Source: Microbacterium sp. 3J1
GTDB taxonomy: Bacteria; Actinomycetota; Actinomycetes; Actinomycetales; Microbacteriaceae
Reading direction: 5' to 3'
NCBI RefSeq assembly: GCF_001049495.1
Contig: NZ_CDWI01000004.1
Coordinates: forward strand, 62,001 to 126,000
DNA length: 64,000 nucleotides
The notes under the pieces are model-generated. The model did no database searches and was not told where the DNA came from. It was given only the letters and a program-made list of their open reading frames with translations. Position numbers and translations under genes: made by a program. Positions 1-64,000 of this stretch are shown here, piece by piece (position 1 is the first letter of the stretch; each line of letters opens with the position of its first letter).

Positions 1-407
1 ATGTTCTTCAGCGGGAGGTTGTTGCCCGGCTTGATGTCGGCGCCCGCGCCCGACTCGACGACGTCGCCCTGCTTCAGCTTCGCCGGCGCGAGGATGTAGC
101 GCTTCTCGCCGTCGAAGTAGTGCAGCAGCGCGATGCGAGCCGTGCGGTTGGGGTCGTACTCGATGTGAGCGACACGGGCGTCCACGCCGTCCTTGTCATT
201 GCGACGGAAGTCGATGACGCGGTACTGGCGCTTGTGGCCACCACCGATGTGACGGGTCGTGATGCGGCCCTGGTTGTTGCGACCACCGGTCTTCGAGAGC
301 GGGCGCAGCAGCGACTTCTCCGGCGTCGATCGGGTGATCTCGGCGAAGTCAGCCACCGACGAGCCGCGACGGCCCGGGGTCGTGGGCTTGTACTTGCGAA
401 TAGCCAT
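1..407 (-). CDS. rplB: 50S ribosomal protein L2, N-terminal part (cut by window edge)
   Basis: Large-subunit protein L2, which binds 23S rRNA near the peptidyl-transferase centre. The reading starts [15 protein letters not shown] and runs on through the L2-type [16 protein letters not shown] and [11 protein letters not shown] segments. About 135 of the usual ~279 residues are present; the rest lies beyond position 1. It is the last visible gene of the S10 operon, 21 nt downstream of rplW, as in other bacteria. The ATG is at 405-407. Confidence 0.97.
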
Positions 408-428
408 GATTGTCCTTTATCCCCCGGA

Positions 429-752
429 TCAGCCGATTGCCGTGAAGATGTCGATGGTGCCCGACTTCAGGGTCACGATGGCGCGCTTGGTGTCCTTGCG
501 CTTGCCGGTGCCGAAGCGGGTGCGGCGAGCCTTGCCGACGCGGTTGAGGGTGTTGACCCCAGCGACCTTGACGCCGAAGATCTTCTCGATGGCGAGCTTG
601 ATCTCGGTCTTCGAAGCGCGCGGGTCCACGAGGAAGGTGTACTTACCCTCGTCGATGAGACCGTAGCTCTTCTCGGACACGACCGGCTTCAGGATGATGT
701 CGCGCGGGTCCTTGTTCAGGGCCGTCTGGAGAACAGATGCCTGCTCGCTCAT
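429..752 (-). CDS. rplW: 50S ribosomal protein L23
   Basis: L23 sits at the peptide exit tunnel and is the docking site for trigger factor and SRP. The 107-residue protein has the family's PVVSEKS motif near the N-terminus, the [16 protein letters not shown] helix and a basic [14 protein letters not shown] loop. Its start overlaps the rplD stop by 4 nt (ATGA), indicating translational coupling inside the S10 operon. Length and position are normal. Confidence 0.98.
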
Positions 753-1411
753 GCGGAGACCTCCTGGTTGGCGCCGGACTTCGAGGCGATGAAGCCCTCG
801 AGCGCGGCCTGGGTGAAGACGATGTCGTCGGAGACGAGCACGTCGTAGGCGTTGAGCTGGTCGAACGTCAGCACGTGCAGGTTCGACAGGTTGCGGATGC
901 TCTTCAGCGTCACGTCGTCGTTGCGCTCGATCACGACGAGCACGTTCTTCGACGAGACGACGTTGGTGAGGAAGTTCACCGCGGTCTTGGTCGAAGGCGT
1001 GCCGTCGATCCCGAAGGACTCGATGGCGTGGATGCGGTCACCGCGGAAGCGGTCGCTGAGCGCGCCCAGGAGGGCGGCGGCGATCATCTTCTTGGGCGTG
1101 CGCTGCGAGTAGTCGCGCGGCTTGGGGCCGTGCACGATTCCACCGCCGGTCATGTGCGGCGCGCGGATCGAGCCCTGACGGGCGTTACCCGTGCCCTTCT
1201 GCTTGAAGGGCTTGCGGCCGGCACCCGAGACCTCACCGCGACGCTTGGTCGAGTGGGTTCCCTGGCGAGCCGCCGCGAGCTGCGCGACGACGACCTGGTG
1301 GATGAGCGGGATGTTCGTCTTGGCGTCGAACAGCGCGGCGGGAAGCTCGATCGAGCCTGCCTTCTTGCCGTCTGCCTTGAGGACGTCGAGCGCGAGAGTG
1401 GAGTCAGCCAT
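749..1411 (-). CDS. rplD: 50S ribosomal protein L4
   Basis: L4 lines the exit tunnel and in some bacteria represses the S10 operon. The 220-residue protein carries the family's conserved basic extended loop ([31 protein letters not shown], about residues 52-81) that reaches into 23S rRNA. It lies 2 nt downstream of rplC and overlaps rplW by 4 nt, so it is part of one transcript with its neighbours. No L4-type autoregulatory leader could be recognised upstream of rpsJ. Confidence 0.98.
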
Positions 1412-1413
1412 GA

Positions 1414-2073
1414 TCAGGCACCCTTCACTGCGTTGCGGACATAGACGATGCGACCGCGAGCACCGGGGACGGCGCCCTTGACGAGCAGCAGACCCTTCTC
1501 GATGTCGACGGCGTGCACCGTGAGGTTGAGGACGGTCACGCGCTCGCCACCCATACGGCCGGCCATGCGCATGCCCTTGAAGACGCGGCTCGGGGTCGAC
1601 GATGCGCCGATGGAGCCGGGCTTGCGGTGGTTGCGGTGCGAACCGTGCGATGCCGAGACGCCCTTGAAGTTGTGACGCTTCATGACACCGGCGAAGCCCT
1701 TGCCCTTGCTCGTGCCGACGACGTCGACGAGCTGGCCGGCCTCGAACGTGCCGTCGACCGTGAGCTCCTGGCCCAGCGAGTAGTCAGCGGCATCCGCGGT
1801 GCGGATCTCGGTGACGTGACGACGCGGCGTGACGCCTGCGGCCTCGAAGTGGGCGCTGAGGGGCTTGTTCACCTTGCGCGGGTCGATCTGGCCGTACGCG
1901 ATCTGCACGGCGTTGTAGCCGTCCTTCTCGGGGGTACGGATCTGCGTGACCACGTTCGGGGCGAGCTCGATGACGGTGACGGGAACGAGCTTGCCGTTCT
2001 CGTTCCACACCTGGGTCATTCCGAGCTTGGTGCCCAGCATGCCCTTGGAAATCTTTGCGTTGATGTCAACCAT
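1414..2073 (-). CDS. rplC: 50S ribosomal protein L3
   Basis: L3 is an early assembly protein whose long loop approaches the peptidyl-transferase centre. The 219-residue product starts [21 protein letters not shown] and has the [17 protein letters not shown] segment and the [28 protein letters not shown] core typical of L3. It is separated from rpsJ by 8 nt and from rplD by 2 nt, the standard S10 operon order. Confidence 0.98.
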
Positions 2074-2081
2074 GTCGGACC

Positions 2082-2390
2082 TCAGAGCTTGATCTCGATG
2101 TTGACGTCAGCCGGCAGGTCGAGACGCATCAGCGAGTCGACGGCCTTGGGCGTCGGGTCGACGATGTCGATCAGACGCTTGTGGGTGCGCATCTCGAAGT
2201 GCTCGCGGCTGTCCTTGTACTTGTGCGGCGACCGGATGACGCACACGACGTTCTTCTCGGTCGGCAGCGGCACGGGGCCGACGACGGTTGCGCCCGCGCG
2301 GGTCACGGTGTCGACGATCTTGCGTGCGGACGTGTCGATGACCTCGTGGTCATACGACTTCAGGCGAATGCGGATCTTCTGTCCCGCCAT
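2082..2390 (-). CDS. rpsJ: 30S ribosomal protein S10 / NusE
   Basis: S10 is a small-subunit head protein and, as NusE, a partner of NusB and NusG in antitermination. It is 102 residues long, starting [19 protein letters not shown], with the [13 protein letters not shown] signature near the middle. An upstream in-frame extension exists, but the ATG at 2388-2390 gives the normal family length and is preceded by an AGAGAGAG ribosome-binding stretch. It is the first gene of the S10 operon, behind an unusually long upstream gap. Confidence 0.98.
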
Positions 2391-2711
2391 TGTCTGCTCT
2401 CTCTCTTTAAGCGTCTTACCGTCCTGGGCCGGGTGACCCTGGGGCATTGGACGCACGTCGGCGCTGTTCGCGCCTCGGCACTGGAACGGCTCTCGCGAGT
2501 CGATCTGCTGCACCACTGTTCTGCTGTCATTCCGCACGCCCTGCGGCGAGTGGATGCCCGACCTCCGCCGCGCACGGCGAAGCCCTCGTGATGAAGATGT
2601 CGGGGTGGTCCTGCCACCCGCGGCCTAGGTCCCTGCGCTTCTGCGCCGCCTATGCACTGCCCTGGTGGTGATCCGGCACACGCTGAGCGCGCCGGAATGT
2701 CGAACCTGTCT

Positions 2712-2741
2712 ATTCTGCCACGGCGGATTTCACTTGCGCAA
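2712..2741 (-). promoter_or_regulatory. Candidate S10 operon promoter
   Basis: On the minus strand, TTGCGC (2736-2741), an 18-nt spacer and CAGAAT (2712-2717) form a weak sigma-70-like promoter. It would give a leader of roughly 310 nt before rpsJ. It is assigned by motif and position only. Confidence 0.35.
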
Positions 2742-2834
2742 ACCCGGGCGTGTCGCGGCGGCTGAGCATCCGCTGTGGGTCGCGGCAGCGCCCGCTCGCG
2801 GGGCCGACTCGGGGCGGGTTAGGAGGCCCGAGAG

Positions 2835-2868
2835 AGCGGGGCGAGGCATCCCCATGCCTCGCCCCGCT
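2835..2868. terminator. Perfect 15-bp hairpin in the tuf-rpsJ interval
   Basis: AGCGGGGCGAGGCAT (2835-2849) and its exact reverse complement (2854-2868) enclose a CCCC loop. No U-tract follows on either strand. It sits in the 853-nt stretch between rpsJ and the 3244-3468 gene, where I see no convincing protein gene. It may be a factor-independent terminator upstream of the S10 promoter or part of an untranslated RNA. Confidence 0.5.
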
Positions 2869-3189
2869 TGGGGAGGGCGTTCAGTGCGAGGGGGCACACC
2901 GAACGCGAGGAGTCCGGCGTGAAGGGACGCCGGCTTCCTCGACCGAGGGCGCGGCGGAAGGACCGCCGCGCAGGCGGGAAGACGCTCAGGCGCACAGAGT
3001 GCGCGCGTCGCACGATGATCCCCAAAATCGCTTCCCCAGTTCAACGCGGCGAACCGCGAACTTTCGGGAGGTCGAACCCCTTCGACATCCCTGACCGCAA
3101 GATCCCCAGGCGGTCGGCATTCAGTCTACGGGAACCTCGTCACGAAACGCGATACCACGGCCCGGAATACCGGGTCTCGGATACAGCGA

Positions 3190-3221
3190 AGCGGCGACCC
3201 CTCCTTCGGGGGGCCGCCGCT
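3190..3221 (-). terminator. Terminator-like hairpin after the small helical protein gene
   Basis: An inverted repeat, AGCGGCG plus CCCC pairing with GGGG plus CGCCGCT, lies 22 nt downstream of the minus-strand stop at 3244. It has a few unpaired bases inside and no clear U-run. Confidence 0.5.
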
Positions 3222-3243
3222 CCGACCTCAGGCGCGAGTCGCG

Positions 3244-3468
3244 TTACTGGTTGCCGACGGCCTTGTCGGCCTGCTCGCGGATCTCGTCGATCTTGTCCGC
3301 GGCGCCCGGTGCGATCTTCTTTGCGAAGTCGGCGACGCCGTCGAGCACCTTGTCGCTGACGTCCTCGGCCTGCTCGCTCTTCACGGCCTCGGCGAGCTTG
3401 TCCTTGTTCTGCTCGTACAGGTCCTTGCCCCTGTTGACGGCGTTTCCGACGTTCTCCTCGATACCCAT
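3244..3468 (-). CDS. Small amphipathic helical protein (MT0933/CsbD-like appearance)
   Basis: A 74-residue, highly charged, Cys-free protein starting [24 protein letters not shown]. It is almost entirely predicted amphipathic helix, with repeated Lys/Glu/Ala turns ([31 protein letters not shown]). This looks like the small actinobacterial proteins filed as MT0933-like antitoxins or as CsbD-like stress proteins, but no diagnostic residue separates the two. No toxin partner is adjacent. It has its own downstream hairpin and a GGGGGCCCGC stretch before the ATG. Function unknown. Confidence 0.7.
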
Positions 3469-3567
3469 GCGGGCCCCCTTTGTTCGATGGATGCGGCGGA
3501 TGCCCGGCGCACGTACATTCTGCACGAGCCCGTCCCCCGCCGATAGAGAGGCACCGGGGTACGACGA

Positions 3568-3595
3568 AGGGGCCGGACCCGAAGGTCCGACCCCT
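3568..3595 (-). terminator. tuf terminator hairpin
   Basis: AGGGGCCGGACC and GGTCCGACCCCT enclose a CGAA tetraloop, with a single C/A mismatch in the 12-bp stem. It lies 18 nt downstream of the tuf stop on the minus strand. No U-tract, as is usual in high-GC actinobacteria. Confidence 0.75.
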
Positions 3596-3613
3596 GTGCC
3601 AGGAAGCAGATGC

Positions 3614-4807
<1,194 letters not shown>

Positions 4808-4918
4808 TTGGTCCTCCTCAGGACGTCGTGTAGAGGTGTCCGGGCACTGGATTGCGACCGGATCTCTACGGGTTAGGTTCTCAGTTTAGTAGAGAGGGAA
4901 TGTGAAGTTGTAGGTGAC

Positions 4919-4948
4919 CTGGGAGCCGGGCCGGAACCCGGCTCCCAG
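4919..4948 (-). terminator. fusA terminator hairpin
   Basis: A perfect 12-bp stem, CTGGGAGCCGGG with CCCGGCTCCCAG, and a 6-nt loop sit immediately downstream of the fusA stop on the minus strand. This separates fusA from tuf, at least partly. Confidence 0.75.
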
Positions 4949-4954
4949 AAATCG

Positions 4955-7072
4955 TTACTCGCCGCCCTGGTGCTTCTGGACGATCTCGTCGGCCACGGCG
5001 CGGGGCACCTCAGCGTAGCTGTTGAACTCCATCGAGTAGACGGCACGGCCCGAGGTCTTCGAGCGCAGGTCGCCGATGTAGCCGAACATCTCGGACAGCG
5101 GGACGTGCGCACGGACGACCTTGACGCCGGCGGCGTCCTCCATCGACTGGATCTGGCCACGACGCGAGTTCAGGTCGCCGATGACGTCGCCCATGTACTC
5201 CTCGGGCGTACGGACCTCGACGGCCATGAGCGGCTCGAGCAGCACGGGGTTCGCACGGCGCAGGGCCTCCTTGAAGCCCATGGAGCCGGCGATCTTGAAC
5301 GCCATCTCCGAGGAGTCGACGTCGTGCGCGGCACCGTCGACGATGGTCGCCTTGACGCCCACGATGGGGTAGCCGGCGAGCACGCCGACGTTCATCGCGT
5401 CCTGGAAACCGGCGTCGATCGAGCCGATGTACTCGCGCGGGATGCGACCACCGGTGACGGCGTTCACGAACTCGTACGTCTTCTCGTCGTCCAGATCGAG
5501 GGGCTCGATGTTGAACTGGATCTTCGCGAACTGGCCCGATCCACCCGTCTGCTTCTTGTGGGTGTAGTCGTGCTTCTCGACGGCCTTGCGGATCGTCTCG
5601 CGGTACGCGACCTGGGGCTTTCCGACGTTGGCCTCGACGTTGAACTCGCGCTTCATGCGGTCGACGAGGATGTCGAGGTGCAGCTCGCCCATGCCCTTGA
5701 TGGTCGTCTGACCGGTCTCGGGGTTGAGCTCCGTGCGGAAGGTCGGGTCCTCCTCAGCGAGCTTCTGGATGGCGACACCCAGCTTCTCCTGGTCGGCCTT
5801 GGTCTTCGGCTCGATGGCGACCTCGATGACCGGCTCCGGGAACGTCATCGACTCGAGGACGACGGGCGATGCCGGGTCGGTCAGGGTGTCACCGGTGGTG
5901 GTGTCCTTGAGGCCGATGACCGCGTAGATGTTGCCGGCGGTGACCGAGGGGACCGGGATCTCCTTGTTGGCGTGCATCTGGAAGATCTTCCCGATGCGCT
6001 CCTTCTTGCCCTTGGTCGAGTTGATGACCGCGGCACCGGAGTCGAGCTGACCCGAGTAGACGCGCACGTAGGTCAGACGACCGAAGAACGGGTGCACCGC
6101 GACCTTGAACGCGAGGGCTGCGAACGGGTCCTTCGCGTCGGGGTGACGCTCGATGATCGTGTCGTAGTCCTTGGGGTCGTGCGCCTCGATGGAACCCACG
6201 TCGAGCGGGTTCGGCAGGTAGTCGACGACCGCGTCGAGCATCGGCTGGACGCCGCGGTTCTTGAACGCCGAGCCGCAGAGGACCGGGTAGATCTCGGAGG
6301 CGACCGTCAGCTTGCGGATCGCGCCCTTGATCTCGGCGACGGTGAGCTCCTCGCCGCCGAAGAACTTCTCGAGCAGTGCGTCGTCGGTCTCGGCGACGGT
6401 CTCGAGGAGCTGCTGACGGTACTCGTCCGCCTTCTCCTTGAGGTCGGCCGGGATCTCCTGGATCTCGTAGGAGGCGCCCATGGTGACGTCACCCTTGGAG
6501 TCACCCGCCCAGACCAGCGCGCGCATCTCGACGAGGTCGATGACGCCGATGAAGTCGTTCTCCGCACCGATGGGCAGCTGGATGACCAGCGGCTTGGCGC
6601 CGAGGCGGTTGATGATGGTGTCGACGGTGAAGTAGAAGTCCGCGCCGAGCTTGTCCATCTTGTTGACGAAGCAGATGCGGGGGACGTTGTACTTGTCGGC
6701 CTGACGCCAGACGGTCTCGGACTGGGGCTCGACGCCCTCCTTGCCGTCGAAGACAGCGACCGCACCGTCGAGCACGCGGAGCGAGCGCTCGACCTCGACC
6801 GTGAAGTCCACGTGGCCGGGGGTGTCGATGATGTTGATCTGGTTCTTGTTCCAGTAGCAGGTCACGGCGGCAGACGTGATCGTGATGCCGCGCTCCTTCT
6901 CCTGCTCCATCCAGTCGGTGGTCGACGCACCGTCGTGGGTCTCGCCGAGCTTGTGGTTGACGCCCGTGTAGAACAGGATGCGCTCGGTCGTGGTGGTCTT
7001 GCCAGCATCGATGTGAGCCATGATGCCGATGTTCCGAACCTTGCTCAGGTCGGTGAGCACGTCTTGTGCCAC
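4955..7072 (-). CDS. fusA: Elongation factor G
   Basis: This translocase GTPase moves tRNA-mRNA after peptide bond formation. The 705 residues are full length: P-loop [14 protein letters not shown] (~19-32), RGITITSAA (switch I), DTPGHVDFT (switch II) and NKMDK, then domains II-V to the C-terminal [16 protein letters not shown]. The start codon is GTG with AGGACACTCC just upstream. It sits third in rpsL-rpsG-fusA. A long open frame on the opposite strand is a codon-bias shadow. Confidence 0.99.
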
Positions 7073-7118
7073 AGGAGTGTCCTTATCTTTTGTGCAGTCG
7101 TACTGCGAAGAGGGGGGT

Positions 7119-7155
7119 GACAGGCTCAGGAACGTGGTGGGCTCCTGAGCCTGTC
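7119..7155. repeat. REP-like inverted repeat between rpsG and fusA
   Basis: A perfect 13-bp inverted repeat, GACAGGCTCAGGA (7119-7131) and TCCTGAGCCTGTC (7143-7155), with an 11-nt loop. The CCTGAGCCTGTCGAAG word resembles extragenic palindromes that are scattered in many actinobacterial and other genomes. I saw no second copy in this window. It could stabilise mRNA ends or act as an intra-operon attenuator. Confidence 0.6.
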
Positions 7156-7162
7156 GAAGCTG

Positions 7163-7636
7163 TTACCAGCGGTAGTGAGCGAACGCGCGGTTCGACTCGG
7201 CCATCTTGTGAGTGTCCTCACGACGCTTGACGGCGGCGCCGAGGCCGTTCGACGCGTCGAGGATCTCGTTCTGGAGACGCTCGGTCATCGTCTTCTCACG
7301 ACGACCCTTGGCGTAGCTCACGAGCCAGCGCAGCGCGAGGGTGTTCGCGCGGTGCGGCTTGACCTCGACCGGCACCTGGTAGGTCGAGCCACCGACGCGG
7401 CGGCTCTTGACCTCGAGAGTCGGGCGCACGTTGTCGAGCGCCTTCTTCAGGGTGGCGACGGCATCCTGTCCGCCGTTCTTCGCCTCGACGCCCTTGAGGG
7501 CGTTGTAGACGATCGACTCGGCGAGCGACTTCTTGCCGTCGACCAGGATCTTGTTGACCAGCTGGCTGACGATCGGAGCGCCGTATACCGGGTCGTTGAC
7601 GACGGGACGCTTGGGGGCGGGACCCTTACGAGGCAT
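7163..7636 (-). CDS. rpsG: 30S ribosomal protein S7
   Basis: S7 organises the 30S head domain. It is 157 residues with an S7 N-terminus ([10 protein letters not shown]), the family motif at [25 protein letters not shown] and the [20 protein letters not shown] region. It ends in [14 protein letters not shown], the full-length S7 tail. It lies 5 nt downstream of rpsL in the str operon. Confidence 0.99.
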
Positions 7637-7641
7637 TGGAC

Positions 7642-8010
7642 TCAGCCCTTCTTCGCGCCGTAGCGGCTGCGAGCCTGCTTACGGTTCTTGACGGCCTGGG
7701 TGTCCAGGGCGCCACGGACGACCTTGTAACGGACACCGGGGAGGTCCTTGACACGACCACCGCGCACGAGCACCAGCGAGTGCTCCTGCAGGTTGTGTCC
7801 CTCACCGGGGATGTAGGCGGTGACCTCGGTGCCGTTGCGGAGCTTCACACGAGCGACCTTGCGCATCGCCGAGTTCGGCTTCTTCGGGGTGGTGGTGTAG
7901 ACGCGGGTGCAGACCCCGGCCTGCTGCGGGTTCGACTTGAGTGCGGGCGCCTTGGTCTTGGTGACCTTGGGCGAGCGACCCTTGCGAACCAACTGCTGAA
8001 TGGTTGGCAC
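7642..8010 (-). CDS. rpsL: 30S ribosomal protein S12
   Basis: S12 monitors decoding at the A site and is the target region for streptomycin resistance. The 122 residues contain the conserved [24 protein letters not shown] and [27 protein letters not shown] segments. Lys42 and Lys87, where resistance substitutions occur in E. coli numbering, lie in segments that look wild type (TPKKPNS and GRVKDLPG). It is the first gene of rpsL-rpsG-fusA. Confidence 0.99.
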
Positions 8011-8176
8011 GTTCTCTCCTCATAGTGCTGCACGGTGACAGCGTGATGGATTCACATCATGACCCACCGGCACGCCGGAACCGACGAGCTTTTGGTGTGA
8101 TGGGTATGCCGTGGGGGCGGACCGGCTATGGAGCCGACGCCCAGCGCGCACGCGAAGACGTGCACACACCTGATCA

Positions 8177-8205
8177 AGTGTAATGCCGCGTAACGTGACG
8201 GTCAA
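8177..8205 (-). promoter_or_regulatory. str operon promoter
   Basis: On the minus strand, TTGACC (8200-8205), a 17-nt spacer and TACACT (8177-8182) match the vegetative promoter consensus well. It would produce a leader of about 160 nt before rpsL. The -35 box is only 14 nt from the end of the next gene (8219). Confidence 0.7.
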
Positions 8206-8218
8206 ATGAGCGACGATG

Positions 8219-11200
8219 TCACCGCAGATCCCTGATCCTCGCCGCCACCGAGCCGCTCTCCCCCGTGCGCCGCTCGGCCGTGACGGCGATGATGAGCAGC
8301 ACGGCGCCCATGACCGCGAGCGTGATCCACCAGGGCATCGACTCGATGCCCCGGCCGATCTGCACCGAGAACACGAAGACGTTCTCGATCGGGAGCACCA
8401 CGAGTCCGAGGAGGAACGGGGCCGCCAGGCGTCCTCGTGATCCGATCAGGAGTGCGGCCAGCGCGAGCACCATGACGAGGATCGCCCGCCAGGTCAGAGG
8501 ATCGGTGAAGGTCGACACGATCGAGGCGATCATCATGGTCACCAGTCCCGGCGCCAGCAGCGGCCACGAGCCGCTCCATCGTCCAGGCCAGCTGTCGAGA
8601 GTCCCTCGTCTCACGGGCGCATCGCCCTCGTCGTCCGTCTCCGAGCTCGGACGCATCGCGAGCGCGCCGGCCACGAGCAGCATCGCTCCGAGCGGGAGCG
8701 AGAACCATTCGACGCGGAGATCGCGAGGACTCCAGGCGACGATCGCCGTGACGAACGCGATCGCGAAGAGGAACCAGACCGGAGGCAGCGTCGTGCCTCG
8801 CCGGCGGAGCCGATGCGCGGTCAGCACCATGACGAGGAGGTACCCCAGCATCAGCGCCCACATCGCCCAGATGGAGGACCAGTCGCGCTCGATGGCGAAC
8901 CACGTCCCCGCGGCGAGAGCGAGCGCCCCGGGTGCGGAGAGCCAGCGCGAGGAGCGCAGCCCCGAGGCGGGCGGCGCCGCTGCCCGCACTCCCCTGCCGG
9001 CGAGCAGCACCGCCGCGGCCCCGAGGCCGCTGACGCCGAGGCAGGCGAGGAAGAGCGCCCCGCCGTGCAGCGCCACCTCGTCCGCGCCGATGCCCCAGCG
9101 CACGCCCTGGATCGCACCGACCAGCGCCGCGAGGCCCGCGGTCACGAGTGTCGGGAGGCGGAGCACGCGGAGCCTGCGCATCCGCGGGCCTCGCGCTCCG
9201 CGTCCGAGTGCGGCGTCCAGCGCCAGCAGCACCCAGGACGCCGAGAGCAGACCGACGACGCGCCAGGCGCCGAGCGCGGCGGCCGTCGTGTCGCCGCGCG
9301 ACACCGTGACGACCGCCAGCAGCGGCACGACGGCGATGAGGAGACCCGCGGCATACAGTCCGCTCCCCCGCCCGCCGCGCAACGTCAGCAGAACGCCGAC
9401 CACGGCCGCACCCAGCGTCGGCGGCAGCAGGTAGGCCTCGAGGAGATCGACGCCCGCGATGCCCCAGACGCACCAGAGCGCGCCGGTGAAGGCGGCCCCC
9501 GCGACGGCCCACGCCGGGCGCCGAGATGCGAACACGGCGGCGGCGACGGCTCCGAGGCCGAGGATCAGCAGCACGAGGAAGGTCGTGCCGAGTCCGGCGG
9601 CCTCGCGTGCGAGGGCGAGTCCCGTCGCGATCGCACCGGTCAGCAGCGACGACGCCTCGATCGCCGCGCGCGCCGCGTCGGCGGCCGCCACCGGGAGCCC
9701 GCGGCCCACCAGCGCCGAGCGGATCAGCGCGCTCGACGCGAGCACGAGCGCGACGAGCACCGCGATCACGGGCAGGACGACGGGCGACCCGCTCGACGCG
9801 AGCAGCTGAGCACCCAGGCACACGATGACGACGGCGAGCGTCGGCACGAGCAATCCGGCCGCGAGCGTGCGCACGACGGCGGTGAGCCCCGGCCGCCGGG
9901 TGAGGAGCAGCGACAGCGCCAGGACGAACATCAGCCCGGTGGAGAGTGCCGTCCAGCCGCTGCGCTCCGCGACCACCTGCAGCACGCCGATGCCGAAGGG
10001 CACGGCGGAGACCACGAGCACCGCCTGCCACGCCCTCGCACCGATCAGCGGGAGGTAGGTCGCGGCGATCGCCACCAGCAGACCGGCGGATGCGGTCACG
10101 CAGAGTCGAGCGATATCGCCCATCCCTGCCTGGCCCAGTGCCGTCGCGAGCAGCACGAGTCCGTAGGCGAAGCCCGCGGCGACGTGCAGGAATCGCCAGC
10201 CGACCGGGATCACGGCCGCGAGTGCGGCGAGCGCCAGGAGGATGCCGAGGCCGGAGAGGGCGACGGTGTCGACGTCGCGCCACGAGATCATCGCCGCGGC
10301 GACGAGCGCGACGTGAGCCCCCACTAGCAGGATCGCGCGCACTCCGGTCGGCATGCCGAGGTCGAGGTCGCGCTGAAGAGCGGCCGAGATCGCGACGACG
10401 CTCACCGCCAGGACCACGATCGCCCACGGGAGCGGCAGCAGTGCCCCGCATCCGATCACCAGCACGGCGATGAGCGCGACGCAGAGCGCGATGCGCGAGG
10501 TGGCGGGGGCGAGAGAGCGGATGCCGATCCGTCGCCGGGCCAGCACGCTGAACCCCGCGAGCCCGGCGGCGAGGGCGAGCAGGCCGAGGGGCACGCTCCA
10601 CCCCGTCATCCCCACGACCGAGGCACCCGACGCCCCACGGACGAAGTCGCCGACCGTGGCGACGCCGGTCATGCCCGCGGGAACGAGCACGAGCAGGGTG
10701 GGCATGGCGAGCACGGCCAGCGATCCGCTCGCGACGACGCGACGAGGCACCGCACGCGGGAGCGGGAGAAGAGCGCCCACGAGCACGAGGGCGAGTGCCG
10801 CGGCGGCCGGGATGATCGCGAAGATCCAGGAGCTGCCGTCGGGCCAGGCGGCGATCCCCGCGTACGCGGCGACGATCATCGCGACGGAGCCGATCGCGCC
10901 GACTCCGAACGCCCACAGTCGCGAGAGCAGATGCCGCGCCGCGACGCCCGCGTGCACGGCGACCAGTGCCAGGAGCCCGCTGACCGTCAGCAGGAACCCG
11001 GGTCCGTCCACGGTCTCGATGCGCCAGACGATGACCAGTGCGCTGAGGCTCGCCAGGAGCTGCACGACGGTGAGGGTGATCCGCTCGGCCTTCGGCACGC
11101 GGATCCACTCGACGATCGCTGCACCGGCGAAGGCCACGCCGATCGCCCCGACGGCGCGGGTCAGCCCCGTGCCGCCCGCAGCTCCGAGCATCGCCGGAGT

Positions 11201-11944
11201 GCTCGCCAGCGCGAGCACCGCCGTCCACTGCCAGATCCGGATGCCGCGGCGCACCCCCGCCCGCAGCATCACCGCACCGGCGGCGAGGGTCGCGCCGGCG
11301 GACGTGAGCCACGGATCGATGCCGGGCGCGGCCAGCTGCGCGACCGCATGGACGTCGAGCCCGGCGAAGACGAGGCCGAGACCTCCGACGGCTTCTGCAG
11401 AGAAGCGGAGTCCACGCCGGGAGAGCAGCCATGCGCCGCCGAGGAAGAGCACGGTCACGAGCCCGACGATCACGCTGCGCAGCGCGCGGTCGGCGAGATC
11501 GGGGTTGAAGTAGGTGAAGACGATCGCAGCCACCGCGAAGAGGGTGGCACCGGCCGTCGCGAGCACCGACTGCAGCGTCGCGCTCCCCTGCGGGTCGCCG
11601 ACGTCCGCGGCCCGCGTACCCGCGGCGGGCGGAGCCGGCGGCGCGGGTGCCCTCAGCGCGGGTCCCGTCAACGGCCGAGTCGTGCCCAGGGTCGGGGCCG
11701 CCGCCGATCGGGAGACGGTCGGCACCCGCCGAAGCAGGCTTTCGCGTGCACGCACCGCGTCGGCGGCGGCGAGTGACGCGTTCCACACCTCGGTGCCGAC
11801 CTCACCCCGGAGGTCGGAGCCGCACCGGGTGCACCATCCGCCGTCCAGAGGCCCGGTGCATACCGGACACGCGCGGGAGTCGAGCAGGCGCTGCGCGACG
11901 GACTCTCCCCAGGACGTCGGCGCCTGGGTCTCGACGCGGCTCAC
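8219..11944 (-). CDS. Giant polytopic membrane protein (SCO7613 C-terminal-domain type)
   Basis: A 1241-residue protein with an N-terminal zinc-ribbon (CPVCTGPLDGGWCTRCG, about residues 27-43), a Pro/Ala-rich linker (~95-115) and then dozens of hydrophobic segments running to the C-terminus. This layout, a zinc ribbon followed by very many transmembrane helices, is the actinobacterial SCO7613-type family, whose function is unknown. The GTG start overlaps the stop of the upstream XRE gene by 4 nt, so the two are translationally coupled. No catalytic motif was recognised. Confidence 0.85.
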   Translation of the reverse strand: MSRVETQAPTSWGESVAQRLLDSRACPVCTGPLDGGWCTRCGSDLRGEVGTEVWNASLAAADAVRARESLLRRVPTVSRSAAAPTLGTTRPLTGPALRAPAPPAPPAAGTRAADVGDPQGSATLQSVLATAGATLFAVAAIVFTYFNPDLADRALRSVIVGLVTVLFLGGAWLLSRRGLRFSAEAVGGLGLVFAGLDVHAVAQLAAPGIDPWLTSAGATLAAGAVMLRAGVRRGIRIWQWTAVLALASTPAMLGAAGGTGLTRAVGAIGVAFAGAAIVEWIRVPKAERITLTVVQLLASLSALVIVWRIETVDGPGFLLTVSGLLALVAVHAGVAARHLLSRLWAFGVGAIGSVAMIVAAYAGIAAWPDGSSWIFAIIPAAAALALVLVGALLPLPRAVPRRVVASGSLAVLAMPTLLVLVPAGMTGVATVGDFVRGASGASVVGMTGWSVPLGLLALAAGLAGFSVLARRRIGIRSLAPATSRIALCVALIAVLVIGCGALLPLPWAIVVLAVSVVAISAALQRDLDLGMPTGVRAILLVGAHVALVAAAMISWRDVDTVALSGLGILLALAALAAVIPVGWRFLHVAAGFAYGLVLLATALGQAGMGDIARLCVTASAGLLVAIAATYLPLIGARAWQAVLVVSAVPFGIGVLQVVAERSGWTALSTGLMFVLALSLLLTRRPGLTAVVRTLAAGLLVPTLAVVIVCLGAQLLASSGSPVVLPVIAVLVALVLASSALIRSALVGRGLPVAAADAARAAIEASSLLTGAIATGLALAREAAGLGTTFLVLLILGLGAVAAAVFASRRPAWAVAGAAFTGALWCVWGIAGVDLLEAYLLPPTLGAAVVGVLLTLRGGRGSGLYAAGLLIAVVPLLAVVTVSRGDTTAAALGAWRVVGLLSASWVLLALDAALGRGARGPRMRRLRVLRLPTLVTAGLAALVGAIQGVRWGIGADEVALHGGALFLACLGVSGLGAAAVLLAGRGVRAAAPPASGLRSSRWLSAPGALALAAGTWFAIERDWSSIWAMWALMLGYLLVMVLTAHRLRRRGTTLPPVWFLFAIAFVTAIVAWSPRDLRVEWFSLPLGAMLLVAGALAMRPSSETDDEGDAPVRRGTLDSWPGRWSGSWPLLAPGLVTMMIASIVSTFTDPLTWRAILVMVLALAALLIGSRGRLAAPFLLGLVVLPIENVFVFSVQIGRGIESMPWWITLAVMGAVLLIIAVTAERRTGESGSVAARIRDLR

Positions 11945-12162
11945 GCCTCGTCCTCGCCGTCGGGTTCCCAGCGCAGGATGTCGCCCGGCTGGCAGTCGAG
12001 CACCCGGCAGATGGCCTCGAGGGTCGTGAACCGCACGGCCTTGGCCCTGCCGTTCTTGAGCACGGCGACGTTCGCCGGGGTGATGCCGATGGCGTCGGCG
12101 AAGTCCTGCACGCTCATCTTCTTGCGCGCGAGCTGCACGTCGAGATCGATGACGATCGGCAT
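11941..12162 (-). CDS. XRE-family transcriptional regulator (Cro/YozG-like)
   Basis: A 73-residue single-domain helix-turn-helix protein. The HTH spans roughly residues 14-55 (MSVQDFADAIGITPANVAVLKNGRAKAVRFTTLEAICRVLDCQPGDIL), matching the small YozG-type Cro/C1 regulators that accompany DUF2975 membrane proteins. Its ATG abuts the end of the DUF2975 gene and its stop overlaps the next start, so all three genes form one operon. It probably autoregulates through the palindrome at 12659-12687. Confidence 0.88.
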   Translation of the reverse strand: MPIVIDLDVQLARKKMSVQDFADAIGITPANVAVLKNGRAKAVRFTTLEAICRVLDCQPGDILRWEPDGEDEA

Positions 12163-12638
12163 CAGACGACCTCGGAGAGGTCGTGCTCGAGTTCGAGGGC
12201 CTTGCGCAGCAGCCCGCGCAGCACCACGACGAGGAGGGCGAGCGCGGCGCTCACCACGATGCCGAGGAGGGCCAGGAGGGTGAGGGAGAGGGAGACGGCC
12301 CGGCTCGCGAGGATCACCGCGTAGGCGGCGAGGATCAGCACCCCCGCGGACACCAGCGCGGCGAGGATGACGTCGACGTACCGGAACGCCTCGACGCGGA
12401 AGATCCGGTCGTCCTGCACCAGCGAGAGCAGGAACCAGATGCATACGAGCGTCACCTCGACCAGGCCGAGGAAGAGGACGGCGCCGATGATGCCCGGAAC
12501 CTCGAGCTGCGCGACGTCGGGATTCCGCAGGGCGGTGATGTGCGCGACCTCGGGGATCACGACGATCTGGCTGGTCAGCAGGAGCCCGAGGAGGACGACG
12601 ATGAGCGCCTTCAGGGTGCGGGAGACACGAGGATGCAT
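12162..12638 (-). CDS. DUF2975-type membrane protein
   Basis: A 158-residue protein with four hydrophobic segments, starting at about residues 10, 50, 85 and 125. The length, topology and partner, a small XRE regulator immediately downstream, match the DUF2975/XRE pairs found in Firmicutes and Actinobacteria. The ATG at 12636-12638 (MHPRVSRTLK) is preferred over a TTG 21 nt upstream because that TTG would put the start inside the operator palindrome. Function unknown. Confidence 0.8.
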   Translation of the reverse strand: MHPRVSRTLKALIVVLLGLLLTSQIVVIPEVAHITALRNPDVAQLEVPGIIGAVLFLGLVEVTLVCIWFLLSLVQDDRIFRVEAFRYVDVILAALVSAGVLILAAYAVILASRAVSLSLTLLALLGIVVSAALALLVVVLRGLLRKALELEHDLSEVV

Positions 12639-12658
12639 AGCGGCCCTATCGATGAGCA

Positions 12659-12687
12659 ATGGATATCTATCGAAAAACGATATCCAT
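12659..12687. promoter_or_regulatory. Palindromic operator upstream of the DUF2975/XRE operon
   Basis: ATGGATATC (12659-12667) and GATATCCAT (12679-12687) form a perfect 9-bp inverted repeat. Nested in it is TATCG-AAAAA-CGATA (12668-12682). It lies 21 nt upstream of the first gene. A role as the XRE protein's operator is inferred from position. Confidence 0.6.
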
Positions 12688-12763
12688 TTCGCGAGTCGTC
12701 TCGCAACGGCGATCGGCGTCTCTCAGCCGATCACCAGGTCACCACGCCTGACAGCCCCGAGGG

Positions 12764-13411
12764 TCAGATCGTGTCGGGGTCGAACGGCGAGTCGAGGGAC
12801 TCCGTGAGCTCGGCGAGCATCGCCTCGATCTGCGGCTCGACGTGCTGCGAGATCGCCGCCTGGATGTAGATGCGGTGGCGGAGCAGGATGCCGCAGATCT
12901 CGCGGCCCACCATGTTCGCGTACTCGTCGGCGAGAGCGACCTCCTGCCGGAGGGCCGCCTTCGCCTCGTCACTGAGCGGCGGGAGCGGAGGCAGCTCGGC
13001 CGCCGCATCGTCGGCCATCCCTGCGATCGTGAAGAGAAAGGGCGCCCCCGGCACGGGATCGGGGTCGAGCGGCATCCCGTCGAACTCGGGATCGAGGTCC
13101 TCGGACGGCCGGTAGGCGCGCGCCCTGTTCCGCGCCGCCTGCTGATCGAGCTCGCGCTTCAGCACCGGAAGGTTGCGGGCCGTGTACTCGGCAACCGCGT
13201 GGTCGACGATCGACTTGATGCGCGTGGACAGCCCGTGCTGCACGCCGTGCGGGGTGTTGCCCGCGATGCCGGCCGCCGACAGGATGGGCGAGCCGAGACA
13301 GCGACGGCAGGGCGCGACCCGCCCTCGATGGGTCGCCGGCTCCCAGCGCGGCACCCAACGCAGCCAGGCCTGCACGGCCTGGTCGACCTGCGTCTCCAAT
13401 GAGCGCTCCAC
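12764..13411 (-). CDS. Conserved hypothetical cytosolic protein
   Basis: A 215-residue soluble protein with no transmembrane segment or signal peptide. It starts MERSLETQVDQAVQAWLRWVPRWEP and has a CRRC pair near residue 35, an acidic/proline-rich middle (SEDLDPEFDGMPLDPDPVPGAP) and a helical C-terminal half. I do not recognise the family. It appears to be transcribed alone, with about 60 nt before the next gene. Confidence 0.75.
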   Translation of the reverse strand: MERSLETQVDQAVQAWLRWVPRWEPATHRGRVAPCRRCLGSPILSAAGIAGNTPHGVQHGLSTRIKSIVDHAVAEYTARNLPVLKRELDQQAARNRARAYRPSEDLDPEFDGMPLDPDPVPGAPFLFTIAGMADDAAAELPPLPPLSDEAKAALRQEVALADEYANMVGREICGILLRHRIYIQAAISQHVEPQIEAMLAELTESLDSPFDPDTI

Positions 13412-13471
13412 ACCTAGAGCGTACGGGGCACGGATGCCTCTCGCGGCGATTTCCGGCGTGGCGGCGGGGCG

Positions 13472-13972
13472 CTACTCGTCGTCGTCACGCTCCCACGGCC
13501 ACCGCGGCTGCTGAGCCCTCGTTCGGCGGAGCGCGACCCCGGCCCAACCCGCCACCGCCGCCGCGAGCAGCAGCACGACGCTCGCGCCGCCCTGCACCAG
13601 GTCTCCGGCCACCACCGTCGCCACGATGAGGTCGCCCGACTGCACGCCGACGCCGACCCAGACGGCGATGAGATGCGCCAGCGCGGCCGAGAGTGCGATC
13701 ACCGGGACGGAGAGGAACGACGGATGCGGCCGCCGCAGCGCCACCCACAGCGCGAGGGCGAAGGCGAGCACCGCGACGACCATGCCGACCGCCCCGGGCA
13801 CCTGACCGAGCCCCGGGACGCCGATGATGTCGGCGTCGGTCGCGACGGTCAGGGCTCCGAGTCCGAAGATCGCCAGCGCGAAGAAGCCGATGGTGGCGAG
13901 GACCAGTGCCAGGACAGCCGAAACCCCCGCGGACTCGGGCCCGCGGGGGTTCGGCGAAGAGGTGCCGGTCAT
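13472..13972 (-). CDS. Four-TM hypothetical membrane protein (DUF6121-like)
   Basis: A 166-residue integral membrane protein with four hydrophobic stretches (about residues 17-45, 58-80, 88-108 and 122-148) and a charged tail ending WPWERDDDE. The ATG at 13970-13972 overlaps the upstream gene's stop by one base (TGATG), so the pair is coupled. It resembles a short membrane-protein family in Microbacteriaceae. Function unknown. Confidence 0.8.
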   Translation of the reverse strand: MTGTSSPNPRGPESAGVSAVLALVLATIGFFALAIFGLGALTVATDADIIGVPGLGQVPGAVGMVVAVLAFALALWVALRRPHPSFLSVPVIALSAALAHLIAVWVGVGVQSGDLIVATVVAGDLVQGGASVVLLLAAAVAGWAGVALRRTRAQQPRWPWERDDDE

Positions 13973-15051
13973 CACCTCGCCAGTGTCGGGCCGGCCTCGA
14001 GCGTGCGCTCGTACTCGCGCTGCGACTCGGCGTTCAGCTCGGTCTTGCGTGCACCGCTGCGGGCGACCCACGCACCGAACCAGATGGTCAGCTCACGGGC
14101 GAACACGAACGCGGCGATGGCGAGCGGGGCCAGCAGCTGGGCCGTGACGAGCTCGCCGCCCTCGCGCGCCGAGAGCAGCCAGAACGGCGCCTCGAACAGC
14201 TGACCGAGGATGTGACCGGCGTACGCGATCACGCCCACGATGATGCCGAACACGACCCAGAGGCCCCAGCGTCCGCGGTTGATGAAGGCGCCGAGGAGCC
14301 AGAACCCGAGGAAGAAGACCACGACCGGAACCCAGAAGCCCCAGGTCGTCAGGGGCGCGAGCGCCGACTCGGCGATGTTCTCACCCGTGACGTCGCCCGT
14401 GACGGCGCCGAGGCCGAGAGTGGCGCCGAGGTAGAGGATCGCGAATGCGATGGTGGCGAGGAGTCCGATCGCTCCGGCGGTGCCGCGGTTGCCGCGCTCA
14501 CGCGGCGGCTCGGGGGCCTGCACGAAGATCGGCTGCTGCTGCGGGGCCGGAGCGAACACGGGCTCCGACGTCGTCGGCTCGGACGGGACGATGCGGGTGT
14601 CGGCGTCGTGAGGTGCGTACGCGGCGCCCGCCATCGCGGACTCCTCGTGGTCCTGGTGTGCGCGCGGCGGGGTGTAGACCGCCGTCTCATCCGCGTCCGT
14701 CGAGTTCCGGTCACGCAGGTCCGCGTCGCGGTCCGAGCGCAGGCCGGAGTCGCGGTCGGAACGCAGGTCCGCGTCGCGATCCGAGCCCCGGTCGGCGGCG
14801 GCGAGATCGTTGAGCGCCGGAGTCGCGAAGGTGCCGGGGTGGTCGCGCTCGGCGGCCTCGAAGGCGGCGAGATCGGGGTCGGCTGCGGGGGCGGCGGGCT
14901 TCGCGGCGGCATCCGTCGCGTCGGTCTCCCCCGGAGTGCGGGGGGAATCTGCACGCGCTGCCTCGGCCGCGTCGAGACCAGCGTTCGCGCTGACCACGAC
15001 GTCGTCGACGTCCTTCGGCCGCTCGGGCTGGGGAACCACGGGGTCACTCAT
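13972..15051 (-). CDS. Membrane protein with disordered acidic N-terminal half
   Basis: A 359-residue protein. Residues 1-190 are low complexity, rich in Asp, Ala, Pro and Arg, and include three 8-residue repeats of the type SDRDADLR encoded by tandem 24-nt units. Residues ~195-330 hold four hydrophobic segments, followed by a short cytosolic tail. The disordered domain is presumably cytosolic. It is coupled to the four-TM gene downstream. No enzyme motif is visible. Confidence 0.8.
   Translation of the reverse strand: MSDPVVPQPERPKDVDDVVVSANAGLDAAEAARADSPRTPGETDATDAAAKPAAPAADPDLAAFEAAERDHPGTFATPALNDLAAADRGSDRDADLRSDRDSGLRSDRDADLRDRNSTDADETAVYTPPRAHQDHEESAMAGAAYAPHDADTRIVPSEPTTSEPVFAPAPQQQPIFVQAPEPPRERGNRGTAGAIGLLATIAFAILYLGATLGLGAVTGDVTGENIAESALAPLTTWGFWVPVVVFFLGFWLLGAFINRGRWGLWVVFGIIVGVIAYAGHILGQLFEAPFWLLSAREGGELVTAQLLAPLAIAAFVFARELTIWFGAWVARSGARKTELNAESQREYERTLEAGPTLAR
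14714..14785 (-). repeat. Three tandem 24-bp repeats inside a coding region
   Basis: Units at 14714-14737, 14738-14761 and 14762-14785. The outer two differ at one position and the middle one is more diverged. They encode the SDRDADLR/SDRDSGLR repeats of the membrane protein. The unit length keeps the frame. Confidence 0.85.
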
Positions 15052-15164
15052 GGGGTGCGCCTCTCATCGGATGTGTGCTCTGCGAGGCTACCGCCGCCCG
15101 CCCATGCCCCGACGCAGGCGTGCCGACGTGTCGTGATACCGCGTGATCACTGGCCGCGAGGGGG

Positions 15165-15317
15165 TCACCCGAGAAGGGATCGCAGCGTGTCGCCGACGAA
15201 GGCGACGAGGGCCGGGACGATCGGGATCGCGAACCAGAACAGCCCGACGATCACGCCGGTGCAGAGGATCCCGGCGATCCAGCTCATCACCGAATTGCGT
15301 CCCCCCACCCGTGCCAT
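15165..15317 (-). CDS. Small single-TM membrane protein (50 aa)
   Basis: A 50-codon reading frame, ATG at 15315-15317, encoding MARVGGRNSVMSWIAGILCT and a hydrophobic segment to LRSLLG. One or two transmembrane stretches fill most of the protein. It lies alone between the disordered membrane protein and malG. Codon use is like its neighbours. No function can be assigned. Confidence 0.65.
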   Translation of the reverse strand: MARVGGRNSVMSWIAGILCTGVIVGLFWFAIPIVPALVAFVGDTLRSLLG

Positions 15318-15370
15318 ACCCCCACGTTAGAACCGCTGCGGGCACCGTCGACGTCGCAACGCCGAGAGGA

Positions 15371-15391
15371 CGCCCCCCTCGCCGGGGGACG
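15371..15391 (-). terminator. Weak hairpin just after malG
   Basis: CGTCCCCC pairs with GGGGGGCG (one G-U) around a 5-nt loop on the minus strand, five bases beyond the malG stop. It is a candidate terminator of the malEFG operon. Confidence 0.4.
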
Positions 15392-15395
15392 CGCC

Positions 15396-16334
15396 TCAGC
15401 CCTTCGTGGCACCGGCGGTCAGCCCGCCCACGATGTAGCGCTGCAGGAACAGGAACAGGATCATGACGGGGATCGCCGCCATCACCGCGCCGGCCGAGAA
15501 CGCCGACCAGTCGGCGTAGCGCGGGTTGGCGACGAGCTTCGTCAGACCGACGACGAGCGTCTGCTGATCGACGTCCACGAGCATGACGCTCGCGATGACG
15601 TACTCGTTCACCGTGCCGATGAACGACAGCAGCGCGACGACCGCGAGGATCGGCGCCACGAGCGGCAGGATCATCGTGAAGAAGATCCGGGCGTGGCCGG
15701 CTCCATCGATACGGGCCGCCTCGTCGAGCTCCATCGGAAGCGTGTTGAAGAAGCCGTACATGAGGTACGTGTTCACGCCGAGCGCGCCACCGAGGTAGAC
15801 GAGGATCAGGCCGGTGTGGGTGTTCAGTCCGATCGCCGGGAACCAGTCCCCCAGCGTCGACATCAGCAGGAAGATCGCGACCACCGCGAGCAGCTGCGGG
15901 AACATCTGCACGACCACGATCGTGACGAGGCCGATGCGACGTCCCGCGAACCGCATGCGTGAGAACGCGTAGGCGGCGAGGGCGCCGATGAACACCGTCA
16001 CGGCACCCGTGACGACGGCGATGACCAGCGTGTTCAGGAACCACTTCGCGTAGGGGTTCTGCGGATCGCTGAGGATGCGCACGTAGCTGTCGATGCCGAA
16101 GGCCGAGAACAGCTGGTTCGAGCCGGTCAGCGTGCCCTTCGGGTTCAGGGATGCCGAGACGACGTACAGCAGCGGGAACAGTGCGAACGCGCACACCACG
16201 ATGGCGACCACGTGCCGCCATCCGGTGTCGGCGAACCAGGCGCCGGCACTGCGGCGCCGGGGCGCGGGGAGCTGCTGCGCCACGTCGCGCCGGGAGGCGG
16301 TGCGCTCGGAGGTGACGGTGCTGGTGGTGCTCAT
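15396..16334 (-). CDS. Sugar ABC transporter permease, MalG type
   Basis: An inner-membrane permease of the CUT1 family, 312 residues with about six transmembrane segments. The EAA loop that contacts the ATPase is visible as DEAARIDGAGHARIFFTMILPLVAP (~residue 195). The N-terminal extension with GAWFADTGWRH matches actinobacterial maltose/maltodextrin permeases. It is one base downstream of the MalF-type gene and part of the malEFG operon. No ATPase gene is nearby, so a shared MsiK-type ATPase elsewhere is expected. Confidence 0.92.
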   Translation of the reverse strand: MSTTSTVTSERTASRRDVAQQLPAPRRRSAGAWFADTGWRHVVAIVVCAFALFPLLYVVSASLNPKGTLTGSNQLFSAFGIDSYVRILSDPQNPYAKWFLNTLVIAVVTGAVTVFIGALAAYAFSRMRFAGRRIGLVTIVVVQMFPQLLAVVAIFLLMSTLGDWFPAIGLNTHTGLILVYLGGALGVNTYLMYGFFNTLPMELDEAARIDGAGHARIFFTMILPLVAPILAVVALLSFIGTVNEYVIASVMLVDVDQQTLVVGLTKLVANPRYADWSAFSAGAVMAAIPVMILFLFLQRYIVGGLTAGATKG

Positions 16335-16335
16335 G

Positions 16336-17940
16336 TCAGTTCAGCTCCTCGAGGGCCTTGGTCTTGCGGAAGCTGATGATCGCGATCGTCGCGACCACGA
16401 TGAAGATGATGATGGTGAAGGCGGATGCCAGACCGTAGTCGCGTGTCTGGCCGGTGAAGGCGACCTTGTAGACCATCGAGATGAGGATGTCGGTGTGCCC
16501 CACGGGGATGCTCACGTCGTCGAAGCGGGGGCCGCCCTTGGTGAGCATGTAGATGAGGTTGAAGTTGTTGAAGTTGAACGCGAACGACGAGATGAGCAGT
16601 GGCGCCACCGTCACGAGCAGCAGGGGGAGCTTGATTCGACGGAAGACCTGCCAGGGGTTCGCGCCGTCCATCACGGCCGCCTCGTTCACGTCCTCCGGGA
16701 TCCCCTGCAGCGCTCCCATGCAGACGAGGAACATGTAGGGGAAGCCGAGCCACAGGTTCACGAGGAGCACCGAGACCTTGGCGAGAGTCGGATCCGTGAG
16801 CCACGGGATCTCGGCACCGCCGAAGATCACCTGGTTGATGAAGCCGAAGCTCTCGTTCATCATCCCGGCCCAGACGAGGGCCGACAGGAACGCGGGGAAC
16901 GCGTACGGGAGGATCAGGATGATCCGGTAGCCGTTGCGGAACCGCATCCGCGTGTTGTTGAAGACGAGCGCGAGCAGCAGCCCCAGGAAGAACGTGGTGG
17001 CGACCGAGAGCAGCGCGAACACGAACGTCCAGATCGTCACCGAGACCAGCGGACCCCGGATGGACTCGTCGCTCACGGCGCGGACGAAGTTGTCGAAGCC
17101 GACGGTCGTCTGCCATCCCGGCAGGAGCTGCTCGCCGTCCTCGGCGGTGAAGGCGCCCTCGCCGGTGTCGGAGTACACCGTGCCGGTCGTGGTGTCGGTG
17201 ATCGCGTCGGCATCCGCGTCGTACTCGAGCGTCGATACGTACAGGTACCCGCTCTGACCGTCCGGAGCGCGCAGGCTGCCGTCGTTGGGATCGTCGCTGA
17301 ACGGCACCGAGAGCTTCTCGAGCTCCGCGGAGAGGGTGAAGACCTGTGCGAGCTGCAGGGTCGTCCATCCGTCGACCGCGACCGCGCGGTCGCCCTCGAA
17401 CTCGGCGTCGACCTCCTGCAGCGGCTGCTCCGAGGTGCCGAGCAGCGCGTCACCCGACTCCGGATCGGTGACGAGGAGTCCGTAGGTGCCGAACTGCTCG
17501 ACGACCGTGACGGGATAGGTCGCCGAGTCCTCGACGCGCTCCTGAGCCGACGCGAGCAGCGACGAGATCGCCTGGTCCTTCGTGCCGTTGTGGCCGGTGC
17601 CGTAGTTCGTGAAGCCGATGTACCCGGTGTACAGCAGGGTGAAGACCTGGAAGACGACCAGGAAGATGATGCCAGGGGTCAGATACTTCGCCGGGATCCG
17701 CTTGCGGGAGAAGTAGATGTAGTTGACGACGACGGTGACCGCGACCACGAGGCCGAGCACCAGCCATTCCTGCTGTCCGAACAGCACGAACGCCGCGTAG
17801 AGCGCGATCGCGTCGACGATCGCCAGCAGCAGGATCTTCAGCAGCAGCCAGCCGATCGGGCCGGATGCGGCCTCTGCGATCCTGGCAGCCTGGCGCTGGC
17901 GCGTGGTCAGTGGAGCCGTGGGCTCAGCGGTCTGTGTCAT
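16336..17940 (-). CDS. Sugar ABC transporter permease, MalF type
   Basis: The 534-residue partner permease. Three early hydrophobic segments (~28-130) are followed by a ~120-residue extracytoplasmic insertion, then five more helices. The insertion is typical of MalF and absent from shorter CUT1 permeases. The EAA loop reads NEAAVMDGANPWQVFRRIKLPLL. Together with the MalG- and MalE-like neighbours it indicates uptake of maltose, maltodextrin or a related oligosaccharide. The exact substrate cannot be read from the sequence. Confidence 0.92.
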   Translation of the reverse strand: MTQTAEPTAPLTTRQRQAARIAEAASGPIGWLLLKILLLAIVDAIALYAAFVLFGQQEWLVLGLVVAVTVVVNYIYFSRKRIPAKYLTPGIIFLVVFQVFTLLYTGYIGFTNYGTGHNGTKDQAISSLLASAQERVEDSATYPVTVVEQFGTYGLLVTDPESGDALLGTSEQPLQEVDAEFEGDRAVAVDGWTTLQLAQVFTLSAELEKLSVPFSDDPNDGSLRAPDGQSGYLYVSTLEYDADADAITDTTTGTVYSDTGEGAFTAEDGEQLLPGWQTTVGFDNFVRAVSDESIRGPLVSVTIWTFVFALLSVATTFFLGLLLALVFNNTRMRFRNGYRIILILPYAFPAFLSALVWAGMMNESFGFINQVIFGGAEIPWLTDPTLAKVSVLLVNLWLGFPYMFLVCMGALQGIPEDVNEAAVMDGANPWQVFRRIKLPLLLVTVAPLLISSFAFNFNNFNLIYMLTKGGPRFDDVSIPVGHTDILISMVYKVAFTGQTRDYGLASAFTIIIFIVVATIAIISFRKTKALEELN

Positions 17941-17958
17941 CTCGTCCCCGTCGTCGAG

Positions 17959-17989
17959 CTGCCGGGGCGGACGAGGTCCGCCCCGGCAG
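17959..17989 (-). terminator. Strong intra-operon hairpin between malE and malF
   Basis: A perfect 14-bp stem, CTGCCGGGGCGGAC with GTCCGCCCCGGCAG, and a 3-nt loop lie in the 66-nt gap. Such hairpins after binding-protein genes commonly lower expression of the permeases relative to the binding protein. Confidence 0.75.
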
Positions 17990-18006
17990 GGATGGTGCTG
18001 GGTGTC

Positions 18007-19215
18007 TTACTCGGTGGCGGCGGTGACGTCGTCGACGAGCTTCTGCCACGTCGACGCCGGGTCGGAGCCGTTGATGATCGCGGCCTCGGCGACGCCCCAG
18101 AACTCCCAGACGGAGCCCATGGCCGGGATTGCCGGCATCGGGACGGCGTCCGCGCCGACAGCCTGGAAGCCCGCGATGATCGCGTCGGATGCGGCGGAGT
18201 CGGCGGCCGCGGTCAGCGCGGGCAGGACGTTGCCGGCCTCGAACAGGTCGAGCTGAACCTCTTCGGTGCCGATGTAGTTGACGAGGAAGTCGTTCGCGGC
18301 GACCTTGTTCTTCGACTCGGAGCTGACGAAGAAGCCCTTGACGCCGGCGAACGGCGACGCCGTCTCGGCGGTGGGGCTGGGCACGGGGTCGATGGCGACG
18401 TTGATGCCCGCGTCGACGGCAGCGCCCACGTTCCACGGGCCGGTCAGCCAGAAGGCCGCGGTGCCGTCGAGGAACTGCTGCTTGGCGATCTCGCCGTCGA
18501 TGTCGGTGTTCAGCGTGCCCGCCGCACCCTGCGCTGCCAGCCAGTCGGCGAAGGCGAAGCCGCCCTCGCTGCCGAGCTGCAGGTCGGCCGGGTCGTAGCT
18601 GCCCGAGGCGTCGGTGCCGAAGACAGGGGCGCCGAAGGCGGTCTGGAACGGGTACAGGTGGTACGGGTTGCCCTCGGCGCCCTGCTCGACCACGAACGCG
18701 CCCTTCGAGACCATGTCGTCGAAGCCCGTCGGAGCCTCGGGGACGAGGTCGGCGTTGCGGAGCACCGCGATGTTCTCGACGGCGTACGGAAGCATGTAGA
18801 CGGTGCCGTCGTAGGTCGCCGCCTGGAGGGCGACGGGAAGATAGTCGGCCGACGAGTCGCCGAGCTCGAGAGGTGCGACGACGCCGTTGGTCGAGAGCTC
18901 GCCGAGCCAGTCGTGAGCGCCCATGACGACGTCGGGGCCCTTGCCCGTCGGGACCTGCTGGATGAAGTCGTCCTTCATGTCGTCGACGGACTTGCCGACG
19001 AGCTCGACCTTGACGCCGGTCTTCTCTTCGTAGGAATCGGCCGCGCCCTGCAGCGCATCGACGCGCTCGGCGTCGACCCACACGGTCAGCGCGCTGCCCC
19101 CCTCGCCGCCGGAGGAGTCGCCGCCCTCGGACGGGGTCGAGCAGCCTGCCAGGGAAAGAGTCGAAACGATCGCGATGACGCCGGCGGCGACGATGCCCCT
19201 CTTGTTCACCTTCAT
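18007..19215 (-). CDS. Sugar-binding lipoprotein, MalE type
   Basis: An extracellular solute-binding protein (family 1) of 402 residues. The signal peptide ends in a lipobox, LSLAGC, with Cys25 as the lipid-anchored residue, followed by a Ser/Gly linker. The mature protein has the MalE-like opening LTVWVDAERVDALQGAADSYEEKTGVKVELV and the later TGPWNVGAAVDAGINVAIDPVPSP segment. The ATG at 19213-19215 is chosen because it starts the signal peptide; longer in-frame starts run into the promoter. It is first in the operon, controlled by LacI-type operators. Confidence 0.94.
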   Translation of the reverse strand: MKVNKRGIVAAGVIAIVSTLSLAGCSTPSEGGDSSGGEGGSALTVWVDAERVDALQGAADSYEEKTGVKVELVGKSVDDMKDDFIQQVPTGKGPDVVMGAHDWLGELSTNGVVAPLELGDSSADYLPVALQAATYDGTVYMLPYAVENIAVLRNADLVPEAPTGFDDMVSKGAFVVEQGAEGNPYHLYPFQTAFGAPVFGTDASGSYDPADLQLGSEGGFAFADWLAAQGAAGTLNTDIDGEIAKQQFLDGTAAFWLTGPWNVGAAVDAGINVAIDPVPSPTAETASPFAGVKGFFVSSESKNKVAANDFLVNYIGTEEVQLDLFEAGNVLPALTAAADSAASDAIIAGFQAVGADAVPMPAIPAMGSVWEFWGVAEAAIINGSDPASTWQKLVDDVTAATE

Positions 19216-19252
19216 TGGTGTGTGCCTCTCTGAATGCTGATGGCCTGCAGGA

Positions 19253-19296
19253 CTGCAAGCGCTTACAGTATGCATCGAGATCGAGGTGATTCGCAA
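19253..19296 (-). promoter_or_regulatory. malEFG promoter with overlapping LacI-family operator
   Basis: Minus strand: TTGCGA (19291-19296), 18-nt spacer, CATACT (19267-19272). The operator CTGTAAGCGCTTGCAG (19253-19268) overlaps the expected transcription start. The central AAGCGCTT is the LacI/GalR-family core. A repressor bound here would block initiation; the regulator gene is not in the window. Confidence 0.65.
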
Positions 19297-19349
19297 TGGA
19301 AACTCGGCTTGATATCAACCTGTGACCGCGTGGCGTCGCATGCAACGTC

Positions 19350-19365
19350 ATGGAAACGCTTCCAT
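19350..19365. promoter_or_regulatory. Second LacI-family operator between malE and yajQ
   Basis: ATGGAAACGCTTCCAT is a near-perfect palindrome around a CG centre, typical of LacI-family sites. It lies ~55 bp upstream of the malE -35 box and 38 bp upstream of yajQ, so it could act as an auxiliary site for DNA looping. Confidence 0.6.
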
Positions 19366-19402
19366 AGAGGCGTGAAAACCGCGGTGTCGATACACTTCAG
19401 GT

Positions 19403-19891
19403 ATGGCTGACAGTTCCTTTGACATCGTCTCGAAAGTGGATCACCAGGAGGCCGAGAACGCCCTGAACCAGGCACGCAAGGAGATCGAGCAGCGCTACGA
19501 CTTCAAGGGTGCCGGCGCCTCCATCGCCTGGAGCGGCGAGCAGATCCTGATCATCGCCGGCACCGAGGAGCGCGCCAAGGCGGTGCTCGACGTCTTCCAG
19601 TCGAAGCTCATCAAGCGCGGCATCTCGCTCAAGAGCCTCGAATCCGGCGAGCCGTTCGCGAGCGGCAAGGAGTTCCGCATCGTCTCGACGCTCAAGGACG
19701 GCATCTCCTCTGAGAACGCGAAGAAGATCGGCAAGATCATCCGCGACGAGGGCCCCAAGGGCGTGAAGAGCCAGATCCAGGGCGACGAGCTGCGCGTGCA
19801 GTCCAAGAGCCGCGACGACCTCCAGGCGGTCATCGCGCTGCTCAAGGGCTCCGACCTCGACATCGCCCTGCAGTTCATCAACTACCGGTAA
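19403..19891 (+). CDS. yajQ: YajQ-family nucleotide-binding protein, 3' end supplied by the integrated element
   Basis: A 162-residue protein of the UPF0234/YajQ family, two ferredoxin-like domains that bind c-di-GMP or nucleic acid in studied members. It starts [23 protein letters not shown] and ends [10 protein letters not shown]. The last five codons coincide with the left attachment repeat. Beyond the repeat the sequence is GGTAA, so the Arg codon becomes CGG and the stop TAA. At the right attachment site the ancestral end reads CGCTGA, giving the same protein. The gene is therefore intact, but its native terminator is now 16.6 kb away. Confidence 0.95.
19873..19887. other. attL core repeat
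   Basis: GTTCATCAACTACCG is identical to 36479-36493. Here it encodes the last residues of YajQ (FINYR). The sequences flanking the two copies differ on both sides, so 15 bp is the maximum repeat. Confidence 0.92.
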
Positions 19892-19916
19892 GCCATCGCT
19901 CTGACCTGGGGTTTAC

Positions 19917-20150
19917 GTGCCCGAGTCCGCGCCCAGTCCGCAACGCGATCTAGAACAGCTCGTCCGTCGCGTGGTTCGCGAGGAGCTGCAAGCCCTCGTG
20001 AGCCCGCGAGCGGTGCAGCCGGTCGGTGGCGAAGACGCGATTGAGAGCACCCTCGAGTTTCTCGAGCGCATCGACCCGCTGGGCACGTTGACACAAGAAG
20101 AGGCGCGCGGCCTGCTCCTCGTCCGCTTCCCCCACCTGTTCCTCAGATAG
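19917..20150 (+). CDS. Small acidic protein next to attL
   Basis: A 77-residue frame with a GTG start, 25 nt beyond the yajQ stop and overlapping the convergent integrase gene by 8 nt. The sequence looks protein-like: a basic helical N-terminal part (RDLEQLVRRVVREELQALV) and a C-terminal part ending RIDPLGTLTQEEARGLLLVRFPHLFLR. A GGGG stretch lies at -13. I do not recognise the family. It may be a real att-proximal gene, or chance. Confidence 0.5.
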   Translation: MPESAPSPQRDLEQLVRRVVREELQALVSPRAVQPVGGEDAIESTLEFLERIDPLGTLTQEEARGLLLVRFPHLFLR

Positions 20151-21273
20151 CGATGACTTGTGCCATGAAGGCGGTCGTCGCCGCCCGAGTCTTGTCCTCC
20201 GCGGACGGCCACAGGTGGCTGTAAGTGTTCAGCGTGATCGACGGCTGAGAGTGTCCGAGCGCGCGCTGTACAGTCACCACATCGCACCCGGACGCGATCA
20301 AGTTCGACGCGAAGGTATGGCGCAGCGTGTGGATCGTCACGTCACTGCTCAACCCCGCCAGGCTACGGATGCGGCGCCACTCCTCACCGGCACTGTTCCG
20401 GTTGAACAGATGCCCCATCGGCGTGCGGAAGAGGAATTCCTGCTTTACAGAAAAGCTCAACATGTCGATGAGCTCGACCGGCACGAATACGTCGCGCTCC
20501 GACCCGGCCTTCGGCGGCACGATCGTCGTCGTCGGGATCGACGTACCCTGAACCTGCCTACGCACTGAGATCGTCCCCGCGGCTCGGTCGATGTCGCCGC
20601 CCTGCAGGCCCGCGGCCTCACCAAGTCGAAGGCCGGCGAACACGCAGGCCGCGACGAACGGTCGGAACTCCCCCGCGACCTCGAGCGCCGCGTTCACCTG
20701 ATCGGCGGTCAGGATCTTGACCGCAAGTTCCTTCTTCCGCAGGCGGGGCGTCTTCACCCGGCTCGCGGGGTTGCGCGCGATCACCTGGTTATCGACAGCC
20801 GCCCGGAACGCCATCTGCACGTAGTTCAAGCGCGTGCGGATAGTCGAGGCGGCGAGCCCGCGCTCAGACTCCTTCGTTACCCACGTCTGCACATCGGCGT
20901 TCTTCACGTCGCGGATCGCCTTTGATCGCCACGGCACCGACTCCACCGCGGTCGTCGCCGCCGTCGCGGTTCCCTCAGCCCAGACTTGCATGCTCATCCA
21001 GCGGGAGACCCACTCATCCCACGTTGCGCGACCCGCGCTCGGGTCAGCCCACTGCCCCGTGACAAGGCCCGCCGTCTGCTCGTCTAGCCAGCGCTGGGCC
21101 GCGCGCTTCGTCTTCTCGTGCTTCGTGTGCTCCTTGCCGGCGTGGTCTCGATAGCGAGCGCGCCAGATCTCCAAGACCGGCTCAGTCTTCCGCTGGCCCT
21201 TCTCGTTGAGCACGAAGTGCCCATCGGGGCCGAGGACGGGGCGGCGAGGGTGCCCGATCGACTTACTTGCCAT
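20143..21273 (-). CDS. int: Tyrosine-type site-specific integrase
   Basis: Catalyses integration of the element at the yajQ end. The 376 residues comprise an N-terminal arm-binding region (~15-75), a SAM-like core-binding domain (~85-170) and the catalytic domain. Catalytic residues visible are Arg216 (AGLRLGE), Lys255, His315 and Arg318 (HTLRH), His341 (LGHSQ) and the nucleophile Tyr351 (NTYSHL). The stop lies 270 bp from attL, the standard position for such elements. It overlaps the upstream XRE gene by 11 nt, so both are probably co-transcribed from the control region. Confidence 0.97.
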   Translation of the reverse strand: MASKSIGHPRRPVLGPDGHFVLNEKGQRKTEPVLEIWRARYRDHAGKEHTKHEKTKRAAQRWLDEQTAGLVTGQWADPSAGRATWDEWVSRWMSMQVWAEGTATAATTAVESVPWRSKAIRDVKNADVQTWVTKESERGLAASTIRTRLNYVQMAFRAAVDNQVIARNPASRVKTPRLRKKELAVKILTADQVNAALEVAGEFRPFVAACVFAGLRLGEAAGLQGGDIDRAAGTISVRRQVQGTSIPTTTIVPPKAGSERDVFVPVELIDMLSFSVKQEFLFRTPMGHLFNRNSAGEEWRRIRSLAGLSSDVTIHTLRHTFASNLIASGCDVVTVQRALGHSQPSITLNTYSHLWPSAEDKTRAATTAFMAQVIAI

Positions 21274-21814
21274 CCGCGGCCTCTCGAAGCTCCGCTAGGC
21301 GAGTGAAGTCCGTCCAGACGAGCGCCTCAGGCGCATCTCGCGTCCAATCTCCCGCGACCTCGGCCGCCCACGTCGCAACCACCGACGCGGGGAACTCGTA
21401 GCCGGCGAGCGCCTCGCGAGCCTCCTGGGCAGCTGCGTCGTCGTAGCGTGAGAGCCGCGACCGGAACTCTGCAGACCAGTGCAGCAGCTCCGTGTAGTCA
21501 GCGAGATCCCCCGCCACGCGCATCATCGAAGACACGAGGTTGCCGCGGATCTTGTCGGCCATCCTGAGCGACTCTTCGAGATCGGTACCGCGAGTCATTT
21601 CGTCGACGGAGCTCCCGAGTATCTCCGCAAGTACGCGCGCTTCTCCGAGCCGGATCGGTCGATCGCCCTTCTCGGTCCGACTAACGGTCATCTGCGAGTA
21701 GGTCTCGAAGCCTCGAGCGATCATCTGACGCGCGAGTTCGCTCTGACTCATGCCGGCCCCATCACGGAGCTCCACCATCTTCCGCGCGAAGTTCGCCTCA
21801 TCGTCTCTTTCCAT
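21263..21814 (-). CDS. XRE-family repressor-like regulator of the element
   Basis: A 183-residue protein with an N-terminal HTH (about residues 10-62: FARKMVELRDGAGMSQSELARQMIARGFETYSQMTVSRTEKGDRPIRLGEARVLAEIL) and a helical C-terminal half rich in Trp and Ala that may dimerise or bind a ligand. Its position, between integrase and divergent early genes, is that of a CI- or Stl-like master repressor. The start is ambiguous between ATG at 21812-21814 and one three codons upstream. Confidence 0.88.
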   Translation of the reverse strand: MERDDEANFARKMVELRDGAGMSQSELARQMIARGFETYSQMTVSRTEKGDRPIRLGEARVLAEILGSSVDEMTRGTDLEESLRMADKIRGNLVSSMMRVAGDLADYTELLHWSAEFRSRLSRYDDAAAQEAREALAGYEFPASVVATWAAEVAGDWTRDAPEALVWTDFTRLAELREAADGK

Positions 21815-21823
21815 AAGCAACAT

Positions 21824-21905
21824 GTTCCCACAATTTAGTGGGTAGTTGCACGTTGCTGTGGAATGCGTTATCGTGGTGGCATCCACAGAATAGATGGGAG
21901 AGCAA
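21824..21905. promoter_or_regulatory. Divergent control region with operator-like repeats
   Basis: Plus-strand promoter: TTGCAC (21846-21851), 17-nt spacer, TATCGT (21869-21874). Two inverted repeats flank it: CCCAC-N6-GTGGG (21828-21843) and CTGTGGAATGC with GCATCCACAG (21855-21889, one bulge). These are likely binding sites for the XRE repressor. The start of the plus-strand HTH gene follows a GGGAG ribosome-binding site. Confidence 0.6.
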
Positions 21906-22115
21906 ATGACTACGATCGCGGATCAGCCGTCGACAATGACGAAGCTGCTTTTCGTCGACGCGGCTGCAGAGCGGCTAGGGCGTACCCCTTCCCAGCTCCG
22001 CTGGATGATCCACAGCGGAACAGCGCCGAAGCACGCGAAGATCGCCGGCCGGATTGTCTTTCGCCAGTCGGACATCGATCAGTACATCGAAGACGCGTTT
22101 GCGGAGGCGGGATGA
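21906..22115 (+). CDS. Helix-turn-helix excisionase/MerR-like protein
   Basis: A 69-residue protein with a winged HTH of the excisionase type: LLFVDAAAERLGRTPSQLRWMIHSGTAPKHAKIAGRIVFRQSDIDQYIEDAF, about residues 14-65. The RIVFRQSDIDQYI wing is characteristic of HTH_17/Xis folds. The ATG at 21906 is chosen over an in-frame ATG 12 nt upstream because GGGAG then lies at the right distance. It is the first early gene, so it could be Xis or a Cro-like activator. It overlaps the next gene by 4 nt. Confidence 0.8.
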   Translation: MTTIADQPSTMTKLLFVDAAAERLGRTPSQLRWMIHSGTAPKHAKIAGRIVFRQSDIDQYIEDAFAEAG

Positions 22116-22393
22116 GCTCACCGACCCCCAGTGGCGCTGATCAATCGCGCGACTACTACTCCCTGACCTATCAGGACCCGACGGGGGAAGCGGCAATCCG
22201 TAACCTCATGGGCCGGTCTGTGCAGGTCACTTGGGAGAACGGAGCCAGCGTCCATCTCGACGTCGACACAATCCGCCCGTTGTTGGCGAAGCTCAACTTC
22301 CGGATGTCCCGCAGGGGTCACATCTGGGGAACCAAGAAAAGTGCCCCCGACCTGAGCGGCAACTCAGTCGAGGGCGAAGTCATCAGAAAGTGA
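22112..22393 (+). CDS. Hypothetical early protein
   Basis: A 93-residue protein starting MSSPTPSGADQSRDYYSLTYQDPTGE and ending SGNSVEGEVIRK. It has a WENGASVHLDVDTIRPLLAKL stretch predicted as mixed strand and helix and a basic RMSRRGHIWGTKK patch. The ATGA overlap with the HTH gene shows it belongs to the early operon. I do not recognise the family. Confidence 0.7.
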   Translation: MSSPTPSGADQSRDYYSLTYQDPTGEAAIRNLMGRSVQVTWENGASVHLDVDTIRPLLAKLNFRMSRRGHIWGTKKSAPDLSGNSVEGEVIRK

Positions 22394-22401
22394 GATCCGA
22401 A

Positions 22402-22896
22402 ATGACCGTTGTACCGATGGTATCCGAACCGTCTGACGCCCGCACCACATTGTTGGATTCCGGGGTGGAGAGTACCGAGGCAACTCCACCCCACACCCGC
22501 CTCGACGACGGCTGGGACGAATATGCCGCGGCGTACCTCGCCGCACACCCGGAGATCTCCGCGGTGATCCCGTCCTGGGCCGATGAGGTCGACTTCTCGG
22601 AGATCGAGGGCGAGCTCGACGGAACGATCTTCTCATTCAGAAAAGAGATCGGCGACGTCGAGCTGTACGGCGTCGGAAAGGTGCGGCGAGACGGAACACT
22701 GCACCTCGAGGACGGGGGCACGCCCAACGTGTATCTTCCCACCGAGATCGCATGCCAGAAGGTCGACGACATCTCCCAGTCGATGCTCGACCTCGCCCGG
22801 GATCTCATCTCCGCGGCATCGTTGTTGCGAACCGAACCGAAGTTGCTACGTCGTCCTGCCGAAGTGGACGCTGAGCTCCAGAGGCTGGACATCTGA
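22402..22896 (+). CDS. Hypothetical early protein
   Basis: A 164-residue acidic protein, with the ATG at 22402 preceded by GAAAGTGAGATC. Notable segments are DDGWDEYAAAYLAAHPEIS and a predicted beta-rich middle (IFSFRKEIGDVELYGVGKVRRDGTLHLEDGG). It looks like a small phage early protein; no catalytic motif seen. It overlaps the next gene by one base in the same operon. Confidence 0.7.
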   Translation: MTVVPMVSEPSDARTTLLDSGVESTEATPPHTRLDDGWDEYAAAYLAAHPEISAVIPSWADEVDFSEIEGELDGTIFSFRKEIGDVELYGVGKVRRDGTLHLEDGGTPNVYLPTEIACQKVDDISQSMLDLARDLISAASLLRTEPKLLRRPAEVDAELQRLDI

Positions 22897-23219
22897 TGGC
22901 CTGCCGGTTCGGTTGGTGCGAGACGCCCGCCGATCTCCACGCCAGCGACACCAGTCATCACTCGCGCGAGTTGGGTTACGGAATGATGTTGACCGTCGAT
23001 CTGCAGGGCGAACCGATCTCCATGTGGATGCCCGACTGGGACGAGTGGTGGATCGACAAGCCGGAAGACGTCGACACCGAGTACGCGGGAGTCGCCGCGA
23101 TGTTGCGCGACTTGCCTGCCAATTACACGGCGTTCCGCACGGCACTCGTGAGCGATCCGCTGTTCGCCGATGAGGTCGCCGCGATGAAGGCCAAGGATGC
23201 TCGGGAGGCGTGCAAATGA
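22896..23219 (+). CDS. Hypothetical early protein with N-terminal Cys/His cluster
   Basis: A 107-residue protein opening MACRFGWCETPADLHASDTSHHSREL. Two Cys and two to three His in the first 25 residues could bind zinc. The middle, DWDEWWIDKPEDVDTEYAGVAAMLRDLP, is acidic and aromatic. It overlaps both neighbours by 1-4 nt, so it is translationally coupled. The N-terminal pattern recurs in actinophage proteins of unknown role. Confidence 0.7.
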   Translation: MACRFGWCETPADLHASDTSHHSRELGYGMMLTVDLQGEPISMWMPDWDEWWIDKPEDVDTEYAGVAAMLRDLPANYTAFRTALVSDPLFADEVAAMKAKDAREACK

Positions 23220-23638
23220 GCGCGTCGGAGGTCAGGCCGAATCCGGGCGAAGTGCGCGCATGGGCGAAGAAGAACGGCATCCGAGTCAGTGGGACGGGGA
23301 ACATCTCTCGGCACCTTCGTGAGAGCTACCTCGAAGCGAACCCGGACGTCGAGCTGCAGGCCCGCAATGCGCGCCCTGACCTCTTCGCCCTGGCCGACGA
23401 CATGGTGGAGGCAGAGATGGTCCGCACAGGGCGTCTGAGCTTTGAGGCATCCGTTGCTGCCCCAACAACAGTTGAGCCGCCGCGCGAAGAGCCGAGGTCT
23501 CTTGCTGAGTGGCTGAGGCTGCGCGACGAGCTCGCCGCCACGATCGCCGAACACGCGCCTCAGGGCGTCTCCGATTCCTTCCGAGAGGCCGCAGAGGCCC
23601 TCCTCGTCAAGGGATGGATGAGGAGCGCCGCAGCATGA
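23216..23638 (+). CDS. Protein with Lsr2-like DNA-binding domain
   Basis: A 140-residue protein. Residues 8-42 (PNPGEVRAWAKKNGIRVSGTGNISRHLRESYLEAN) match the C-terminal DNA-binding domain of the nucleoid protein Lsr2, with the RAWA and RVSGTGNI positions. The Lsr2 oligomerisation domain is missing, and the rest is an unrelated acidic helical part. Phages and satellites carry such Lsr2-like proteins, possibly to antagonise host xenogeneic silencing. The ATG overlaps the upstream stop. Confidence 0.75.
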   Translation: MSASEVRPNPGEVRAWAKKNGIRVSGTGNISRHLRESYLEANPDVELQARNARPDLFALADDMVEAEMVRTGRLSFEASVAAPTTVEPPREEPRSLAEWLRLRDELAATIAEHAPQGVSDSFREAAEALLVKGWMRSAAA

Positions 23639-23661
23639 CCGAGAACAACGAAGCATGAGCC

Positions 23662-23693
23662 AAGAGGGCGTCCACCACGGTGGGCGTCCTCTT
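23662..23693 (+). terminator. Hairpin before the replication initiator gene
   Basis: AAGAGGGCGTCCACC and GGTGGGCGTCCTCTT form a 15-bp stem including two G-U pairs. It lies 28 nt before the initiator start and probably ends or attenuates early transcription. No T-run follows. Confidence 0.55.
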
Positions 23694-23720
23694 CCAATTG
23701 AAGACAGAAAGGAGGTGAAC

Positions 23721-24587
23721 ATGGCCTCAACCGATGGATTCGTCAGACTGCCGAACTGGCTGATCGACGACAGTGACCTGAGTTGGAACGAGTTGGCCGT
23801 GTACATCGTCCTATTACGATTCCGAGACCCGAAGACGGGTGAATGCTTCCCCGGCATGACGACGATCGCCGACCGCGCCCGAATCAGCCGCAAGACAGTG
23901 GAACGCGTAATCCCGAAGCTCGAGGCACGTCAGATGATTCGGGTCAAGCGGCGCAGCACCCTCACGGTGAACACACCGAACGTGTACACCGTGGCTCTCG
24001 CGGATGAGACCCCGAAATTCATCTGGGAGAAGAGTGCTCGTGGTCGACGGGTGCCCAAGCATCCGAGGAAGAAACCCACAGACACAGAGTCTGTGGGTGC
24101 GGATGCCCCCGGGGAACCCACAGACACAGAGTCTGTGCCCACAGACACAGAGTCGCCACCCCCACAGACACAGAGTCGCCCTAACAAGATCCAAGTGAAG
24201 AAGATCCATCAACAAGCTTTAACACCCACTTTCTCCGAAAGCGGGTCCGAGGATTTCTCATTCGATGGGCCAGGGGCCGACAGGGCTACTGAGAGACAGG
24301 TTGCCTACCTGAAGGATCTCGCGATCCACCTCGGCTACGAGACCGGCGGCGGTGTACCCAACGATCTGCAACTGCAGCGTTGGCGGAAACTCAGCCGGGA
24401 AGAAGCAGACACTCAGATCCGCGGGTACCTCAAGGCTCTCGGCAAACCGGACGAGATCTACTACCCGCAGGCAGGCGACCCTGAGTTCGCGGCACTCAGC
24501 GACGCGGGCAAAGAGTTCGCCGAATCGGCAGGCGACCCAGCCAGCGTCTGGGAGTACGGATTCAAGCTCAAGGAGAACGGCATATGA
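23721..24587 (+). CDS. Replication initiator with helix-turn-helix, lambda-O-like layout
   Basis: A 288-residue protein. Residues ~1-95 form an HTH_36-type winged helix (NELAVYIVLLRFRDPKTGECFPGMTTIADRARISRKTVERVIPKLEARQMI). A disordered linker (~115-160) is encoded by the four iterons and repeats PTDTES. The C-terminal domain (~180-288) has ATERQVAYLKDLAIHLGY and could recruit a helicase or its loader. The ATG at 23721 is chosen for its near-perfect AGAAAGGAGGTGAAC ribosome-binding site; an in-frame start at 23655 would translate through the hairpin. N-terminal DNA-binding domain, origin repeats in mid-gene and a separate C-terminal domain is the layout of lambda O. Confidence 0.85.
   Translation: MASTDGFVRLPNWLIDDSDLSWNELAVYIVLLRFRDPKTGECFPGMTTIADRARISRKTVERVIPKLEARQMIRVKRRSTLTVNTPNVYTVALADETPKFIWEKSARGRRVPKHPRKKPTDTESVGADAPGEPTDTESVPTDTESPPPQTQSRPNKIQVKKIHQQALTPTFSESGSEDFSFDGPGADRATERQVAYLKDLAIHLGYETGGGVPNDLQLQRWRKLSREEADTQIRGYLKALGKPDEIYYPQAGDPEFAALSDAGKEFAESAGDPASVWEYGFKLKENGI
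24075..24240. other. Candidate replication origin: four iterons plus AT-rich tract
   Basis: The 17-bp core CCCACAGACACAGAGTC occurs at 24075-24091, 24117-24133, 24138-24154 and 24161-24177, all direct. Spacings are 42, 21 and 23 bp, close to whole helical turns. The first copy extends into an 8-bp-arm palindrome (24075-24097) and the second nearly does. The following 60 bp (24181-24240) are 60% A+T by count, far above the surroundings, and fit a duplex-unwinding element. Function is inferred. Confidence 0.75.
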
Positions 24588-24742
24588 GCGCACCCAAACC
24601 CGCCAACTTCAGAGCTCTCGCCAACGCATGGGACTCACCGATCGCGTTCGCCACCGAGTTAGCCAAGTACTACTCGCAACTCACTGAGGCCGGATACATC
24701 ATGCCGGCGCCCGACATCACCAGCGAAAGGAAAGACTCTTAG
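24584..24742 (+). CDS. Small protein after the initiator
   Basis: A 52-residue frame starting MSAPKPANFRALANAWDSPIAFATELAKYYSQLTEAG. The ATG overlaps the initiator stop by 4 nt, with GGAGAACGG upstream. It is mostly predicted helix. Its position right after an initiator could suggest a helicase-loader-like partner (lambda P position), but it is far too short for that family. Unknown. Confidence 0.6.
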   Translation: MSAPKPANFRALANAWDSPIAFATELAKYYSQLTEAGYIMPAPDITSERKDS

Positions 24743-25305
24743 CGCCCGAAGAGGGCCATGAAACGGTTATAGGCCTCGGGGTCCTGCGCAAGTTCTGCCA
24801 TCACCTGTTGGTGCTTCAAGTTCGCGACCTGCACCTCGTCTGTCGATGATGCACGAGAAGCGATCAGATGAGCGACGAGATCAGTAAGGGGCTCACCAAT
24901 CGCACGACGGAAGTTGAACCCGAGCAGCTGCATGACGTTCACCGTCTCGACGGAAAGGATCGGCTTCAGCAGGTCGAGGTTCTCGAGCACCTTCTCGCCC
25001 TGCGGCCCGGCACCCTGCGCGACCTTCTCAACGAGAGGGAACACAGTGTCGGCGATGTACTTCACATCACCGCTGTTCAACCGCTGAGCCACAAGTTCCG
25101 ACTGGTACGCCTGCGCGATTCGGGTCATCTCGTTCTTGTCCGCGACGAGCTCGGACACAAGCTGCTCCAACCCAGCGATCGCGTCGTCCTTGCGCCCCGA
25201 TGCGAGCAAGCCACGCACTTTATCGGTGACGAGCGAGGCACTGTTCCTAGCTGCGGCCTCGGTTAGCCGTACGCCCAACTCGATGATCTGCGGATCAATA
25301 TCCAT
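24739..25305 (-). CDS. Lone antisense-oriented helical protein (moron-like)
   Basis: A 188-residue, largely helical protein starting MDIDPQIIELGVRLTEAAARNSASLVTDKVRGLLASGR and ending AYNRFMALFGR. It is on the minus strand inside a plus-strand block, overlapping the preceding gene by 4 nt. Genes placed this way in prophages are often lysogenically expressed morons (immunity or defence). No membrane segment or known motif was recognised. The start at 25303-25305 is the first sensible ATG; no good ribosome-binding site is visible, so it may be leaderless. Confidence 0.75.
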   Translation of the reverse strand: MDIDPQIIELGVRLTEAAARNSASLVTDKVRGLLASGRKDDAIAGLEQLVSELVADKNEMTRIAQAYQSELVAQRLNSGDVKYIADTVFPLVEKVAQGAGPQGEKVLENLDLLKPILSVETVNVMQLLGFNFRRAIGEPLTDLVAHLIASRASSTDEVQVANLKHQQVMAELAQDPEAYNRFMALFGR

Positions 25306-25319
25306 GAGAGGAGTAAAGC

Positions 25320-25706
25320 ATGAGCCGACGACTCGAGAACGCATTGGTTCTCACCGGCGGAGACGCCCTGTTGCTCTATCAAGCGGCTCATCTTCGTGAG
25401 CTGAGAGTGAAGGCACGCGGTCGCTCAGAACGGCTATACGAACTGCTCACCGACATCACCAAGACTGCCTTAAGCCACAGCGATTCCGTCGACGGAAAAG
25501 TCCCGAGGGAAACGACGGAAAGAGACGAGAGTCAAGACATGGAAATCGTGAACGTCGGACAGCTCGCACGCCGAGCAGGAGTCACGCCGCGCACGATCCG
25601 CAATCACATCCTTCTCGGTCTCATCAAGGCCGAGAAGGCGAACCGCACCTGGCTCATCAGCGCTCAGGACGCGGATCAGTACATCAGTGGCCGTCAAGCG
25701 GCCTGA
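25320..25706 (+). CDS. HTH protein (excisionase/MerR fold) with helical N-terminal extension
   Basis: A 128-residue protein. Residues 1-72 are a charged helical region; residues ~75-125 form a winged HTH (NVGQLARRAGVTPRTIRNHILLGLIKAEKANRTWLISAQDADQYISG). GAGAGGAGTAAAGC before the ATG is a strong ribosome-binding site. This is the second Xis-like HTH in the element. It could regulate late genes or act in excision. Confidence 0.75.
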   Translation: MSRRLENALVLTGGDALLLYQAAHLRELRVKARGRSERLYELLTDITKTALSHSDSVDGKVPRETTERDESQDMEIVNVGQLARRAGVTPRTIRNHILLGLIKAEKANRTWLISAQDADQYISGRQAA

Positions 25707-25721
25707 CGGACGGGAGAACCA

Positions 25722-26015
25722 GTGTCCATGAACGAAACCACACTCAACGGCCACATCAACGAGATCCGAGCCGCGGCAAAGCGGATCACCACCACGTGGG
25801 AAGCAGCTACCCGCGTCACACGGATCAACGAGGCACTCGACGACTCTGTGCGCACGGAGCTCGTCGACCTCTTCACCGCGAAGGCCACTGCAGCGCTGGA
25901 AGGTCGCCGTGACTCGGAGGTCACAGCGATCGACTCAGCCGGCATCGACGATGAGAGCGCAGCACGCTTCCACGCCGACCTGAACCGCACCGACATCTAC
26001 ACCCTGAACAAGTAG
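25722..26015 (+). CDS. Hypothetical small helical protein
   Basis: A 97-residue protein using a GTG start (or ATG two codons later) behind GGGAGAACC. It is acidic and mainly helical (NGHINEIRAAAKRITTTWEAATRVTRINEALDDSVRTELVDLF). It lies 15 nt after the HTH gene and 8 nt before the next gene, so is probably co-transcribed. Family not recognised. Confidence 0.7.
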   Translation: MSMNETTLNGHINEIRAAAKRITTTWEAATRVTRINEALDDSVRTELVDLFTAKATAALEGRRDSEVTAIDSAGIDDESAARFHADLNRTDIYTLNK

Positions 26016-26023
26016 GAGACACC

Positions 26024-26608
26024 ATGTCCATCGAATTCCGCGACAGCGGCGCAGTCACCATCCACGAAAACGACAGCGCTGAGCTCGTCGAAGTGGCAAC
26101 CAGGATCAAAGCCCTGCGCGACACAGCCAAGCAGTCCAGCCAGTACCACGGACGGGAACTGGACGCGATCAGCCGAGACCCCAACCTCAGCGACCAGGGC
26201 AAGAAGGAACGCACCGCCGACCTCGAAGCCCACCACAAGACCCAGCGTCACGCAGCCATGGCGCAGGAGAAGCAGATCATCAACGACAAGATCACCACAC
26301 TCGAGCGCCGACTCGACGGGTTCGTCGGATACAGCAGCGAGAACGTGATGGCCTTCCGCGACGCGCAGGACCGAGCCGAGAGCATCGAGGACGCCGACAA
26401 GGCCGCAACCGTCATGGCTCGCGCACTGCGCACCAACGACACCACACTCGCGCACGCGATCTACCGCCGAGCAGTCAACAACGGATGGGCCGAAGCCAGC
26501 CGCGCATTCGCCGCACAGAATCCGACAGTCGCAGCCCTCGTCAAGGACGTTCGCACGCTCGAGAAGCTGCGCGACGCAGGCTTCAACCGAGCCGTCGCGT
26601 ACATGTGA
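26024..26608 (+). CDS. Hypothetical coiled-coil protein
   Basis: A 194-residue, highly charged protein behind a TAGGAGACACC ribosome-binding site. Residues ~75-110 (AMAQEKQIINDKITTLERRLDGF) form a short coiled coil. The C-terminal half is Ala/Arg-rich helix (AIYRRAVNNGWAEASRAFAAQNPTVAALVKDVRTLEK). Helical proteins like this occur among phage scaffold and tail accessory genes, but I cannot assign one. It is the last gene before the non-coding gap and the tail block. Confidence 0.72.
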   Translation: MSIEFRDSGAVTIHENDSAELVEVATRIKALRDTAKQSSQYHGRELDAISRDPNLSDQGKKERTADLEAHHKTQRHAAMAQEKQIINDKITTLERRLDGFVGYSSENVMAFRDAQDRAESIEDADKAATVMARALRTNDTTLAHAIYRRAVNNGWAEASRAFAAQNPTVAALVKDVRTLEKLRDAGFNRAVAYM

Positions 26609-26881
26609 GCGAGGACAGTCGATGAGTCACACGAAGGCGAACGAGCTCCAGGGGGAGGTGGGCCCCTCGCCACTCCTCAGCGGGTCTCCGGGGCTTCCCG
26701 GCATCCCCCTCCGGTCTTTTTTTTCCACAGGATCGACGCTCGTCAGCGTGCGCCGAGAAGGAGTAGCAAGTGTCAGATGAGTGCGAGATACCGGCAGCAG
26801 CGCTGACCGGCAGATGAGCTCCTTCGTGAACGCGTTCATGGGGCACGAATCAACGTCGGACTGGGACTGAGAGGAATCAAC
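26609..26881 (+). other. Gap with tandem G/C-rich hairpins and a T8 run
   Basis: GGGAGGTGG and CCACTCC can pair (26652-26677), and CCGGG-GCTT-CCCGG (26688-26701) forms a second hairpin. An outer pairing AGGGGGA/TCCCCCT is also possible. T8 follows at 26717-26724. A 52-codon frame (26622-26780) crosses the region, and an 18-codon frame starts at 26814. Neither is convincing. Could be a terminator/leader, a packaging-site remnant or a deletion junction. Confidence 0.4.
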
Positions 26882-27349
26882 ATGACAACACTGAAAGAGA
26901 AGATCGAGCGGGAGAAGAATCTCGCCGAGGAGCTGATCGCAGAGGCTGAGGCTTACTACGCCTCTGTCGGGCCCGTCGAGGTGGATGCGGTGCTCGGCGA
27001 GACGAAGGTCACCTTCCAGGTGCCGTTCATGTACCCAATCGATTTCAACGAGCTGGCCTCGACCCACTGGCCGCGACCTGGGGTTGCGGTGGATGCGCCG
27101 CTGTGGTTCAACCTCGATGCGGTCACGAAGAACTACCCGAACATCACGATGGTGGTCGACGGCGAAGAGGACGACCTGTACCGCGTCCGCAACAAGGAAG
27201 CTGTCTACATCTTCCCGGAGCTCTACGCGCAGATGCCGCCCGAGGACGCGCAGAACCTTCGCATGGCGGTGTGGGCGCTGAACATCTGGGAGCCGCAGCA
27301 GCGTCGTGAGAAGAAGGTCGCCGAGAAGAAGGAGGCCGAAAATGGCTGA
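26882..27349 (+). CDS. Putative tail assembly chaperone
   Basis: A 155-residue acidic protein with a helical N-terminus (MTTLKEKIEREKNLAEELIAEAEAYY), a central beta-rich part (VTFQVPFMYPIDFNELASTHWPRPG) and a charged tail ending QQRREKKVAEKKEAENG. It lies directly before, and overlaps by 8 nt, the tape-measure gene, the position of the assembly chaperone in siphophages. The usual second product made by -1 frameshifting is not obvious here. GAGAGGAATCAAC precedes the ATG. The role is inferred mainly from position. Confidence 0.65.
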   Translation: MTTLKEKIEREKNLAEELIAEAEAYYASVGPVEVDAVLGETKVTFQVPFMYPIDFNELASTHWPRPGVAVDAPLWFNLDAVTKNYPNITMVVDGEEDDLYRVRNKEAVYIFPELYAQMPPEDAQNLRMAVWALNIWEPQQRREKKVAEKKEAENG

Positions 27350-30068
27350 TCGGGTGGTGAAGGTGACCTTGAAGGCGGTCGTCTCGGACTACGAGAGGTC
27401 GATGCGTGACGCAGCGAACGCGACTGCCACGGTGGGCACCGAGGCGGAGAAGCTGGCGCAGAAGAAGCAGGCGTTCCAGCAGCTTGGTGCCGCCAGCCTG
27501 ACGATGGGCGCGGTGCTCTCGGCAGGCCTTGTGCTCGCGTCGAAGGCGGCGATGGATTTCGACGCCCAGATGTCCAACGTTCAGGCCGCAACGCACGAGA
27601 CTGCGGCGAACATGGATCTGCTGCGGCAGGCGGCTCTGGATGCTGGCGAGTCGACCGTGTTCTCCGCTACCGAAGCTGCGCAGGCCATCGAAGAACTGTC
27701 GAAGGCTGGCGTCTCGACGGCTGACATTCTCAGCGGCGGTCTGACTGGCGCTCTGGATCTCGCTGCGGCTGGTGGCGTGGGTGTCGCCGAGGCTGCGGGG
27801 ATCGCAGCCACGGCCCTGAAGCAGTTCAACCTTAACGGGTCTGACATGGCGCACGTCGCCGATCTGCTTGCCGCGGGGGCGGGCAAGGCGATGGGCGACG
27901 TCACGGATCTGTCGCAGGCGCTCAACCAGTCCGCTCTGGTGGCGAAGCAGACCGGCCTGTCGATCGAGGAGACGACCGCGGGACTGTCAGCATTCGCGGC
28001 TGCCGGTTTGCTGGGCTCGGACGCAGGTACGAGCTTCAAGACGCTCCTGCAGTCGCTCACGCCCACGTCCTCTGCTGCGGCTGAAGCGATGGAGAAGTAC
28101 AACCTCCAGGCCTATGACGCTCAGGGTAATTTTGTTGGCCTGTCGGAGTACGCGGGCAAGCTCAAAGAGGGATTGTCCGGGCTGAGTGTGGAGCAGCAGA
28201 ACGCGACCCTCAAGACGATCTTCGGCGCCGATGCTGTGCGCGCTGCCACGGTGCTCTATCAGCAGGGCGCAGAAGGCATTGATGCGTGGACGGAAGCCGT
28301 CGATGACCAGGGCTACGCGGCCGAGACGGCCCGTGTGCGGCTCGACAACCTGAAGGGTGACATCGAAGCACTCGGAGGCGCATTTGAGACGGCTCTGATT
28401 GATACAGGGTCGACGGCGAATGACACACTGCGGGCAATGGTGCAGGCTCTCACCGGGCTGGTCGGTATCTACAACGATCTGCCGGCGCCCGTGCAGGCGT
28501 CGGTCATGGCTCTCGGAGGTGCTGCGGCGGCTGTCGCGCTGACCGGTGGCGCCGCGTTCCTCGCGGTTCCGAAGTGGCTCGAGTTCAAGGCCACCGTCGA
28601 GGCGTCGACCTGGACGATGAAGGGTATCGGGTTCGCGGCGGGTGGGGCTGCAGCGGTGCTGGGTGGCCTGTTCCTGGTGGTCGGCGAGCTCGCCGCCAGT
28701 CACCAGCGCGCAGAGCAGAAGGCACAGTCGTACGCGGACACGCTCGCGGAGGGCACGCACGAGATCACCGACGCCACGCGGGAGATGATCGCCACGAGCC
28801 TCACCGCAGATCAGTCGTTCCTGTGGATCTCGCAGGGGTCGCTCGCCGATAACGCCGAGACGCTGGGCCTGTCTATCTCGACGGTTACGGATGCAATCTC
28901 GGGCAACGTGGATGCGCTTGAGGAGGTGCAGGGCGCGATCAAGAAGGGCATCGACGAGGGTTACAAGCCATCCAAGGATGCCAACCTCGATTTGTACGAC
29001 GCCGCGGTGCTTCTGCAGTCGGGTATCGAAGGCGAGGTCGGCGCACTCGACAAGGCGACCGAGAAAGCCCGCCAGTCGGCGGAGGCCACCAAGGGCAGCG
29101 CGGAGGCCACGCAGACGGCCACCGAGGCGTATCAGGCCGAAGCGGACACCGTCAGCAACCTGAACTCGCAGCTCACCGATCTCATCAACCGAATCAACGG
29201 TGCGAACGATGTCGCGGTGAACGCCATCACTGCGAACGCGGACTATCTGTCGGCGCTCGACGGGCTGGGTGCGCAGGCAGAAAAGCTGGGGCTGTCACTT
29301 GACGAGACCTCAGTGTCTGGTTCCGCCAACGCGGCAGCAATGGGTGAGCTCGCATCGAAGGCCCGCGACGCCTCGCAGGCGCAGTTCGAGCAGGATCTCA
29401 CGACGATGTCCGCGGATGAGGCCGCGAAGAAGTGGAACGGGACTCTCGCGGCTCAGCGGCAGGCATTCATCGACTCCGCGACCGCCGCCGGCTATAACGC
29501 CGGCGAGGTGAAGGCTCTCGCGGATCGCATCTTCCAGATGCCGTCCGAGAAGGAAGTGGACATTCTGGTGGAGACGGCTGCGGCCCAATCGCAGATCGAC
29601 AAGTTCATCACCCTCAACAACGGCAAGCGCGTGAAGGTGTTCGTCGATGCTGAAGGCGGTCAGTCCTTCCGCGTGGGTGGCACGACGGTCTCTCCGGGCA
29701 TGGCGGCTGGCGGCCCGGTCATCGGCAGAGGAGCCAAGGGTGTCGATTCCGAGCTCCGGATGCTCGCGCCCGGTGAGCATGTCGTTACAGCACCTGAGGT
29801 CGACGCGGCCGGGGGACACAGTGCCGTCGAAGCATGGAGAGCCCAGCTCCTGACTCCCACCGCACCGGAGCCCGTCTATGTCCGCACGGGAGACGTCTGG
29901 AATTACGGGGGCGGCCAAGCAGGCTCGCAGCCCATCTCTCTCGACGGCCTCGCGATCACCGGAACGCTCGAGATCGGCGGTGACGGCCTCGCCCGGATCG
30001 TCGATGGGCGAATCAATCAGTACGACGAGTCGCGGGCGATGGTTTCTCGGGGTGGGAGTCGACCGTGA
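27342..30068 (+). CDS. Phage tail tape measure protein (TP901 type)
   Basis: Sets tail length and helps DNA ejection in siphophages. The 908 residues include the TP901 core near the N-terminus: FDAQMSNVQAATHETAANMDLLRQAALDAGESTVFSATEAAQAIEELSKAGVSTADI (~residues 66-122), with GLTGALDLAAAGGVGVAEAAGIAATALK after it. Two hydrophobic segments (~400 and ~435) are typical. The C-terminal part carries AAGGPVIGRGAKGVDSELRMLAPGEHVVTAPEVDAAGG, a common tape-measure tail. GAAGGAGGCCGAAA precedes the ATG. The frame is intact, which argues against passive decay. Confidence 0.93.
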   Translation: MADRVVKVTLKAVVSDYERSMRDAANATATVGTEAEKLAQKKQAFQQLGAASLTMGAVLSAGLVLASKAAMDFDAQMSNVQAATHETAANMDLLRQAALDAGESTVFSATEAAQAIEELSKAGVSTADILSGGLTGALDLAAAGGVGVAEAAGIAATALKQFNLNGSDMAHVADLLAAGAGKAMGDVTDLSQALNQSALVAKQTGLSIEETTAGLSAFAAAGLLGSDAGTSFKTLLQSLTPTSSAAAEAMEKYNLQAYDAQGNFVGLSEYAGKLKEGLSGLSVEQQNATLKTIFGADAVRAATVLYQQGAEGIDAWTEAVDDQGYAAETARVRLDNLKGDIEALGGAFETALIDTGSTANDTLRAMVQALTGLVGIYNDLPAPVQASVMALGGAAAAVALTGGAAFLAVPKWLEFKATVEASTWTMKGIGFAAGGAAAVLGGLFLVVGELAASHQRAEQKAQSYADTLAEGTHEITDATREMIATSLTADQSFLWISQGSLADNAETLGLSISTVTDAISGNVDALEEVQGAIKKGIDEGYKPSKDANLDLYDAAVLLQSGIEGEVGALDKATEKARQSAEATKGSAEATQTATEAYQAEADTVSNLNSQLTDLINRINGANDVAVNAITANADYLSALDGLGAQAEKLGLSLDETSVSGSANAAAMGELASKARDASQAQFEQDLTTMSADEAAKKWNGTLAAQRQAFIDSATAAGYNAGEVKALADRIFQMPSEKEVDILVETAAAQSQIDKFITLNNGKRVKVFVDAEGGQSFRVGGTTVSPGMAAGGPVIGRGAKGVDSELRMLAPGEHVVTAPEVDAAGGHSAVEAWRAQLLTPTAPEPVYVRTGDVWNYGGGQAGSQPISLDGLAITGTLEIGGDGLARIVDGRINQYDESRAMVSRGGSRP

Positions 30069-30114
30069 CCAGTTCGACCCAAGCCAACGCACCCTCCGAC
30101 CGAAAGGCACTCAC

Positions 30115-30297
30115 ATGACACGACCGACATTCGCCAGGGACGAACGTAATCGACACCTCATCGTCCCGAACGACGATGCTGTGCGCGTCGCACCGGGCCT
30201 CTATGAAACGGGAGCTCTCAGCGCCGTTCAGCCCGGGCTCTACCCACTCGACGCAGCGCAGGAAGAGATCTCCCCGATGGAAGGAATCCACCAATGA
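30115..30297 (+). CDS. Small tail-region protein
   Basis: A 60-residue protein, MTRPTFARDERNRHLIVPNDDAVRVAPGLYETGAL and an acidic C-terminus. It overlaps the spike gene by 4 nt and lies 46 nt after the tape measure. It may be a short adaptor, chaperone or connector for the spike. I do not recognise the family. Confidence 0.65.
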   Translation: MTRPTFARDERNRHLIVPNDDAVRVAPGLYETGALSAVQPGLYPLDAAQEEISPMEGIHQ

Positions 30298-31928
30298 CTC
30301 ATCGACTCGTAGCCGTAGACGACTCTGACTACCGGCTCCCCGACCCCGTGATGCAGGCGCTCGAACTCGACTTCGCGCGCGAGGCCACGATCGACGCCAA
30401 CCGCCACGGGGTGAAAGCGGACGGCATCACCGACGACTCACCGGCATGGCAGGCGATCGTCAACACCGCTCTCACGGGCTCGGTGATCACCTGGACCGGG
30501 CGCTCGATGCTGCGGACTCCCATCATCTGGAAGACGGGCATCTCGCTGATCGGTGAAGGCTGGGGCCGGTCCGTCCTGGCAACGGTCGACAACGGCATCC
30601 CCACGTGGCACGCCGCCATCCGCTGGGTGGAGGGCGACGGGGCGAGCATCACGAACACGCTCGAGGATTGCGTGTGGGCGAACTTCGAGGTGGACGGATC
30701 TCAGCTCTCGACCGGAGGACAGTACAAGATCTCCGCCAAGGGACTCTTCACGCTGTATCACCGGAACTGCCAGTGGCGGAACCTGTACATCCACGACACC
30801 CAGGCGACCGGCCTCGGCTGCGACTTTATGCCCGGATCGCTCATCACCGGATGCCTCGTCACCGACTGCGGCTACATGAACCCGGGCAACGCGGGTGGAG
30901 GCGCGGGCATCGGCATCGGAACCGGCGCGTGGGAAGTCGAAGACGTCATCATCACCGGCAACACAACCCGCAACAACGGCAACTGGGGCATCTTCGTCGA
31001 GGTGCAGGAGTACACCGACGCCTATATCAACCAGGGCATCCGGGGTACGGGTGCGCGCATCATCGGCAACACGTCGTACCACGACCGCGTGGGGTTTGGT
31101 GACCGCGGCACCGTCGGCACGCTCATCCAGGGCAACGTGGCGCACTCGCCCACAGTCTCCGGAGTGAGCGTGTCGTTCGGATCTCGCGAGGGAGCCGTGC
31201 TGGACAACCACGTGTACAAGTCGGGGGCAGTCGGCATCTTCGTGCAGACAAACGTGACGGATGAGGTTGTCGCCGGCAACCACGTGTATGACTCGGGCAC
31301 GCACGGTATCCACATTCAGGCGATGGCCGCGGCGAACAAGGCGATCTCGATCCGAGACAACGTTGTGTCCCGGTCAAACAACTGCGGCATTCTCGTGGAC
31401 TGCACCAGCGGTTCGACGGATGGTCTCATGATCCGCGGAAATAGGGTGTGGAACAACGGAAAAGCGGGCGGCGTCTACACGCAGGGCATCCGCATGGAGG
31501 CCAACGCCTCGGCAGCATCAATTTCGGGCAACCGCGTCTTCGACGACCAGGCTACGAAGACCCAGGGAGCCGGCCTGCAGTTGTCAGCTTCAAACACACG
31601 CACCCTCTCCGACGCGTCCATCGACAACAACAACTTCACTGGATCGACAGTCGCCGTCAGCCTCAGCTCCCACACGCGGACGAACGTCACAATCGGCGAC
31701 AACGTCGGCTACCTGACGGCGAACCAGGGAACTGCGACGATCGCCGACGGCGCGTCGACAGTGACTGTGCCACATGGCCTGGGTGGGGTGCCCAGTCAGG
31801 TGCAGCTCACCCCGAACGGGTCCGCTCAGGTGTGGATCAACGCGAAGGGCGTCAGCAACATCATCATCCAGCGTCTCGGGACCAGCGGGCCCCTCACTGT
31901 GGACTGGACCGCGACCTACCGTCCTTAG
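30294..31928 (+). CDS. Right-handed beta-helix tail spike (pectate-lyase-like)
   Basis: A 544-residue putative receptor-binding or depolymerase spike. After an N-terminal ~45 residues comes the HGVKADGITDDSPAWQAIVNTAL motif that opens many phage beta-helix spikes. Parallel-beta-helix rungs with repeated GN/DN turns follow (VIITGNTTRNNGNWG, VLDNHVYKSGAVGI, VVAGNHVYDSGTHGI, SIRDNVVSRSNNCG, IRGNRVWNNGK). The last ~65 residues, starting GTATIADGASTVTVPHGLGG, form a separate beta domain seen at the end of phage receptor-binding proteins. No minor tail proteins separate it from the tape measure. Confidence 0.85.
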   Translation: MTHRLVAVDDSDYRLPDPVMQALELDFAREATIDANRHGVKADGITDDSPAWQAIVNTALTGSVITWTGRSMLRTPIIWKTGISLIGEGWGRSVLATVDNGIPTWHAAIRWVEGDGASITNTLEDCVWANFEVDGSQLSTGGQYKISAKGLFTLYHRNCQWRNLYIHDTQATGLGCDFMPGSLITGCLVTDCGYMNPGNAGGGAGIGIGTGAWEVEDVIITGNTTRNNGNWGIFVEVQEYTDAYINQGIRGTGARIIGNTSYHDRVGFGDRGTVGTLIQGNVAHSPTVSGVSVSFGSREGAVLDNHVYKSGAVGIFVQTNVTDEVVAGNHVYDSGTHGIHIQAMAAANKAISIRDNVVSRSNNCGILVDCTSGSTDGLMIRGNRVWNNGKAGGVYTQGIRMEANASAASISGNRVFDDQATKTQGAGLQLSASNTRTLSDASIDNNNFTGSTVAVSLSSHTRTNVTIGDNVGYLTANQGTATIADGASTVTVPHGLGGVPSQVQLTPNGSAQVWINAKGVSNIIIQRLGTSGPLTVDWTATYRP

Positions 31929-31933
31929 CAATA

Positions 31934-31975
31934 CGACACCCGCGGGTGGCGTATTGCCGCCACCTGCGGGTGTCG
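31934..31975 (+). terminator. Terminator of the tail operon
   Basis: CGACACCCGCGGGTGGCG (31934-31951) pairs with 31958-31975 over 18 bp, with one G-U pair and a 6-nt loop. It is 5 nt after the spike stop. No U-tract. Confidence 0.8.
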
Positions 31976-32027
31976 GTACGGCTACTGATCGACAACGACT
32001 CGGAAAGGATGATGACATCATGAACGC

Positions 32028-32705
32028 ATGCTCTCTGGCACATGCGCATTCTGCGGCAATCAAACTCACTTCACAGCACGCTCCGCGAGGATCGGACCAC
32101 TCGTCGAGCCGGACTCTGGCGAATCGAGGGCGTACTTCTCGAAGTTCGCCCTCGAGGTTGCCGGCACATGCGATGCCTGCCACAGATTCAACTCCGCGCT
32201 GGGCGTCTCCGCCTATCTCCAGCGCTCGCTCACCGAGGGGACGTATCTCACTGGGGCGGACATGGTCAGGGAGGCCGAAGCGATGACCATCTCTGAATGG
32301 TCACCTCCTCTGATGGCGCGGGTAGACGTCGAGTTCATGCCCCCAGGGGTCGCGGCGTACTTCGCCGAGGCCCATGATGCGAACAGCGTTAACGCCTATC
32401 GAGCAGTACTGCTTCTCGTGCGGAGCGTGGTCGAAGCAACCGCCAAAGATCTTGAAATCACTTCGGGCTCCCTTGTCCAGAAGATCAATCAGCTCGCGGA
32501 GGATGGTCACATCCGAAAAGGCACGCGCGAGATGGCGCATGCTCTTCGGATTCTGGGGAACGATATGGCGCATGGAGACATCGATGCGGTGCCCACCGCA
32601 GAGGACGCATCTGATGCGCTGCGTATCGCGCGGTTCGTGCTGGACGACGTCTACGTTGCCGACGCCGTCCGGCAAGACATGCTTGCCCGACGGGAAGGCC
32701 GCTGA
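32028..32705 (+). CDS. DUF4145-domain protein with zinc-finger-like N-terminus
   Basis: A 225-residue protein. Cys pairs CAFC (~6-9) and CDAC (~48-51) suggest a zinc site. The C-terminal half matches DUF4145 (NAYRAVLLLVRSVVEATAKDLEITSGSLVQKINQLAEDGHIRKGTREMAHALRILGNDMAHGD), a domain found alone or fused to restriction enzymes and in defence islands. The reading ATG is at 32028; an ATG at 32020 is out of frame. It is first in the right-end cargo block. A defence role is inferred from domain and position. Confidence 0.8.
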   Translation: MLSGTCAFCGNQTHFTARSARIGPLVEPDSGESRAYFSKFALEVAGTCDACHRFNSALGVSAYLQRSLTEGTYLTGADMVREAEAMTISEWSPPLMARVDVEFMPPGVAAYFAEAHDANSVNAYRAVLLLVRSVVEATAKDLEITSGSLVQKINQLAEDGHIRKGTREMAHALRILGNDMAHGDIDAVPTAEDASDALRIARFVLDDVYVADAVRQDMLARREGR

Positions 32706-32760
32706 CTGCGCCGAGCATGTCAGGAACGAGTACTACTCAGGCCGTGCACGAGCAGCGAAG

Positions 32761-33075
32761 TCAGCCATCGACGCTGACTGCGTTGCCCCACACCCAGCAC
32801 CTGAAGACTTCGCGATCCGCGCGGAATTCGATTCCGGCGGCGAGGGGTGTCGAGCGCATCAGCTTAGCGTCCACACGGATCGCCTCAGGGCCGAATCTCA
32901 CCCACGCTCTCACTCGCCTCTGGAGCGCGTGTGGGTAGATCGTGACCGGTTGCTCGCGTAGAGCTAGTTCGCGCTCGGTCAGGGATTGTAGAGGCCCGTG
33001 CTTGGCTGCGGAGAGGATCGCTTGGTGCTGCGCCTGCATGTCGTAGTACGGGGCGAGTCGCTTGCTTGCACCCAT
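32761..33075 (-). CDS. Conserved small protein under a predicted SOS box
   Basis: A 104-residue protein, MGASKRLAPYYDMQAQHQAILSAAKHGPLQSLTERELALREQPVT and a C-terminal beta-rich RVDAKLMRSTPLAAGIEFRADREVFRCWVWGNAVSVDG. I recall similar small proteins of unknown function in actinobacteria, but cannot name a family. The LexA-type box at 33117-33132 lies 41 nt upstream of its ATG, so damage induction is expected. It could belong to DNA repair, or to prophage induction. Confidence 0.72.
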   Translation of the reverse strand: MGASKRLAPYYDMQAQHQAILSAAKHGPLQSLTERELALREQPVTIYPHALQRRVRAWVRFGPEAIRVDAKLMRSTPLAAGIEFRADREVFRCWVWGNAVSVDG

Positions 33076-33116
33076 GCCTGCGCCCCTTCCCAGGCTCAGA
33101 CTGAGGGTACCAAGTA

Positions 33117-33132
33117 TCGAACATACGTTCTA
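33117..33132 (-). promoter_or_regulatory. LexA SOS box
   Basis: TCGAACATACGTTCTA matches the actinobacterial/Bacillus-type LexA consensus (TCGAAC-N4-GTTCGA) at 11 of 12 fixed positions. It lies just upstream of the minus-strand gene ending at 33075 and 540 nt from the TAC operon end. Confidence 0.65.
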
Positions 33133-33171
33133 TACCCGAGCGGTGCTATGTCAATCCGAAAGGTTCTGCAA

Positions 33172-33654
33172 TCACCCCTCCTGCGCGGCGGCCTTCGCGG
33201 CTCCGTCAGAAATGTCCGGGCCTTCGCCATCTAGGGGGAAAGCCAGTTCGCCTCGCATGAAGACCTTGAGCAGGATCGGTTCCCGGAATACGCGGGTCGT
33301 GAGCGTGAGGACGGCTTCGCGCCAGAACGGGAAGGCCTGCATGAGAGCGACATTGTTCACAAACTCAAAGGCGACGTCTCGAGGGATTCGGAGCGGCTCG
33401 TCAGATGCGTATTCGCAAGCTAGGTCTACGACAACTTCGCCCTGAGGTGCGGTGATGTCGACTCTGAACCTCACCCCGAACTCGTTGCCCACATGTCGCG
33501 TGCGGAATCCATAATCAGTCTTGTGCCCGCCATCCGGAATCTCCGAGGGAGCCTCCTCCTCGCGAAGCGTTGCGGCAACCTGGTAAAAAACGACCTCGGT
33601 CAGATCTAACTTCTCGACCAGGGACTCAATGGTCTCGACACCCCTATCGGACAC
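33172..33654 (-). CDS. SecB-like chaperone of a toxin-antitoxin-chaperone (TAC) module
   Basis: A 160-residue SecB-fold protein. The beta part contains GVRFRVDITAPQGEVVVDLACEYASDEP. The long C-terminal helices carry FVNNVALMQAFPFWREAVLTLTTRVFREPILLKVFMRGEL, which aligns with the SecB/Rv1957 pattern of an FPYIRE-like motif, a Leu-Thr helix and a Pro-Leu segment. In TAC modules the chaperone protects the antitoxin's C-terminal addiction segment. It is third in the operon, 3 nt after the antitoxin. Confidence 0.75.
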   Translation of the reverse strand: MSDRGVETIESLVEKLDLTEVVFYQVAATLREEEAPSEIPDGGHKTDYGFRTRHVGNEFGVRFRVDITAPQGEVVVDLACEYASDEPLRIPRDVAFEFVNNVALMQAFPFWREAVLTLTTRVFREPILLKVFMRGELAFPLDGEGPDISDGAAKAAAQEG

Positions 33655-33657
33655 AGG

Positions 33658-34062
33658 TCAGCCCCATCCGCCTCGTGCAACCACGCGACGGCTGCGGTGC
33701 GCATCGAGGCTGACAACCTTGTGGCCTCTCCACGAAGTGTCGGAGTCAAGGTCCAGTGCTGCTGAGTGGTTCACGATCGCGCCGAGGGCGTGGGCGTATC
33801 GACGAATCGTGGAGAGCTTCGGGTCGTTCCCTTGGCTTTCGAACGCAGCCAAAGCGGGCTGGGTCAATCCCATCCTCTTCGCCAGCGCGTCCTGCGATAG
33901 ACCACTCCGCTTCCGGAGCTCGCGAAGCGCCCCGATCAAGTTCAGATCGTTCTCCATCAGAATCCGCGCTCGACGCTCATCGGGAGATTCGCTGTCGTCG
34001 GCGAACGGATCGGAGCCGTCGAAGAGGTGGGTGTCGTCAGGCAGGTGCAAGGCGTTCGACAT
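33658..34062 (-). CDS. HigA-like antitoxin with C-terminal extension
   Basis: A 134-residue protein. The HTH lies at about residues 42-100 (GALRELRKRSGLSQDALAKRMGLTQPALAAFESQGNDPKLSTIRRYAHALGA). A ~35-residue tail follows, DSDTSWRGHKVVSLDAHRSRRVVARGGWG, hydrophobic and aromatic, the place where a chaperone-addiction segment would be. The ATG at 34062 is preferred; a TTG at 34098 would overlap the toxin stop by 4 nt and is possible. It should neutralise the upstream toxin and repress the operon. Confidence 0.8.
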   Translation of the reverse strand: MSNALHLPDDTHLFDGSDPFADDSESPDERRARILMENDLNLIGALRELRKRSGLSQDALAKRMGLTQPALAAFESQGNDPKLSTIRRYAHALGAIVNHSAALDLDSDTSWRGHKVVSLDAHRSRRVVARGGWG

Positions 34063-34094
34063 AAGCTCCAGTTTATATCGAGCTATAGCGGTCG

Positions 34095-34664
34095 TCAAAC
34101 TTTGCCTTCGGCCTTGAGCTCATAGAAGCGATCGGCTGCGATTGCGATCTCGGCGTCCTGCTCGTCGTCGACCGTGGAGCTGTCGATGTCCTTCCAATGG
34201 ACGTGGAGGCCAAGGACTGAGCTTCCCCCCTTGCGCGCCCAGCGCTTCGGTTCGAGATGGTAGAACCTGACGTGCACCTCACGCGACTTGGTGGCCGACA
34301 GGCGCGCCAGGTAGGAGCATCGGACTTCGAACAACTGAAGCCGCGGTTCGGAGCGCATCGGACCTTTCACCCCGTGCAACGGCTCCAAGCCACCCCGCCG
34401 CAACTGAGCCATCGTGGCGCGAATCTCACCTCGGAATCGCTCTACGTCGGGTAGTTCGAGTCCGATGTTCGCCAACGTCTCGTCCAAGGCCTTGAGGACA
34501 GTATCGCCTTCGAAGCGGGGGAACCACTGGTAGTTGATCGGGGCAAAGTCCGGATCTGCAGTGATCGACTCCTCCCCTGAGTCTGGGTCACCAATTGCAG
34601 CCACGACCACAGCATAGAGCACACCCGCCTCTCGCCCCGGGTACCTCCAATTGCAGACCGCCAC
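34095..34664 (-). CDS. HigB/RelE-superfamily-like toxin (first gene of the TAC module)
   Basis: A 189-residue protein using a GTG start. The C-terminal part has the toxin-fold pattern: MRSEPRLQLFEVRCSYLAR, then VHVRFYHLEPKRWARKGGSSVLGLHVHWKDID, then EIAIAADRFYELKAEG, resembling the LxELR / vLLHgFxKK / Ei..A..R order of HigB/Gp49 mRNA interferases. The N-terminal ~90 residues are extra compared with ~100-residue HigB. The toxin-antitoxin-SecB order equals the M. tuberculosis Rv1955-Rv1957 TAC operon. Catalytic residues cannot be fixed by eye. Confidence 0.65.
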   Translation of the reverse strand: MAVCNWRYPGREAGVLYAVVVAAIGDPDSGEESITADPDFAPINYQWFPRFEGDTVLKALDETLANIGLELPDVERFRGEIRATMAQLRRGGLEPLHGVKGPMRSEPRLQLFEVRCSYLARLSATKSREVHVRFYHLEPKRWARKGGSSVLGLHVHWKDIDSSTVDDEQDAEIAIAADRFYELKAEGKV

Positions 34665-34728
34665 TCGACGCGACCTCGCGATTCGTAGAACCTCTTTCGG
34701 GATTAAGTGGAAGGGCTAGAGTACGGAA

Positions 34729-34986
34729 ATGACCGAAAGCCAGACGCCCACCCTCCCCGAAACCGTCGGGGAGTCCGTCAAGTTCCTCGGCGGCTCGAGC
34801 GGCAACCCCGTCACCATCACGAAGGTTCGCGAAAACGAGTTCGAAGTGCGCTACGACTACCACAGCGACTACCTCGCGACGCTCGAGCAGGACGGCAACG
34901 ACTCATTCTTTCTCACCCCCGCACCTGGCGTAAGTGCAGTCGGGGGCGGCTGGGATCGCTGGCAGTTCTTTTACGAGCACTTCTGA
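34729..34986 (+). CDS. Hypothetical 85-aa cargo protein
   Basis: Small acidic protein, MTESQTPTLPETVGESVKFLGGSSGNPVTITKVRENEFEVRYDYHSDYL with an aromatic C-terminus GGGWDRWQFFYEHF. It is divergent from the TAC operon across a 64-nt promoter-sized gap. Predicted all-beta. No family recognised. Confidence 0.65.
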   Translation: MTESQTPTLPETVGESVKFLGGSSGNPVTITKVRENEFEVRYDYHSDYLATLEQDGNDSFFLTPAPGVSAVGGGWDRWQFFYEHF

Positions 34987-35007
34987 TCCCCCGCTGCGCG
35001 GCCGTCC

Positions 35008-35916
35008 TTAGTCGGGCGCCCGCTTCTCTGCTCCGAGCAGTCCCGCGCTCGCGGGGAGCGGTCGATCGGCCAGCTCCTGCAGGCGGAGGGCCATGTCCTG
35101 GGAGATCTTGGCCGGAATCATCCTGATCCGCGAAACCGCCTCGGGGACGATGTTCACAAAGTCGAGGTACATCTCGCGCAGCCGCAGGAAGTCATCTGCG
35201 AGTGACGGCGAGTCGGCATCCACCAGCCAGTGCAGGAACGCGATCGACTCTTCCTCTATCTCCCCCCATCGCCTCAGCCTTTTGGCATAGCGGTCGCCCT
35301 CGCGCGCTCCCTGAACCCACCAGGGGTCGCCATCTCGAGCGATCTGCTGCTTCCACGCATCGTCATCCGCCCGTCGCTGAGCCAAGAGCTCGAGCGCGGG
35401 CCGGGGTCTTCTCTGACACAACGCCTTCAGCACGTTGAGTGTCGTTGGCCAAGGAACGTGGAGTACCCCGTCATCCTCGAATGAGTCAGGGTGGCTCCGC
35501 AATTCTTCCGCAGTCAGCCGCGAGATCTTCAGGAGCTCATCGACGTTTCGAACGACGAGGATGCCAGCTGCACCGTTGTAGTAGATCTCAGCCACGCCGG
35601 GGTGTACTAGAGAATCGAACAGCAGCACGGCGGCTTCGCCGTGGCTGGTAGGTGGTCGATGCTGCTCGGCAGCTCTCCACAGGTCGACGGTCGCCTGGTA
35701 CGCGTCACGCAGCTCCCACGGGACCTTCGCTCGACCGATCGGCACCCATTCCGACTTACCCCGCATGTCTCGGTCTAGATGCTGGACTCGGATCTTGTGC
35801 GCCTTGTCTGGCACCACGTCGATCTCGACCCGATGCTGGGACCCATCCTTCGGGTCAACGTACAGCCAGTCGGTTCCTTCGTCGGCAGACGTAACCCGGC
35901 GCTCGTGAACGCTCAT
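35008..35916 (-). CDS. Unknown 302-aa cargo protein
   Basis: A soluble protein starting MSVHERRVTSADEGTDWLYVDPKDGSQHRVEIDVVPDKAHKIRVQHLDRD. The N-terminal ~75 residues look beta-rich; the rest is helical (LFDSLVHPGVAEIYYNGAAGILVVRN, SLADDFLRLREMYLDFVNIVPEAVSRIRMIPAKISQDMALRLQELADR). No signal peptide, membrane segment or known catalytic motif. The open frame extends much further upstream, but this ATG is the first before the divergent HicB-like gene. It lies in a cargo block with TA genes, so a defence role is possible. Confidence 0.7.
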   Translation of the reverse strand: MSVHERRVTSADEGTDWLYVDPKDGSQHRVEIDVVPDKAHKIRVQHLDRDMRGKSEWVPIGRAKVPWELRDAYQATVDLWRAAEQHRPPTSHGEAAVLLFDSLVHPGVAEIYYNGAAGILVVRNVDELLKISRLTAEELRSHPDSFEDDGVLHVPWPTTLNVLKALCQRRPRPALELLAQRRADDDAWKQQIARDGDPWWVQGAREGDRYAKRLRRWGEIEEESIAFLHWLVDADSPSLADDFLRLREMYLDFVNIVPEAVSRIRMIPAKISQDMALRLQELADRPLPASAGLLGAEKRAPD

Positions 35917-35934
35917 GCGAAGAGGATAGGTCGT

Positions 35935-36132
35935 ATGCTCAGCGACATGATCGTCTATGAAGCGATTGCACGTCGGGACGGCAACTTCTGGTTCGTCGAA
36001 ATCCCCGAGCTGGGCTTGTTCACCCAGGCACGGACCGTCGATGAAATCGACGGTATGGCTCGCGACGTCATCGCGCTCAGCCTCGATGTCCCAACCGAAT
36101 CGTTCGGCGTTCAGGTGGGAGTCAGGCGCTGA
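35935..36132 (+). CDS. Orphan HicB-like antitoxin-fold protein
   Basis: A 65-residue protein with the HicB partial RNase-H-like fold: IVYEAIARRDGNFWFVEIPELGLFTQARTVDEIDGMARDVIALSLDVP. No HicA toxin gene is adjacent and it lacks the usual C-terminal DNA-binding domain. It is divergent from the 302-aa gene by only 18 nt, so it might pair with that gene as a non-canonical TA couple. The next gene starts right at its stop. Confidence 0.75.
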   Translation: MLSDMIVYEAIARRDGNFWFVEIPELGLFTQARTVDEIDGMARDVIALSLDVPTESFGVQVGVRR

Positions 36133-36348
36133 GTGCCAGTAGACATGACTGAACAGTGGCTGTCGCCGGCGCAGGTTTGCTCTCTCCTCCCTGGTATGAC
36201 CGAGGAGATTCTGAGCGAGCGCCGTAAGAAGAGACTCGACCCGCCCTACTTCAAGCCCACTGGCGACCGCGGGAAGGTCGTCCTGTACGACCGATCCGAC
36301 ATCACGGCATGGGTTCGGGCCAGCAAGGTCGCAACGAGACCGGGTTGA
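36133..36348 (+). CDS. Xis-like helix-turn-helix protein near attR
   Basis: A 71-residue winged HTH of the excisionase/HTH_17 type: WLSPAQVCSLLPGMTEEILSERRKKRLDPPYFKPTGDRGKVVLYDRSDITAWVRA. The GTG at 36133 follows the HicB stop directly; an ATG at 36145 is an alternative. It is the last gene before attR. It may be the true excisionase, or a regulator coupled to the HicB-like gene. Confidence 0.72.
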   Translation: MPVDMTEQWLSPAQVCSLLPGMTEEILSERRKKRLDPPYFKPTGDRGKVVLYDRSDITAWVRASKVATRPG

Positions 36349-36478
36349 CCCGACAGTCCGCAGATAGTCCGCAAGATGCTCCGTAGCCCCCAATATCTGC
36401 CAGCGTCCCACAACACCACAAGCCGCGACTTTCCAACGGATACCGACCTGGCCAATCACCCCCATCAGGCCCAAGCCG

Positions 36479-36493
36479 GTTCATCAACTACCG
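36479..36493. other. attR core repeat
   Basis: Identical 15 bp to 19873-19887. It is followed by CTGA, restoring the ancestral yajQ end ...TAC CGC TGA. Confidence 0.92.
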
Positions 36494-36508
36494 CTGACCT
36501 GCGGGGGC

Positions 36509-36546
36509 ACGAAGGGGGCGGACGCGTCGGCGTCCGCCCCCTTCGT
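36509..36546 (+). terminator. Displaced native yajQ terminator
   Basis: ACGAAGGGGGCGGACGC and its exact complement (17 bp) enclose a 4-nt loop. It sits 12 nt after the ancestral yajQ TGA at the right junction, where no plus-strand gene now ends except the small HTH gene. Confidence 0.85.
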
Positions 36547-36930
36547 CGTCCTCCCCGATCCCATTCCGATATATGGGTTGTCGTGCCCGAGACTGGATGC
36601 TGTCGCATCCCGATGCGGCACACGATGCGTCGATGCATGACGCGCTGCCGAACCACGGTCCCGCGTTCGAGGATCGCGGTTCCGCCTTGTGGGGACTGGG
36701 CGCAGGGCAGTTCCGTGCACGGCATCGTTCGTGGCCGGCGAGTGTGCCAACGCTCGCCGGCCACAGAACACTTCCTTACTCGAACCTGCGACGACGCCGA
36801 CCGGAGGGCGTGGCAGGCTCCTCCGAAAAACACGTCTGTGGATTATTGGCATCGCGATCGACTTCGTGATGTAGTGAGCGTCCGGGCACATCATGGGGGC
36901 CTGGATCTGGAAAGCAACTGGGGGCAATCC
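36547..36930. other. Intergenic stretch between element junction and GntR gene
   Basis: 384 nt, no convincing gene on either strand. The last 100 nt are more A+T-rich and include an ATCGCGAT palindrome near 36850, a possible GntR-regulator site. Otherwise I see nothing. Confidence 0.5.
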
Positions 36931-37566
36931 ATGAACAGCAAGAGCTCGATGACGAGTATCAGAGAGAGCAAGCAACTGCTGGCCGAAGAGGTCTTCCAGC
37001 ACATCGGCGCACAGATCGTCGACGGAGTGCTGGAGCCAGGGCACCGCATCCGCGATGTCGATGTCGCGGAGGAGCTGCACGTGTCACGCACTCCGGTGCG
37101 CGAGGCGCTGCAGCGGCTCGAGCGGCTGGGACTCGTGATGATGTACCCGAGCAGATACACCGAGGTCACCGCCGTCACACCGGAGGTCGTCGAGCAGACG
37201 CTCGAGTTCGCCGGGTACCAGGCCGGGATCTCTGCGCGGATGGGCCTCGGGCGGATGACTCCCGAGGAACGCGATGCTCTTGCGGCTCTCGTCGACGACC
37301 TCTCCTCCGCGGCGGACGACGACCTGCGGATGTCGGATGCCCGCTGGGCGGTGTTCTCGTTCCTGACGGATCGCAGCGGCAACATGCAGCACCAGGTGCT
37401 CCTCAACGATGCGAGCCTCGCGCTGATCCGAAACCTTCGCGGATGGCACATCCCGGACGCCGACCGGGCGCGGATGCTGCAGGTCTACCGGGATCTGCAC
37501 GACGCGATCCTGCGGGGCGACGCCGACGACGCCGAGCGTCTCGTGCGCGCGATGTACTACGTCTGA
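36931..37566 (+). CDS. GntR-family transcriptional regulator (FadR/FCD-like)
   Basis: A 211-residue regulator. The N-terminal winged HTH spans ~18-75, with the family signature VFQHIGAQIVDGVLEPGHRIRDVDVAEELHVSRTPVREALQRLERLGLV. The C-terminal helical part (~85-211) resembles an FCD ligand-binding domain but is short and lacks its clear metal-binding His pattern. The ATG at 36931 gives the normal N-terminal length. No obvious target operon is adjacent; the downstream gene is convergent. Confidence 0.9.
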   Translation: MNSKSSMTSIRESKQLLAEEVFQHIGAQIVDGVLEPGHRIRDVDVAEELHVSRTPVREALQRLERLGLVMMYPSRYTEVTAVTPEVVEQTLEFAGYQAGISARMGLGRMTPEERDALAALVDDLSSAADDDLRMSDARWAVFSFLTDRSGNMQHQVLLNDASLALIRNLRGWHIPDADRARMLQVYRDLHDAILRGDADDAERLVRAMYYV

Positions 37567-37573
37567 CGCCGAG

Positions 37574-38581
37574 TCACTGCACGGCGGCCCACCCGGTCAC
37601 CCATCGGCCGAGGCGGCGGTAAGCGTCCTCTCTCGCGTCGTGTCGTGAGAGGAACACGTCGTGCAGCGCGCCGTCGATGCGCTCGACCGTGACCGAGGGG
37701 CCGAGCTTCAGCGCCGCGCGCGCGATGTCGTCGACCACCAGCACCGAATCCGCGCGCGTCAGGTCCTCGGACCACCGGGCCGGTGTCGCCGACCTCGAAG
37801 ACAGCAGCACGCAGACCGGAGCCTCGATCGACAGGCCATGGGCCACCGCTGCGTGCCCACTCAGGATCGCGTGGAACCATCCCGCGTGCACGGCCATGGT
37901 CTGAGCCGGGCGCCACGCCAGATTCACCTCGACCGGGTCGGTCGGATCGGCGACCTCCTGCTGTGCACGCGTATAGAAGCCCAGGTCCACCTGCGGCGCG
38001 ACGTCCCGCGGCGCCCAGCGCGCCTGCAGTTCGGCCACCGGTGCGAGCAGCGGACGCGCGGATGCCAGCTGGAACTCGAGCCACGGGCTGTTGAGGATGA
38101 CGGCATCGGCCGCACCCGGGTGCCGCGACGCCCACAGGCTCAGCGTCAGGCCGCCCGTCGAATGGCCGAGCAGCACGAGCGGCCTGTGAGACGGAGAGCC
38201 GGTGTCATCCCGCCCCATCGCCCGCAGCGCGGCCGCGATGTCCTGGTCGTACGTCGCGAGGTCGGTGATGTAGCCGGGCGTCTGCCCGTCGCGCAGGCTC
38301 CGGCCGTACTTGCGCAGGTCCAGCGCGAAGAAGCGTGCACCGCGCGCGGTCCAGAAGCGGGCCAGGCGCTTCTGGAAGAAGTAGTCCGACCAGCCGTGGA
38401 CGTACAGCACGTCGACGTCGGGGAGCGGGAGATCTCGGCGGCGGAGCCGATCCCACCACGGGCGCTCCCGCGGCAGCGCCCGGACGAGAGTGGCGACGAC
38501 GGGGCCTTCGTCGTCGTCGGCGAGCGCGAGCGTGAGCTGCTCGAACTCGTCGCCCAGGACGTCCGCTATCCAGTCAGGCAT
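37574..38581 (-). CDS. Alpha/beta hydrolase (serine hydrolase / lysophospholipase-like)
   Basis: A 335-residue cytosolic hydrolase. The nucleophile elbow GHSTGG places Ser141; the oxyanion-side VLYVHGWSDYFFQ is near 58-70. A candidate catalytic His is in GALHDVF and Asp in the preceding strand. The layout resembles monoglyceride-lipase-like serine aminopeptidase_S33 proteins. Substrate unknown. It is convergent with the GntR gene (7-nt gap) and probably co-directional with the lipoprotein gene upstream. Confidence 0.88.
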   Translation of the reverse strand: MPDWIADVLGDEFEQLTLALADDDEGPVVATLVRALPRERPWWDRLRRRDLPLPDVDVLYVHGWSDYFFQKRLARFWTARGARFFALDLRKYGRSLRDGQTPGYITDLATYDQDIAAALRAMGRDDTGSPSHRPLVLLGHSTGGLTLSLWASRHPGAADAVILNSPWLEFQLASARPLLAPVAELQARWAPRDVAPQVDLGFYTRAQQEVADPTDPVEVNLAWRPAQTMAVHAGWFHAILSGHAAVAHGLSIEAPVCVLLSSRSATPARWSEDLTRADSVLVVDDIARAALKLGPSVTVERIDGALHDVFLSRHDAREDAYRRLGRWVTGWAAVQ

Positions 38582-38608
38582 GCCGTCAGGCTAGCCGACA
38601 GGCTGCCG

Positions 38609-39655
38609 TCACTGCGGAGCGGTGTGTCCGACGGTGAGGTTGCGCACGACCACATCGGCGAAGGAGGCCGGATCCGCGGCCCCGGATCCGTTGTCATATG
38701 TCATGAGCCGGATCCAGTCGACACCCACTCGGAGGTCGAGGATGTTCTCTCCGTGTTCGCCGCTGCTGCGCACGGCCGCGTCCGCGCCCTCCCACTCCAC
38801 GGGGTCGCCGTCGACCTTCTCGAACGCCCACGCTCCGGCGGGGAGCGTCGTGAGCATCAGATAACTGGATCCTTCGTACTCACTCCCGGGAGACTTGAAG
38901 TAGCAGATGCGCGAGCCGTTCACGACCTCGTACACCTCTGCGGGGATGCCCCACCCTCCGAAATCGGTGAAGAGTGCCGCTTCCTCGCCGACGAGCTCGC
39001 TCACCTCCTGCTCGGTGATGAACCTCTCGCACGCCGCACCCACGATCTCGCTGTCGATGTACTCGACGTCATGGATGCTCGCTGCTGCCGAGGCGACGAG
39101 TCGCCGCATGGCCTCCTCCCCGCGCGCGGCGTCGGCCTCGCCGAGACCGGGCTCGTGCACGCTTGCGGACAGCAGCACCTCGCCGTCGGGGAACTCGAAT
39201 GTGCACCAGTCCTCTTCGCAGCGGGCCTGCTCACCCCAGTAGCCCTGCCGCTCGGTCGCGCCGGCGATCACCGCGTCGGCTCCCGGGACCATGGAGACCT
39301 CCCAGCCGCGCTCCGCGTCGCCGGCCGAGCACGCGATCCCGCCTGCACGCTGGAACATGTGCTGCGCGGGCCCTGGGAGCCAGCCCATCGCAGACACCAG
39401 CGAGAGCACCGGTGCGACCGGCGTCGACGGCTCACCCACGAGCTCGGCCATGGTGGCGGCGACGTCGTCGCACGTCACGTCGAATGCCGGCTCCGGTTCG
39501 ACGATGGGCGCCGGGGTCGGGGTCGGGGTGGCGGTCGTCGACGCCGTCGAGGACGGCGATGCGGATGGCTTCGGCTCGGCGGCCGGCTCGGCCGTGCATC
39601 CTGACACCAGCAGGAGAGCGGCGATGCCGAGGACGGTCAGGGAGCGCAGTCGCAT
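38609..39655 (-). CDS. Secreted lipoprotein of unknown function
   Basis: A 348-residue lipoprotein. The signal peptide MRLRSLTVLGIAALLLVSGC gives lipidation at Cys20, followed by a Pro/Ser/Thr linker (~20-55) and a globular domain with paired Cys (TCDD, CEEDWC, ICYF). The ATG at 39653-39655 is chosen because it starts the signal peptide; a longer frame adds an unlikely Ala/Gly/Arg leader. Extracytoplasmic; no enzymatic motif seen. Confidence 0.82.
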   Translation of the reverse strand: MRLRSLTVLGIAALLLVSGCTAEPAAEPKPSASPSSTASTTATPTPTPAPIVEPEPAFDVTCDDVAATMAELVGEPSTPVAPVLSLVSAMGWLPGPAQHMFQRAGGIACSAGDAERGWEVSMVPGADAVIAGATERQGYWGEQARCEEDWCTFEFPDGEVLLSASVHEPGLGEADAARGEEAMRRLVASAAASIHDVEYIDSEIVGAACERFITEQEVSELVGEEAALFTDFGGWGIPAEVYEVVNGSRICYFKSPGSEYEGSSYLMLTTLPAGAWAFEKVDGDPVEWEGADAAVRSSGEHGENILDLRVGVDWIRLMTYDNGSGAADPASFADVVVRNLTVGHTAPQ

Positions 39656-39717
39656 TCCTTCAGCGTACGGACGCCGCTCCGCGGGCGCACCGGGTGCCGA
39701 CAACGATCAGGTGACGG

Positions 39718-41091
39718 TCACTCCCCGCGGGAGACGCGCACCATCTCGTCACGCGGCACGACCTTCACGCGTGCGCGCTCGTGCGGTGCGCCGAGCGCGA
39801 TCTCGTGCTCGTCGAGGCGGTGCCAGCCGTCGAGGTCGGTCCACTGCACGCCGCGCTCCTGCAGGAGCGCCGGGATCGCCGCCTCCGACGGGTCCTCCGG
39901 GTGCCACCACGAGCCCTGGTCGTTGATGATGTGGCGGACCGTCTCCATGGCATCCGACTTCGTGTGGCCGATGAGTCCGACCGGTCCGCGCTTGATCCAT
40001 CCCGTGGCGTAGATGCCGGGCATCTGCTGGTTGGAGTCCTTCGCGAGCACCTGGCCTTCGCGGTTGGGGATCACTCCGTGCTTCTTGTCGAACGGCACAC
40101 CGGGAAGCGCGGAGCCGAAGTAGCCGATCGCGCGGTAGAGCGCCTGCAGCGGCACCTCGCGCATCTCGCCCGTGCCCACGGCACCGCCCTGCCCGTCGGG
40201 CCGGGTGCGCTCGTACACGAGTGCGGCGACGCGGCCGGACTCGTCGGTGCGGACCTCGACCGGGCGTGCCCAGAAGTGCAGGTGCAGACGGCGGGACGCG
40301 GTTCCGCCGGCGTTGTTCACCGAGTCGCGCTTGCGCCACGACTGCAAGATGCGATCGATGACCATGACCTGCTTGTTGCTGGCCACAGCGTCCTTCGAGG
40401 CGTCGTCGTAGTCGAAGTCCTCGTCGTAGACGACCATGTCGACATCGCGCAGCTCGCCGAGCTCGCGGAGCTCGAGAGGGGTGAACTTCACCTGCGCGGG
40501 GCCACGGCGTCCGAAGACATGGACGTCGGTGACGGCGCTGGCCTTCAGCCCCTCGTAGACGTTCTCCGGGACCTCGGTCACGAGGAGGTCCTCAGCGTGC
40601 TTCGCGAGCATCCGCGCCACGTCGAGCGCGACGTTGCCATTGCCCAGCACGCCGACGGAGGCCGCGTCCAGCGGCCACTCGCGCGGCACGTCGGGGTGAC
40701 CGTCGAACCAGCTCACGTAGTCCGCCGCACCATAGGAGGCGACCGCGTCGATTCCCGGAATGTCCAGCGAGGTGTCGCGGATCGCACCGGTGGCGAAGAT
40801 CACCGCGTTGTAGTGCTTCTTGAGGTCGTCGAGCGTGATGTCCTCACCGAAGCGCACGTTGCCGAAGAGCCGGATGTCGCCACGGTCGAGCACGTCGCGC
40901 AGGGCGTTGATGATGCCCTTGATGCGGGGGTGGTCGGGCGCGACGCCGTAGCGCACGAGGCCGTACGGTGCGGGGAGCTGCTCGAAGAGATCGATCGAGA
41001 CGTCGAACTTGCGTTCGGCCTTCAGCAGGATATCGGCGGCGTAGATGCCGGCGGGGCCCGCTCCGACGATGGCGAGTCTGAGCTTGGTCAT
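39718..41091 (-). CDS. fprA: FAD-dependent ferredoxin-NADP reductase, FprA type
   Basis: A 457-residue, adrenodoxin-reductase-like flavoenzyme that transfers electrons between NADPH and ferredoxin. The FAD motif is VGAGPAGIYAA (~9-19), the PYGLVRYGVAPDHP signature follows, and the NADP site is GNGNVALDVARML (~152). The C-terminal GWIKRGPVGLIGHTK is the family's second FAD contact. Full length. It ends 62 nt before the lipoprotein's start. Confidence 0.94.
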   Translation of the reverse strand: MTKLRLAIVGAGPAGIYAADILLKAERKFDVSIDLFEQLPAPYGLVRYGVAPDHPRIKGIINALRDVLDRGDIRLFGNVRFGEDITLDDLKKHYNAVIFATGAIRDTSLDIPGIDAVASYGAADYVSWFDGHPDVPREWPLDAASVGVLGNGNVALDVARMLAKHAEDLLVTEVPENVYEGLKASAVTDVHVFGRRGPAQVKFTPLELRELGELRDVDMVVYDEDFDYDDASKDAVASNKQVMVIDRILQSWRKRDSVNNAGGTASRRLHLHFWARPVEVRTDESGRVAALVYERTRPDGQGGAVGTGEMREVPLQALYRAIGYFGSALPGVPFDKKHGVIPNREGQVLAKDSNQQMPGIYATGWIKRGPVGLIGHTKSDAMETVRHIINDQGSWWHPEDPSEAAIPALLQERGVQWTDLDGWHRLDEHEIALGAPHERARVKVVPRDEMVRVSRGE

Positions 41092-41149
41092 AGGGGGTCC
41101 TTTCGTGTGCCGTCACGCCAGGGTGTGTGCGGCCGACGGCCGCTCGCAC

Positions 41150-42211
41150 TCAGCTGGAGCGTTCGACGAGGGTCTCAGCGAAACGGGTGAGAGCTTCGCG
41201 CACCGTTCCCCGGGGCAGCGGAGCGAGTGCGTCGATCGCGTCCCGCGTCCAGGAGTGCGCGAGCGCGAGGGTCTTCTGGGTTCCGGCATGGTCGCGGAGC
41301 TCGGTGAGCGGACCGTCGAGGATCGACGGGTCCTCGCCGTCGGCGATGCGGGCGACGCCGTCGTCGATGCGGGCGGCGAGGTCGATCGAGGCGTCGTCGG
41401 TCTCGGCCTTGAGCAGCAGGTACGGCATCGTCGGCACGCCGGCGCGCAGATCGGTGCCGGGTACCTTGCCCGTGTCCTCGGGCTTCGCGGAGAGGTCGAT
41501 GACGTCGTCGAGCAGCTGGAACGCGACGCCGATCTTCTCTCCGTACACGCGCAGCGGCTCTTCGTACTCGCTGGGCGCGTTCGAGAAGATCACGCCGCCC
41601 TGCGTCGCCGCGGCGATCAGCGAGCCGGTCTTGTCGGCGAGCACCTGGATGTAGAAGTCGATCGGATCGTCGTCGGGCTGCGCGCCGATCGTCTCGTGCA
41701 TCTGACCGAGGACGAGCCGCTCGAACGTGTCGGCCTGCAGCCGGATCGCCCTCTCGCCCAGGCGGGACATCAGCTGGCTGGCGCGGGAGAACAGGATGTC
41801 CCCGGTGAGGATCGCGATGTTGTTGCCCCAGACCGTCTGCGCGGCCGGAACGCCGCGGCGGCGGTCGGCGCCGTCCATGACGTCGTCGTGGTAGAGCGAG
41901 CCGAGGTGCGTGATCTCGAGAGCCTTGGCGACGTCGATCACTTCGTCGGTGTTGCCGTCGCCGAGCTGGGCGGCGAGGAGCGTGAGCACGGGGCGGATGC
42001 GCTTGCCACCCGCCTCGTAGAGGTAGCGGCTGGCGGCGTCGGCGAGAGGATCCGCGACCCGCACATCTTCGGCGAGACCCGTCTCGACGCGCTCGAGTCC
42101 GTCTTCGATCGCCTGGGCGACGCGTCGACCGGCGGTGCCGATGAAGACACGGTCGCTGAAACCGAGACGGCTCGCCAGTCGCGAACCCGGGGCAACGCGG
42201 CTCGAAGTCAC
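41150..42211 (-). CDS. Long-chain polyprenyl diphosphate synthase
   Basis: Condenses isopentenyl diphosphate units to make the side-chain precursor, presumably for menaquinone given the adjacent menG and menF. The 353 residues include GGKRIRP (~70), the first aspartate-rich motif DDVMD (~112) and the second DDVID (~238). Small residues before DDVMD would allow a long product. It ends 58 nt before fprA and is 45 nt downstream of menG. Confidence 0.93.
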   Translation of the reverse strand: MTSSRVAPGSRLASRLGFSDRVFIGTAGRRVAQAIEDGLERVETGLAEDVRVADPLADAASRYLYEAGGKRIRPVLTLLAAQLGDGNTDEVIDVAKALEITHLGSLYHDDVMDGADRRRGVPAAQTVWGNNIAILTGDILFSRASQLMSRLGERAIRLQADTFERLVLGQMHETIGAQPDDDPIDFYIQVLADKTGSLIAAATQGGVIFSNAPSEYEEPLRVYGEKIGVAFQLLDDVIDLSAKPEDTGKVPGTDLRAGVPTMPYLLLKAETDDASIDLAARIDDGVARIADGEDPSILDGPLTELRDHAGTQKTLALAHSWTRDAIDALAPLPRGTVREALTRFAETLVERSS

Positions 42212-42256
42212 GCTCTCAGCCTACCGTCGTCAGCGGTGCCGGTTCGCGCGCGATGC

Positions 42257-42991
42257 TCACGCGGACGCGTCGACTCGCGGCTTGCGGGCGCGGTGCAGCG
42301 CGACGATCCCGAACGAGAGGTTGCGATAGGCGACATCGGCCCACCCGGCCTCGCGGATCCAGGCGGCCAGCTTCTTCTGGTCGGGCCACTCGCGGATCGA
42401 CTCGTTGAGGTAGTCGTAGGCCTCGCCGTTGGTGCCGGCGACGCGTGCGACGCGCGGCAGCACCTGCGAGTTGTAGAAGCGGTACGCCGAGCGGAACAGG
42501 CCCCCCGGCGGGGTCGAGAACTCGTTGATGACGAGACGGCCGCCGGGCTTCGTGACGCGGAGCAGCTCGCGCAGCGCCTTCTTCGGGTCGTTCACGTTGC
42601 GCAGCGCGTACGACATCGTCACGGCATCGAACTCGTCGTCCGCGAAGGGGAGATCCGTGGCATCCGCCTCGACGAACGAGAGATTGCGGATGCTGCCGTG
42701 GCGGCGCTTGCCCTCGGCGAGCATCCCCGGCGAGAAGTCGGCCGCGACCACCTGGGCTCCGCTGCGAGCGAGAGAGGCCGACGACGACGCGGTGCCGGCG
42801 CCGAGGTCGAGGATCTTCTCCCCCGGCTTGGGGGCGACGGCGCGCGTGGTCGCGGCGCGCCAGAGCGCGTCGTTGCCGACCGTCATCGCCGTGTTCGTGC
42901 GGTCGTAGCCCGCGGCGACCTGGTCGAACATGCCGCTGACGCGGGCGGGGTCCTTGCCGAGGTCGGCGCGGTTCGATTCGTTCGAGGTCAC
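42257..42991 (-). CDS. menG: Demethylmenaquinone methyltransferase
   Basis: SAM-dependent C-methylation of demethylmenaquinone (UbiE/COQ5 family), 244 residues. Motif I is ILDLGAGTASSSASLA (~59-74). The UbiE signatures YDRTNTAMTVGNDALWRAATTRA (~28-50) and DAVTMSYALRNVNDPKKALRELLRVTKPGG (~122-151) are clear. The start overlaps the DUF402 gene by 4 nt. It is part of the menaquinone block. Confidence 0.95.
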   Translation of the reverse strand: MTSNESNRADLGKDPARVSGMFDQVAAGYDRTNTAMTVGNDALWRAATTRAVAPKPGEKILDLGAGTASSSASLARSGAQVVAADFSPGMLAEGKRRHGSIRNLSFVEADATDLPFADDEFDAVTMSYALRNVNDPKKALRELLRVTKPGGRLVINEFSTPPGGLFRSAYRFYNSQVLPRVARVAGTNGEAYDYLNESIREWPDQKKLAAWIREAGWADVAYRNLSFGIVALHRARKPRVDASA

Positions 42992-43551
42992 GCGTCCAGT
43001 CTAGGCGCGAGCTCCAGCGCTTCCAGGCGGTCGAGCCATGGATCGGCTGTGACGTCGTCGAACGGAGCAGCCTGCGCTCGTACGCGCTCCTCGAGGTCGA
43101 GCGCGAGCGCCTCGAGCGCCGTCATCACCTCGGGCGGGTAGCCGAACCGCACGGAGTGCTCGGCCCACTCGTCGCGGTCGTCGACCCAGGTGCCGCGGTC
43201 TCCCACGACCCGCACGACGTCGAGGTCCATGTCGATGCCCGTCGCGAGCAGCGGGTCGTCCGACCACTGCACCTCCCACCCGAGGTCGATGTAGATGCGC
43301 ATGCCCCTGGGGTGGTCCCGGTTGACGGTCAGGGCGTAGTCGGTCCGGCGCGGCACGAGCGTCACATTCGGCGTCGCGGCGACGAAGGCGGCGCCTGGGC
43401 GCGCGCTGGGCCAGCCGGTGGGCTGACCGATCCAGTCGCCCCACTCGTCGGCGCCGAGGTAGACGCACTCGTGCCGCCAGTGCGGAGAGCCGTCCCACTT
43501 GCGCCATTGGAAGATCATCTCGGTGCCGGGTGCGGGACGCTCGTCGCTCAT
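42988..43551 (-). CDS. DUF402-domain protein
   Basis: A 187-residue protein. The DUF402 core is visible: YALTVNRDHPRGMRIYIDLGWEVQWSDDPLLATGIDMDLDVVRVVGDRGTWVDDRDEWAEHSVRFGYP, with conserved D-x-D-L-D-V and D-x-D-E-W that bind metal in studied nucleoside tri/diphosphatases of this fold. The ATG at 43549-43551 is a standard start (MSDERPAPG); a longer frame reads through the divergent menF promoter. It is divergent from menF across 72 nt. Confidence 0.85.
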   Translation of the reverse strand: MSDERPAPGTEMIFQWRKWDGSPHWRHECVYLGADEWGDWIGQPTGWPSARPGAAFVAATPNVTLVPRRTDYALTVNRDHPRGMRIYIDLGWEVQWSDDPLLATGIDMDLDVVRVVGDRGTWVDDRDEWAEHSVRFGYPPEVMTALEALALDLEERVRAQAAPFDDVTADPWLDRLEALELAPRLDA

Positions 43552-43623
43552 GGCCCCACTGTATGCGGGGCGACCGACGCCCTGACGGGGGCCGACGGGA
43601 AGACGGGGAACTAGGCTGGAGGG

Positions 43624-44874
43624 GTGAGCAGCAGGCTGGTCGTGGAGACCCGAGAGATCGACCCGGTCGAAGACCTCCTGGCCTACGCGGATCCTGCTCG
43701 ACCCCTCGCCTGGCTGCGTCGCGGCGACGGCATCGTGGCCGTCGGCGATGACATCGTCGACAGCATCCGCATCTCCGCCGGCACCGCCGAGCTGCGGTCC
43801 GCCGCCGTCGCGACCGCGTGGCGACGGCTCACGGAGGACGCCGAGATCCATGACGACCTCGGCCTGCCCGGCTCGGGGCTGGTCGCCTTCGGCGCGCTGA
43901 CCTTCGACGAGGACTCCGTCGCCGACAGCATCCTGATCGTGCCCTCGCTCGTGATCGGCCGTCACCGCGGGCGCACCTGGGTCACGAGCATCCGCTCCTC
44001 CTCCGCGGAACCGACGCCGGATGCCGTGACGCGCGAGTACGGGCCGCACTGGGCCGGCACGGTGGGCCCCGGTGCGCAGAGCCCGCAGGGCTACCAGGAC
44101 TCGGTCCGTGAGGGGCTCGCCCGCATCGCCGACGGCGAGCTCAGCAAGGTCGTGCTCGCGCGCGACCTCACGGGAAGCATCCCCGCAGGCTCGGACCTCC
44201 GCCGCCTCGTCCGCGCGCTGTCCACCGGCTACCCCGACACCTGGGCGTTCGCGGTGGACGGGCTGATCGGCGCGAGCCCCGAGACCCTCGTCACCGTGCG
44301 GCAGCGCACCGTCACCGCACGCGTGCTGGCGGGGACGATCGGACGTGGGGCGGATGCGGACGCCGACACCGAGGCGTCTGCCCACCTCGCCTCCAGCACG
44401 AAGGACCTCGACGAGCACCAGTACGCGGTGCAGAGCGTGCTCGCATCGCTGCGTCCGCACACCCGGGCCCTCGCAGCCAGCGAACAGCCGTTCCTCCTCA
44501 AGCTGCCCAACCTCTTCCACCTCGCGACCGACGTCGAGGGCGAGCTGACCGACGGCGGGTCGTCGCTCGACCTCGTCGGCGCACTGCATCCCACCGCCGC
44601 CGTGGCCGGCACTCCGACGCCTGCGGCGATCGCCGCGATCCGTGAGCTCGAGCCGTTCGACCGCGGGCGCTACGCCGGGCCGGTGGGCTGGGTGGATGCC
44701 GCAGGCAACGGCGAATGGGCCATCGCGCTGCGCTGCGCCCAGTTCACGTCCGCCGATGACGGGATCGCGGTCACCGCGTACGCGGGCGCGGGCATCGTCG
44801 CGGGGTCCGACCCCGAATCCGAGCTCCTGGAGACCCGGGTCAAGTTCCGTCCGCTCGTCGACGCCCTGGCCTGA
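43624..44874 (+). CDS. menF: Isochorismate synthase
   Basis: Converts chorismate to isochorismate at the head of menaquinone synthesis. The 416 residues have the chorismate-binding fold: LSKVVLARDL (~173), GASPETLV, AGTIGRG, HLASSTKDLDEH, the ALHPTAAVAGTP motif and the GRYAGPVGWVDAAGNGEWAIALRCA and YAGAGIVAGSDPESELLETRVKF C-terminal signatures. The start codon is GTG with GGCTGGAGGG upstream. MenD, the next enzyme, lies nearby on the opposite strand. Confidence 0.93.
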   Translation: MSSRLVVETREIDPVEDLLAYADPARPLAWLRRGDGIVAVGDDIVDSIRISAGTAELRSAAVATAWRRLTEDAEIHDDLGLPGSGLVAFGALTFDEDSVADSILIVPSLVIGRHRGRTWVTSIRSSSAEPTPDAVTREYGPHWAGTVGPGAQSPQGYQDSVREGLARIADGELSKVVLARDLTGSIPAGSDLRRLVRALSTGYPDTWAFAVDGLIGASPETLVTVRQRTVTARVLAGTIGRGADADADTEASAHLASSTKDLDEHQYAVQSVLASLRPHTRALAASEQPFLLKLPNLFHLATDVEGELTDGGSSLDLVGALHPTAAVAGTPTPAAIAAIRELEPFDRGRYAGPVGWVDAAGNGEWAIALRCAQFTSADDGIAVTAYAGAGIVAGSDPESELLETRVKFRPLVDALA

Positions 44875-44895
44875 GCCACGTGCCCGCCGGGGCCA

Positions 44896-45738
44896 TCAGC
44901 TCGCCGCGAGGCGCTTCTTCTCGGCCTCGACGTCGAAGTCCGCCGCGGGCCACTGCGGATCGATGTCCTGCAGAGTGCCGAGCAGCAGCTCCTGCACGGC
45001 CAGACGGGCGAACCACTTGTGGTTCGCCGGAACGACGTGCCACGGCGCGACCTCCGTCGAGGTGCGGTCGAACACCGTCTGGTACGCCTGCATGTACGGG
45101 TCCCACAGCATCCGTTCGTCGACGTCGCCGGGGTTGTACTTCCAGTGCTTGTCGGGGCGTTCGAGTCGCTCCATGAGACGCGACTTCTGCTCGTCGCGCG
45201 AGATGTGCAGCATCACCTTGACGATGCGCGTGCCCGACGCCGCGATGCCGGCCTCGAAGTCGTTGATGGCGTCGTAGCGCCGCTCGATCTCGTCGGCCGG
45301 AGCGAGCGAGCGCACCCGGCCGATCAGGACGTCTTCGTAGTGCGACCGATCGAACACCCCGATGAACCCGGGCTCCGGAAGCCGCTTCTCGACGCGCCAC
45401 AGGAAGTCGTGCGCGCGCTCCTCATCGGTCGGAGCCTTGAACGCGGTCAACGCCACACCCTGCGGGTCGACGCCGCCGACGACGTGGCGCACGATGCCGC
45501 CCTTGCCCGCGGAGTCCATCGCCTGCAGGATCAGCAGCACCGAATCCTTCGCGACGCCCACCCGGCTCTCGGCGAACAGCCGCTCCTGCAGCTCGTTGAG
45601 CTCCTCGAGCCCCTTCTTGAGGTCTCGAGTGCCCTCGGCCTTCGCACCGTGATAGCCCGGAGTGCTCTCGGGATCGATGTCGGCGAGCCGGAACCCCTCG
45701 CCGACCTGCAGGGTCTGGGCCCAGCTGTGCGCATTCAT
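44896..45738 (-). CDS. Polyphosphate kinase 2 family protein
   Basis: Transfers phosphate between polyphosphate and nucleotides. 280 residues; a Walker-A-like LILQAMDSAGKGG (~68-80), the Walker-B-like GVFDRSHYEDVLIGRV (~125-140) and the lid RLERPDKHWKYNPGDVDE. These fit PPK2 enzymes of the ADP/AMP-phosphorylating type, but class I versus III cannot be fixed by eye. Convergent with menF. Confidence 0.9.
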   Translation of the reverse strand: MNAHSWAQTLQVGEGFRLADIDPESTPGYHGAKAEGTRDLKKGLEELNELQERLFAESRVGVAKDSVLLILQAMDSAGKGGIVRHVVGGVDPQGVALTAFKAPTDEERAHDFLWRVEKRLPEPGFIGVFDRSHYEDVLIGRVRSLAPADEIERRYDAINDFEAGIAASGTRIVKVMLHISRDEQKSRLMERLERPDKHWKYNPGDVDERMLWDPYMQAYQTVFDRTSTEVAPWHVVPANHKWFARLAVQELLLGTLQDIDPQWPAADFDVEAEKKRLAAS

Positions 45739-45795
45739 GCACTCATCCTGCCCGCCGTCGCCACGGAAGTCACGCGTCCCGCGAGACGGGGAGGG

Positions 45796-47460
45796 TCAGC
45801 GCGTCAGCGGGACCTCGATCAGCTGCCGCCCGCCCGCCGGGGTGGTCAGCGCCTGATCGAGCGCGGTGCGGGTGGTGATGCGCTGGTACTCCCACCCGTA
45901 GGCGCGGGCGACCTCTTCGAGGCGCACGGTGTGCGGCGTGTAGAAGGCGCGGTCGAGGTCGGCGCGCGGCGCGGTCGTCGCGACCTCCAGCCCGTCGAAG
46001 ATCGTGCCTCCACCGTCGTTGCCGACGATGACCTGGATGCGCGGCTCGGTCTCGTCGGGCGGCAGCAGAAGGGCGCCCACGTCGTGCAGGAAGGCGAGGT
46101 CGCCGAGAAGGACCCGGGTGACGCCGGGGGCGCCTCCGGCCTGGCTCGCGATCGCGATCCCCGTGGCGGTGGCGATGGTGCCGTCGATGCCGGCGAGACC
46201 CCGGTTCGCGTGCACGGGCACCTTCTTGCCTCCGAGCACGGCGTCGGCCACCCGGACCAGGCGGGACGAGCCGAAGACGAGACGATCGTGCGGCCAGGTC
46301 GCGCGCCACACGGCGTCGACGAGCAGTTCGCGGTCGAGCGGCCGACGGACGGCGGCGAGCTCGGCCGTCACGGCGGCGCGGCGGGCGGCCACATCGGTCG
46401 ACGCGAGCCCCTCGGAGTCGGGGGCGCGCTCGCTGAGGTCCACGGCCTGCGCGGCGGATGCCGAGAGCCACGCGCCGAGCCACTCGCGATCCCCGGTGCC
46501 GGGGGCGACCGCGACGGATGCCACCGCGGTCGTTCGACCGTTGAGGTTCAGCTCCTCCCCGCCCCGACGCACGGCGATCACGTCGACATCGGTGCGTGCC
46601 AGGAGTCTCGCCACCTCCCGGCTGAGGGTCGGATGCCCGAGCACGACCGCCCGCTCGATCCGGCCCCCGAGGTCGTCGTCGCTCAGCAGAGCCCGGTAGC
46701 CGTGCACGATCTGACGTCCGAAGCGCGAGCCGCTGACGATCTCCGCGATGAGCGGCCAGGAGCCGACGTGCGCGATCTCCTCGGCATCCGGTCCGGCGTC
46801 TGCACCCGCGATGACCACGGTGCGGGGGCCGCGGTCGAGGACCAGCGGCTCGCCGACGGCGGGACGCGGGGCCTCACCGGGCGCGATGTCGATCGACGGG
46901 AGCGACCCCGACAGCGGTTCGCGTGACGGCAGGTTCAGGTGCACGGGACCGGCGACGCCCGAGTGGCCGTTGGCGGCGTCTGCTCCTCGTGCGATCTCGA
47001 TCGCGCGGGACGCCAGGCCCGTCCAATCACCGTCGCCGGGGACGGGCGCGTCGATCTGCTCGCGCGCCCACGCGGCGAACATGCCGGGCTGGATGGTCGC
47101 CTGGTTGGCGCCGACGCCGCGCAGCTCGGGCGGGCGATCGGCGGTGAGCAGCAGCAGCGGGATGCCGGAGTGGAACGCCTCCATCGCGGCGGGCAGCAGG
47201 TTCGCCGCCGCGGTGCCCGACGTGCAGAGGACGGCAGCGGGCACCCCGCTCTCCCGGGAGAGGCCCAGTGCCGTGAAGCCGGCGACGCGCTCGTCGATCC
47301 GCACGTGCACACGCAGATGGCCGGCGGAGGCGGCGCTCACCGCGGCGAGCGCGAGCGACTGCGATCGCGAGCCCGGGGAGAGGACGAGGTCGCGCACGCC
47401 GTGCGCGACGAGTTCTGCGATAAGCGATGCCGCGGCATCCGTCGCCGGTGATGCCGTCAC
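45796..47460 (-). CDS. menD: SEPHCHC synthase
   Basis: The thiamine-diphosphate enzyme that joins isochorismate and 2-oxoglutarate in menaquinone synthesis. The 554 residues begin with an ELVAHGVRDLVLSPGSRSQSLALA N-terminal PYR domain carrying the catalytic-Glu-type strand. The PP domain shows the ThDP motif GDLAFLHDVGALL...NDGGGTIFDGLE. The R-x-x-S/G-S-R-S MenD features are present. It overlaps the downstream-starting PLDc_N gene by 4 nt. Together with menF and menG it marks menaquinone as the respiratory quinone. Confidence 0.94.
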   Translation of the reverse strand: MTASPATDAAASLIAELVAHGVRDLVLSPGSRSQSLALAAVSAASAGHLRVHVRIDERVAGFTALGLSRESGVPAAVLCTSGTAAANLLPAAMEAFHSGIPLLLLTADRPPELRGVGANQATIQPGMFAAWAREQIDAPVPGDGDWTGLASRAIEIARGADAANGHSGVAGPVHLNLPSREPLSGSLPSIDIAPGEAPRPAVGEPLVLDRGPRTVVIAGADAGPDAEEIAHVGSWPLIAEIVSGSRFGRQIVHGYRALLSDDDLGGRIERAVVLGHPTLSREVARLLARTDVDVIAVRRGGEELNLNGRTTAVASVAVAPGTGDREWLGAWLSASAAQAVDLSERAPDSEGLASTDVAARRAAVTAELAAVRRPLDRELLVDAVWRATWPHDRLVFGSSRLVRVADAVLGGKKVPVHANRGLAGIDGTIATATGIAIASQAGGAPGVTRVLLGDLAFLHDVGALLLPPDETEPRIQVIVGNDGGGTIFDGLEVATTAPRADLDRAFYTPHTVRLEEVARAYGWEYQRITTRTALDQALTTPAGGRQLIEVPLTR

Positions 47461-47807
47461 GGACGAGGATCCGGCGCGGCGCCGTCGTCGGTCTCGTCCT
47501 CGAGCCGGGCGAGTTCCTCTTCGAGACGGCGGATGCGGGCATCCTGCTCGCTCTTGCTGATGCTGCGGAGGAACTGCGGGTCGTCGTCGGGTGCGACGAT
47601 GCGGATCGCGCCCTTGTCGTTCGCGCGCCGCCGGCCGATGGTGAACCAGAGGATGCCGCCGATGACGGGGATGAGCACCACGATGGCGATCCAGGCGGCC
47701 TTGCGCACACCCCGGTGCCGCGTCGACGGCTGCACGGCGCAGTCGACGATGCTGAACACCCAGAAGATGGCGGCCAGGAAGCCGCCCACGATCAACAGTC
47801 TCGCCAC
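47457..47807 (-). CDS. PLDc_N-domain membrane protein
   Basis: A 116-residue protein with two transmembrane helices (~2-24 and ~36-58). The segment FSIVDCAVQPSTRHRGVRKAAWIAIVVLIPVIGGILWFTIGR is the phospholipase-D-nuclease N-terminal-like (PLDc_N) pair of helices. A charged coiled-coil tail (~75-105) follows. The catalytic PLD domains are absent, as usual in this family. Its end overlaps the menD start by 4 nt, so it is co-translated with menD. Confidence 0.85.
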   Translation of the reverse strand: MARLLIVGGFLAAIFWVFSIVDCAVQPSTRHRGVRKAAWIAIVVLIPVIGGILWFTIGRRRANDKGAIRIVAPDDDPQFLRSISKSEQDARIRRLEEELARLEDETDDGAAPDPRP

Positions 47808-47902
47808 CCCTCCAGTGTAGGCGCGCGAATCGAGTGCGGCCCCGGAGGTTCCGTCACCGCCTCCACCGAAGCCGGATCGTTAGACTCCGCGGCGCCGAGC
47901 CG

Positions 47903-48982
47903 TCAGCCGTCGAGCAGGACGATGCGGTCGTCGCCGCCGCGCGGGCTGCCTCGTCCGTCGGTGTTGTTCGTCATCACCCAGACCTCGCCCTCCGGCGCGA
48001 CGACGACGTCGCGGAGTCTGCCCAGCTCGCCGACGAGACGCTCGGTGCTCGTCGAGAGGTCGTCGAGGGGCACGACGCGCAGACGCTCGCCGCGCAGGTT
48101 GGCGATGAGGATCTCGGATGCCGTCACCGCGAGGCCGCTCGGGCTCGCCGCCTCGGGCGCCCACTGCTGCACCGGGTCGATGAAGTCCGCGTCGCCGGCG
48201 ATGCCCTCGACCTCGGGCCAGCCGTAGTCGCCGCCGGGCTCGATGACGTTCAGCTCGTCCCAGGTGTCCTGCCCGAACTCGGCGGCGTACATCGTCCCCG
48301 CGGCATCCCACCCGATGCCCTGCGGATTGCGATGGCCGTAGCTGTAGACGGGCGAGCCCTCGAACGGGTTGTCGTCGGGGACGTCGCCCTCGGGCGTGAG
48401 ACGCAGGATCTTGCCCGAGAGCGCATCCACGTCCTGCGCACTGTCGCGATCGCCGGCATCGCCGGTCGTCACGTACAGCATCCCGTCGGGGCCGAAGGCG
48501 ATGCGCCCGCCGTTGTGGTTGCCGGCCGCGGGGATGTCGTCGATGACGGTCTCGGGCGCGCCGAGTGCCAGTGCTCCCGGCTCGCCGCCGATCGCGCGCC
48601 GCTCGACCCGGTTCTCCTCCGCCGCAGTGAAGTAGGTGTACAGCTCGCCCTCGTGCACGGCGAGTCCGAGCAGTCCGCCCTCTCCCCCGGCCGCGACGCC
48701 GTCGATCACCGCGACCTCGCGCACCTCCCCTTCGGCATCGATCTCGAGCACCCGCGCGCTGTCGCGCTCGCTCACGAGGGCCGTGCCGTCGTGGAAGGCG
48801 ACGGACCAGGGCGCATCGAGCTCGTCGGCGACGACGTCGGACGCCGCCACGGACGGCGGACCGGGCTCCGGCGCGCAGCCGAACAGGAGCAGGGCGGATG
48901 CCGCGGCGCCGCCGATCGCACTCGTGCGGCGCGACACGGAGTGGCGCGACATCGAGCGGCGGGGGCGAGGCGAACGGGTCAT
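47903..48982 (-). CDS. PQQ-dependent sugar dehydrogenase-like lipoprotein
   Basis: A secreted six-bladed beta-propeller (glucose/sorbosone dehydrogenase family), 359 residues. The lipobox LLLFGC sets Cys36 (or Cys26 from a later ATG). Family motifs are visible: APWSVAFHDG, GEGGLLGLAVHEG, GNHNGGRIAFGPDGMLYVTTGD and GHRNPQGIGWD, the last carrying the catalytic-type His and Arg. Length is normal. Actual PQQ use and substrate cannot be read. Confidence 0.88.
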   Translation of the reverse strand: MTRSPRPRRSMSRHSVSRRTSAIGGAAASALLLFGCAPEPGPPSVAASDVVADELDAPWSVAFHDGTALVSERDSARVLEIDAEGEVREVAVIDGVAAGGEGGLLGLAVHEGELYTYFTAAEENRVERRAIGGEPGALALGAPETVIDDIPAAGNHNGGRIAFGPDGMLYVTTGDAGDRDSAQDVDALSGKILRLTPEGDVPDDNPFEGSPVYSYGHRNPQGIGWDAAGTMYAAEFGQDTWDELNVIEPGGDYGWPEVEGIAGDADFIDPVQQWAPEAASPSGLAVTASEILIANLRGERLRVVPLDDLSTSTERLVGELGRLRDVVVAPEGEVWVMTNNTDGRGSPRGGDDRIVLLDG

Positions 48983-49079
48983 GACTCCATCCAACCCGCA
49001 GACGCGTCGCGGCGACAGGGCTGATCGGCGGGATCGAGAAGCCGTGTCGCGCACGACGCCGCGGGTGCACAATACCGAT

Positions 49080-49808
49080 ATGAGCGATCGCTCATCCCTC
49101 GAGGAGCCCGCACCCGACGGGCAGGCGGCACCGGATCCGATGGAGTCCGATGCGGCCCTGAGCCGCCGCGCCCAGCTGCTCGCGACCGAGCACTGGGGGC
49201 TGCTCGCCGCGCGCAGCACGGCCCAGAGCGAGGTGCTCACACGGATCACGATCTTCCTCACCCTCGTCTCGGCCGGACTCGTGACGATCGGACTGCTGGG
49301 GCAGGCCTCGGGCTTCGGCGACTGGTTCGGATCGGCGGCGCTCGCGATCCTGGCCTTCCTCGCGCTCATCGGCTTCATGACGCAGGTGCGCGTGATGAAC
49401 GTCTCCGAGGAGGACCTGATGTACGTCGTCGCGATGAACAGGATCCGCGGCGCCTACGTCGACATCGACCCGCAGGTCGCCGACGTCTTCCTCGCCTCTC
49501 CGTACGACGACGAGGCGGGCATGAAGCGGACGTACTCGTTCCTGCGTCCGCGTGGCGTCAGCATCCTGCTCGGCAGCTCGGTGATGCTGCTCATCGTCGT
49601 GAACGCCTGCGTCGTGGGCCTGCTGGCCGGGTCGGCGGTGGTGGCGGCGGGGGGCCGGTTCGACGTGGCCATCGGCGGCGGCGTCTTCGCCGGTCTTCTG
49701 TTCGCGGCCGGGTTCATGACCTTCGGCGGCATCGGGTTCCGCTGGGCGTGGAACCACCACGTACCTCGGCGGAGCACTCCCCCGGCGCCTCCTCCGTCGC
49801 TACGCTGA
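49080..49808 (+). CDS. Four-TM hypothetical membrane protein
   Basis: A 242-residue protein with a charged N-terminus and four hydrophobic segments in two hairpins (~55-75 and 85-105; ~165-185 and 200-225), separated by a ~55-residue cytosolic loop (EDLMYVVAMNRIRGAYVDIDPQVADVFLASPYDDEAGMKRTYSF). No known motif. It runs 4 nt before the DUF2156 gene and is probably co-transcribed with it. Confidence 0.8.
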   Translation: MSDRSSLEEPAPDGQAAPDPMESDAALSRRAQLLATEHWGLLAARSTAQSEVLTRITIFLTLVSAGLVTIGLLGQASGFGDWFGSAALAILAFLALIGFMTQVRVMNVSEEDLMYVVAMNRIRGAYVDIDPQVADVFLASPYDDEAGMKRTYSFLRPRGVSILLGSSVMLLIVVNACVVGLLAGSAVVAAGGRFDVAIGGGVFAGLLFAAGFMTFGGIGFRWAWNHHVPRRSTPPAPPPSLR

Positions 49809-49812
49809 GCGC

Positions 49813-51885
49813 ATGACCGAGGCGCGCACCCCCACGCATCCCGTTCTCACCGTGGTGCGGCGCATACCGGCGACCCTCACGATGGTGGGGCTGATCCTCC
49901 TCGTCGGTGCCGTGTGGCAGGGGCTCTGGCGACCGTTCGAGGAGACCGACCTCTTCTCCTCGGTCGCCTATGGTCTGCCGAACTTCCTCGAGGCGAAGTG
50001 GTGGACCCCGCTCACCGGCACCTTCTTCGTCAACTCGCCCTGGGTCTACGTGTTCACGATCTCGGGCTTCTGGGGCATGGCGTATCTCGAGTTCCGCCGC
50101 GGCAGCCGCGTCGCGCTCCTCTACTACTGGATCGGCCAGCTGTTCGCGATGTTCGCGACCGCCCTCGTGCTGTCGCTCGCGTCGCAGCTGCCCTGGGCCT
50201 GGGCCACCACGCAGGCCCAGGCGCTCGACGTCGGCGCATCCGGCGGCACGATGGCGTGCATGGCCGCCGCCGTCGGACTGTTCCGTCCGCCGTGGCGGGT
50301 GCGCGGGTGGCTCGTGCTGCTCGCCTTCGTGTTCATCTCGATGCTGTTCTGGGGCAAGGTCGCCGATCTCGAGCACCTGCTCGCCGTGCTGCTCATCCTC
50401 GTCGTCGACCGCACGCTGCGGGTACAGCGCACCACCGTCCGCGAACAGCGGCTCATCGCCGTCGTCGCGCTTCTCGTGCTGGGTGCCGTCGAGATCATCA
50501 CGACGCTGGTGGCCACCGACGGCCCGTTCGGGCCGACGGAACCGGCATCCGGGGGATTCATCGACCTGGCGATCGACCTCGTCGTCATCCTCGTGCTCGT
50601 CACCGGCCTGCGTCGCGGACGACGCTGGTCGTGGGTGCTGGTGATCCTGCTGGGCCTGTTCAACATCCTCATCGCGGCGCTCATCTTCATCCTCATCACC
50701 GTCTTCTCGCAGGCTCAGGTCGACTTCCGCTGGGACGGCGAGACCGAGCTCGCCCTCGCGAACGGGTTCCTGTGGGTGATCATGCTCGCGTACCTGATCG
50801 CGGTGCGCCGCGCGTTCCGGGCGAAGCGGAGATCGCTGCTCGGCACGCAGCCCGCGCCGTCCGTCGACGAGGTGAAGGCAGAACTGCGCGCACACGGCGG
50901 CGGCACGCTCTCGTGGATGACGACGTGGGAGGGCAACAGCTACGCCCGCACGGGCGGTGGGATCGTCGCCTATCAGCGGCGCGCAGGCGTCGCCCTCGCT
51001 CTCGCCGATCCGATCGGGCCGGCCGCGTCTCGCGCCGCCGCTGTCGTCGAATTCATCCGCACGGCCGAGCAGGCCGGACTCGTGCCGTGCTTCTTCAGCG
51101 CCGACGAGGCGACGAGGAGTGCCGTTCCCGACACCTGGCGGAACCTCGTCGTCGCGGACGACACGATCGTCGATCTGCCGGGCCTCGAGTTCACCGGCAA
51201 GCGATGGAACTCGGTGCGCAGCTCGCTGAACCGCGCGGGCCGGGAGGAGATGACCTTCCGTATGACCCGCCTCGCGGACGAGCCCTGGGGTGTGCGCCAG
51301 CAGCTCCGCGCGATCTCGGAGGCGTGGGTCGGCGACAAGGACCTGCCGGAGATGCGCTTCACGCTCGGCACGCTGGACGAGGCCGAGGATCCGGAAGTCC
51401 GACTCGCGCTCGCCCTCGCGCCGAACGGCGACGTCGACGGATTCCTCTCCTGGCTGCCTGTGTACGGCGAGGGCGGCACCGTGCGCGGCTGGACGCTCGA
51501 CCTCATGCGACGGCGCGAGGGAGGCTTCGGCCCCGTCATGGAGTACCTCATCGGAGCATCCGCGAAGCAGTTCTCGGAGGAGGGAGCCGAGATCATGTCG
51601 CTCTCCGGGGCTCCGCTCGCTCACGACTACCCGCCGGATGCCGGCATGATCGCCGCTCTGAGTGATCGGCTGGCGGAGGCTCTGGAGCCGGTCTACGGCT
51701 TCGCCTCGCTGCACCGCTTCAAGCAGAAGTTCCACCCGCGCTACGAGACCATGTACCTGCTGTTCCGTGATGAGAGCGACCTGGCCGCGATCGGACCGGC
51801 GCTCACCCGGGCGTTCCTCCCCGATGCGACGCTGCGTCAGTTCGCCGGGGCCGGACTCGAGCTCGTGCGCGGCAGCAAGGACTGA
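49813..51885 (+). CDS. Membrane protein with DUF2156 (MprF/LysX-like acyl-transfer) domain
   Basis: A 690-residue protein with two parts. Residues ~15-330 hold about ten membrane helices; the first six resemble a rhomboid-like fold without a catalytic GxSG. Residues ~360-680 form a cytosolic DUF2156 domain: GNSYARTGGGIVAYQRRAGVALALADPIGP, FTGKRWNSVRSSLNRAGREEMTF and MSLSGAPLA, the GNAT-like fold of phosphatidylglycerol lysyltransferases. An aminoacyl-lipid role is plausible but the substrate is unknown. No tRNA-synthetase partner is nearby. Confidence 0.85.
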   Translation: MTEARTPTHPVLTVVRRIPATLTMVGLILLVGAVWQGLWRPFEETDLFSSVAYGLPNFLEAKWWTPLTGTFFVNSPWVYVFTISGFWGMAYLEFRRGSRVALLYYWIGQLFAMFATALVLSLASQLPWAWATTQAQALDVGASGGTMACMAAAVGLFRPPWRVRGWLVLLAFVFISMLFWGKVADLEHLLAVLLILVVDRTLRVQRTTVREQRLIAVVALLVLGAVEIITTLVATDGPFGPTEPASGGFIDLAIDLVVILVLVTGLRRGRRWSWVLVILLGLFNILIAALIFILITVFSQAQVDFRWDGETELALANGFLWVIMLAYLIAVRRAFRAKRRSLLGTQPAPSVDEVKAELRAHGGGTLSWMTTWEGNSYARTGGGIVAYQRRAGVALALADPIGPAASRAAAVVEFIRTAEQAGLVPCFFSADEATRSAVPDTWRNLVVADDTIVDLPGLEFTGKRWNSVRSSLNRAGREEMTFRMTRLADEPWGVRQQLRAISEAWVGDKDLPEMRFTLGTLDEAEDPEVRLALALAPNGDVDGFLSWLPVYGEGGTVRGWTLDLMRRREGGFGPVMEYLIGASAKQFSEEGAEIMSLSGAPLAHDYPPDAGMIAALSDRLAEALEPVYGFASLHRFKQKFHPRYETMYLLFRDESDLAAIGPALTRAFLPDATLRQFAGAGLELVRGSKD

Positions 51886-51901
51886 CGCTCTCTCCCGAGG
51901 G

Positions 51902-52351
51902 TCAGCCGTCGCGGGGCGGCTTGCGCAACTGCTTCACGTCGGTGCGGCGGCGCTTCGCCGACAGGCGGCGCTCCTTCGACCCTCGGCTCGGCTTCGTCGC
52001 GCGGCGCGGTGCGGCCGGGGGCCGGATCGCCTCGGCGACGAGGGCGGCCAGGCGCTCGCGGGCGGCATCCCTGTTGCGCAGCTGAGCGCGATGCTCGGAC
52101 GCCGCGATCGTCAGGACACCTCTCACGAGGCGCCCGCCCAGCCTGTCGAGGATCCGCTCACGGTGGACGGGCGAGAGCACAGCGCTCGCTCCGACGTCCC
52201 ACAGCAGCTCGACCCGGGAGTCGGCCGTATTGACGCCCTGCCCGCCGGGGCCCGACGACCGCGAGAACCGCCAGGACAGCTCAGACTCGGGGATCGTGAG
52301 TCCCGACGAGATCCGGAGACCCGGACGGAGCGGTTCGGCCATGGGATCCAT
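51902..52351 (-). CDS. arfB: Alternative ribosome-rescue factor / peptidyl-tRNA hydrolase
   Basis: Releases stalled nascent chains by hydrolysing peptidyl-tRNA in the ribosome. The 149 residues carry the GGQ motif in SSGPGGQGVNTADSRVELLW (~33-52) and the basic C-terminal tail (KPSRGSKERRLSAKRRRTDVKQLRKPPRDG) that enters the empty mRNA channel. Length is normal. A second ATG three codons in is possible. Confidence 0.93.
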   Translation of the reverse strand: MDPMAEPLRPGLRISSGLTIPESELSWRFSRSSGPGGQGVNTADSRVELLWDVGASAVLSPVHRERILDRLGGRLVRGVLTIAASEHRAQLRNRDAARERLAALVAEAIRPPAAPRRATKPSRGSKERRLSAKRRRTDVKQLRKPPRDG

Positions 52352-52469
52352 CTTGGCGTGTCGCGTCCGCTAGCGCCGCACTGCCGTGCCGTCAACCCGT
52401 TGGGCTCAGCGTCGCTCGCGGTCGTACCGTCGCAGCAATCGTGGACGGACGACCGATGAGGAGCGGATG

Positions 52470-53279
52470 ATGAGAACGGATTTCGACGCCGAAGCACGGC
52501 GCGCGATCGTGACCGGAGCGGACTCGGGCATCGGGCGGGCCACCGCCGTCGCCCTCGCCGCGGCGGGGATCGACGTGGGCATCACCTGGCACTCCGACCA
52601 GGAGGGTGCCGAGCGGACGGCCGAGGAGGTGCGCAGTCATGGGGCCCGCGCGGTCGTCGCCCAGCTCGACGCCTCCGACATCCCCCGGTGCGGCGACGTG
52701 GTCGACGGCCTGATCGCCGAGCTCGGCGGGGTGGACGTGTTCGTCAACAACGCGGGCACCGGCGCGAGCACCGGATTCCTCGAGCTCACTCTCGAGGACT
52801 GGAACCGCGTCATGGACACCGATCTCACGGGCGCGTTCGTCTGCCTGCAGCGGGCCGCGCGATCGATGGTCGCCGCAGGGCGCGGAGGACGCCTGATCGC
52901 CGTCACGAGCGTGCACGAGCACCAGCCGATGGTCGGCGCGAGCGTCTACGACGCCGCCAAGCACGGTCTCGGCGGGCTCATGAAGAACCTCGCGCTGGAG
53001 CTCGGCACATTCGGCATCACCGCGGTGAGCGTGGCGCCCGGCGAGATCGCGACGGAGATGACCGGCAACGACGACGTCGATCCGCACACCGTGGACCGCC
53101 CCGGCATCCCGCTCGGGCGCCCGGGCGACGCTCGCGAGGTCGCCGCGCTGATCGCGTTCCTCGCGTCGCCGGAGGCCGCATACATCACCGGCGCATCGAT
53201 CGTCATCGACGGCGGGATGCTGCAGATGGGCCCGCAGGCGGGTGCCGCGATCACGGCCCACGACTGGCGGACCGTGTAA
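52470..53279 (+). CDS. SDR-family oxidoreductase
   Basis: A 269-residue NAD(P)-dependent short-chain dehydrogenase. Cofactor motif TGADSGIGRA (~14-23), NNAG (~93), the catalytic Ser-Tyr-Lys in VTSVHEH and ASVYDAAKHG (~140-160), and the C-terminal GASIVIDGGML. The ATG at 52470 is chosen over 52467 because GAGGAG then sits 6 nt away. Substrate unknown; it resembles 3-oxoacyl-ACP or sugar dehydrogenases. Confidence 0.9.
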   Translation: MRTDFDAEARRAIVTGADSGIGRATAVALAAAGIDVGITWHSDQEGAERTAEEVRSHGARAVVAQLDASDIPRCGDVVDGLIAELGGVDVFVNNAGTGASTGFLELTLEDWNRVMDTDLTGAFVCLQRAARSMVAAGRGGRLIAVTSVHEHQPMVGASVYDAAKHGLGGLMKNLALELGTFGITAVSVAPGEIATEMTGNDDVDPHTVDRPGIPLGRPGDAREVAALIAFLASPEAAYITGASIVIDGGMLQMGPQAGAAITAHDWRTV

Positions 53280-53361
53280 CCGAGGCACCCGCGGAGAGGG
53301 GGTTCACCTCGACGACGGCCGCTGCTACGTTGGCCTCACGTCGACCGAGAAGGGCCTCCTC

Positions 53362-54294
53362 ATGGCTGATCTGCTGACCTCCTGGCGCGACACGGCCACC
53401 AGACGGGCGATCGAGTCGTTCGTCGACTCGGTGACCAGCGGATCGGCCGCGGTGCCGGTACCCGAGCGGGTGGCGGTGTTCGACAACGACGGCACGCTCT
53501 GGACCGAGAAGCCGATGCCGACACAGCTCGCCTATGTCACGGAGCAGTGGCGCGCGAGGTTGGCCGAGGATCGATCCCTGGCATCGCGCCAGCCCTACCT
53601 GGCCGTGGCGAGCGGGGATCTGTCCTGGATCGGCGCCGCCGTGGACAAGCACTACGCCGGTGACGACACCGACCTGCACATCCTCATCGGAGCCATCGTG
53701 GAGGTGACGAAGGACCTCAGCGTCGACGCCTACGCGTCATCGGTGGGCGAGTTCTATCGGACCGCGCAGCACCCGACTCTGACACGGCCATACGCGCAGA
53801 CCGTGTATCGCCCGATGGTCGAACTGCTGCGATACCTCGAGGCGCACGACTTCACCTGCTACATCGTCTCGGCAGGCGAGCGAGACTTCATGCGTCCCAT
53901 GGCGGAGGACTACTACGGCATCCCGCCCGAGCGTGTCATCGGATCCGCGTACGGGCTCACCTACGACGAGACGTCGGCGGAGGTGCGGTACGGGACGTCC
54001 CTGGAGTTCTTCGACGACGGACCCGAGAAGCCGGTCAGGATCTGGAGCCGCATCGGCCGGCGCCCGATCTTCGCCGCAGGCAACGCGAATGGCGACATGC
54101 CGATGCTCGACTTCGCACTCGGCGCTGCGACGGGTTTCGGTCTCATCGTCCACCACGACGACCACACCGGTCGCGGGGACACCCCTTACGACAAGGGAGC
54201 GGAGAAGGCGCTGGCCGAATCAGGCGAACGCGGGTACACGGTGGTGAGCGTCGCAGACGACTGGTCGAGCGTGTTCCCGGACGCGACGGTGTGA
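53362..54294 (+). CDS. HAD-superfamily phosphatase
   Basis: A 310-residue hydrolase. Motif I is VAVFDNDGTLW (~38-48) with Asp nucleophile; motif II is CYIVSAGERDF (~170) and the late acidic motif is GNANGDMPMLDFA (~240). The fold resembles phosphoserine-phosphatase-like HAD proteins. The ATG at 53362 is preferred over the longer frame, which reads back into the SDR gene. Substrate unknown. Confidence 0.88.
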   Translation: MADLLTSWRDTATRRAIESFVDSVTSGSAAVPVPERVAVFDNDGTLWTEKPMPTQLAYVTEQWRARLAEDRSLASRQPYLAVASGDLSWIGAAVDKHYAGDDTDLHILIGAIVEVTKDLSVDAYASSVGEFYRTAQHPTLTRPYAQTVYRPMVELLRYLEAHDFTCYIVSAGERDFMRPMAEDYYGIPPERVIGSAYGLTYDETSAEVRYGTSLEFFDDGPEKPVRIWSRIGRRPIFAAGNANGDMPMLDFALGAATGFGLIVHHDDHTGRGDTPYDKGAEKALAESGERGYTVVSVADDWSSVFPDATV

Positions 54295-54311
54295 CGGAGC
54301 CGACCAGCGAA

Positions 54312-54512
54312 CTATTCGGCGTCAGGAACCTTCCTCGACGACTCGAAAGCGACGCCGAAGATCAGTCCGAGCGCGAGCCCCATCCCGACGCCCAAGGCGA
54401 GGTTGTCGAGCACGGTCAGTCCTGCCGCCGCGCCCAACGGGAGCCCGAGCGCGATACCGAGTGCTACACCGCGCCCCGATGTCTTCTTGGAGTCCTCTTC
54501 TGAATCAGTCAT
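54312..54512 (-). CDS. Small glycine-zipper membrane protein
   Basis: A 66-residue protein: a charged N-terminus (MTDSEEDSKKTSGRG), two hydrophobic Gly-rich stretches (VALGIALGLPLGAAAGLTVL and LALGVGMGLALGLIFGVAF) and a charged tail. Glycine-zipper helices such as these pack in membranes. The start at 54510-54512 avoids a longer frame of different composition. Function unknown. Confidence 0.72.
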   Translation of the reverse strand: MTDSEEDSKKTSGRGVALGIALGLPLGAAAGLTVLDNLALGVGMGLALGLIFGVAFESSRKVPDAE

Positions 54513-54622
54513 GAAGGTGACGCTACGTCGGGACGACGCAGCGCACATCCACCGTGCGACGGACAATGGGGGGCCGCTGGGATTCGATCCGTTCCGGTAC
54601 GGGACCCGCGGGGCTTCTCGAG

Positions 54623-54698
54623 TGGACGCGACGGCGGGAGTCGAACCCGCAACGCCGTCAGGTATGAGCTGAGGCCCGGGACCGCCCGGATCGCCGCG
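54623..54698 (-). tRNA. Degenerate tRNA-Met(CAU)-like sequence
   Basis: On the minus strand a 76-nt cloverleaf can be drawn: acceptor CGCGGCG/CGTCGCG (one G-U), a D-arm CCGG-GCGGTC-CCGG, anticodon loop CTCATAC (anticodon CAU), 6-nt variable loop, a perfect T-arm GCGGG-TTCGACT-CCCGC, discriminator U and encoded CCA. The D-arm is unusually small and lacks normal D-loop bases, position 8 is A instead of U, and the anticodon stem has a C/C mismatch. It is probably a pseudo-tRNA or a divergent tRNA. Confidence 0.45.
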
Positions 54699-54846
54699 AT
54701 GAGGATGACGTTACCTGGCCGTGATCCGGAAAACCAGGATCGTTGCCGCGTCTGACCGAAAGCGTCGCGGTGTGACGACTTTCGTCACGGCGCGTCTCGC
54801 GGCACGTCTCCCGACGCCGTCGGAGGCGGCGTGTACCGTCACGAGC

Positions 54847-55812
54847 ATGGCCGCCGCAGACGACCCCGCCACCACCGGTCAGAAGACCCACCGGTACCTG
54901 CGCCTCTCGCTGGTCCTCATCGTGTTCGCGCTGCTCGTCGCGGTCGCGCTTCAGAGCGTCGTAGTGTCCTGGGAGCCGCTGACCTTCGGCTGGCAGCCCC
55001 TCCCCTCCATCAGTCACGCGTTCTACACGCCCGTGCGAGACGTGTTCGTGGGTGCGCTCATCGCGACCTCGGTGGCGCTCCTCGCTCTGTCGGGGCGCAG
55101 TCGGGCGACGACGCTGCTCGACGTGTGCGCCGTCTTCGCTCCACTCATCGCGATCGTGCCGACCGGAGTCGTGCCGACGGCGATCGGCGTCTCGGGGATC
55201 GCCGACGCCGTCGTACGGGACGAGACGTCGTGTCCCGGCCCCGTGGACTGCATCCCCGTGGAGTACATCGGCGGCGCGAAGGCGGGCATAGCGGTCTACG
55301 CCCTCGTCGTGCTCGCCGTGGTCATCACGATGGCGGTGATCCGCGCCCAGACCCGCACGCCGAACCGGGCCGCGGTCGTCGTGTCCGCGATCGCGCTCGT
55401 CACCGCGACGGCGATGGCCGCGCTCGCGTTCGTGCCGGCTCTGGACGACGCGTTCCCCTTCACCTTCTGGCCGGTGCACAGCATCCATTTCGTCGTGACA
55501 CTGGTGTTCTTCAGCGTGTTCGCCGCGGTGCCGATCCTCTACGCCGGCGGGCCGCTCGATCCTGACGAGACACCGCCGACACCGATCCAGCGCACGATCT
55601 ACCGCTGGATCGCCGGGCTGCTGATTGTCGACCTCCTGCTGCTCGTCGCGGCCGTCCTGTTCCGCCAGGTCTTCGGAGAGACACCGGTCGTCCTCATCGG
55701 AGAGGCCGTGGCCCTGATCCTGTTCGGCGCGTTCTGGTGGGTCCAGACCTTCCAGCGCTGGGACGACGTGAACCCGCCGTCGATCGTCGCCGACCGCCGG
55801 TCAGAACCGTGA
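54847..55812 (+). CDS. Polytopic membrane protein (DUF998-like appearance)
   Basis: A 321-residue protein with about seven hydrophobic segments evenly spread from residue 20 to 310. A short extracellular loop contains two Cys (ETSCPGPVDCIP). The start at 54847 (MAAADDPATT) is chosen over a longer frame that would begin inside the intergenic region. It overlaps the WYL regulator convergently by 12 nt. No recognised function. Confidence 0.78.
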   Translation: MAAADDPATTGQKTHRYLRLSLVLIVFALLVAVALQSVVVSWEPLTFGWQPLPSISHAFYTPVRDVFVGALIATSVALLALSGRSRATTLLDVCAVFAPLIAIVPTGVVPTAIGVSGIADAVVRDETSCPGPVDCIPVEYIGGAKAGIAVYALVVLAVVITMAVIRAQTRTPNRAAVVVSAIALVTATAMAALAFVPALDDAFPFTFWPVHSIHFVVTLVFFSVFAAVPILYAGGPLDPDETPPTPIQRTIYRWIAGLLIVDLLLLVAAVLFRQVFGETPVVLIGEAVALILFGAFWWVQTFQRWDDVNPPSIVADRRSEP

Positions 55813-56787
55813 CGGCGGCGCAGGAGCATCCAGCGCCCTGATGAGGCGCCCCAGAGCCTCGCGGAGCTCGGCGCGGTGCGGCTCCGGGAAGTCCGTCGTG
55901 AACTCGACTCCCGGCGGCACGTAGAACATCCCGTAGACGGCCTCGCGCCAGTCGGAGCCTCCCACCGGCCACCGGGTGCGGTCGGCGTCTTCGGGCGTGG
56001 CGCCGTCGGCCCAGATGCCGAAGTACTCGCGCATGCGATCGATCGGCAGGTCCATGACGACATCCGCCTCGATCTTCTGCGGCGACCACGACGTCGCGAG
56101 CAGGATGCGCTCCTGCACCTCCTCCTCCGACATGTCGCGCGGTGTGAACAGCACCCTCGTGTGCTCGACCGCCTCGATGCGGTCCACGCGCAACGTGCGC
56201 CAGTCGTCGCGCTCGATGTCCCAGCCGAGCAGATACCAGTTGCGCTCCGACGGCGAGAGCACGTGCGGCTCGACGCGACGGATGCTCTCGCGCCCCTCTC
56301 TGTCGACGTAGCGGACGCGTACGCGTTCGTGGTCGCGCGCCGCGAGCGCGAGCTCGCCGAGCACGACCGGCGAGATGACCGGAGCCTGCCGGGTCGAGGT
56401 GGGCTGCACGGACGCGGCGAGCGCGTTCACCCGTCGCCGCAACGCCGACGGCAGCACCTGCTCGAGCTTCGCGAGGGCGGTGAGCGTCACCTCCGAGCCG
56501 CCGACCATCTGCTGCGTCGCGGCGACCCGGAGGCCGATCGCCATCGTCACGGCCTCGTCGTCGGTGAGCAGCAGGGGCGGCACGGCACTGCCCGCCTCGA
56601 GCCGGTACCCGCCCGCGGCGCCGGGCGTCGACTCGACGCGGTAGCCGAGCTCGCGCAGCCGGTCCACATCACGACGCACCGTGCGCTCCGTCACGCCCAG
56701 CCGACCGGCGAGCTCCGAGCCGGGCCAGTGCCGGTGCGTCTGCAGGAGGTTGAGCAGTGCGAGCGCTCGGGAGGTGGTGTCGGACAT
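55801..56787 (-). CDS. WYL-domain transcriptional regulator (YafY type)
   Basis: A 328-residue regulator. N-terminal HTH ~5-60 (ALALLNLLQTHRHWPGSELAGRLGVTERTVRRDVDRLRELGYRV). The WYL domain covers ~140-225, with the family motif in ERNWYLLGWDIERDDWRTLRVDRI; a WCX-like C-terminal domain follows. It is divergent from the ABC exporter genes across 61 nt, so it likely controls them. Confidence 0.92.
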   Translation of the reverse strand: MSDTTSRALALLNLLQTHRHWPGSELAGRLGVTERTVRRDVDRLRELGYRVESTPGAAGGYRLEAGSAVPPLLLTDDEAVTMAIGLRVAATQQMVGGSEVTLTALAKLEQVLPSALRRRVNALAASVQPTSTRQAPVISPVVLGELALAARDHERVRVRYVDREGRESIRRVEPHVLSPSERNWYLLGWDIERDDWRTLRVDRIEAVEHTRVLFTPRDMSEEEVQERILLATSWSPQKIEADVVMDLPIDRMREYFGIWADGATPEDADRTRWPVGGSDWREAVYGMFYVPPGVEFTTDFPEPHRAELREALGRLIRALDAPAPPSRF

Positions 56788-56810
56788 GAGTCAAGAGTCC
56801 CAGATATCGC

Positions 56811-56827
56811 GGACAGGATGTGTCCTG
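56811..56827. promoter_or_regulatory. Palindrome between the WYL regulator and the ABC exporter
   Basis: Overlapping inverted repeats GGACA-N5-TGTCC (56811-56825) and CAGGA-N4-TCCTG (56814-56827) lie between the divergent starts. Candidate operator, inferred from position. Confidence 0.45.
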
Positions 56828-56848
56828 GTTGCCTTCTACTCTCGGGGC

Positions 56849-57904
56849 ATGGCGAACGAATCCATCATCGAAACCGAGGGCCTGACCAAGGTCTTCACCG
56901 TCAAGAAGACGTCGGTCGACGCCGTCACCGACCTCTCCTTCATCGCGAACCGCGGCGAACTCGTCGCGTTCCTCGGACCCAACGGCGCGGGCAAGTCCAC
57001 GAGCCTGCGGATGCTCACGACCCTCATCCCTCCGACCTCGGGCACGGCGCGCGTCGTCGGGCACGACATCCGCACGGATGCCGCGGGCGTCCGCGCCCGC
57101 ATCGGGTACGTGGGGCAGCTCACGAGCGGCAGCTTCTCGCAACGGGTGCGCGACGAGCTGCTGAGCCAGGGCGCGTTCTACGGCATGACGCGTCGCGACA
57201 GCATCCGTCGCGCGGACGAGCTCATCGAGTCCCTCGACCTCTCGTCGTTCGCGACCCGGACCGTGCAGCAGCTCAGCGGCGGGCAGAAGCGCCGGCTCGA
57301 CATCGCGCTCGGACTCATGCACGCGCCTCCTCTGATCTTCCTCGACGAGCCGTCGACCGGTCTCGACCCGCAGAGCCGCGCCAACCTGTGGCAGCACATC
57401 CTCGATCTCCGGACCCAGCACGGAACCACCGTCTTCCTCACAACGCACTACCTGGAGGAGGCCGATCGCTACGCCGAGCGGGTCATGGTGATGGACAAGG
57501 GGCGGATCATCGCCGACGACAGCGCTGCGGCACTCAAGGCGACCCTCGCCGGCGACGTGCTGACGTTCGGCTTCGCGACCGAATCGGATGCTGCGCTGGC
57601 GCGCCCCGTCATCGCCAGGCTCAGCACAGCGGAGGTGACCCTCGACGGCGACTCGGTCTCCCTCGCCGTCCCTGATGGCGACCGGCTCCTGCCCGTGATC
57701 GTCCGCGAGCTGGATGCCGCCGGAATCCTCGTCCGGCGCGCGACCGGCGTCCCGCCCACCCTCGACGACGTGTTCCTGGCCCTCACCGGGCGCACGCTGC
57801 GCGAAGCGGGCGAGGGAGACGAGGCGTCCGAGACCGCCACCGACACCGCCGCTGCCGCGACCACCGACGCCGCGACCACCGCCACGACAGGAGCCCTCTC
57901 ATGA
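56849..57904 (+). CDS. ABC transporter ATP-binding protein (DrrA-like exporter)
   Basis: A 351-residue ATPase: Walker A GPNGAGKST (~44-52), signature LSGGQKRRLDIALG (~145), Walker B LIFLDEPSTGLDP (~165) and H-loop TTHYLEEAD. The ~100-residue C-terminal region is of the DUF4162 type that accompanies drug-exporter ATPases. It ends in an Ala/Thr low-complexity tail (TATDTAAAATTDAATTATTGALS). It overlaps the permease gene by 4 nt. Confidence 0.93.
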   Translation: MANESIIETEGLTKVFTVKKTSVDAVTDLSFIANRGELVAFLGPNGAGKSTSLRMLTTLIPPTSGTARVVGHDIRTDAAGVRARIGYVGQLTSGSFSQRVRDELLSQGAFYGMTRRDSIRRADELIESLDLSSFATRTVQQLSGGQKRRLDIALGLMHAPPLIFLDEPSTGLDPQSRANLWQHILDLRTQHGTTVFLTTHYLEEADRYAERVMVMDKGRIIADDSAAALKATLAGDVLTFGFATESDAALARPVIARLSTAEVTLDGDSVSLAVPDGDRLLPVIVRELDAAGILVRRATGVPPTLDDVFLALTGRTLREAGEGDEASETATDTAAAATTDAATTATTGALS

Positions 57905-58683
57905 CCACCTCGACCGACACCCTCGTGCGGGCGAACCTCGTGCGCGACACGAAGAACGTGCTGACCCGCGAGCTCAAGCCCGTGGTGCGCGACCCGTTCA
58001 CGCTGATCTTCAGCCTGCTGCAGCCGCTCGTGTTCCTCGGGCTGTTCGCTCCGCTGCTCATCGGCGGCTCCGGTCAGCCGGCCGGCGAGACGCTCGCCTG
58101 GTTCGTGCCGGGGGTGCTCGTCATGATCGTGCTGTTCGGCACCGGCGCCACCGGCTCGAACCTGCAGTACGAGATGATGACCGGCTCGCACGAACGCACG
58201 CTCGTCGCACCGCTCGCCCGCTCCTCGCTCCTGATCGGCCGCGCCCTCAAGGAGATCGCACCGATCGTCGTCCAGGCGCTCGTGATCGTGCTGATCGCCT
58301 GGCCCTTCGGGTTCGCGATCAACGTGCCGGGCCTCCTCATCGGTCTCGCACTGCTGGCGGTGTTCGGCGTCGGGCTCGGCTCGCTCTCGTACTCGCTGGC
58401 ACTCGCGACGAAGGACCGCGAGTGGCTGTTCTGGGGTGTGCAGCAGGCGCTGATCTTCCCGCTGCTGATCCTCTCGGGCATGCTGCTTCCACTCGACGAC
58501 GCCCCCGAATGGATGCGCGCGGTCGCGTCGGTCAATCCGGTCAACTGGGTGGTGCAGGCCGAGCGAGCGCTCTTCGCCGGTGATCTCGGCGACGCGACCG
58601 TGCTGTGGGGCTGGGTGTCGGCGCTGGCCGTCGCGATCGTCGGCCTCGCGGTCGGGGTGCGGGCGATCCGCCGCAGCAGCTGA
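57901..58683 (+). CDS. ABC-2 type exporter permease (DrrB-like)
   Basis: A 260-residue permease with six membrane helices. Residues ~130-150 and the segment LYS-type FPLLILSGMLLPLDDAPEWMRAVASVNPVNWVVQAERALFAGDLGD are the ABC-2 permease signature of DrrB proteins. Coupled to the ATPase upstream (ATGA overlap). The substrate is unknown; drug or lipid export is typical. Confidence 0.92.
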   Translation: MTTSTDTLVRANLVRDTKNVLTRELKPVVRDPFTLIFSLLQPLVFLGLFAPLLIGGSGQPAGETLAWFVPGVLVMIVLFGTGATGSNLQYEMMTGSHERTLVAPLARSSLLIGRALKEIAPIVVQALVIVLIAWPFGFAINVPGLLIGLALLAVFGVGLGSLSYSLALATKDREWLFWGVQQALIFPLLILSGMLLPLDDAPEWMRAVASVNPVNWVVQAERALFAGDLGDATVLWGWVSALAVAIVGLAVGVRAIRRSS

Positions 58684-58701
58684 CCCGGCAGCTGACCCCG
58701 G

Positions 58702-58739
58702 CGACTCGATCCGGCGTGCCTCAGCGCCGGATCGAGTCG
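58702..58739. terminator. Bidirectional terminator between convergent genes
   Basis: A perfect 15-bp stem, CGACTCGATCCGGCG with CGCCGGATCGAGTCG, and an 8-nt loop containing the stop codon of the minus-strand gene. It ends both the ABC exporter operon and the polysaccharide operon. Confidence 0.75.
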
Positions 58740-60139
58740 TGGAACGGGTTGGGTTCCAGCGTGAAGTCCGTGCTCGCGTCGGCCCACGTGTCGCCGTCGG
58801 CCGAGGCACGGCCGCGTCGGAGGGCGGCGAGCGCCTTCGTCGCCGGTGCGCCCAGCGCGAGTGCCGCAGCCCCGCGCAGGGTGCGGTCCTCTCCCCCGAG
58901 CACGCTCGCCCGATGCCAGGCCTCGCGCATCGCCCCGCCGCGTGCGGCGGGAACGACCCGCGCCGGCAGGGATCCCGAGCGACGCATGGCGACCAGCTGC
59001 TCGACGCGCTCCCACCACGTCGACTCGGACGACGGGTGGAAGTAGTTGTCGCGGAGCCAGTCGGGGTGCGGATGCCGGAAGCGGCCGGCCACGACCTCCG
59101 CGCGACCGCCGAGCAGCCCGCTGCCGACGAAGACGGTGTTGAGCAGGCTCTTGCTGACGCCGAACGAATCGAGCGCGATCACCGGCACCCCGACCGCGAC
59201 GGCCTCGACCGCCGCCGTGGAGCTCACGGTCACGAGTCCGGCGGCTGTCGAGAGCGCCGAGGCCATCGAGTCGTACGAGACGACGAGGTTGGCCGGATGC
59301 CGCGACGGCAGGAGATCGAGATACGAGTCGCGCTCGCGGTGGGTCTCCGTCTCGCCCGGGCGGGACCGGAGCTTGAGGACCACGCGCCGACCCGGGTCGG
59401 CCTCGGCCGCACGGATGAGGGTCGCCGCGATCTCCGCCCGCTCCTCCCGCCCGACCGGGACGAGGGCCTGGGCCGCGAAGACGATGTCGGTGGCCGGCTC
59501 ACGCTTCTCCCGCCCCTCGTCGGGGCGCTCCGAGACGAGCATCGCGCCCCGTGAGGAACCGTGCGGCTCGGCGGCCAGCACTCTCGCACGGTCGGGCGCG
59601 AGCATCCTCGATCGCAGTCGCGCGAACGGCAGGGTGGCCAGTGCCGTGGGAACCCCGACGCCGATGCGGCGTCCGAGCTCGGCGAACGCCCGCTCCTCGC
59701 GATGAGAGTGCACGACGAGCAGATCGGCGTAGCGCCTGTAGTCGAGCGCTCCGCGCTGGGCGGGGATGGCCATGCCCGGCATCCCCGCGACGACGACCGG
59801 CCGACGGGTCAGCCGATCGACGACCCTGCCCATGAGGCGCACGAACGGGCCGCGGCCGGCGAGCAGCACGACATCGGGCCGCTGGCCCTCGAGCCAGCCC
59901 ACGGTCTCGGCGAACGAGATCCGCGTGACGTTCTCCGCCGGCATCCCGGTTCCGGTCAGCGCCGTGCGCTGCTGCTCGACGCTGACCGTCAGCGGCGTCC
60001 GCACGATCAGCAGATGAGGACGGATGCCGGGCACGCCGCCGAGCAGCGACGCCGACCACTTCACGAACGAATCGGCGTCGGCGATCGCGACGACGCGCAG
60101 AGTGCCCGATCCGCTCACGCTCATGCCGGGTGTGCTCAT
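58721..60139 (-). CDS. DUF6716-type putative glycosyltransferase
   Basis: A 472-residue protein with a GT-B-like layout: LRVVAIADADSFVKWSASLLGGVPGIRPHLLIVRTPL (~13-50), then DVVLLAGRGPFVRLM, and a C-terminal lobe with LVTVSSTAAVEAVAVGVPVIALDSFGVSKSLLNTVFVGSG (~290-330), the type of nucleotide-sugar-binding region seen in capsule transferases. It shares a 4-nt overlap with neuB and ends at the shared terminator. It likely adds or modifies a sugar in the nonulosonic-acid polymer. Confidence 0.8.
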   Translation of the reverse strand: MSTPGMSVSGSGTLRVVAIADADSFVKWSASLLGGVPGIRPHLLIVRTPLTVSVEQQRTALTGTGMPAENVTRISFAETVGWLEGQRPDVVLLAGRGPFVRLMGRVVDRLTRRPVVVAGMPGMAIPAQRGALDYRRYADLLVVHSHREERAFAELGRRIGVGVPTALATLPFARLRSRMLAPDRARVLAAEPHGSSRGAMLVSERPDEGREKREPATDIVFAAQALVPVGREERAEIAATLIRAAEADPGRRVVLKLRSRPGETETHRERDSYLDLLPSRHPANLVVSYDSMASALSTAAGLVTVSSTAAVEAVAVGVPVIALDSFGVSKSLLNTVFVGSGLLGGRAEVVAGRFRHPHPDWLRDNYFHPSSESTWWERVEQLVAMRRSGSLPARVVPAARGGAMREAWHRASVLGGEDRTLRGAAALALGAPATKALAALRRGRASADGDTWADASTDFTLEPNPFHDSIRR

Positions 60140-61008
60140 GCCGTGACGCGACGCAGCTTCGCCATGGGTGCGCGCTCGCTGTCGAACACGCGCTTCACGC
60201 CGTCACCGAGAGCCTTCTCGATCACGCGGATGTCGCGCACGAGGTGCTCGAGGCCGGCGGGCTCGAGCGAGGCGGCGTGGTCGGAGCCCCACATCGTGCG
60301 GTCGAGCGTGATGTGACGCTCGACGGCGACCGCGCCGATCGCGACCGCGGCGAGGGAGATCTGCAGACCGCGCTCGTGACCCGAGTAGCCCACGGGGACG
60401 CCGGGGTAACGGTCGCGCAGCGTGGCGATCGCGCGGAGGTTGGCCTCTTCCGGCTCCAGCGGGTAGGTCGAGGTGGCGTGCATGAGCACGACACGGTCCG
60501 TGCCGAGCGTCTCGAGCGCCCGGTCGATCTGCGCGATGGTCGACATGCCCGTCGACAGGATGATCGGCTTGCCGGTCTCGCGGAGGGCGAGGAGCAGCTC
60601 GGTGTCGGTGAGGCTGGCCGAGGCCACCTTGTGCGCCACCACGTTGAGGTCCTCGAGGAAGGCGACGCTGGGGACGTCCCACGGGGAGGCGAACCAGTCG
60701 AGGCCGAGCATGGTGGCGTGGTCGCCGACGGCGATGTACTCGTCGCGGCCGAACTCGACGCGGCGGCGGTAGTCGAGGTAGCTCATGGTTCCCCACGGCG
60801 TCTCCCGCGGCACGTCGCGCATGTGCTCGGGCGTGGAGATCTCGGGGGTGCGCTTCTGGAACTTCACGGCGTCGGCACCCGCCTTCGCCGCGACGTCGAT
60901 GAGGCGCTTGGCGATGTCGACGTCGCCGTTGTGGTTGAGGCCGATCTCCGCGATGACATAGGCGGGGTGACCGCCGCCGATCACGCGTGAGCCGATGCTG
61001 ACAGTCAT
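60136..61008 (-). CDS. neuB: Nonulosonic acid (sialic/Kdn) synthase, lacking the SAF domain
   Basis: Condenses PEP with a six-carbon sugar (ManNAc or mannose, or its 6-phosphate). The TIM-barrel motifs of NeuB are present: IAEIGLNHNGDVDIAKRLIDVAAKAGADAVKFQKR (~19-53), KVASASLTDTELL, STGMST and GYSGHERGLQISLAAVAIGAVAVERHITLDR. The protein stops at residue 290, after the barrel, so the C-terminal antifreeze-like (SAF) domain of typical 345-residue NeuB is absent. Its start is 86 nt from the NeuA gene end, in the same operon. Confidence 0.9.
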   Translation of the reverse strand: MTVSIGSRVIGGGHPAYVIAEIGLNHNGDVDIAKRLIDVAAKAGADAVKFQKRTPEISTPEHMRDVPRETPWGTMSYLDYRRRVEFGRDEYIAVGDHATMLGLDWFASPWDVPSVAFLEDLNVVAHKVASASLTDTELLLALRETGKPIILSTGMSTIAQIDRALETLGTDRVVLMHATSTYPLEPEEANLRAIATLRDRYPGVPVGYSGHERGLQISLAAVAIGAVAVERHITLDRTMWGSDHAASLEPAGLEHLVRDIRVIEKALGDGVKRVFDSERAPMAKLRRVTA

Positions 61009-61093
61009 GGTTCCTCCGGTCGTCGAAATGGCCTTCTCCCCTGGGTACGCGCCGAGAGTGAACTGCGTGCGACAGGAGGGTTACCGGAGTCGG

Positions 61094-62263
61094 TCACCCA
61101 GGCAACACCCGTTCGATCAGCTCGCGGACGGCACCGCGCCCGCCCTCTCGCGAGAGGACGACCCGCGCCTCCTCGCGCACGAGCGGATGCGCGTTCGCGA
61201 CGGCGACCGGCCAGCCGACGATCCGCATGGCCGGCAGATCGTTGACGTCGTTGCCGAGGTACGCGATGTCGGAGAGCGGGATGCCGACCTCATGCGCCCA
61301 CGACCGCAGCGCGGCCTCCTTGTCGTCGATCCCGTGCAGCACGGGCACCCGCAGCTTGTCGGCACGGGCGCGCACCACCGGGTTCACCTCGGTCGAGAGG
61401 ATCAGCATCGGGATGCCGGCCGCGCGCAGCAGCGACACGCCCATGCCGTCCTCCCGGCTCACGCGCACGCGCTCGCCGCCCTCGGCATCGATGCTCGCGG
61501 TGTCGTCGGTGTGCACCCCGTCGAAGTCGGTGACCACGGCTCGGACGTCGATCCGCTCCGTGCCCTCGTGCAGAGCGGCGAGTGCGCGCGCGATGCGGAG
61601 CTGCTGCTCGTCGTCGATCTCGATCGCCGTCCACTCGGGGACCTCGGCGATGCGGATGCGCCCGAAGAAGCGGTGCTTCGCCTCGCGGAACCGGTCGGCG
61701 CGGAACACGTAGAACGCGCCGGTCTCGAGATAGTGGGGCTCCCGGTCCTGCCGCCGTGGCCGACGACTCGCGTCGTGATTGATCGCCGCCGCGCCGTCGT
61801 CTGTCTGCCGCCAGAGGAACCCGTACGTCTCGTGGGCCGAGAACACGCTGTCGGCCCGACCGGTGCGCAGGTCCTCGACGGCGCCCGACAGAGCGTCGCC
61901 GGGGATGAACGGCGAAGTGGCCTGCAGGAAGACCACGATGTCGGCCGTCTCGCCCGAGCGCTCCAGCTCGTCGAGCGCATGCAGGATCGCGCTCTCCGAC
62001 GACGCCGTGTCACCCGACAGCTCCGCGGGGCGTCGCACCACCCGGGCGCCGGCCGCGGTGCTCACCTCGGCGATCTCGTCGTCGTCCGTCGAGACCACGA
62101 CGAGGTCGATGCCCGCCGCGGCGAGCGCGCTGCGCACGGCCCGTGCCACCAGCGGCACCCCGCCGACCCGTTGCACGTTCTTGCGCGGCACGCCTTTCGA
62201 GCCGCCGCGTGCGGGGATGATCGCGACGGTCCTCGTCGCCGACTCGTGTGCGTCTTCGTTCAT
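61094..62263 (-). CDS. neuA: Bifunctional CMP-nonulosonate synthetase / HAD phosphatase
   Basis: A 389-residue fusion. Residues ~10-225 are a cytidylyltransferase (VAIIPARGGSKGVPRKNVQRVGGVPLVARAV with the nucleotide-binding Lys/Arg). Residues ~230-389 are a KdsC-like HAD phosphatase (VVTDFDGVHTDDTASID for motif I, ILSTE for motif II, GNDVNDLPAM for motif IV; also GVHTDD). Such a fusion fits a pathway in which NeuB makes a 9-phosphate that is dephosphorylated before activation. It is 4 nt after the polysialyltransferase-like gene. Confidence 0.88.
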   Translation of the reverse strand: MNEDAHESATRTVAIIPARGGSKGVPRKNVQRVGGVPLVARAVRSALAAAGIDLVVVSTDDDEIAEVSTAAGARVVRRPAELSGDTASSESAILHALDELERSGETADIVVFLQATSPFIPGDALSGAVEDLRTGRADSVFSAHETYGFLWRQTDDGAAAINHDASRRPRRQDREPHYLETGAFYVFRADRFREAKHRFFGRIRIAEVPEWTAIEIDDEQQLRIARALAALHEGTERIDVRAVVTDFDGVHTDDTASIDAEGGERVRVSREDGMGVSLLRAAGIPMLILSTEVNPVVRARADKLRVPVLHGIDDKEAALRSWAHEVGIPLSDIAYLGNDVNDLPAMRIVGWPVAVANAHPLVREEARVVLSREGGRGAVRELIERVLPG

Positions 62264-62267
62264 CGCC

Positions 62268-63626
62268 TCATCGTCCTCTCAGCGCGCGCCAGGCCCGCCC
62301 GACGCGGCGCTGCGCGCCCAGGGCCGTGAGCCGAAGCTCCTCCACGCGTCCGACGCCGCCTGCCGGCCGCAGCACTCGCCGGGCAGCGCTCTCGGGCGGA
62401 GCGCCGGGCAGACGCAGCGCGGCCAGTCGATCCGCGTCGAAGTACCGTTCACGATCGGCGGGGCGGATGCCGGTGAGCAGCCGTTCCGCGCGGCTGCGCA
62501 GGTGCCCGGCGAGTTCGGGCTGCATGACGTAGCCCACCGCATCGATCAGCAGCTGCAGCTGCTCCGGCTCCCGGTACGGCGAATCCTGACGGGTGAGGGC
62601 GTCGACGATCGTCGCGGGAACCCGGTTGCTGTTCTCGTACGGGCTGAGCCGCGCGAGCACGGTGTCGGCTCCGACCGCATCGATGGCGCGACCGTACAGG
62701 GCGCGCACGGTCGGCAGCGCGGTCGAGAATCCGGCGATGACCGCCTCGGCGTCGATCCGCTCGGCGAGCACCTCGGCGGCGAGCGCTCCCCGGTACTCAC
62801 GGAAGTCGATCCCGTGCACGGCCGCCCTGTCGCGCAGCGCGTCGGAGAGACGAGGCGGTGCCGACGGATGCGGCTTGAACACGATGTGCTGCGGCGAGCG
62901 GGCTGCCGCCCTGTCGATCATCCCCTTCTGCAGGGCGACCTCCTCGGCGTCGCTGACGAGCCCGAGAGCCGACAGGTACTGACCGAGCACGAGCACGGTG
63001 CGCTCCCCGTCGAGTGCCGCGAGGAGGTCGGCGGTGTCGTCGACCTCGGCCGCCGTCTCGTCGAGCACCGCACGGAAGAGGTCGCTGCCGACGGGCACGG
63101 GCGTCGCAGTCGGCGAGGCCACGAGAGGTGTGACCCCGGGGACCACGTCGGCGTGCACCACGCGGCCGATCCGCGCGCGCACCGTGTGCGGCATCTTCAC
63201 CCGCATCGGCGAGTAGGTCATGAGCCCGTCGCCGATGATCGTGATCCGCGCGTGCGGGAAGAGCAGCATCAGGGTGCGGCCCGGTGCCACCTGCGGGCTC
63301 TGGACGAGCAGCTCGAGGTCGTGTTCGTCGAGGTCCCACGCCCGCAGGAGCAGTCGCCGCAGCACGGGGAGCTCGGCGGCGAGCGGCTTCCACGAGCTCG
63401 GATGCAAGGGACCGAGAAGCGCGTCCAGGTCCTCGATCCGGTCGAAGCGCGCGCGAAGACTCGCGAGCGCCGGGTCGACGGCGACGCCCACCGCGGTCTC
63501 CGGGATCCGCGACGACACGAACGGCACGAGGAGTCGTTCGCCTCGCGCCCCGAGCAGGTCGCCGTCGATGGCGGCGGCGGCGGTGGCGAGTCCGTAGGCG
63601 CTGTGCACTGCGAAGAGCTGCGTCAT
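62268..63626 (-). CDS. Polysialyltransferase-like enzyme (PF07388-type)
   Basis: A 452-residue protein. Candidate motifs of bacterial polysialyltransferases are visible: an acidic-Gly motif in ITIIGDGLMTYSP (~150), the HP motif in VFKPHPSAPP (~250) and a Ser-Thr motif in AVIAGFSTALPT (~300). The order GDG...HP...ST matches this GT family. The ATG at 63624-63626 is chosen over a longer frame that extends into the upstream glycosyltransferase. It overlaps that gene by 4 nt and precedes neuA. Confidence 0.8.
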   Translation of the reverse strand: MTQLFAVHSAYGLATAAAAIDGDLLGARGERLLVPFVSSRIPETAVGVAVDPALASLRARFDRIEDLDALLGPLHPSSWKPLAAELPVLRRLLLRAWDLDEHDLELLVQSPQVAPGRTLMLLFPHARITIIGDGLMTYSPMRVKMPHTVRARIGRVVHADVVPGVTPLVASPTATPVPVGSDLFRAVLDETAAEVDDTADLLAALDGERTVLVLGQYLSALGLVSDAEEVALQKGMIDRAAARSPQHIVFKPHPSAPPRLSDALRDRAAVHGIDFREYRGALAAEVLAERIDAEAVIAGFSTALPTVRALYGRAIDAVGADTVLARLSPYENSNRVPATIVDALTRQDSPYREPEQLQLLIDAVGYVMQPELAGHLRSRAERLLTGIRPADRERYFDADRLAALRLPGAPPESAARRVLRPAGGVGRVEELRLTALGAQRRVGRAWRALRGR

Positions 63627-64000
63627 GCCGCAGCCCTCCCGACCGCGCGAAGCAGAGGCGCGAGCACGCGCCGCCGGGGTCCGTCGAGGCGCGCGAGCAC
63701 GGCGGTCGCCTCGGCCTCCGGCAGTCGGGCGAGCAGCCCACGGATGCCGGCGCGCATCTCGGCACGCAGGCCCGGCGTCATCCTCCTGGCGCGCACCAGG
63801 TGACGCGAGCTCAGCGCCAGCACGCTCCACACCGCCTTGGGAAGGAAGCGCTCCGCCTCGGCATCGGCCGCCGCGATGTCGAGCACCTCGTCCATCGCGC
63901 GGACGAAGTCCAGCTGCCGCCGATCGCGCACCTGCGTGAGCGACGTCGAGACCCCGCGCCGATACAGCAGCGCCGGCGCCTCGACGACCGCGAAAGATCG
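63623..64000 (-). CDS. Glycosyltransferase family 2, C-terminal part (cut by window edge)
   Basis: About 125 C-terminal residues. The reading enters from the right edge as RSFAVVEAPALLYRRGVSTSLTQVRDRRQLDFVRAMDEVLDIA, the typical stretch after the catalytic domain of polymer-forming GT2 enzymes (YRRG.STSLT, FDxVRAMDE-like). The GTG at 63929-63931 is an internal Val, not a start. It is the first visible gene of the polysaccharide operon. Confidence 0.75.
   Translation of the reverse strand, partial: RSFAVVEAPALLYRRGVSTSLTQVRDRRQLDFVRAMDEVLDIAAADAEAERFLPKAVWSVLALSSRHLVRARRMTPGLRAEMRAGIRGLLARLPEAEATAVLARLDGPRRRVLAPLLRAVGRAAA

Follow-up and report, generated by a model that had tools for sequence, protein, structure and literature searches.

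A candidate replication origin inside an HTH_36 initiator gene of a prophage-like element in Microbacterium

Does the rep gene of Microbacterium sp. 3J1 carry, in its own middle, the origin at which its product would start replication? In the window (the whole 64,000-nt stretch of DNA analysed here), rep is an uninterrupted ORF (23721-24587) with an ATG start, which a sequence-only reading had taken for the gene of an HTH-containing initiator with iterons in its linker and an A+T-rich tract behind them. The HTH_36 and PHROG_270 matches, the iterons and the tract all support that description. The features concerned, in window coordinates, are:

20143-21273, minus strand: tyrosine integrase (Pfam 2.3e-20; PHROG_1 1.3e-61)
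21263-21886, minus strand: repressor-like HTH protein (Pfam, PHROG)
21894-22115, plus strand: excisionase-like HTH_17 protein (Pfam, PHROG)
23710-23717, plus strand: Shine-Dalgarno-like AGGAGGTG of rep, just before the ATG (read directly)
23721-24587, plus strand: rep, HTH_36 winged-helix replication initiator of 288 aa with a putative origin inside (Pfam, PHROG_270)
23754-24005, plus strand: winged-helix domain, residues 12-95 (AlphaFold2; 10-residue blocks at pLDDT 85-98 over residues 11-90)
23889-23927, plus strand: putative recognition helix, residues 57-69 (role judged from the model)
24075-24091, plus strand: iteron 1, forming with 24092-24097 a perfect 9-bp dyad with 5-bp spacer
24117-24133, plus strand: iteron 2, exact CCCACAGACACAGAGTC copy
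24138-24154, plus strand: iteron 3, exact CCCACAGACACAGAGTC copy
24161-24177, plus strand: iteron 4, exact CCCACAGACACAGAGTC copy in a different codon phase
24181-24240, plus strand: A+T-rich tract, candidate DNA unwinding element (60% A+T; window mean 32.4%)
24183-24207, plus strand: 10-nt repeat pair AACAAGATCC / AAGAAGATCC, 15 nt apart, inside the A+T-rich tract (9 of 10 matches at lag 15)
24276-24575, plus strand: C-terminal helical region, residues 186-285, of no known family (blocks at pLDDT 51-76)
24584-24742, plus strand: 52-aa ORF overlapping the rep stop codon (no PHROG match)

Rep matched Pfam HTH_36 at 2.8e-9 (37.1 bits against a cut-off of 25) and PHROG_270, replication initiation protein, at 3.5e-20; it also matched several O-like and DnaD-like replication PHROGs and, in its N-terminal part only, PHROG_186 (3.1e-13), with the TrmB, GntR and MarR families listed below the Pfam cut-off. 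As for other initiator domains, DnaD_N stayed below its Pfam cut-off (17.4 bits against 27), RepA_N (PF06970) gave no Pfam match, and PF04492 was absent from the eight Pfam families at E<=0.1 (lambda O itself: 5.7e-36). Because these domains were tested for and not found, Rep was not filed under PF04492, RepA_N or DnaD. In the AlphaFold2 model (mean pLDDT 66.5), the linker between winged helix and C-terminal region (residues 101-190, encoded by the iteron and A+T-rich region) has a pLDDT of 31-51 and is, on this prediction, probably disordered. No PHROG matched the C-terminus at E<=5, and its best match in phages had E 0.8; it was matched in two other genomes, both of the same genus, of the 148 searched. 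Foldseek matches 1-3 and 5 of the model in the PDB were, by their titles, plasmid-initiator entries (4pql, 4pt7 and 5kbj), which we take to be RepA of staphylococcal plasmids; the best match was weak (E 1.6e-3; TM 0.25 by query length), with nothing at E<=0.001, and a sequence search of solved structures found nothing better than E 1.7.

At the DNA level, CCCACAGACACAGAGTC is present as four exact 17-mers on the plus strand in the middle of rep, at the starts that the sequence-only reading had given (24075, 24117, 24138 and 24161) and at spacings of 42, 21 and 23 bp. Across the 3.4-Mb genome (30 contigs), these four were the only exact copies, accompanied by one match with two mismatches elsewhere, and the reversed pattern used as control gave no match. 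When rep was resampled by codon (2000 versions encoding the same protein), the longest word present in four copies was 17 nt as observed versus 9 nt at most after resampling, and the longest in three copies was 17 nt versus 14 nt at most, while the observed two-copy word of 23 nt was reached once among the 2000 versions. Iterons 1-3 share one codon phase and iteron 4 has another (0,0,0,2), encoding PQTQS instead of PTDTES. Because copy 4 is read in another frame than copies 1-3, the constraint lies on the DNA and not on the PTDTES peptide. The perfect dyad CCCACAGAC-ACAGA-GTCTGTGGG (24075-24097) has iteron 1 as its left part, and the core GAC-N5-GTC, read from the sequence, is kept in all four copies. 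With 10.5 bp to the turn, spacings of 42 and 21 bp make 4.0 and 2.0 turns, in agreement with the earlier placement of the iterons on one face of the DNA; the 23-bp spacing departs from it by about 70 degrees. The 60 bp of 60% A+T reported behind the iterons were borne out (24181-24240): such a value is reached by 3e-5 of the window's 60-bp stretches. Moreover, single-strand folding of 24070-24245 was far better than that of shuffles (z -4.07).

The relatives were drawn from HTH_36 matches, from five genome or contig searches, which contributed their best loci (up to 30 each), and from two annotated collections, of which three of six matches were fetched; this gave 116 winged-helix sequences, 99 of them distinct (window included). 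Test 1 compared a DNA-repeat statistic with synonymous-codon shuffles (lowest possible p = 0.005): 37 of the 99 family members, window included, reached p<=0.005 versus 2 of 159 other ORFs taken from these loci as controls, 53 versus 8 reached p<=0.05, and 21 of the 23 relatives closest by score did so. Test 2, a triple-lag statistic that counted triplets at 20-25 bp exclusively, selected 32 members versus no control at 0.005 and 49 versus 9 at 0.05. By either test at 0.05, repeats were found in 42 of 51 full-length strong members (at least 50 bits, window included), one of eight short proteins without linker and 16 of 159 controls (14 of 131 among ORFs of at least 180 aa); they were absent by both tests in 9 of the 51, including the gene of phage DelaGarza (L017). 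These counts overstate independence, because the 53 repeat loci fall into 29 clusters at 50% identity, and three loci were kept among the 53 although the repeats picked are not iterons: the program chose repeats of the downstream kind in L060 and L065, and the matches in L111, a short ORF, are scattered.

Among Bacillota plasmid relatives, 7 of 10 passed the repeat test, with the program choosing other repeats in some; spacings of 21-24 bp were seen in L195, L197, L199 (not significant), L200 and L202. A new sample of 22 loci gave 13 new members and two duplicates, and 9 of the 13 had repeats at 0.05, two far from the winged helix (L204 and L209). Scanning viral contigs with the whole query gave no relative, nor did a scan with one relative, and a single scan of genome contigs gave three.

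Layout was likewise shared. In 52 of the 53 loci the best repeat begins at most 29 nt ahead of the winged-helix end and at most 167 nt past it. Spacings of up to 60 bp numbered 150, of which 69 were at 21-24 bp (peak at 22 and 23) and 54 were multiples of three, about the third expected without a reading-frame effect; no spacing of 20-25 bp was present in 15 of the 53 loci. Copies occupied more than one codon phase in 46 of 53 repeat loci (window included), which, with the mixed phase in rep itself, supports the earlier view of PTDTES as a by-product of the DNA repeat, and linker peptides differed among the relatives compared. The 60 nt behind the last iteron exceeded the gene mean in A+T in 37 of the 38 loci with a 20-25 bp spacing (means 0.46 versus 0.36; Wilcoxon 1.7e-7), and the iteron consensus was dyad-symmetric at p<=0.05 in 30 of 53. 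A helicase-loader, ATP-binding or helicase gene lies directly downstream in 6 of 13 annotated relatives, with none seen in the other seven. The in-gene origin layout appears common to many actinobacterial relatives, with differing recognition sequences. By eye, the C-termini of L007, L008, L009, L017, L018 and the window differ widely despite the common winged helix, as if N-terminus and origin had been exchanged as a module.

Whether the iterons vary together with the HTH sequence, a check that the sequence-only reading had proposed, was answered positively within limits. Over 48 loci, iteron similarity correlated with recognition-helix identity (Mantel r 0.233, p 0.001) and equally highly with identity of the rest of the domain (0.229). 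With the rest removed, a partial sliding scan had its highest peak at ISRKTVER, where the recognition helix starts (partial r 0.236), and its next at ECFPGMTT (0.218); it was positive over most of columns 33-74 (between the peaks and on to the wing) and at 18-20, and close to zero both in helix 1 and at the end of the domain, the permutation p standing at its floor of 0.002 for some 70 overlapping windows in a set that contains related sequences. Furthermore, among pairs less than 35% identical outside the helix, iterons were similar in 9.4% of the 96 pairs whose helices were at least half identical versus 0.5%, 1.3% and 0% of 209, 469 and 135 pairs in the lower helix classes. These correlations fit a winged helix that would bind the iterons, and are no proof of it.

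A rep orthologue in the same genus (L154; genome G968, contig C2, about 664.5-667.7 kb) is in three pieces, interrupted at two places. Its helix reads ISRKSVERAI and its iterons CACAGACTCCGAGTC, at 21 and 23 bp as in the window; each of the three clear copies has TCCGA in place of ACAGA as its 5-bp spacer, with the dyad core unchanged. The third piece holds these three clear iterons, and by eye the frame just upstream of it looks like an IS3-type transposase.

A second repeat, about GAACCATCAG, lies behind the iterons in 15 of the 53 loci and is strand-specific and frame-independent. In the 100 nt behind the iterons, AACCRYYA occurred 32 times, in 15 of the 53 loci (9 clusters) and in all codon phases (9, 17 and 6); its density there was 6.1 per kb (rest of the genes, 0.16; control ORFs, 0.12). 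Codon shuffles gave 9.5 (at most 15), and the other strand of the same 100-nt stretches had none. Repeats matching at 9-10 of 10 positions at lags 9-15 behind the iterons numbered 38 versus 8.8 expected. In a motif-first scan of viral contigs, which used the motif pair alone with letters taken from the rep family, 32 stretches were found: 21 (16 DNA-similarity groups) lay in ORFs with a rep-family winged helix (22.8-82.1 bits), 72-213 nt behind it, and all 21 had a repeat pair with 12-13 of 13 identical bases in the 160 nt upstream. The other 11 comprised one truncated gene with iterons (L180), one stretch at a contig end (L166) and nine unrelated ones, four of which were one and the same gene and whose upstream repeats reached 9-12. 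Carriers of the downstream repeat include 21 of the viral-contig loci L155-L184 and the actinobacterial L015, L105, L109, L113 and L122. A second pattern, GAAGTACTACCC twice, hit six stretches, all in contigs already in the locus set, and an exact tandem GAACCATCAG pair was absent from 296 genomes of the class. In the new sample the downstream motif occurred 8 times versus 1.9, with 5 of the 8 from close relatives of the first set (L136 and L138).

Of the downstream repeat, the window has at most a divergent version (AAGATCC twice, 15 nt apart): its related pair AACAAGATCC / AAGAAGATCC is possibly such a form of the relatives' repeats. Codon shuffles, too, often give a lag-15 pair of this kind (seen in 10 loci against 3.9 expected). 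For comparison, the B. subtilis DnaD recognition element is given the form TnnT in the available part of PMC10201434. Three-nucleotide phasing of A (TnnT on the other strand) gave 45 runs in the first 53 loci versus 16.0 after base shuffling and 22.1 after codon shuffling, but step-4 runs were raised too (28 versus 16.0 and 11.5), and a run of four was absent from the window tract. Three-base phasing was not reproduced in seven Bacillota genes (13 versus 10.3) or nine new actinobacterial genes (3 versus 2.2), and it was dropped.

A broader reading would make such in-gene origins bipartite: private iterons evolving with the recognition helix would be joined to a melting-tract repeat (about RGAACCRYCAG, copies 10-15 nt apart) that many actinobacterial elements have in common and that is read single-stranded by a conserved partner, either the C-terminal domain or a factor of the host such as its helicase or primase. 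The melting-tract repeat would then correspond, in phages, to the DnaA-trio or to the DnaD recognition element. We hold this bipartite reading to be rather doubtful, and slightly more so than before the new sample, because the excess there owed 5 of its 8 occurrences to L136 and L138.

As for its surroundings, rep appears to sit in a prophage-like element. A 15-bp direct repeat, GTTCATCAACTACCG, is found at 19873-19887 (the 3' end of a DUF520/YajQ-type gene) and at 36479-36493; the two copies bracket about 16.6 kb that holds the integrase, repressor, excisionase, rep, tape-measure and beta-helix genes, and are likely the att sites of the element. Just upstream of rep, 23210-23638 encodes a protein with an Lsr2-type DNA-binding domain. 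A small HTH protein is encoded at 25320-25706 (terminase small subunit PHROG_57, 7.4e-7; excisionase PHROG_66, 1.6e-5), and 27306-31928 holds a tail tape-measure gene and a right-handed beta-helix gene, possibly for a tail-spike. No P-type helicase loader was found beside rep, where the next gene, on the other strand, has no significant match, and Pfam and PHROG recognised no helicase-loader gene next to rep. Capsid, portal and large terminase were absent from about 15 ORFs searched in PHROGs and three more searched in Pfam alone. The element may be a prophage remnant or a satellite-like element, and because it looks reduced, the origin may be a relic.

We consider it highly probable that rep is an HTH_36 theta-type initiator gene whose middle is the element's own origin, working like lambda O/ori and the pPR9 initiator. 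N-terminal winged-helix dimers would bind the four dyad-type iterons, the bound dimers would deform the DNA and melt the A+T-rich tract (24181-24240), and the C-terminal region would then recruit the host replicative helicase or primase. The iterons could instead serve autoregulation: as operators bound by the winged-helix protein, they would let it repress or tune its own operon, and replication would start elsewhere. HTH_36 resembles transcription regulators such as the TrmB, GntR and MarR families seen below the cut-off, dyads suit a repressor, and the iteron-helix correlation argues for recognition and not for its purpose; autoregulatory operators would look partly similar. However, the sites lie about 350 bp inside the gene, the best repeat is near the winged-helix end in 52 of 53 loci with an A+T-rich tract after it, 6 of 13 annotated relatives adjoin replication genes, and pPR9 replicates with such a module according to the available part of PMC5703833; we regard the operator role as unlikely. 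Still less credible is a coding repeat, in which a PTDTES linker would have grown by slippage and been preserved for its peptide: three of the four copies do share a frame, and the low-confidence linker resembles disordered ones, but the reading is already contradicted by copy 4, which is out of frame, and by the mixed phases of 46 of 53 loci, and neither the 54 multiples of three among 150 spacings nor the differing linker peptides of the relatives agree with it.

Direct repeats also occur at partition sites, which gives some ground to the view that the array is a partition or incompatibility site and not an origin, and repeats are mentioned for mycobacteriophage parS in the available part of PMC7157519. 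Against it, no ParA or ParB match was found among ten scanned proteins around rep, and the array lies inside an initiator gene and before an A+T-rich tract; we give this view hardly any weight. A different matter, compatible with the in-gene origin, is whether the window copy still functions or is a former origin now silent in a defective prophage remnant. Silence has a sizeable chance, short of even: the scanned ORFs gave no capsid, portal or large-terminase match and the same-genus orthologue is disrupted, but rep is open, its iterons are identical and its ribosome site is present, a satellite or integrative element would need no head genes, and the ORFs scanned are a part of those in the element.

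Because the whole candidate origin lies within about 900 bp, the rep segment could serve as a minimal replicon. It offers a precise and inexpensive way to test phage-type origins in actinobacteria, for which the available part of PMC7157519 leaves the place of the prophage origin open. The iteron-helix correlation provides a set of natural pairs of initiator and origin that might reveal a recognition code, and the downstream repeat hints that a helicase-loading step may be shared. In open-licence PMC, titles and the starts of abstracts reported neither the family-wide pattern nor the downstream repeat, a search that says little on subscription journals.

An origin inside the initiator gene is itself known for lambdoid O genes (PMC7466680, available part), and the lambda-like organisation first suggested for rep is supported by mid-gene iterons, mixed phases and the A+T-rich tract behind them. 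The lambda O gene (PF04492) has, like rep, four iterons in its middle, past the part that encodes the DNA-binding domain (spacings 20, 24 and 23), codon phases that are mixed as in rep (0,2,2,1), and 68% A+T behind the last iteron versus 52% in the gene; each of its iterons is an inverted repeat and O is a dimer, as stated in the same part of that source. On the other hand, rep differs in having no PF04492, no P-like neighbour gene, a different C-terminus and another iteron sequence. Its protein had been thought unrelated to O and the architecture possibly convergent. The first is not supported, since Rep and lambda O match the same O-like PHROGs 345, 391 and 678 (N-terminal halves on overlapping profile positions in 345 and 678, not overlapping in 391), nor is the second, which rested on it. 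With hhalign, family profiles aligned Rep 3-76 with O 24-102 at 95.7% over 74 columns, but nine low-scoring HTH proteins likewise gave 90-96% over 30-77 columns against the Rep profile and 4-91% against O, two of them (L028 and L029) having iterons. Against O the window sequence alone gave 57.9%; the window repressor gave 1% and reversed O 0.2%. The strong form of unrelatedness is therefore rejected by the common PHROGs and the profile alignment; in view of the specificity controls, a specially close kinship is suggested by these sequence comparisons and no more than that.

Plasmids offer a parallel too. According to the available part of PMC5703833, RepA_N plasmids such as pSK41 also have the origin inside the initiator gene; as in rep, pSK41 (PF06970) has four Rep boxes central in the gene and an N-terminal winged helix, and the linker of its initiator is dispensable. 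The top structural matches of Rep are plasmid initiators, but it has no RepA_N Pfam match and its C-terminus is not recognisably similar. The same part of PMC5703833 describes plasmid pPR9 as having a hybrid initiator in which a pfam13730 (HTH_36) N-terminus replaces RepA_N, with the origin region replaced too: pPR9 and pSK41 differ in a ~500-bp block, N-terminal domain plus origin, as one unit, with the C-terminal domain separate, and pPR9 replicates autonomously. Rep resembles the pPR9 initiator, known here by description, in its pfam13730 N-terminal domain; unlike rep, pPR9 is a Bacillota plasmid with a pSK41-type C-terminus and demonstrated autonomous replication.

Among phages, RepA-like gp88 of Arthrobacter phage Kovu is a sequence relative of Rep (32% over residues 7-146), and its gene has in-gene iterons of its own, with GGGTAGTCCC at 25, 24 and 23 bp, and a helicase-loader gene next to it; unlike the window element, Kovu has another iteron sequence, another C-terminus and is a complete phage. 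For mycobacteriophage RepA, an N-terminal HTH initiator, the available part of PMC7157519 suggests an origin upstream of or within repA, reports no repeated motifs in the regions it examined and leaves the place of the origin open. Therefore the kind of origin proposed here is already known from lambda O, pSK41 and pPR9, and the rep gene itself is a new member of it, from family HTH_36.
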